Origin: a virus
Virus record (IMG/VR): IMGVR_UViG_3300047446_000087
Span: 1-21,184 of that record
DNA: 21,184 nucleotides
Reading direction: 5' to 3' (one strand)
Positions 1-21,184 of the stretch are shown here, piece by piece (the first letter of the stretch is position 1; every line of letters starts with the position of its first letter). The position numbers and the translations under genes were made by a program. Below the pieces are notes generated by a model. The model worked only from the letters and a program-made list of their open reading frames with translations, was not told the DNA's origin and did no database searches.

Positions 1-311
1 GGCTGACGGTGGCTACATCGCTCGTCAATGCTGACCGATGGGTGGAGTTGACCAACATCGGTATCGAGCTGGTTACGGCGCACCATCTGGCTCTGTCGGT
101 ACGCGACCAGACTGCTGCAGCAGTTGGCGGTGTGCCAGGCACGATGACCGGCCCGACGTCTGCGAAGGCTGTCGACAAGGTCAGTACGAGCTACGACACA
201 GGCGCTGCGGCGTTAGATGGCGCAGGATTTTGGGCGCTCTCGTCGTACGGAATTCGGTATTTAAGCCTCGCCCGCATGATGGGGGCGGGCGGTTTGCAGA
301 TCAATTGCTGA
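1..311 (+). CDS. Head-tail connector protein, DUF4054-like (5' truncated)
   Basis: The reading frame is open through the left edge, so the gene starts outside the window and only about the last 100 residues are visible. The visible part has the pattern of DUF4054 phage proteins: a helical stretch with an 'AHHLAL' segment, a glycine-rich linker, a 'VDKVSTSYD' strand and a C-terminal 'SSYGIRYLSLARMMGAGG' element. Proteins of this family are small adaptors at the portal or neck, between the major capsid gene and the tail genes. That fits its place just before a gp10-like protein. A GTG at 9 could be read as a start, but it falls inside the conserved part. The stop is 7 bases before the next start, so both are probably in one operon. 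Confidence 0.75.
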   Translation, partial: LTVATSLVNADRWVELTNIGIELVTAHHLALSVRDQTAAAVGGVPGTMTGPTSAKAVDKVSTSYDTGAAALDGAGFWALSSYGIRYLSLARMMGAGGLQINC

Positions 312-318
312 GGCTCGC

Positions 319-876
319 ATGGCCGTCAAGATCACCGTCGACAAGATGGCAGACATCATCAAGGCGATCAGTGAGCTGGGGGCAAAGGATGTGCTGGTCG
401 GGATACCCGATAGTGCTCCAGAGCGAGAAGATGGGCCCATCAGCAACGCGCAGATTGGTTACATCCAGGAAACTGGGTCGCCCGCCAACAATCTCCCTGC
501 CCGTCCTTTTCTGGTGCCTGGCGTAGCGGAGGTGCAGGGAAAATGTGCGGAGCGGCTGAAGAAAGGCGCAACTGCAGCTCTGAGCGGCAATCTGAGCGGC
601 GCCGAATCTTCTCTGAATGCGGCTGGCTTGACCGCGCAGAATAGTGTTAAGGCCAAGATCAATAGCAATATCGCGCCGGAACTATCGCCCGAGACGATCC
701 GAAATCGCAACAAGAGCCGCAAGACAAAGAGCCTGCGTAAGAGCGAGAAGGATTACCTAAAGGCACTCGATAGCGGCACATCTGCGGCAGATGCGCAATC
801 GGCGGCCGGCATCGTTTCGCTCATAAATACCGGCCAGCTTCGCAATTCGATTACTTTCGTGGTGCGCAAGAAGTAA
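319..876 (+). CDS. Neck/tail-completion protein, HK97 gp10-like
   Basis: This 185-residue protein is probably a neck or tail-completion component that joins the filled head to the tail. The N-terminal part has 'VLVGIPDSAPERED' followed by 'IGYIQETGSPANNLPARPFL', the typical core of phage gp10-like/virion-morphogenesis proteins. It ends with 'INTGQLRNSITFVVRKK', also characteristic. The middle (about residues 70-150) is helical and rich in Lys and Ser. A GAGG lies about 7 bases before the ATG. It sits between the DUF4054-like connector and a small stopper-like gene, as expected for the neck module. The assignment is by motif and gene order; the exact neck role (stopper or completion) is inferred. 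Confidence 0.72.
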   Translation: MAVKITVDKMADIIKAISELGAKDVLVGIPDSAPEREDGPISNAQIGYIQETGSPANNLPARPFLVPGVAEVQGKCAERLKKGATAALSGNLSGAESSLNAAGLTAQNSVKAKINSNIAPELSPETIRNRNKSRKTKSLRKSEKDYLKALDSGTSAADAQSAAGIVSLINTGQLRNSITFVVRKK

Positions 877-900
877 CCCTGCTTCACCAAACAGTCAAAG

Positions 901-929
901 CCTCGGTCCAGCCGGGGCATTTTCATTTC
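901..929 (+). terminator. Hairpin with T-rich tail ahead of the next gene's RBS (cassette copy 1)
   Basis: A 6-bp stem (CCTCGG / CCGGGG, one G-T pair) with a 5-base loop lies at 901-917, followed by CATTTTCATTT and then the CTGGA ribosome binding site of the 940 gene. It is the weakest of five similar plus-strand cassettes. It may be a partial terminator or an RNA-processing or stability hairpin. Confidence 0.5.
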
Positions 930-939
930 TGGATGAGCA

Positions 940-1320
940 ATGCCCCTCCTTGACGTATCGGAAATTCTCATCGACCCCGATTTCGTCGATAGCCTTGTCT
1001 GCGCGCGGCAAACGCAGACCGTGGATGACAACGGCATCGCGACGGATTCTGCAGTTTCAACGCCCTTCTATGGTGTTGTGACAAACAATACGGGCGATCT
1101 GCTGATGCGCCTTGCCGAGGGCTCGCGCATTCAAGGCTCTATCACAGTGCATAGCCGATTCATTCTGCAGGCTGGCGACGATGGGCAGGATGCAGACATC
1201 GTGACGTGGAACGGTCGCAATTACACCGTGACAAATGTCAGCGACTGGTCCCGTTTTGGGATCGGCTTTACTGCGGCTAACTGCGAACTGATTCCGCTGT
1301 CGGGTGGCTCGAATGGCTAA
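940..1320 (+). CDS. Head-tail stopper-like / hypothetical phage structural protein
   Basis: This is a 126-residue protein with predicted beta-rich content: 'FYGVVTNNTGDLLMRLAEG', 'GSITVHSRFIL' and 'DIVTWNGRNYTVTNVSDWSRFG'. The 'tWnGrnYtVtnvsdWsrfG' stretch resembles the final strands of small phage head-tail joining proteins. The gene follows the gp10-like gene after 63 bases that hold a hairpin, and its ATG is preceded by CTGGA. Its stop TAA lies inside the start region of the tail terminator gene. A head-tail stopper role is inferred from size, fold pattern and position. I do not recognise a specific family with certainty. Confidence 0.6.
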   Translation: MPLLDVSEILIDPDFVDSLVCARQTQTVDDNGIATDSAVSTPFYGVVTNNTGDLLMRLAEGSRIQGSITVHSRFILQAGDDGQDADIVTWNGRNYTVTNVSDWSRFGIGFTAANCELIPLSGGSNG

Positions 1321-1894
1321 TGACAGTTCAACGGGCGGCTACCTCTCGCCAGCAGTCGCCTCGCCACCGCATGAGGATGATGCGCTCACCGCGATCTTTC
1401 AGCAGATGATCGTTGGCATCACCGGCTTGCCAGGCAGCATGGTTCGCCCTCGTTGGCAGCCGACTGTTCCGAAGCAGCCAGAGCCGACCGTCAACTGGTG
1501 TGCGCTCGGAATCACCGTCCAGGCGCTCGACGATGGCCCCACGATCATCCACAACGGTGCCGGAAACGGTTCGGACACGTATATCCGGCACGAACAGATT
1601 GATGTGCTGGCATCATTCTACGGCCCTAACGCAATGCAGTATGCCCAGCAACTCGCCGATGGTCTGGCTATTCCGCAGAACCTCGAGCAACTGAAGGCGC
1701 AGGACATGAACAGCGTCGATACCGGAGAAATCCGGGCGGCGCCGGATCTGGTCAATGAGCAGTGGATCAGGCGATACGACATGCAACTGACCTTCCGCCG
1801 CAAGATCACGCGCAGTTACGCGGTGCTCAATATCCTGTCTGCACAAGGCACGATTCAGACGCCGACCGTCACGACGCCGATAGCCACCCCGTAA
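1313..1894 (+). CDS. Tail terminator (phage neck terminator, LIC_12616-like)
   Basis: This 193-residue protein probably caps the tail tube and sheath and connects them to the neck. The recognisable core is 'LTAIFQQMIVGITGLPGSMVRPRWQP', then 'NWCALGITVQ', then 'DVLASFYGPNAMQYAQQLADGLAIPQNLEQL', and a C-terminal 'RRYDMQLTFRRKITRSYAVLNI'. This is the pattern of the LIC_12616 family found between neck and sheath genes in myoviruses. An in-frame GTG lies 9 bases upstream, but the ATG at 1313 overlaps the previous stop (ATGGCTAA), a normal coupling arrangement, so it is preferred. The gene directly precedes the sheath, as a tail terminator usually does. Confidence 0.72.
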   Translation: MANDSSTGGYLSPAVASPPHEDDALTAIFQQMIVGITGLPGSMVRPRWQPTVPKQPEPTVNWCALGITVQALDDGPTIIHNGAGNGSDTYIRHEQIDVLASFYGPNAMQYAQQLADGLAIPQNLEQLKAQDMNSVDTGEIRAAPDLVNEQWIRRYDMQLTFRRKITRSYAVLNILSAQGTIQTPTVTTPIATP

Positions 1895-1916
1895 CCCAGT
1901 TTCACCTCTTCGACAG

Positions 1917-3776
<1,860 letters not shown>

Positions 3777-3785
3777 AGGTAGAAC

Positions 3786-4226
3786 ATGGCTTCCTATTCG
3801 TTTAAGGATGTAACCGCGACGCTGGTCGGTCCCACCGGCGTTTTCTCGTTGGGCTACGGCTCGGCGAACTCCGAAGAAGGTATCGACATCGCCGCCGCTG
3901 GCGACAAGAACACGATGACGATCGGTGCTGACGGCGAGGGCATGCATAGCCTTCACGCCGACAAGTCTGGTCAGGTAACCGTGCGCCTGCTCAAGACAAG
4001 CCCGATGAACCAGAAACTGATGGCGACTTACGAAGCTCAGTCCCTCAGTTCGTCGCTCTGGGGGCAAAACATCATCACCGTCGCAAACACCGCCTCCGCC
4101 GACCTTCATGTGGCGCGTCAATGCGCTTTCAAAAAGAAGCCGGACATGAAGTATGCGAAAGACGGCGACGTCGTCACCTGGGTCTTCGACGCAGTGAAGA
4201 TCGACTCGGCGCTCGGCACCTACTAG
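3786..4226 (+). CDS. Tail tube protein, DUF3277-like
   Basis: This 146-residue protein is the likely major tail tube subunit, stacking as rings inside the sheath. 'MASYSFKDVTATLVGPTGVFSLGYGSANSEEGIDIA' at the N-terminus is typical of DUF3277 proteins. So are 'GKVTV'-type strands ('SGQVTVRLLKTSPMNQKLMATYEAQ') and the C-terminal 'DGDVVTWVFDAVKIDSALG'. Length and the position immediately after the sheath agree with this. AAAGGTAG precedes the ATG at normal spacing. Very high expression is expected for this gene, and the gap after it carries a nested inverted repeat. Confidence 0.85.
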   Translation: MASYSFKDVTATLVGPTGVFSLGYGSANSEEGIDIAAAGDKNTMTIGADGEGMHSLHADKSGQVTVRLLKTSPMNQKLMATYEAQSLSSSLWGQNIITVANTASADLHVARQCAFKKKPDMKYAKDGDVVTWVFDAVKIDSALGTY

Positions 4227-4233
4227 CCCTCAT

Positions 4234-4286
4234 AGCGTCGCCTAGGATGATCACCGAAAAGCGCTAGTCCAGCGCCTGGCGACGCT
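4234..4286. repeat. Nested inverted repeat between tube and tail chaperone genes
   Basis: A perfect 9-bp inverted repeat, AGCGTCGCC (4234-4242) and GGCGACGCT (4278-4286), encloses a smaller 5-bp stem GCGCT / AGCGC (4261-4265, 4271-4275). There is no T-tract after it. In RNA it could fold into a long stem with an inner hairpin downstream of the tube coding region, suited to mRNA 3'-end protection or processing. Confidence 0.5.
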
Positions 4287-4316
4287 CCCTCACTGGACCC
4301 TCTCAAAGGACACGAG

Positions 4317-4757
4317 ATGTCACTCGAATTTGAAATCTCCGGCCAGCGGTATCGGGCCGAAAAGCTGGATGCGTTTAAGCAACTCCACGTCTCTCGCAAG
4401 ATCGCTCCGATCGTTCCGAAACTCCTGCCGATGTTCCTGAAATTCGCGGAAAGCGGCGACGCGATGAAGGCTGATCTTACGGGGATGGCGCAAGCATTCG
4501 AACCGCTCGCGCAGGCGCTTGCCGACATGCCGGACGCTGACTGTGAGTATGTCTTCAATGCCTGCCTAGGTGTCGTGGCACGCAATCAACAAGGGAACTG
4601 GGCGTCCTTGTGGAATCAAAACGCCAAGTCTCTGATGTTTGACGACATCGACCTTGGATCCATGACGCAGATCACCGCGAAAGTCATCTGGGATAGCCTC
4701 GGCCCTTTTATCTCCGGCCTGCTCGCGAACAAGGCAGCGGGCCAGACACCGGCATAG
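4317..4757 (+). CDS. Tail assembly chaperone (G-type, upstream frame)
   Basis: This 146-residue protein lies between the tube and tape measure genes, where tail assembly chaperones are always found in long-tailed phages. It begins 'MSLEFEISGQRYRAEKLDAFKQLHVSRKIAPIVPKLL' and has the helical chaperone pattern 'YVFNACLGVVARNQ' in the second half. Chaperones of this class bind the tape measure protein during tail assembly. AAAGGA lies 8 bases before the ATG. Near its 3' end the in-frame codons CCT TTT (4704-4709) form the heptamer C CCT TTT, a candidate -1 slip site that would fuse this protein to the next frame. Confidence 0.8.
   Translation: MSLEFEISGQRYRAEKLDAFKQLHVSRKIAPIVPKLLPMFLKFAESGDAMKADLTGMAQAFEPLAQALADMPDADCEYVFNACLGVVARNQQGNWASLWNQNAKSLMFDDIDLGSMTQITAKVIWDSLGPFISGLLANKAAGQTPA
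4703..4709 (+). other. Candidate programmed -1 ribosomal frameshift site (C CCT TTT)
   Basis: The heptamer fits X XXY YYZ in the zero frame of the upstream chaperone (codons CCT and TTT). The -1 frame has a stop (TAG) at 4694-4696 and is then open through 4948, so a productive slip must happen between 4697 and the zero-frame stop at 4755-4757. The heptamer sits in that narrow window. The fused product would run from the 4317 protein into the 4769 protein through about 20 linker residues. Frameshifts at this locus are conserved in long-tailed phages. Confidence 0.7.
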
Positions 4758-4768
4758 CGTGGGCGCAC

Positions 4769-4948
4769 ATGGCTGACGGGCTTGACTGGCTAATGCGCCC
4801 AGTGGTCAGGCGCATGTGCCTATACGAAAGCCTGAAGAACGGCTCAATTGATCTTGCCGACATCGCGGTAATGAACGAAGCACTCGACGTGCTCGCCGAA
4901 AACCAGCAGATCGCCCAACGCATAGCAGAGAGTCAGAATGGCCGGTAA
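4769..4948 (+). CDS. Small tail-assembly chaperone partner (downstream, T-like frame)
   Basis: This 59-residue protein starts 'MADGLDWLMRPVVRRMCLYE' and continues 'SLKNGSIDLADIAVMNEALD'. It resembles the short DUF6889-type proteins that follow the tail chaperone in related myoviruses; the family number is from memory. It is in the -1 frame relative to the upstream chaperone and overlaps the tape measure start by 11 bases. The ATG at 4769 has only a poor ribosome binding site, so much of the product may be made as a frameshift fusion with the upstream protein, as in lambda G-T. The pair would hold the tape measure protein soluble until tube proteins assemble on it. Confidence 0.7.
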   Translation: MADGLDWLMRPVVRRMCLYESLKNGSIDLADIAVMNEALDVLAENQQIAQRIAESQNGR

Positions 4949-6917
4949 CGTCGATACGATCAAGGAGTTCATGGTCAAGCTGGGTTTCCAGGTTGACGGC
5001 TCCGGTCAAAAGAAGTTCGTCGACGGCGTTGTCGGGGCCTCTCTGAAGGTCGCGGAACTCGGCGTGGCAGTGAAGACGGCCTCGGCTGCAGTGGTGGCGA
5101 GTGTCACGGTCATCGCGTCGCAGATGGAGTCGTTGTATTTCGCATCCCAGCGTACCGGTGCAGCAGTTGCGAACATTCAGGCGCTTGGGTTTGCCGCGGC
5201 ACAGATGGGATCGACGGCCGATGCAGCCAAGGGATCACTCGAAAACCTCGCGCGCTTCATGCGCAATAGTCCTGGCGCATCGGGGCTGATTCAAAGTCTC
5301 GGCGTCCAGACGCAAGGTGCTAATGGGCAACTCCGCGACACGACCGACATCCTCAAGGATCTTGGCAAGCAGTTTGCCAACATGCCGTATTACCGGGCGA
5401 ATGCGTACGCGCAGGCTCTGGGAATCGACGAGAAGACCCTGATGGCTTTGCGCCAGGGGGTAGGACAGTTCGGCGACGACTACAAGGACATGCTGGCGAA
5501 AGCTGGCCTGGACTCGCAGCAGGCAGCGGAGTCATCGCATGCATTCATGAACCAGGTGCGCAGTCTTGGCGCCGCGTTCGTGATTCTCAGCCAGAAGGTT
5601 GGAACATCTCTGGCCGGTAAGATGTCGGGAGACATCAAGCGGTTCCGGGAGGGCCTGGTCGACAACTTCGGGCGAATCTCCAGCATCATCGAGCGGGTTG
5701 TCGGTGTTGTCCTAAAGATGGCCGATGTCGTCAGCAGCCTTGCGCTTCGCGGCATGCAGGCAATCGGCGCGCTTATCGACTGGTTTGACGGTCTGGACAG
5801 CGGCACGAAGACACTGATCGAGTCGGTGGCTGCGCTGTACGCCGGGTGGCGATTGCTCAATATGGGCTTCCTCGCCTCGCCGATCGGGATCATCGTTGCG
5901 TTCGGCACTGCGATTCTCGCGCTGTACGACGATTACAAGGTATGGAAGGAAGGCGGCAAGAGCCTGATTGACTGGGGCAAGTGGGAGCCGCAGATCCAGG
6001 CCGCCGTCGCGGGTCTGAAAGACCTTGGCGCGGAGTTGAGCACACTCGCTCATGTCCTGCTGAACATCTTCGGCCCAGCCCTGACGGCGATCGGCGACAT
6101 CCTGCTTGGCGCAATCAAGGCTGGGTTCGGCAACCTGCTGGACATGGTGACGCTCATCACTGATGTGCTGACCGGGAAATGGGATCAGGCCGGACAGAAG
6201 GCAAAGGACATCATGGCGCGGACGGCCTCGTTCGCCAAAGACGCCTTCGCCTCTGCTCTAGCGGGCGTGCGCGGCACCGTAGATGCGGCTCAGGCATCGA
6301 TGAATAGCGGAGGGGCATCCGCCCCTTCTGCATCATCCCCTTCTGCGTCAATTGCAAACCCAGCCGATCCCCGCGGCATCCGCAACAACAACCCCGGCAA
6401 TCTGAACTATGTCGGGCAAGCGGGGGCAACGAAGGAAGGCGGCCCTAACGGTCGGTTCGCAGTTTTCCGCAGTGCGGAAGACGGCTTACGCGCACTCGCC
6501 GACCAGTTGCGTCGGTACGGCACCCGCGGCATCAATTCCGTGCGGGCGATCATTTCCAAGTTCGCTCCGGCCAGCGAGAACAACACGCAGGCTTACATCG
6601 GCTCCGTGTCCAAGGGCCTCGGAATCGGTGCGGACTCGGCTTTGGATCTGAACGATCCGCGGGTCTTGCAAAGTCTGATGGGTGCAATCATCAAGGTCGA
6701 GAACGGCAAGAACCCGTATAGCGCAGAGCAAATTGCAGCGGCTTCGGGCGCTCGCGCGGCTGGAGCGCCGGGTAATGCGCCGATCTCTGTCAGCCAGACG
6801 ACGACGATCCATGTCGATGGAACGGGCGATCCGCACGCGACGGCTCAGGCGGTCGCGCAGGCCCAGGGCGGAGTCAATCAGCGCCTTGTGCGCAACATGC
6901 AACCGAAAGCGCAATGA
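4938..6917 (+). CDS. Tape measure protein with embedded cell-wall hydrolase-like domain
   Basis: This 659-residue protein sets tail length and sits inside the tube. Residues 1-300 are helix-rich ('MAGNVDTIKEFMVKLGFQVD' and long Ala/Ser/Gln stretches). About 305-332 is hydrophobic ('MGFLASPIGIIVAFGTAILALY'-type), a likely membrane-inserting segment. A Ser/Ala/Pro linker at about 453-475 leads to a domain at 477-597 that begins 'RGIRNNNPGNLNYVGQAGA'. This is the RGIRNNNPGN motif of phage structural muramidase/transglycosylase-like domains and probably opens the peptidoglycan during DNA entry. The C-terminal 'VSQTTTIHVDGTGDPHATAQAV' is a common tape measure ending. The ATG overlaps the end of the small chaperone frame. 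The next gene overlaps by ATGA. It is the longest gene here, as usual for this protein. Confidence 0.88.
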   Translation: MAGNVDTIKEFMVKLGFQVDGSGQKKFVDGVVGASLKVAELGVAVKTASAAVVASVTVIASQMESLYFASQRTGAAVANIQALGFAAAQMGSTADAAKGSLENLARFMRNSPGASGLIQSLGVQTQGANGQLRDTTDILKDLGKQFANMPYYRANAYAQALGIDEKTLMALRQGVGQFGDDYKDMLAKAGLDSQQAAESSHAFMNQVRSLGAAFVILSQKVGTSLAGKMSGDIKRFREGLVDNFGRISSIIERVVGVVLKMADVVSSLALRGMQAIGALIDWFDGLDSGTKTLIESVAALYAGWRLLNMGFLASPIGIIVAFGTAILALYDDYKVWKEGGKSLIDWGKWEPQIQAAVAGLKDLGAELSTLAHVLLNIFGPALTAIGDILLGAIKAGFGNLLDMVTLITDVLTGKWDQAGQKAKDIMARTASFAKDAFASALAGVRGTVDAAQASMNSGGASAPSASSPSASIANPADPRGIRNNNPGNLNYVGQAGATKEGGPNGRFAVFRSAEDGLRALADQLRRYGTRGINSVRAIISKFAPASENNTQAYIGSVSKGLGIGADSALDLNDPRVLQSLMGAIIKVENGKNPYSAEQIAAASGARAAGAPGNAPISVSQTTTIHVDGTGDPHATAQAVAQAQGGVNQRLVRNMQPKAQ

Positions 6918-7513
6918 GCAACTTCCTGCAAACCGGCATTGGCATCGCAGCATCAATCGGCGGTGAGCTGGTCAGCGCCTTCTTCAGTCCGAAGCGCTCG
7001 ATCAATTCATCGCTCGGTTCGTTTTCGCTGTATGTCATGATCGAGGAGCGGCATCACGACGAGCTCGTGATCACCGATCACCCGGTCGAACAGGGTGCCG
7101 CAATCTCGGACCATGCATACAAGAAGCCGTCTGAACTGACGATGACGATTGGCTGGACGAACAGCAGTCTCGCCTCAATCGGGACGCTCCAGTTCGGCAA
7201 CTACTCGCGCAGCACGTATCAGGATCTTCTGGCGCTTCAGAAGCAGCGCATCCCGTTTGACATCTCGACCGGGAAGCGCAAGTACTCGAACATGCTGATC
7301 CAGTCGTTGGACACGACGACCGATGCGAAGACGGAAAACTCGCTGATCGTGACGCTGCATTGCCGCGAGGTGATCATCGTCCAGACGACGACCACGCAAC
7401 TCCAGCCGGCGGCGAACATGACTAGCCCGCAGAAGACTGCGGCAACGTCAAACACCGGCACGAAGCAACCGCAGGCTACAACGACTAGCATCCTTTACAG
7501 GCTTGCGCACTGA
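6914..7513 (+). CDS. Baseplate protein, Dit-like
   Basis: This 199-residue protein probably forms the ring that joins tail tube and baseplate hub (a distal-tail-like function). The central part 'SFSLYVMIEERHHDELVITDHPVEQGAAISDHAYKKPSELTMTIGW' is typical of Dit-like N-terminal domains. So is 'TYQDLLALQKQRIPFDISTGKRKYSNMLIQSLDTTTDAKTENSL' in the second half. The last 40 residues are low-complexity Thr/Gln/Ala. The ATG overlaps the tape measure stop (ATGA) and the stop overlaps the next start (TGATG), so it is translationally coupled on both sides. The position after the tape measure supports the call. Confidence 0.75.
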   Translation: MSNFLQTGIGIAASIGGELVSAFFSPKRSINSSLGSFSLYVMIEERHHDELVITDHPVEQGAAISDHAYKKPSELTMTIGWTNSSLASIGTLQFGNYSRSTYQDLLALQKQRIPFDISTGKRKYSNMLIQSLDTTTDAKTENSLIVTLHCREVIIVQTTTTQLQPAANMTSPQKTAATSNTGTKQPQATTTSILYRLAH

Positions 7514-7824
7514 TGTCCTCGACATTCGAAATCCCACTGACACCGGCGCCTCAGACGTTTCTGATCTCGCTCGTCGGCACTCAGTACACGTTCACGCTGC
7601 AATGGCGCGACACGACGAACGGAGGGTGGATATTGGATATTGCGGACTCGTCAGGCAAGCCGATCGTTAGCGGGATTCCGCTGGTTACCGGCGTTAATCT
7701 GCTCGCACAATATGCCTACCTCGGCCTGAATTTTGAACTCTGGGTGCAGACGGACGCCGCCGATGCTCCGCCGACCTACACGAACCTCGGCATCACGTCG
7801 CATCTTTATGCGGTGACGAATTAG
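7513..7824 (+). CDS. Baseplate plug protein (Pam3 gp18-like)
   Basis: This is a 103-residue beta-rich protein: 'FEIPLTPAPQTFLISLVGTQYTFTLQWRDTTNGGWILDIADSSG', then 'IVSGIPLVTGVNLLAQYAYLGL' and 'PTYTNLGITSHLYAV'. This is the standard pattern of the small phage baseplate plug family, which closes the tube channel at the baseplate in simple contractile tails. It starts in a TGATG overlap with the Dit-like gene. Its stop TAG (7822-7824) overlaps the stop TAA of the opposite-strand gene at 7821-7823, so the two genes meet tail to tail with no spacer. Confidence 0.8.
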   Translation: MSSTFEIPLTPAPQTFLISLVGTQYTFTLQWRDTTNGGWILDIADSSGKPIVSGIPLVTGVNLLAQYAYLGLNFELWVQTDAADAPPTYTNLGITSHLYAVTN

Positions 7825-8171
7825 TAGTCCCGAAGCCCCCGCCGGGTGCGCGCGATCCGCATGCATGCCGCCCAGGCGTGGAAGTCATTGGAGTAGTTAA
7901 AGCCGCTCTCAGCCTTGCAGACGTCCCACATCTGTTCGCTGACGGTATCGTCGAATTGCAAATCGTCGACCTCCTTAACGTCTCGAAGCATCCCCTTCAT
8001 GCAAGCCTTCTCAAGAGACGGCTTGCCCTCACCTGCCGCGAAGTCAGCGCAGCGCTGCTTCCATGACTTCATGATTGCGTGAAGCTCCGCGTCCGACATG
8101 TTTTTTTCGGCATGCGCTGCAGTCGGGATTGAAAAGGCGATCAGGATCGCGGCAATAAGGCGTGTTTTCAT
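7821..8171 (-). CDS. Secreted small four-cysteine protein (moron in tail operon)
   Basis: This 116-residue protein lies opposite to all its neighbours. It has a clear Sec signal peptide: MKTR, hydrophobic residues 5-19, and a likely cut after Ala21 in AHA-EK. The mature 95 residues hold four cysteines (41, 57, 85, 103), which could form two disulfides in the periplasm, in a mostly helical, charged protein ('AELHAIMKSWKQRC', 'SEQMWDVCKAESG'). GGAGT (8176-8180) is a good ribosome binding site; longer in-frame starts lack one and lie inside the hub gene. I do not recognise the family. Counter-orientation inside the baseplate operon marks it as an accessory 'moron', possibly expressed in the lysogen. 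Superinfection exclusion or enzyme inhibition in the envelope are only guesses. Confidence 0.75.
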   Translation of the reverse strand: MKTRLIAAILIAFSIPTAAHAEKNMSDAELHAIMKSWKQRCADFAAGEGKPSLEKACMKGMLRDVKEVDDLQFDDTVSEQMWDVCKAESGFNYSNDFHAWAACMRIARTRRGLRDY

Positions 8172-8195
8172 TTTTACTCCATGTAAGTGGCAATC

Positions 8196-9125
8196 ATGAC
8201 CCAGCAATGGATACGTCGAGTTTCGCTCATTGTGGGCAACGCAAGCGGTCAAGGTTTGGATCTGTCGGAACTCCATATTCGCTTCACGATCTGGAGCGCG
8301 ACGACCCAGAGCCCAAAGCACACGACGATCCGCGTCTATAACGTGGCCGATGCCACGGCCAAGCGCCTGCAGCAGGAATTCCAGCAAGTCTTCCTGCAAG
8401 CGGGCTACGGCGACAACTTCGGGCTGATCTTCGGGGGCGCAATCAAGCAGATCCGCAAGGGCCGCGAGAACGCCACCGATACGTTCGTCGACATCATCGC
8501 GGCAGACGGGGATGAGGCTTATAACTGGTCAGTCGTGAATACGACGCTGGCGGCCGGCTGGAGCCAGACGGACTATCACAACGCCCTCGTTCAGTCGATG
8601 GCGCAGTATGGTGTCACCGCAGGATATGCGCCGACATTCTCGGGTGCGAAGCTCCCCCGCGGCAAGGTCTGCTACGGCATGACGAAGGACTACATGCGGC
8701 AGTTTGCTGGCGCAGCGGGCACGCAGTGGACGATTCGAGACGGCCAGCTTCACATGGTGCCGGTTACTGGCTACCTACCGAATCAGTCGATCGTGCTCAC
8801 CTCGGACACCGGCGTGGTCGGCGTCCCGACACAAACAGTGGACGGGATTCTCGTCAAGTGCCTGCTTAACCCGAACATCATTCCCGGCAGCCGAATCCAG
8901 ATCAACAACGCCAGCATCCAGCAGGCGGCGCTAAGCGTCGACTACGCGGCAACGAACTACTTCCCGAGTCTCGATGACGACGGGTTTTATAAGGTCTACG
9001 CGATGAGCCAGACGGGCGACACACGCGGGCCTGCCTTCTACACCGACATGATCTGCGCTGGCGTCAATGGCACGGCGCCGCTGACGTCGACTTACACGAA
9101 TGCGGTGATAAATGGATCCTCGTGA
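8196..9125 (+). CDS. Baseplate hub protein (gp27/gpD-like)
   Basis: This 309-residue protein is the probable baseplate hub between tube end and spike. 'TQQWIRRVSLIVGNASGQGLDLSELHIRFTIW' and 'HTTIRVYNVADATAKRLQQEF' are the typical hub opening. They are followed by 'FGGAIKQIRKGRENATDTFVDIIAADGDEAYNWSVVNTTLAAGWS', a beta-barrel pattern seen in gpD/gp27-like hubs. An in-frame GTG at 8187 is an alternative start, but the ATG at 8196 fits the family start better. The gene overlaps the spike start by 14 bases (9112-9125). Only 24 bases separate its start from that of the divergent secreted protein gene, so the control sites of the two overlap. Confidence 0.75.
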   Translation: MTQQWIRRVSLIVGNASGQGLDLSELHIRFTIWSATTQSPKHTTIRVYNVADATAKRLQQEFQQVFLQAGYGDNFGLIFGGAIKQIRKGRENATDTFVDIIAADGDEAYNWSVVNTTLAAGWSQTDYHNALVQSMAQYGVTAGYAPTFSGAKLPRGKVCYGMTKDYMRQFAGAAGTQWTIRDGQLHMVPVTGYLPNQSIVLTSDTGVVGVPTQTVDGILVKCLLNPNIIPGSRIQINNASIQQAALSVDYAATNYFPSLDDDGFYKVYAMSQTGDTRGPAFYTDMICAGVNGTAPLTSTYTNAVINGSS

Positions 9126-9855
9126 ACGGTACGACGACCCGGAAGAGGCGCTGCGCGTCGCGATGGATGGTCTCAAGTCGGGCCTATGGACCTCCATGCC
9201 GGGAATCGTCCAATCATTCAGCGCGAGCGCAATGACGGCAACGGTTCAGATTGCGATAAAGGGCGTGGTCCACACGCCGGACGGCAAAGCACAGTTCGTC
9301 AACATGCCGCTACTGGTGGATGTGCCGGTGCACTTCCCTCGCGGCGGCGGCTGCACGCTGACTTTCCCGGTCGCGAAGGGCGATGAATGCCTGGTGGTAT
9401 TCGCGGCCCGATGCATTGATGGCTGGTACCAGTCGGGAGGGGTGCAAATCCCGATGGAGCCAAGAATCCATGATTTAAGCGATGGATTTGCGTTTGTCGG
9501 CTTCTTCTCGCAGGCAACCAAGATAAGCGGCATCAGTACTGCCAGTACGCAGCTTCGCAGCAACGACGGTGCAACGTTCATCGACCTGAACCCTACCACG
9601 CAAAAGGTCACCATCACGGCTCCAGGTGGCTTCTACGTGAACGCTCCGCAGTCTGGCTTTAGTGGATCCGTCGTCATTCAGGGCTTGCTTTCTTGGTTGA
9701 ACGGAATGACGGGCAGCACAGTGAGCGGCGTCGCCGCCGCGATCTCAGGCGTCATCAACTTCGTCGGCTCGGTCACATCGAACGGGAAGGCGATCGACAG
9801 CACCCATACGCACCATGAAAACGGTGCTGGCAGCAACACCAACCCGCCTAACTGA
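9112..9855 (+). CDS. Membrane-puncturing spike protein, gp138-like
   Basis: This 247-residue protein forms the central trimeric spike. The N-terminal OB-fold-like part has 'PGIVQSFSASAMTATVQIAIKG' and 'NMPLLVDVPVHFPRGGGCTLTFPVAKGDECLVVFAAR', the hallmark of the gp138/gpV spike group. It then has 'DGWYQSGG...HDLSDGFAFVGFF'. The C-terminal repeat region ('TITAPGGFYVNAPQSGFSGSVVIQG') is a beta-helix. The tip 'STHTHHENGAGSNTNPP' carries the HxH motif that binds a metal ion at the apex of P2-type spikes. It lies between hub and gp25-like gene, as in minimal contractile tails. Translation probably couples with the overlapping hub gene. Confidence 0.88.
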   Translation: MDPRERYDDPEEALRVAMDGLKSGLWTSMPGIVQSFSASAMTATVQIAIKGVVHTPDGKAQFVNMPLLVDVPVHFPRGGGCTLTFPVAKGDECLVVFAARCIDGWYQSGGVQIPMEPRIHDLSDGFAFVGFFSQATKISGISTASTQLRSNDGATFIDLNPTTQKVTITAPGGFYVNAPQSGFSGSVVIQGLLSWLNGMTGSTVSGVAAAISGVINFVGSVTSNGKAIDSTHTHHENGAGSNTNPPN

Positions 9856-9857
9856 CC

Positions 9858-10211
9858 ATGCGCTATCGAAAGCAGGATGCGAACGGTGACTACGTATGGG
9901 GGCATCAGCAGAACGATTTCTGGCTAAACACCCCCGATGGAGTTGCACAGGCGGTAAAGACGCGCCTCCTTCTGTTCGTAGGCGAGTGGTTCCTTGACGT
10001 CACAGACGGCACGCCTTGGACCACGAAAGTCCTTGATAAGTACACGAAGGATCAGTACGACGACGCGATTCAGGATCGCATCCTCGGCACTCCGGGCGTC
10101 GTGCAGATCACGTCCTATTCCAGTTCGGTCAACACGTCGACGCGCGTCCTGACCGTCACGGCCTCGATTAACACGCAGTACGGATCAACGACACTCTCGA
10201 CCACAATATGA
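9858..10211 (+). CDS. Baseplate wedge protein, gp25/W-like
   Basis: This is a 117-residue protein with the gp25-like pattern: 'MRYRKQDANGDYVWGHQQNDFWLNTPDGVAQAVKTRLLLFVGEWFLD', then 'GTPWTTKVLDK' and a C-terminal strand pair 'VVQITSYSSSVNTSTRVLTVTASINTQYGS'. gp25-like proteins clamp sheath and baseplate wedge and start sheath assembly. It begins 2 bases after the spike stop without a strong ribosome binding site, pointing to coupling. It overlaps the gp47/J-like gene by ATGA at 10208-10211. Confidence 0.85.
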   Translation: MRYRKQDANGDYVWGHQQNDFWLNTPDGVAQAVKTRLLLFVGEWFLDVTDGTPWTTKVLDKYTKDQYDDAIQDRILGTPGVVQITSYSSSVNTSTRVLTVTASINTQYGSTTLSTTI

Positions 10212-11398
10212 CCATCACTTCCGTTGCGCCGGTCATCAGTGCGACCGGGATCGGTGCGCCTGCCTTCAGCGATGTTCTGGCATACGTCATCGCAAAGTAT
10301 CAGGGGATCTATGGCACGGATATATATCTCGGCAACGATTCGCAAGACCTGCAGTTCCTTTCTGCTGGCATTGCGACACCGATCAACGACCTGAACGCCG
10401 CCATCATCGCTGCGTACAACGCCTATTCGCCAGCAACTGGTCAGGGCGCAAATCTGTCGAGTACGGTCAAGATCAACGGCCTAACGCGTAACGTCCCGAC
10501 CAACTCAACGGTCGATCAGATCATCGGCGGCGTCGTTGGAACAGTCATCACGAACGGCGTGACGCAGGACGCAAACGGCAACAAGTGGAACCTTCCGGCA
10601 TCGGTCACGATCCCCCCGAGCGGGACTATCACGGTCACGGCGACGTGTCAGACGGCCGGCGCGATTCAGGCTGGCATCGGCACCGTCAACCAGATCGCCA
10701 CGCCTACGCTTGGCTGGCAGACGGTCACGAACGCAAGCTCGGCAAATGCTGGCGCTCCCGTCGAAACGGATTCGCAGCTCAAAGCTCGGCAGGCAGTCTC
10801 GACCGCCCTTCCGTCCCGCACGGTGCTCGAAGGTACGGTCGGTGCAGTCTGGGCTGTTACCGGCGTCACTCGCGTCACTCCGTACGAGAACGACACGAGC
10901 ACCACCGATGCTAACGGCATTCCGGGCAACAAGATTTATCTGGTTGTCGAAGGCGGCGACTCTACGGCCATTGCTAACGCGATTGCTGCGAAGAAGACGC
11001 CCGGCACAGGAACATTCGGCACAACGACGGTCACAGTCACGGATGCGTACGGAATCGCTCATGCGATCAACTTCTACCGCCCAACGTACGATGCGATTAC
11101 CTGCGCGATCACGCTGAGGGCATTAACCGGCTACACGTCGTCAATCGGCGCGGCGATCCAGGCGGCTGTCGCTGCGTACATCAATTCGGTCGCAATCGGC
11201 GGCGCTCCGGGCGGCACGGTCGAATGGGATTCGGCGCTGTCTGCTGCCAAGAGCGTGGCGGGCAGCAACACGTTCCGCATCACGTCTTTTACGCTGAGCG
11301 GGCCGGGCGGCGCCGGCACTCCTGATGTGCCACTGGCGTTCAATCATGCTGGGCAGATGCTCTCGGCCTCGTCTGGCGTAACGATCACGGTGACCTGA
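10208..11398 (+). CDS. Baseplate wedge protein, gp47/J-like
   Basis: This 396-residue protein matches the Baseplate_J/gp47 family in length and pattern. It has an N-terminal 'FSDVLAYVIAKYQGIYGTDIYLGNDSQDLQFLSAGIATPINDLNAAI' and 'LSSTVKINGLTRNVPTNSTVDQIIGG'. It then has the signature 'APVETDSQLKARQAVSTALPSRTVLEGTVGAVWAVTGVTRVTPYENDTS', and a C-terminal wing with 'SIGAAIQAAVAAYINSVAIGG' and 'VEWDSAL'. It forms the wedge ring together with gp25-like and DUF2612 proteins. The stop overlaps the next ATG (TGATG at 11396-11400). Confidence 0.9.
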   Translation: MTITSVAPVISATGIGAPAFSDVLAYVIAKYQGIYGTDIYLGNDSQDLQFLSAGIATPINDLNAAIIAAYNAYSPATGQGANLSSTVKINGLTRNVPTNSTVDQIIGGVVGTVITNGVTQDANGNKWNLPASVTIPPSGTITVTATCQTAGAIQAGIGTVNQIATPTLGWQTVTNASSANAGAPVETDSQLKARQAVSTALPSRTVLEGTVGAVWAVTGVTRVTPYENDTSTTDANGIPGNKIYLVVEGGDSTAIANAIAAKKTPGTGTFGTTTVTVTDAYGIAHAINFYRPTYDAITCAITLRALTGYTSSIGAAIQAAVAAYINSVAIGGAPGGTVEWDSALSAAKSVAGSNTFRITSFTLSGPGGAGTPDVPLAFNHAGQMLSASSGVTITVT

Positions 11399-12060
11399 TG
11401 GCGAGCGCTTCCGATTACACCTCGCTCATCACGTCAGAGCACAGTTCGAAACCCCGTTTTTCGGCCATGGTCGCCGCGGTCGCTCAGTGCTTCGTCGACC
11501 AGATCAACGTAATGCAGTCGATCCCGGCTGCGTTCGATCTTGACACTGCAGTCGGCGTGCAACTCGACGCGGTTGGATTGTGGGCTGGCATCACACGTCA
11601 GCTCAAGCTTCCGCTGAATGTCTACTTCTCGCTGGACACCGCCAATCTCGGTTTCGATCAGGGATCATGGCAAGGCCCGTTCGATCCGTCTGCCGGACTC
11701 GTATCGCTTGACGATGCGACGTTCCGCACACTGATCCGAGCGAAGATAGCAGCGAACTCGTGGGACGGAACGATACCGGGTGCGGCGGCGGCATATGCGA
11801 ATCTGTTCAATGGTTCTGGAAGCTACATCTTCATCCAGGACAACATGGATATGAGCATGACGGTCGGCGTCTCTGGAGCAATCCCGAGCGCCGTCCTGCG
11901 AGCGCTGATTTCTGGCGGATACCTGCACCTGAAGCCAGAGGGTGTGCGCATCAATTACTACTTCGTCGCCTCGGTCAACAACACGCCCCTCTTCGGGTTC
12001 GACGTCGAAAATTCCTACATTTCCGGCTTCGACGTCGGTTCCTGGGCTGTAGCAGCCTAA
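11398..12060 (+). CDS. Baseplate wedge protein, DUF2612-like (gpI-type role)
   Basis: This is a 220-residue protein of the DUF2612 pattern: 'YTSLITSEHSSKPRFSAMVAAVAQCFVDQINVMQSIPAAFDLDTAVGVQLDAVGLWAGITRQL', then 'TFRTLIRAKIAANSWDGTIPGAAAAYANLF' and a C-terminal 'LFGFDVENSYISGFDVGSWA'. It is the third wedge component in simple contractile tails and is thought to anchor tail fibers. It is coupled to the gp47-like gene. A hairpin with T-rich tail follows its stop, before the tail fiber gene. Confidence 0.88.
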   Translation: MASASDYTSLITSEHSSKPRFSAMVAAVAQCFVDQINVMQSIPAAFDLDTAVGVQLDAVGLWAGITRQLKLPLNVYFSLDTANLGFDQGSWQGPFDPSAGLVSLDDATFRTLIRAKIAANSWDGTIPGAAAAYANLFNGSGSYIFIQDNMDMSMTVGVSGAIPSAVLRALISGGYLHLKPEGVRINYYFVASVNNTPLFGFDVENSYISGFDVGSWAVAA

Positions 12061-12082
12061 AACCACCCCCTCGCATAAATCT

Positions 12083-12110
12083 AGCCGCCTTCTGGCGGCT
12101 TTCTGTTTTC
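12083..12110 (+). terminator. Hairpin with T-rich tail before the tail fiber gene (cassette copy 3)
   Basis: A perfect 7-bp stem AGCCGCC / GGCGGCT with a TTCT loop (12083-12100) is followed by TTCTGTTTTC and then the CCGGAG ribosome binding site of the fiber gene. It may lower read-through from the baseplate genes into the fiber gene. Confidence 0.6.
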
Positions 12111-12120
12111 CGGAGCCTGA

Positions 12121-13050
12121 ATGGCAACGAACGATTTCCTCCCGTTTGCAAACGGCGGCGGCGCTAACGTGTTGACGCAAGCGCAGTACGCAGCACTCAC
12201 CACGCTCCTGTCGGGCGGCTACCAATCCGGCGTCGCCAACTCGGCTCAAATGAACAAGACGTTGCGCCAGAGCTCGATCATGGCCGCCGTGCTTGGACAG
12301 TTCATTGCGAACCAAAGCGGTCAAAACGCAGTCGATGATGGCACGACCGCGACGTTGCTGGCGAATTTGAGTGCGGCTGTCGGTGTCGCTGCTCGCCAAA
12401 ATCCGGTATTGACCGACACTGGCGCCGCCAATGCCTACGCTGTCGCCAATCTCTCTGCGTTCACTGCGTACCCGACCGTCTCGGGCCTGACGATCGACGT
12501 CAGCATTGCGAATGCGAACACGGGGGCCTCGACGCTTAATGTCGATGGACTTGGCGCCAAGCCAATTCTCGGCCTTGGACTGCAACCCCTCCAAGGCGGG
12601 GAACTGATCGTCAAAGGAGTGGCCAGTCTGCTGTATGTCGTGGCATCGACCGTCAATGGCGGCAACGGCGCTTGGATCTTGATGGAATGCACGGGCGCCG
12701 CCATTCAAGTCGCCCCCGGCACACAAAGCAATCACGCAGTCAACCTCGGACAGTTCACATCAAGCCAAAGCTCCAACGGCTACACGAAGTTGCCGAATGG
12801 GCTGATCATTCAATGGATGATCGGTGTCACTAATTCGAGTGGTCTGGTGTCGCAGGCATGGCCGATCGCATTCCCGAATAACCTGTTCGTCGCCGTTGCG
12901 AATTATCTTGACGGTGGGACAGCGACCGCCGCTAACATCGGCAATATCTCCAGCAATTCGAACGCCACGACTTGCGCAGTCAATGTGGGAACTGCGGCGG
13001 GCGCCCCTGTTACGTCAGCCAACGTCAGAGTCATCGCGATCGGGAATTAA
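12121..13050 (+). CDS. Tail fiber protein
   Basis: This 309-residue tail fiber recognises the host surface. The N-terminus 'MATNDFLPFANGGGANVLTQAQYAALTTLLSGGYQSGVANSAQMNKTLRQSSIMAAVLGQFIANQSG' is the common baseplate-attachment part of Burkholderia-type phage fibers. The middle has 'STLNVDGLGAKPI'-type repeats. The C-terminal 'NGYTKLPNGLIIQWMIG' and 'QAWPIAFPNNLFVAVAN' match the gp53-like fiber tip domain that binds receptors. CCGGAG lies 7 bases before the ATG. The next gene, 1 base later, encodes its assembly chaperone. Confidence 0.85.
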   Translation: MATNDFLPFANGGGANVLTQAQYAALTTLLSGGYQSGVANSAQMNKTLRQSSIMAAVLGQFIANQSGQNAVDDGTTATLLANLSAAVGVAARQNPVLTDTGAANAYAVANLSAFTAYPTVSGLTIDVSIANANTGASTLNVDGLGAKPILGLGLQPLQGGELIVKGVASLLYVVASTVNGGNGAWILMECTGAAIQVAPGTQSNHAVNLGQFTSSQSSNGYTKLPNGLIIQWMIGVTNSSGLVSQAWPIAFPNNLFVAVANYLDGGTATAANIGNISSNSNATTCAVNVGTAAGAPVTSANVRVIAIGN

Positions 13051-13051
13051 T

Positions 13052-13609
13052 ATGAGCCAGAAATACGCAGCATACAATTCCACGGGCACTATCGTCGCGT
13101 TCTACGACAGCGTTGATAGTCCCGCTCCTGTCGGGGCGTCGACGATCGAGATCACTGACGATCAGTGGCTTGAATGCCTCGCCACTCAGGGCTACACCGT
13201 GTCGAATGGCACGCTCGCCGCGCCGGCTGAGCCAACTGCAGCGGACCTGCTCGCAATGACGCAGGCTGCGAAGATCGCTGAGGTGTATTCAGCCTATCAG
13301 GCTGCCGTGCAGGTGTCGGTCGAATATACGACTGTGGCGGGTGTCGGCAAGACGTATCAGGCCGACTCCGCAAGCCAGAACACTTTACTGATCGCAACGA
13401 CCGGATACAACCTGGCTGGCGCGACGCCGACGGGTTTCTACTGGGTGGCAGAAGACAACACGCAAGTGCCATTTACGCTCGATGACCTAAAGGGCTTGTA
13501 TGGCGTAATGCTCACGCAAGGCAATGCTGCGTTCAACAAACTCCAAGCGCTCAAGGCCAGCGTTCGATCTGCCACATCCGTATCCGTAGCGGCAGCGGTT
13601 GCATGGTAG
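13052..13609 (+). CDS. Tail fiber assembly chaperone, DUF4376-like
   Basis: This 185-residue protein probably helps fold and trimerise the adjacent fiber. It opens 'MSQKYAAYNSTGTIVAFYDSVDSPAP' and 'IEITDDQWLECLATQGYTVSNGTL', the usual N-terminal part of tail fiber assembly proteins. 'LLAMTQAAKIAEVYSAYQAA' leads into the DUF4376-type C-terminal part with 'TPTGFYWVAEDNTQVPFTLDDLKGLYGVMLTQGNAAFNKLQALKASV'. The ATG is 1 base after the fiber stop. A longer in-frame reading from 12824 overlaps the fiber gene and is rejected. It is the last plus-strand gene before the cargo block. Confidence 0.85.
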   Translation: MSQKYAAYNSTGTIVAFYDSVDSPAPVGASTIEITDDQWLECLATQGYTVSNGTLAAPAEPTAADLLAMTQAAKIAEVYSAYQAAVQVSVEYTTVAGVGKTYQADSASQNTLLIATTGYNLAGATPTGFYWVAEDNTQVPFTLDDLKGLYGVMLTQGNAAFNKLQALKASVRSATSVSVAAAVAW

Positions 13610-13664
13610 GGCAACTCGGCACAACTCGGCCGTGAGTGGTCTTACCCTTCAACTGGCGTCATGT

Positions 13665-13700
13665 GGACTGCCCGAGCGCCATGCAGTGATCGGGCAGCCC
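13665..13700. repeat. Inverted repeat at the convergent boundary of tail operon and cargo
   Basis: CTGCCCGA (13668-13675) and TCGGGCAG (13690-13697) form a perfect 8-bp stem, extendable by two G-C pairs past one mismatch, with a 14-base loop. It has no T-tract on either strand. It lies between the plus-strand fiber chaperone and the minus-strand dioxygenase, so it could act as a weak two-way terminator. Nothing else is recognised in the 13610-13751 gap. Confidence 0.45.
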
Positions 13701-13751
13701 ACAAGTGCTATGCCGGGTTCTCGATGAATAGCGGCCGCGCTGTCCTGCGAA

Positions 13752-14681
13752 CTAGACGGCGCGCCCCTCTGCGCGACCGCAGAGTTCGTAATGGTGGGCG
13801 CCAGAAACGAACTGGCCGGTAGCGACTGCGCTGGCGACGTCGGGATATTTGGCCAGATACGCCTGCTCAAACTCGGCGCGCTTGAATGCCGATTCCGGAA
13901 CCTCCTGGATGGGCCGGTCAATCCAGTAACCGCATGACTTCGTTTTCAGTTTGGAGTCGAGCGTCCTAGCGTCTGCTTCCGAGAAGTAATGAAAGACTAG
14001 CGACTTTCGCGTGCGGGTCGGGTCAGCAATAGGGCCGCCGCCGTGCAGAAGGTTGGCGTGCCAGATCAGTACGTCGCCCTTCCTGGCGAAAAATGTCGTC
14101 TTTTCGAGGCCATGGCTCTCAACCTGCCTATCCATGTAGGAATGCCACTGCGGCATTTCTTCGGGTACAAAGTGGCGGCTTCCATTGCTGAAGATCATTT
14201 GTTCGATTTTGTGGCTACCGGGGTAGTATTCGAGTTGCCCCGCATCCACATGTGCGTCCTCAAGCGCCACCCAGATAGCAATCAGGTGGTCATTGGTCTT
14301 TGGCGTCATGTAGATCGCATCCACGTGTGCGGGCTGCTGGCTCCCCTGCTCAAAATACAGGCTATTGCAAAGCGCGGGCGCGTTCCCCAGCAAGTCCTTC
14401 AGAACTGCTGCGATGCGCTCCGACAGCGCCAGTTCGCGAACATTCTCCATGTCCAGATAAAGATCGTTGATCTTCATCCGACGACTCTCGATCTCGCGCT
14501 CAGAGAGAAGGCCAAGCAGGCTGCGCTCGCCAGTGTCCAGAAGATCGACCGTCACGTTCAGGGGCCGATTGAGCTTGCGCCTGGCAATCGATTCAACTAC
14601 CTCGTCGATCTCGGAAGCTGAGTAGAACGATGGCAGGATGGCAAATCCCTGCTCGTCAAAGTTTTTTTTGATATTGGTCAT
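13752..14681 (-). CDS. Fe(II)/2-oxoglutarate dioxygenase, phytanoyl-CoA dioxygenase-like, with C-terminal module
   Basis: This is a 309-residue cytosolic oxygenase of the PhyH-like type. 'FDEQGFAILPSFYSASEIDEVVESI' is the standard start. The metal site is visible as H119-x-D121 in 'QPAHVDAIYMT' and distal H213 in 'NLLHGGG'. An arginine in 'TRTRKSLVFHYF' (R223/R225) probably binds 2-oxoglutarate. 'VDAGQLEYYPGSHK' is also typical. The substrate is unknown. Residues about 271-306 form an extra C-terminal module (AYL...PDVA.AV..GQF.SG..HY...GR.EGR) that also opens the next gene's protein. The ATG at 14681 is chosen because the protein family starts there; an ATG at 14729 would add unrelated Arg-rich residues and lies only about 6 bases from the predicted transcript start. 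An AGGAGG at 14709-14714 is too distant to serve the chosen start. Surface-glycan or lipid modification in the lysogen is inferred. Confidence 0.82.
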   Translation of the reverse strand: MTNIKKNFDEQGFAILPSFYSASEIDEVVESIARRKLNRPLNVTVDLLDTGERSLLGLLSEREIESRRMKINDLYLDMENVRELALSERIAAVLKDLLGNAPALCNSLYFEQGSQQPAHVDAIYMTPKTNDHLIAIWVALEDAHVDAGQLEYYPGSHKIEQMIFSNGSRHFVPEEMPQWHSYMDRQVESHGLEKTTFFARKGDVLIWHANLLHGGGPIADPTRTRKSLVFHYFSEADARTLDSKLKTKSCGYWIDRPIQEVPESAFKRAEFEQAYLAKYPDVASAVATGQFVSGAHHYELCGRAEGRAV

Positions 14682-14741
14682 AACAGTGTCTTTCGGTAGC
14701 GCGCGTGGCCTCCTGCGTGCGGTTGGCATGATGCGCGCTGC

Positions 14742-14769
14742 ATTATAGTTGGACTACGGAGATTGTCGG
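14742..14769 (-). promoter_or_regulatory. Sigma70-type promoter for the dioxygenase gene
   Basis: On the minus strand a perfect -10 box TATAAT (14742-14747) lies 16 bases after CCGACA (14764-14769, four of six matches to TTGACA). The predicted start is near 14735, about 54 bases before the dioxygenase ATG. A consensus -10 suggests expression independent of phage late control. Confidence 0.65.
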
Positions 14770-14809
14770 ATTGTACTAGAAGCAAATATCGGCTCCGGCC
14801 CGTTTGCCG

Positions 14810-15751
14810 TCAGCGCTTAGTGGCGTGAATCACTGTGGCGCTCGCCAACTCCATGTTCTTCTCTTTCGAGAGAGTCCTGACAAACTTCCTGTCGAGAAAC
14901 GTGGCTGGAGCAGCCATCAAATCAGCTACCGTCATCGAGCGAAATTCAAACAACGCATCGCCATCAAGACCATCCGCCCAACTATTCAGCATCCATGACA
15001 GCGACCAGATGGGCAGCACTGAGTCTGGTACTTCATGTCGGTGAATTGATACATGCGGATCGAACAGGTTGCGAATGCCCTGCTCGCTCATGTTGTAGTA
15101 GTGATGCGGGTAGCCGTGCATGGGCTGAAGGAAAGGTACGCAGCACATCAGGTCTCCGCCCGGCTTCAGGATGCGGATGATTTCCTGTGCGCATTTGAAC
15201 GGATCCTTGACATGCTCGAGCACGGCGCTTGAGATAACTGCATCGAAACTGCCATCCTTGAAAGGCAATACTTCACCGACGCCTCGCACATCGGTACTGG
15301 GATAGGCGGCGACCTCGAAGTTGATCACGTTTTCATAGATGGTCGGACGACTGCCTGCGCCGCAGTCCAAAACCAGTCCGTGCCGATGTTTCTCAATCAG
15401 AGCCAGGACGTCGCCGTCGTAGCCATTGCTGCTAACGTTTTTTGTGTCGATGATATTGAACTGACTGCGTAATTCGTCAGTTAGGAAATCGAAAATATGA
15501 CCATCTTCTCGATATGGCGCATCACCGAGAAGATTCCGGATTTTCTCTTTCCGGTTCCCTTTTTCTAACTCTGCAATTGAGCGCGTCTGACGCCGATGAC
15601 TTTCATTCTTGCCGAACATCATGTAATGCATACGGCCTGACTTGAAGCCGCCACCACGCACAGCGTCCGCTATATCGGCATTGGCATCCAGATAGGCGGC
15701 CTCACAGTATGTGAGCGGAGAGATTTGTTCTACATCGTTGGCGTCAGTCAT
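14810..15751 (-). CDS. Class I SAM-dependent methyltransferase with N-terminal module
   Basis: This is a 313-residue methyltransferase of the Methyltransf_11/23 pattern. Motif I is 'LVLDCGAGSR' (about 126-135). 'EVLPFKDGSFDAVISSAVLEHVKDPFKCAQEIIRILKPGG' follows, with the usual acidic and LEHV motifs. Then comes 'FLQPMHGYPHHYYNMSEQGIRNLF', common in enzymes acting on surface polysaccharides or their precursors. Residues about 14-50 are a separate module (AYL...AD.ADAVRGG.FKSG..HY..FGK.E) matching the C-terminal tail of the dioxygenase. The ATG at 15751 has a weak ribosome binding site. The gap to the dioxygenase is 128 bases and holds the latter's promoter. The coding region is visibly richer in A/T than the tail genes, which hints at separate acquisition. 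The substrate is unknown. Confidence 0.8.
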   Translation of the reverse strand: MTDANDVEQISPLTYCEAAYLDANADIADAVRGGGFKSGRMHYMMFGKNESHRRQTRSIAELEKGNRKEKIRNLLGDAPYREDGHIFDFLTDELRSQFNIIDTKNVSSNGYDGDVLALIEKHRHGLVLDCGAGSRPTIYENVINFEVAAYPSTDVRGVGEVLPFKDGSFDAVISSAVLEHVKDPFKCAQEIIRILKPGGDLMCCVPFLQPMHGYPHHYYNMSEQGIRNLFDPHVSIHRHEVPDSVLPIWSLSWMLNSWADGLDGDALFEFRSMTVADLMAAPATFLDRKFVRTLSKEKNMELASATVIHATKR

Positions 15752-15898
15752 GGATCAATTGATTATTGGATAGCTGATTGTAAGTTCGCCCAGGTCAGGT
15801 CCAGAGCATACTAGCAGAGACCGGACTTGAGGGCCTATGATTACCACCTATAACCTACGGTCACCATATGCGCCGCCCTGAATCCAAGGGGCACATTG
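15752..15898. other. Gap between two minus-strand cargo units
   Basis: No gene is seen in these 147 bases. The region should hold the methyltransferase promoter and the end of the beta-barrel unit, but I find neither a convincing -35/-10 pair nor a hairpin followed by T residues on the minus strand. Confidence 0.4.
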
Positions 15899-16072
15899 CT
15901 ATTGCTGACGTTGTTCAAAGGGCGGCTGATCGGGCTGCACATGCGTTGCGCTCGGCCTAACCTTGCCGTTCTCATTGGCGCAATTCGTAAGGTAATCCCA
16001 TGCCGCCTTTGCCGCCGAATATGCTGATTGATTAGCTTTCAGGTTCTTATCGGCCCATTCTTCGAAGCTCAT
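15899..16072 (-). CDS. Small hypothetical protein
   Basis: This 57-residue protein begins 'MSFEEWADKNLKANQSAYSAAKAAWDYLTNCANE', a helical stretch with conserved-looking Trp and Ala positions, and ends in a Pro/Gln-rich tail. GGGGGTGAAA directly before the ATG at 16072 supports this start. An in-frame ATG at 16135 overlaps the stop of the outer-membrane gene (ATGGTGA). It would add 21 mostly hydrophobic residues and allow coupling, but has no ribosome binding site. I do not recognise the family and assign no function. It probably ends the transcript that begins at the HTH regulator. Confidence 0.55.
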   Translation of the reverse strand: MSFEEWADKNLKANQSAYSAAKAAWDYLTNCANENGKVRPSATHVQPDQPPFEQRQQ

Positions 16073-16128
16073 TTTCACCCCCATTAACGTGGCGCGCTGC
16101 CATGCATTGAGAATGATAGCCGACGCGA

Positions 16129-16848
16129 TCACCATGTATAGTTCAGCGACAGCATGAATTCGCCCTTTATGCCGGCTGGCACGTCGGAGCTATCCGCCTT
16201 GTAAGCGACAGGGGCATAGAGATAGTTCGCGCGGATCGCGATGGGCCCGCGGGACACGTTGACTCCCGCTAGAGCGCCTAGCTGGACTTGCGGTTGATGG
16301 GATAGCGTTTCCTGCGTGCCGGCCGGCCCAAAACGACCATCCGACATCGCAGTTGCGACGGAGGTCCACGTTGCGCGGTACAGCGCGGGGCCGGCTTCGA
16401 TGCCGAGTTGCCAGCCTCCGCCGATATTCCAGAATGGCTCCAGTGTGAGCGCGATGGCTTGAATCCCGCCCGTGCTGTCGAACTTCCGGAACACGCCGCA
16501 GTTATCGTCGATGCATGCGCCAGTCTTGACGTTGTAGCCTCCCTGCTGGCCGATGCTGGAGAAGTCGGCCTCGTCTTGAGGGTTCATACTCGACCATTTG
16601 ACCTTGCCGAAGTTGTAATAATCGGCATGCATGCGCAAGCCCGGCATGATGGATCGTCCCGGCGCATCAATAAGGTTCATCACCACGCCGACACGACCGC
16701 CCCATGAACCATTCGGCGTTGAGTGGCTGAAGCCCTTGGAATAGAAGATGCCGTCGCCGACCTTCTGCGCGGATGTCACGCCAAGGCCGGCCTCGATCTG
16801 GAAGAAACTCTCAGCGCGCGCACTCACTGCGGCACAGCCGAGCGTCAT
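16129..16848 (-). CDS. Outer-membrane beta-barrel protein (moron)
   Basis: This is a 239-residue protein with export and barrel features: a signal-like 'MTLGCAAVSARAES' start, then alternating strands such as 'FFQIEAGLGVTSAQ', 'SWGGRVGVVMNLI', 'GLRMHADYYNFGKVKW', 'WQLGIEAGPALYRATW' and 'IAIRANYLYAPVAY'. It ends 'KGEFMLSLNYTW', the aromatic C-terminus typical of proteins assembled by Bam. Two cysteines ('GACIDDNCG') may form a loop disulfide. The ATG lies 2 bases after the HTH gene's stop (TAGCCATG). The signal peptide from this ATG is unusually short; the hydrophobic stretch continues upstream in frame ('WRTAAIA') but without a standard start codon. A role in altering the lysogen's surface or blocking phage adsorption is inferred. 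Confidence 0.7.
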   Translation of the reverse strand: MTLGCAAVSARAESFFQIEAGLGVTSAQKVGDGIFYSKGFSHSTPNGSWGGRVGVVMNLIDAPGRSIMPGLRMHADYYNFGKVKWSSMNPQDEADFSSIGQQGGYNVKTGACIDDNCGVFRKFDSTGGIQAIALTLEPFWNIGGGWQLGIEAGPALYRATWTSVATAMSDGRFGPAGTQETLSHQPQVQLGALAGVNVSRGPIAIRANYLYAPVAYKADSSDVPAGIKGEFMLSLNYTW

Positions 16849-16850
16849 GG

Positions 16851-17147
16851 CTATGGCTGCGGTTCTCCATCCTGCTCCGGGGCAGGATCGGCGCTGGGGT
16901 CTAGCACCGCTCCGGCCTCTCGCATCGCGTCGTACACGGTCTCGATGTCTTTCTGCTTGAGAACGCGATGAGCCATGGCCCAGAACAGCATGTGCATGCT
17001 CACCACACGAGGCTTCTTCCCGCCCGTGTATTTCCGGTATTGCTTGTCGCTGGATACGCCGAGCAACTTGGCCATTTGGGCACCGGTAAAGCCGAGCCCC
17101 TTCTGAAGGCGCGCCAAGTCGTCGGTCGTGAGAGCCTTGTAGAGCAT
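16851..17147 (-). CDS. HTH (XRE-like) transcriptional regulator
   Basis: This is a 98-residue DNA-binding protein: 'LTTDDLARLQKGLGFTGAQMAKLLGVSSDKQYRKYTGGKKPRVV' is a helix-turn-helix of the Cro/XRE type, followed by 'MHMLFWAMAHRVLKQKDIETVYDAM'. The frame extends upstream to a GTG at 17180 with coding-like residues (VPPRAQLDEPF). A good ribosome binding site (AAAGGAAG) stands before an ATG at 17196, but that ATG is in another frame. A single-base change near 17181-17185 would join them, so the true start is uncertain. The protein likely controls its own promoter at 17250-17278, which contains a palindrome, and thereby the outer-membrane protein gene behind it. Confidence 0.65.
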   Translation of the reverse strand: MLYKALTTDDLARLQKGLGFTGAQMAKLLGVSSDKQYRKYTGGKKPRVVSMHMLFWAMAHRVLKQKDIETVYDAMREAGAVLDPSADPAPEQDGEPQP

Positions 17148-17249
17148 GAAGGGTTCGTCCAATTGTGCGCGCGGCGGCACGAAAAGAGTATTTCATGGTT
17201 CTTCCTTTCGGAGATGGCGGGTTGCCGGGAAGGCCTCCCTGTGCTGAAA

Positions 17250-17278
17250 ATATTAGCCCCATTGGGGTCCAAAGTCAA
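17250..17278 (-). promoter_or_regulatory. Promoter with palindromic operator for the HTH/outer-membrane unit
   Basis: On the minus strand TTGACT (17273-17278) and TAATAT (17250-17255) are separated by 17 bases. The spacer contains the palindrome CCCCATTGGGG (17257-17267), a likely operator for the downstream HTH protein. The predicted start near 17243 leaves about 46 bases before the ATG at 17196 with its AAAGGAAG site. Confidence 0.65.
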
Positions 17279-17294
17279 GCAATAAATCAGACGC

Positions 17295-17324
17295 AAAAAA
17301 GCCGCCGAGCTTTCGCAGGGCGGC
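17295..17324 (-). terminator. Rho-independent terminator of the higBA unit
   Basis: On the minus strand a GCCGCC / GGCGGC stem (17319-17324 and 17301-17306) closes a 12-base loop that holds GCGAAAGC, and six T residues follow (17295-17300). It lies 20 bases after the higA stop and just ahead of the HTH promoter, so it insulates the two units. Confidence 0.8.
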
Positions 17325-17344
17325 CGTTGATGAAAGAAAGTAAA

Positions 17345-17779
17345 TCAGGCGGTTTGGAAGAATACGGCTGGGCTCACGTGGAACCGTCGCGACAATCCGG
17401 AAATCTGGCGCGTGTTGAGTTCGCGCTTACCGCTCAGAATCTCTGACACCACTCCTTGGCTACCTATCTCCGGCAGATCGGACTGGCGCACATCGTTCTC
17501 CAGCATCAGTTGCTTCAGAACATCAGCCGGCGACGCCTCTGGTAGCTGATGGTGTGAGGCATCGTATTCGCCGATAAAGTCGCCGAGCGTATCAGCTAGG
17601 GGTGCCAAGCGATGGCCTTCGTCGGCAGCGCCGGCATCAAGAAGCGCGTTCAGTGCGCGCACGGCAAAGTCATATTCAAGATCCGAATTGATCGGATGCA
17701 GCGGCACCTTCTGTGAGATGGCCTCGAAATGGGTAGCCAACTCTTCAATGTCGTCTCGCGAAAATTTCAAGGCTTCCAT
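17345..17779 (-). CDS. higA: HigA-type antitoxin with XRE HTH domain
   Basis: This 144-residue antitoxin has an N-terminal helical part ('FSRDDIEELATHFEAISQKVPLHPINSDLEYDFAVRALNALLD') typical of the long HigA type. Its C-terminal HTH (about 84-140) contains 'VLKQLMLENDVRQSDLPEIGSQGVVSEILSGKRELNTRQISGLSRRFHVSPAVFF'. It neutralises the HigB toxin and represses the operon. The toxin gene lies upstream and overlaps by 13 bases, the inverted toxin-first order normal for higBA. AAGGAGT stands about 8 bases before the ATG, within the toxin coding region. An intrinsic terminator follows. In a prophage this pair would favour retention of the element or abort infection by other phages. Confidence 0.85.
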   Translation of the reverse strand: MEALKFSRDDIEELATHFEAISQKVPLHPINSDLEYDFAVRALNALLDAGAADEGHRLAPLADTLGDFIGEYDASHHQLPEASPADVLKQLMLENDVRQSDLPEIGSQGVVSEILSGKRELNTRQISGLSRRFHVSPAVFFQTA

Positions 17780-18048
17780 TTGTCGTACTCCTTGTGCGTG
17801 AAAACATGTCGCACATATAGCTTCTGCACGTTGAAGTGCACGGCTGCAACCAGCCTGAATTTGTTGCCGCCAATATCAAACACGTAGAACGCTCCGACCT
17901 TGTCGGCGGCATTGAACGCCCGCTTCAGGTCCGCGAAACTTGCGAACGTTCCCGCCTCAATCGTCTTGCGCCAGATCTGGAGCGGCACGCCCGCATCCGG
18001 GTGTCTGGCGGCGAACTCGATCAGGGCTTTGTTGGATATGACTCGCAT
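17767..18048 (-). CDS. higB: HigB-type mRNA interferase toxin
   Basis: This 93-residue toxin of the RelE-like HigB family cleaves mRNA on the ribosome. The full family pattern is visible: 'MRVISNKALIEFAARHPDA', 'PLQIWRKTIEAGTFASFADLKRAF', 'VFDIGGNKFRLVAAVHFNVQKLYVRHVFTHKEYDKW'. The ATG at 18048 gives the usual family length; the frame reaches 18108, but the added residues are not family-like and would cross the operator. It overlaps higA by 13 bases. A perfect 8-bp inverted repeat starts 9 bases upstream of the ATG and is the likely HigA binding site. Confidence 0.88.
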   Translation of the reverse strand: MRVISNKALIEFAARHPDAGVPLQIWRKTIEAGTFASFADLKRAFNAADKVGAFYVFDIGGNKFRLVAAVHFNVQKLYVRHVFTHKEYDKWKP

Positions 18049-18057
18049 GCACGAACA

Positions 18058-18076
18058 GTATCTCAGCTTGAGATAC
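18058..18076 (-). promoter_or_regulatory. Candidate HigA operator upstream of higB
   Basis: GTATCTCA-GCT-TGAGATAC is a perfect inverted repeat with 8-base arms. A smaller repeat AACAA-GAG-TTGTT follows at 18079-18091. The position just upstream of the higB start fits autoregulation by a HigA dimer. The -35 and -10 boxes around it are poor, so I do not define the promoter exactly. Confidence 0.65.
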
Positions 18077-18106
18077 ACAACAAGAGTTGTTACAAATTGA
18101 CCATCC

Positions 18107-18130
18107 AAGCCGCCCTCGAGCGGCTTTTTT
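18107..18130 (+). terminator. Hairpin with T-tract before the lysis genes (cassette copy 4)
   Basis: A perfect 7-bp stem AAGCCGC / GCGGCTT with a 6-base loop runs into a T-tract (18125-18130). It is followed by CATTTCCGGGG ahead of the holin-like gene. On the plus strand it resembles an intrinsic terminator. It lies in the gap between divergent higB and the lysis genes. Confidence 0.65.
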
Positions 18131-18148
18131 CATTTCCGGGGCTCTCCT

Positions 18149-18451
18149 TTGAACCATCCACACCCGCACGGCGATGACCGCATCACCGCCCTGGAGCAAC
18201 GCATGAGCACGATCGAGCAACAGATCTTTGACTGGCGTGGCGAGCTATCAGCAAACACTGAGGCGACGTTGCGCGTCGAGTCGAACACTCAGGAGTTGGT
18301 CGAACTGCTGAAGCTGGCCAAGGGTGGCATCGGGTTCTTCACGGCGACTGGTCGCGTCATGCGGAAACTCGTGGTTTGGTTCGGGCCTTTCCTGACGGTG
18401 GCGGGCGCCATCTGGGCGCTGGCACATGGAAAGTTTCCGGGGCAAGGATGA
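18149..18451 (+). CDS. Holin-like membrane protein
   Basis: This is a 100-residue protein with a His-rich N-terminus, a coiled-coil-like part ('ITALEQRMSTIEQQIFDWRGELSANTEATLRVESNTQELVELL') and one hydrophobic segment near the end ('LVVWFGPFLTVAGAIWALA', about 73-91). The gene directly precedes and overlaps the lysozyme gene (ATGA), so it probably makes the membrane lesion that releases the lysozyme. This layout resembles XhlA-type one-segment lysis proteins. The start is a TTG with GGGG upstream; an ATG at 18203 with GGAG in front is a good alternative and gives 82 residues. Holin function is inferred from position and membrane topology. Confidence 0.65.
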   Translation: MNHPHPHGDDRITALEQRMSTIEQQIFDWRGELSANTEATLRVESNTQELVELLKLAKGGIGFFTATGRVMRKLVVWFGPFLTVAGAIWALAHGKFPGQG

Positions 18452-18894
18452 ACATCACACTTCTCGAGGCCGAGCTGCGCCGCGATGAAGGGGTGCGCTA
18501 CTGGCCGTACAAGGACACAAAAGGCATTCAGACAACAGGCTGCGGCCACAACCTGCAAGCCAAGCCTTTGCCGTCGAACTGGGCCTATCCGCTGACGCCG
18601 GCACAGGTCACCCAACTGCTCGAGCAAGACATCGCCGACACGTTCGCCAATCTCGATCGCAACTTGCCCTGGTGGCGTCAGCTTGACGAGGTTCGCCAGC
18701 GGGTCGTCGCGAACATGTGCTTCAACCTGGGTATCGGCAAGTTGCTCGGTTTCAAGAACACGCTCGCGGCCATGCAACGGGGCTCGTATGCCGTAGCTGC
18801 GGCGGGTATGAAGGCCAGTGATTGGCATGGCCAGGTGGGCGCTCGAGCGGTGCGACTGTGCTCCGCAATGGAAACCGGCGTCATGCCCGCGTAA
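18448..18894 (+). CDS. Endolysin, T4-type lysozyme (GH24)
   Basis: This 148-residue muramidase cleaves peptidoglycan at the end of infection. The catalytic triad is visible with T4 lysozyme spacing: Glu14 ('LRRDEGVRYWPY'), Asp23 ('YKDTKG') and Thr29 ('IQTTGCGHN'). 'LDEVRQRVVANMCFNLGIGKLLGFKNTLAAMQRGSYAVAAAGMKAS' is the family C-terminal part. There is no signal or signal-anchor segment, so it needs a holin, which fits the overlapping gene upstream. The ATG at 18448 sits in the ATGA overlap with AAGG in front. No recognisable spanin gene overlaps or follows it. Confidence 0.92.
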   Translation: MNITLLEAELRRDEGVRYWPYKDTKGIQTTGCGHNLQAKPLPSNWAYPLTPAQVTQLLEQDIADTFANLDRNLPWWRQLDEVRQRVVANMCFNLGIGKLLGFKNTLAAMQRGSYAVAAAGMKASDWHGQVGARAVRLCSAMETGVMPA

Positions 18895-18934
18895 ATATCT
18901 GCTACACGAATATTTGCAGAATATCTGCCACACG
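18894..18934 (+). repeat. Three short direct repeats after the lysozyme gene
   Basis: AATATCTGCTACACG (18894-18908), AATATTTGCAG (18909-18919) and AATATCTGCCACACG (18920-18934) are head-to-tail copies of an AATATCTGC core. The first and last differ at one base of 15. GCAGA-ATA-TCTGC at 18916-18928 is also an inverted repeat. The block begins in the lysozyme stop codon and is clearly A/T-richer than its surroundings. A protein-binding site or recombination remnant is possible. Confidence 0.55.
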
Positions 18935-18949
18935 CATAAACCTCATCCA

Positions 18950-18971
18950 GCCCGCCCAGTGCGGGCGTTTT
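18950..18971 (+). terminator. Hairpin with T-tract after the lysis genes (cassette copy 5)
   Basis: A perfect 6-bp stem GCCCGC / GCGGGC with a 5-base loop (18950-18966) is followed by GTTTTCGTTTCTGGAG and the start of the 18990 gene. It has the same stem arms as cassette copy 2. Confidence 0.65.
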
Positions 18972-18989
18972 CGTTTCTGGAGCCAATGA

Positions 18990-19553
18990 ATGAACGCTTC
19001 CCAGTCTGGTGTGGGCGTAGCCCTGTCCGCTTACTGCGCCCTCTACAACAATGGCTCGCTGGTTTTCCTGACGGGGACGATGCCTGTGACACCCGAAACG
19101 GCGCTTAGCGGCAACACGACGTTATGCACCGGCGTCTATTCGGCTACTGCCTACGGCGCACCCTCTTTCAGCACCCCAAATATGGTTGCGACCGCGAGTT
19201 TCACGGTGGGCTCGTATAACCCGGTTGCTGGGGGCTCATGCACCTTTGCTCGCGGCTACAAGTCGGATGGCACGACCGTTGAGGGTGACTTCACGGTCGG
19301 CTCCGCATGGATCGCCTCGCAGGCCGTGGTGCTTGGCCAGTACTGCACATCCAGCGGCAATACGTACAAATGCACGACTGCTGGCACGTCGAGCACCACA
19401 ACGCCGAGTGGCACGACGACCTTTACAGACGGCACTGCTGTCTGGACGTATCAGGGCGCCGGCCAGCTTTTCGACGTCCTGATTTCTAACCCGATTATTC
19501 AATTGGGCGTCCCCGTCAGTGTGTCGCAGACGATGAAGATGCCTGCGGTCTGA
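18990..19553 (+). CDS. Probable virion or receptor-binding accessory protein
   Basis: This is a 187-residue beta-rich protein with low charge. Residues about 105-157 ('SAWIASQAVVLGQYCTSSGNTYKCTTAGTSS' to 'TDGTAVWTYQGAG') match a short carbohydrate-binding-like domain common in phage fibers, of the form 'lGq.v...GN.Y.CttaGtss...t.tDGt..W.y.G'. The N-terminal part is a set of small Ser/Thr/Gly-rich strands. GGAG lies 7 bases before the ATG at 18990; an ATG at 18986 is in another frame. It stands between the lysis genes and a repeat-rich fiber-like gene, so it may be a second host-contact or decoration component. The exact function is not known. Confidence 0.65.
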   Translation: MNASQSGVGVALSAYCALYNNGSLVFLTGTMPVTPETALSGNTTLCTGVYSATAYGAPSFSTPNMVATASFTVGSYNPVAGGSCTFARGYKSDGTTVEGDFTVGSAWIASQAVVLGQYCTSSGNTYKCTTAGTSSTTTPSGTTTFTDGTAVWTYQGAGQLFDVLISNPIIQLGVPVSVSQTMKMPAV

Positions 19554-19576
19554 TAGCTCACGTTTGAGGGTTCACT

Positions 19577-21013
19577 GTGGGTAGCCTATCCGGTTCAACC
19601 GTTGTCAACACGTCCGCGGTAAATCTCTCGTCGCCCGCGCAGACGGACTGGATCCAGTTCCCGCAGAGCGCGACAAGCCCGAACCGAAAGAGCGGCGGCG
19701 GCTCGACCATCTCCTTGCCTACCGCTATCGGTACTGGCGTTACGCTTGGCGGCTACGGACCCGATGCACGGAGCGTTACGTGGACAGATGGCACGCCGAC
19801 CACCAGCGCCACGAGCGGGGACGGGATCTTCACCCCGGCGTCAGGTTCGGCGGTGGTCGGCAATGGTCTTCAGTTCACCGTCCCCGCCGATACCACGACA
19901 CGCACAGTCGTCATTGCGTGGGGAATGTACGGCGGCGACACCGGGGCGAATACTGCTGCGGCGAAGCTGGTCGCCACACTGTCGGACGGCAGTGCTACTG
20001 CGGTTACGCACACGCCCACTGGTGTAGCGGCTGGCGTATCCACTGACTACCTCACGACGCTCACGTACGGCGCGAACAGCGCGAGTCAGACGCTCAACCT
20101 CGCAGTTACGCTAACCACGGTCAACGCGGGTGCTGGGAATTTCTGTAACGTCACGGTCCAGGCTGCGAAGGTGCTTGCGTCGGCGAGCAATAGCGCACTC
20201 GCAAGCGGAACGCTGGGAGGTCTGAACTCGTCGACTACCGCCGCTTCATCCCGTTCCGCATTGGCCTCCGGAACACTGGGGGCATTCGCATCTTCTGCGA
20301 CAGCGGTAATCGCCGCAGCGGCTGTTTCGATGTCGTCGCTCGGTGGCCTGTCTTCGCAGGGAGTCGCATCACAGTCGCGCATAGGTTCGGCAGCGAGTGT
20401 GATGGGCGCCTTGTCGTCTAGCGGCACTGGCGTGCAATCTCGGACCAGTACTGCGAACAGTGCGCTTGGCGCATTCTCGTCGAGTGTCATTGCAAGCAAC
20501 ACATCGAACACAACGGCAGTTGCAGCTTCAGTTCTAGGGGCGCTTTCTTCAAGTGGGCAGGCCGCGCAGGCATCGTCCGCTGCGGCTTCGCCGGCACTCG
20601 GCGCACTTGCGTCGGGCATCACAGGAACGCAGCATCGCTCCGCCGCGGCAAACAGTTCGCTTTCGTTGCTTGCTGCGGGATCGGCGACACAGAATTTGGC
20701 GGCGAATGTCGGATCAACGCTTGGTGCGCTGTCATCCAGTGCATCAGTGATTGCTGTCCCGAACAATTGGGCAATAGCATCCGGCGCCCTAGGCGCCTTG
20801 CAGTCGGCCGGTTCGCTTGCCTGCTTGCAGAGCGCTTATATATCGGCCGGACTAGGCGCGCTGTCGTCATCGGTTGAAGCTCGTTCGATTCCGCCTATCA
20901 TCCTTGATGCGGACATCTTCCACGTCTCCGCAGAGAACCGCCTATTTACGGTCGCTGGCGAGACGCGGACATACGTTGTGCTGCCTGAAACGCGAGTGTT
21001 CAAAGTCGGATAA
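19577..21013 (+). CDS. Repeat-rich fiber-like structural protein
   Basis: This 478-residue protein has three parts. Residues about 1-200 are a beta-sandwich-like region ('VTWTDGTPTTSATSGDGIFTP', 'LQFTVPADTTTRTVVIAWGMYGGD', 'TLNLAVTLTTVNA'). Residues about 204-433 are some eleven copies of a 21-residue repeat around L-G-A-L-S-S-S. The last 30 residues carry three short 'E-x-R-x-F/Y-x-V' units. Composition is Ala/Ser/Gly-rich and almost free of Lys. The start is a GTG with GAGGG about 7 bases upstream. No signal peptide is visible, so it is more likely a virion protein than a host adhesin. A long, regular fiber or stalk role is inferred. The next gene looks like a fiber-tail adaptor, which supports this. 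Confidence 0.7.
   Translation: MGSLSGSTVVNTSAVNLSSPAQTDWIQFPQSATSPNRKSGGGSTISLPTAIGTGVTLGGYGPDARSVTWTDGTPTTSATSGDGIFTPASGSAVVGNGLQFTVPADTTTRTVVIAWGMYGGDTGANTAAAKLVATLSDGSATAVTHTPTGVAAGVSTDYLTTLTYGANSASQTLNLAVTLTTVNAGAGNFCNVTVQAAKVLASASNSALASGTLGGLNSSTTAASSRSALASGTLGAFASSATAVIAAAAVSMSSLGGLSSQGVASQSRIGSAASVMGALSSSGTGVQSRTSTANSALGAFSSSVIASNTSNTTAVAASVLGALSSSGQAAQASSAAASPALGALASGITGTQHRSAAANSSLSLLAAGSATQNLAANVGSTLGALSSSASVIAVPNNWAIASGALGALQSAGSLACLQSAYISAGLGALSSSVEARSIPPIILDADIFHVSAENRLFTVAGETRTYVVLPETRVFKVG
20186..20875 (+). repeat. Tandem 63-bp coding repeats (21-residue units)
   Basis: The motif [LM]-G-[AG]-[LF] recurs at residues 213, 234, 255, 276, 297, 320, 341, 362 (as LSLL), 382, 405 and 426 of the host protein, so the spacing is 20-23 with 21 most frequent. 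The DNA of the copies has diverged, so the repeat is kept mainly at protein level. Confidence 0.8.
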
Positions 21014-21038
21014 CAGGCCACATGGCCAGGAACTCACT

Positions 21039-21184
21039 ATGGTTGGCCTTCCAAACAATCGTATCTCGCCGAAAGACCCGATAGCGAACCTTCCCTATGC
21101 GTTCGAATGGGCCGCGGAGCTGGCGCCCAGCGCAACGCTGACAGAGGCAACGATCTCCGTCCCGACCGGCATCACGCTATCGCA
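21039..21184 (+). CDS. Fiber-tail adaptor-like protein (3' truncated)
   Basis: Only the first 48 residues are in the window. 'VGLPNNRISPKDPIANLPYA', then 'FEWAAELAPSATLTEATISV' and 'PTGITLS' match the usual opening of small phage fiber-tail adaptor proteins ('KDP.a..dy.fdWa..La.g.ti..atvtvp.Git'). AGGA lies about 10 bases before the ATG. An ATG at 21022 opens a frame that ends after about 20 codons. The gene follows the repeat-rich fiber-like gene by 25 bases and suggests that the fiber cluster continues to the right. Confidence 0.65.
   Translation, partial: MVGLPNNRISPKDPIANLPYAFEWAAELAPSATLTEATISVPTGITLS

Follow-up and report, generated by a model that had tools for sequence, protein, structure and literature searches.

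Why would two neighbouring cargo genes of a bacteriophage, encoding enzymes with unrelated catalytic domains, carry the same short module? The genes lie in an IMG/VR virus record, the origin of the DNA analysed here (21,184 nucleotides, hereafter called the window). We propose, with moderate confidence, that they form the conversion cassette of a Magia-like temperate phage, and that both enzymes use the shared module on a common surface-glycan substrate or assembly complex.

The phage and its cargo slot

The window phage is Magia-like, of the Burkholderia type. Its baseplate and tail genes have 66–67% DNA identity to those of the Burkholderia phages Magia and BgManors32, and because of this resemblance its host is probably a relative of Burkholderia. 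Magia, in which an integrase is also present, is described as temperate (PMC7883833); we infer the lifestyle of the window phage from that of Magia.

The plus-strand tail operon includes a tail fibre gene (12121–13050; PHROG 11303 tail fiber protein, 3.7e-68), downstream of which the cargo slot starts. The final gene of the operon ahead of the cargo encodes a tail-fibre-associated DUF4376 protein (13052–13609, plus strand; Pfam DUF4376, 2.4e-15). Minus-strand cargo then follows, as expected of a phage cassette for serotype conversion or surface modification. The depositors of the Magia genome annotated an O-acetyltransferase and an esterase in the corresponding stretch beyond the tail fibre; the Magia genome paper mentions neither. 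Similarly, six of ten candidate cargo proteins scanned in related phage loci belong to Acyl_transf_3 (L178, L181, L183, L185, L193 and L194), each encoded downstream of the tail fibre. An accessory gene of the acyltransferase 3 family has also been reported from a Magia-like prophage in a published survey (PMC12860723). Among twelve window proteins scanned against Pfam, none matched an acyltransferase or a Gtr-type glucosyltransferase.

The cargo of the window is a methyltransferase and an oxygenase, adjacent on the minus strand and opposed to the tail operon: the methyltransferase gene runs from 15751 to 14810 and is followed by the oxygenase gene from 14729 to 13752. The initial annotation had called this pairing unusual for a phage. 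That view is supported by 38 related phage loci, in none of which was a PhyH or methyltransferase relative found downstream of the tail region. Public phage genomes gave no PhyH match to the oxygenase and only partial, weak matches to the methyltransferase. Our searches turned up neither a second PhyH enzyme with the module nor a second such pair, and searches of the open-access literature gave nothing usable on the module motif or on phage PhyH/methyltransferase cargo. In the related phage L180, a polytopic-looking protein encoded in this slot matched the module partially, with 15 bits, which was judged to be due to chance.

Other genes surround the pair. An ORF at 16129–17262 (minus strand) is secreted-looking and resembles an outer-membrane beta-barrel in its C-terminal half; it is 32% identical (2e-33) to an ORF that occupies the equivalent slot in a related phage (L178:13036-14094), which itself weakly matches OMP_b-brl, under the cut-off. 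An Xre-like ORF (16851–17180) overlaps its N-terminal part in another frame, so the barrel-like protein probably starts further in, close to its signal peptide. At 17345–18108 (minus strand), a HigB-like toxin (Pfam HigB_toxin, 1e-26) and then an XRE/HigA-like ORF make up a toxin–antitoxin pair within the cargo region. A 478-residue ORF at 19577–21013 (plus strand), possibly a virion or fibre protein, contains many degenerate SALGALSSS-type repeats and has no Pfam match.

The two enzymes and their shared module

The oxygenase (325 residues, with a possible internal start at M17, position 14681) is a 2-oxoglutarate/Fe(II)-dependent enzyme of the PhyH family, matching Pfam PhyH (PF05721) at 2.6e-22 with 80.6 bits against a gathering score of 22. 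On alignment with relatives it keeps the metal-ligand motif HxD...H (H135/D137/H229) and the 2-oxoglutarate-binding arginine region at residues 239–241 (R239/R241), and by family it is a predicted hydroxylase. Immediately upstream of its ORF, on the same strand, lies a sigma-70-like sequence (CCGACA-16-TATAAT, 14742–14769) that is a consensus match only; three such sequences were found versus 2.2 expected in shuffles, which gives no evidence of function.

The methyltransferase (313 residues), upstream of the oxygenase, is a class I SAM-dependent enzyme with a Methyltransf_11 match (9.9e-14), and its model has Foldseek matches to class I methyltransferases. Two motifs are conserved in relatives, LDCGAG (SAM-binding motif I, residue 128) and PFLQPxHGYPHHYYN. 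GC content is 52% over this gene versus 58–61% in the phage structural genes, a drop consistent with acquired cargo.

The initial annotation had placed a common module at the end of the oxygenase and the start of the methyltransferase (13764–13871 and 15602–15712). We confirmed it. When the whole proteins are compared by BLASTP, the module segment is matched (16 of 34 residues identical, E = 1e-5) and there is no credible match besides it; the local alignment score of the module is 70, with a maximum of 62 in 20,000 shuffles. Moreover, a profile built from 289 copies from bacterial genomes, to which neither the window nor phages contributed, detects both the C-terminal copy of the oxygenase (residues 288–325; 13755–13868, minus strand; 55.9 bits, 9e-17) and the N-terminal copy of the methyltransferase (residues 17–50; 15602–15703, minus strand; 43.4 bits, 7e-13). 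Searching with the module alone thus finds significant similarity in both segments, not its absence, and the annotated coordinates agree with these core boundaries to within a few bases. Across the 579 ORFs of the window, the next best match to the profile has E = 2.5; there is no third copy. The copies do sit at opposite ends of their enzymes, as annotated, but this is not special: the module is also C-terminal on another methyltransferase (L093) and on a cytoplasmic-looking protein (L102).

The module has about 38 residues with the consensus FDExxYLAxNPDVAAAVxAGxFxSGxxHxxxxGxxEGR. An AlphaFold2 prediction from 109 copies consists of three short helices with a mean pLDDT of 91.6. The corresponding helices in the full methyltransferase model span residues 17–23, 25–32 and 39–47; that model, made from seven sequences, has a middling pLDDT of 62.5, and no claim on how the module packs rests on it. 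Neither module alone matches Pfam, there is no credible match in NCBIfam, and the PDB yields neither a sequence match nor a fold match. Matches to DUF5338 in two carriers, L019 and L102, fall under the cut-off. The module is uncatalogued in these libraries.

Is the module part of either catalytic domain? It is absent from all 27 PhyH relatives checked, which rules out that it is an integral part of the PhyH fold. The closest homologue of the oxygenase (L259 from Oscillatoria princeps, 47% identical over 264 residues) and the second closest (L159, 41%) diverge or end exactly at the junction between oxygenase and module. Nine relatives of the methyltransferase have the module (L003, L120/L152, L141/L150, L151 with two copies, L153, L154, L155, L156 and L158) and five do not (the phage homologues L005 and L006, the genomic L157, and the cyanobacterial L262 and L263). 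The methyltransferase core seems to swap accessory domains, because in L262 (Oscillatoria sp. PCC 10802) and L263 (Laspinema) an N-terminal repeat of the CIDSPKLNE...GW type replaces the module. The idea that each segment might be integral to its own enzyme family therefore fails for the oxygenase and holds halfway for the methyltransferase, where the module is a common accessory; the annotation's description of it as non-catalytic stands, as it is separable from both enzymes.

The origin of the two copies was considered as well. Their DNA has only a 10-base block in common, and each copy is closer to modules of other proteins than to its counterpart; a recent tandem duplication within the cassette is thereby ruled out. 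The modules might instead be inherited baggage, functional in neither phage enzyme: the methyltransferase would have arrived with its usual N-terminal copy, and the oxygenase would have gained one by fusion in the same module-rich donor. Since the methyltransferase subfamily often has the module, that copy needs no special explanation, and the phage homologues L005 and L006 persist without one. We nevertheless think baggage unlikely, because the oxygenase copy is a clean terminal addition to a family in which 27 of 27 relatives lack it, yet it has kept the YL, PDVA, H, G and EGR positions, a pattern that suggests selection.

Carriers of the module in other genomes

The module occurs in 33 viral loci and in 79 loci of bacterial genomes, among Alpha-, Beta- and Gammaproteobacteria, Cyanobacteria, Acidobacteria, Desulfovibrio and Planctomycetes. 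It is usually found in tandem in secreted RTX-type proteins, the home of most copies. Of the 79 genome loci, 66 have at least three copies in their richest protein, and the median period is 43 residues. RTX calcium-binding repeats are present in 24 of 67 such multi-copy proteins scanned, and others have peptidase, beta-propeller, methyltransferase or glycosyltransferase domains. Single copies are carried by GT2 glycosyltransferases (L047, L118), by methyltransferases, at one end or the other (L043, L120, L092 and the C-terminal case L093), and by L102, which resembles a sulfotransferase by eye and has no catalytic Pfam match. The annotation's statement that such modules occur on glycosyltransferases and surface proteins was thus borne out, and methyltransferases and secreted proteins join the list.

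Phage structural proteins carry the module too. Normally single in tail-tip (J) proteins, it lies inside two of these central tail fibre proteins (residues 405–552 of L021 and 432–471 of L034), which work on the surface of the cell and in which it is a possible receptor-binding element. A further carrier, L009, is a probable tape measure protein.

The module is nevertheless rare. A scan with a 109-row profile (E ≤ 1e-6) gave matches in 9 of the 249 Pseudomonadota genomes sampled and in 6 of the 250 from Burkholderiales; each count includes the sampling centre, itself selected because it has the module. Because of this rarity, two adjacent module genes in a 21-kb phage record are not expected by chance. 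At least two module-bearing ORFs are present in 11 of the 79 loci, a proportion that does not carry over to genomes in general, since the loci were selected by the presence of a module. One of the carrier loci, L118, offers a precedent for the window, with neighbouring genes for unrelated enzymes that have one module copy each.

Such an arrangement would also fit docking of both enzymes on a common host protein, in an export or polymerising complex, in place of a glycan. Moreover, at L154, L153, L151 and L156, cytoplasmic enzymes with one module have ABC-type polysaccharide exporters, or permeases that resemble exporters, as neighbours (Pfam confirms the L154 ATPase only). We regard a single docking protein as somewhat unlikely, since the module is also found in secreted tandem arrays and phage tail-tip proteins, which have no common cytoplasmic partner. 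A glycan target would be our preference: for cytoplasmic enzymes, secreted proteins and phage tail tips alike, surface polysaccharide is a likelier common factor than any one protein. We tentatively extend this to the module as a miniature polysaccharide-binding domain that would act inside the cell on tailoring enzymes, outside it on tandem-repeat secreted proteins, and at tail tips in adsorption, and that here would bring both conversion enzymes to a single glycan of the host.

Proposed role of the pair and comparison with known systems

In the conversion cassette that we propose, the methyltransferase and the PhyH-type hydroxylase would modify an envelope polysaccharide of the host, most likely O-antigen or capsule. 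The module would act as a small binding domain and keep both enzymes on a shared target, either the growing glycan or a component of the machinery for its assembly or export. The altered glycan would change the surface of the lysogen and may thereby affect superinfection. It is possible that the two enzymes act in order, the oxygenase hydroxylating a sugar and the methyltransferase methylating the new hydroxyl.

A role in surface modification, which the initial annotation had also advanced, is favoured because the same slot holds acyltransferases in related phages and because chromosomal homologues of the methyltransferase lie in polysaccharide clusters. The window methyltransferase is 44–62% identical to module-bearing Methyltransf_11 enzymes (for example L120/L152 of Lysobacteraceae, and L154). 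The chromosomal gene for L154 adjoins genes for a polysaccharide pyruvyl transferase, GT2, WbsX and an ABC transporter. As judged by eye from translations, the neighbours of L153, L156, L158 and L263 are glycosyltransferase, sugar-nucleotide or sulfotransferase-like genes, those of L153 and L156 being of the glycosyltransferase and sugar-nucleotide-like kinds. Another prophage-like locus, L155, has a module-bearing methyltransferase together with terminase-, late control- and endolysin-like ORFs (by eye); there (L155:7160-8642) the methyltransferase adjoins a small ORF with a TPLQHYLRHGW-type sequence, of a kind seen beside glycosyltransferase domains.

These neighbourhoods and the slot also argue against the proposal that the pair serves in making or modifying some small molecule, by PhyH-type tailoring and methylation, with no tie to the cell surface. 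PhyH and Methyltransf_11 enzymes are common in small-molecule pathways too, and the oxygenase has a weak NCBIfam match, far under the cut-off, to TIGR01762 chlorinating enzymes. Halogenases of that type lack the HxD aspartate; the oxygenase retains it. Overall we find a small-molecule role improbable.

The substrate of the oxygenase is the weakest point of the conversion-cassette reading, because its nearest PhyH homologues, L259 and L159, have no evident polysaccharide cluster around them; the surroundings of a more distant relative (L126/L172) include an ABC transporter ATPase and a gene resembling a dTDP-sugar epimerase. That our searches gave no second example of the pair, or of a PhyH enzyme with the module, also counts against this reading, as does the abundance of the module in secreted RTX-type proteins, for which glycan binding is likewise conjectural. 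The original interpretation is thus partly supported: the module has stood as real, shared, detachable and recurrent, and the pairing as unusual, whereas a common partner of the two copies and sequential action of the enzymes are hypotheses.

If the module does bind surface polysaccharide or its assembly machinery, its sequence, which Pfam and NCBIfam lack, would serve as a marker for finding together enzymes that tailor polysaccharides, surface proteins with tandem repeats and receptor-binding proteins of phages. Oxidation and methylation would then join acetylation and glucosylation among the means by which temperate phages remodel host surfaces.

Several known systems resemble parts of this one. 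DUF4214 comprises short helical repeats of secreted proteins and sugar enzymes, and our module is likewise small and helical, forms tandem arrays in secreted proteins and is joined to sugar enzymes; however, it has no Pfam match to DUF4214 or any other family. PhyH (PF05721) oxygenases have the catalytic core of the window enzyme, with HxD...H and arginine, whereas its C-terminal module is seen in none of the 27 relatives. The Methyltransf_11 enzymes of polysaccharide clusters have the same N-terminal module as the window methyltransferase, but they are chromosomal (L120/L152, L154), and no adjacent PhyH partner was found for them. Also comparable is the Acyl_transf_3 O-acetyltransferase cargo of Magia-like Burkholderia phages, which shares the phage type, the slot downstream of the tail fibre and a predicted change of surface glycan; the window has an oxygenase and a methyltransferase, both with the accessory module, in place of the acyltransferase. 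Surface-modifying cargo is thus already known in phages, and an oxygenase and methyltransferase with a common accessory module are, as far as our searches show, a new form of it.
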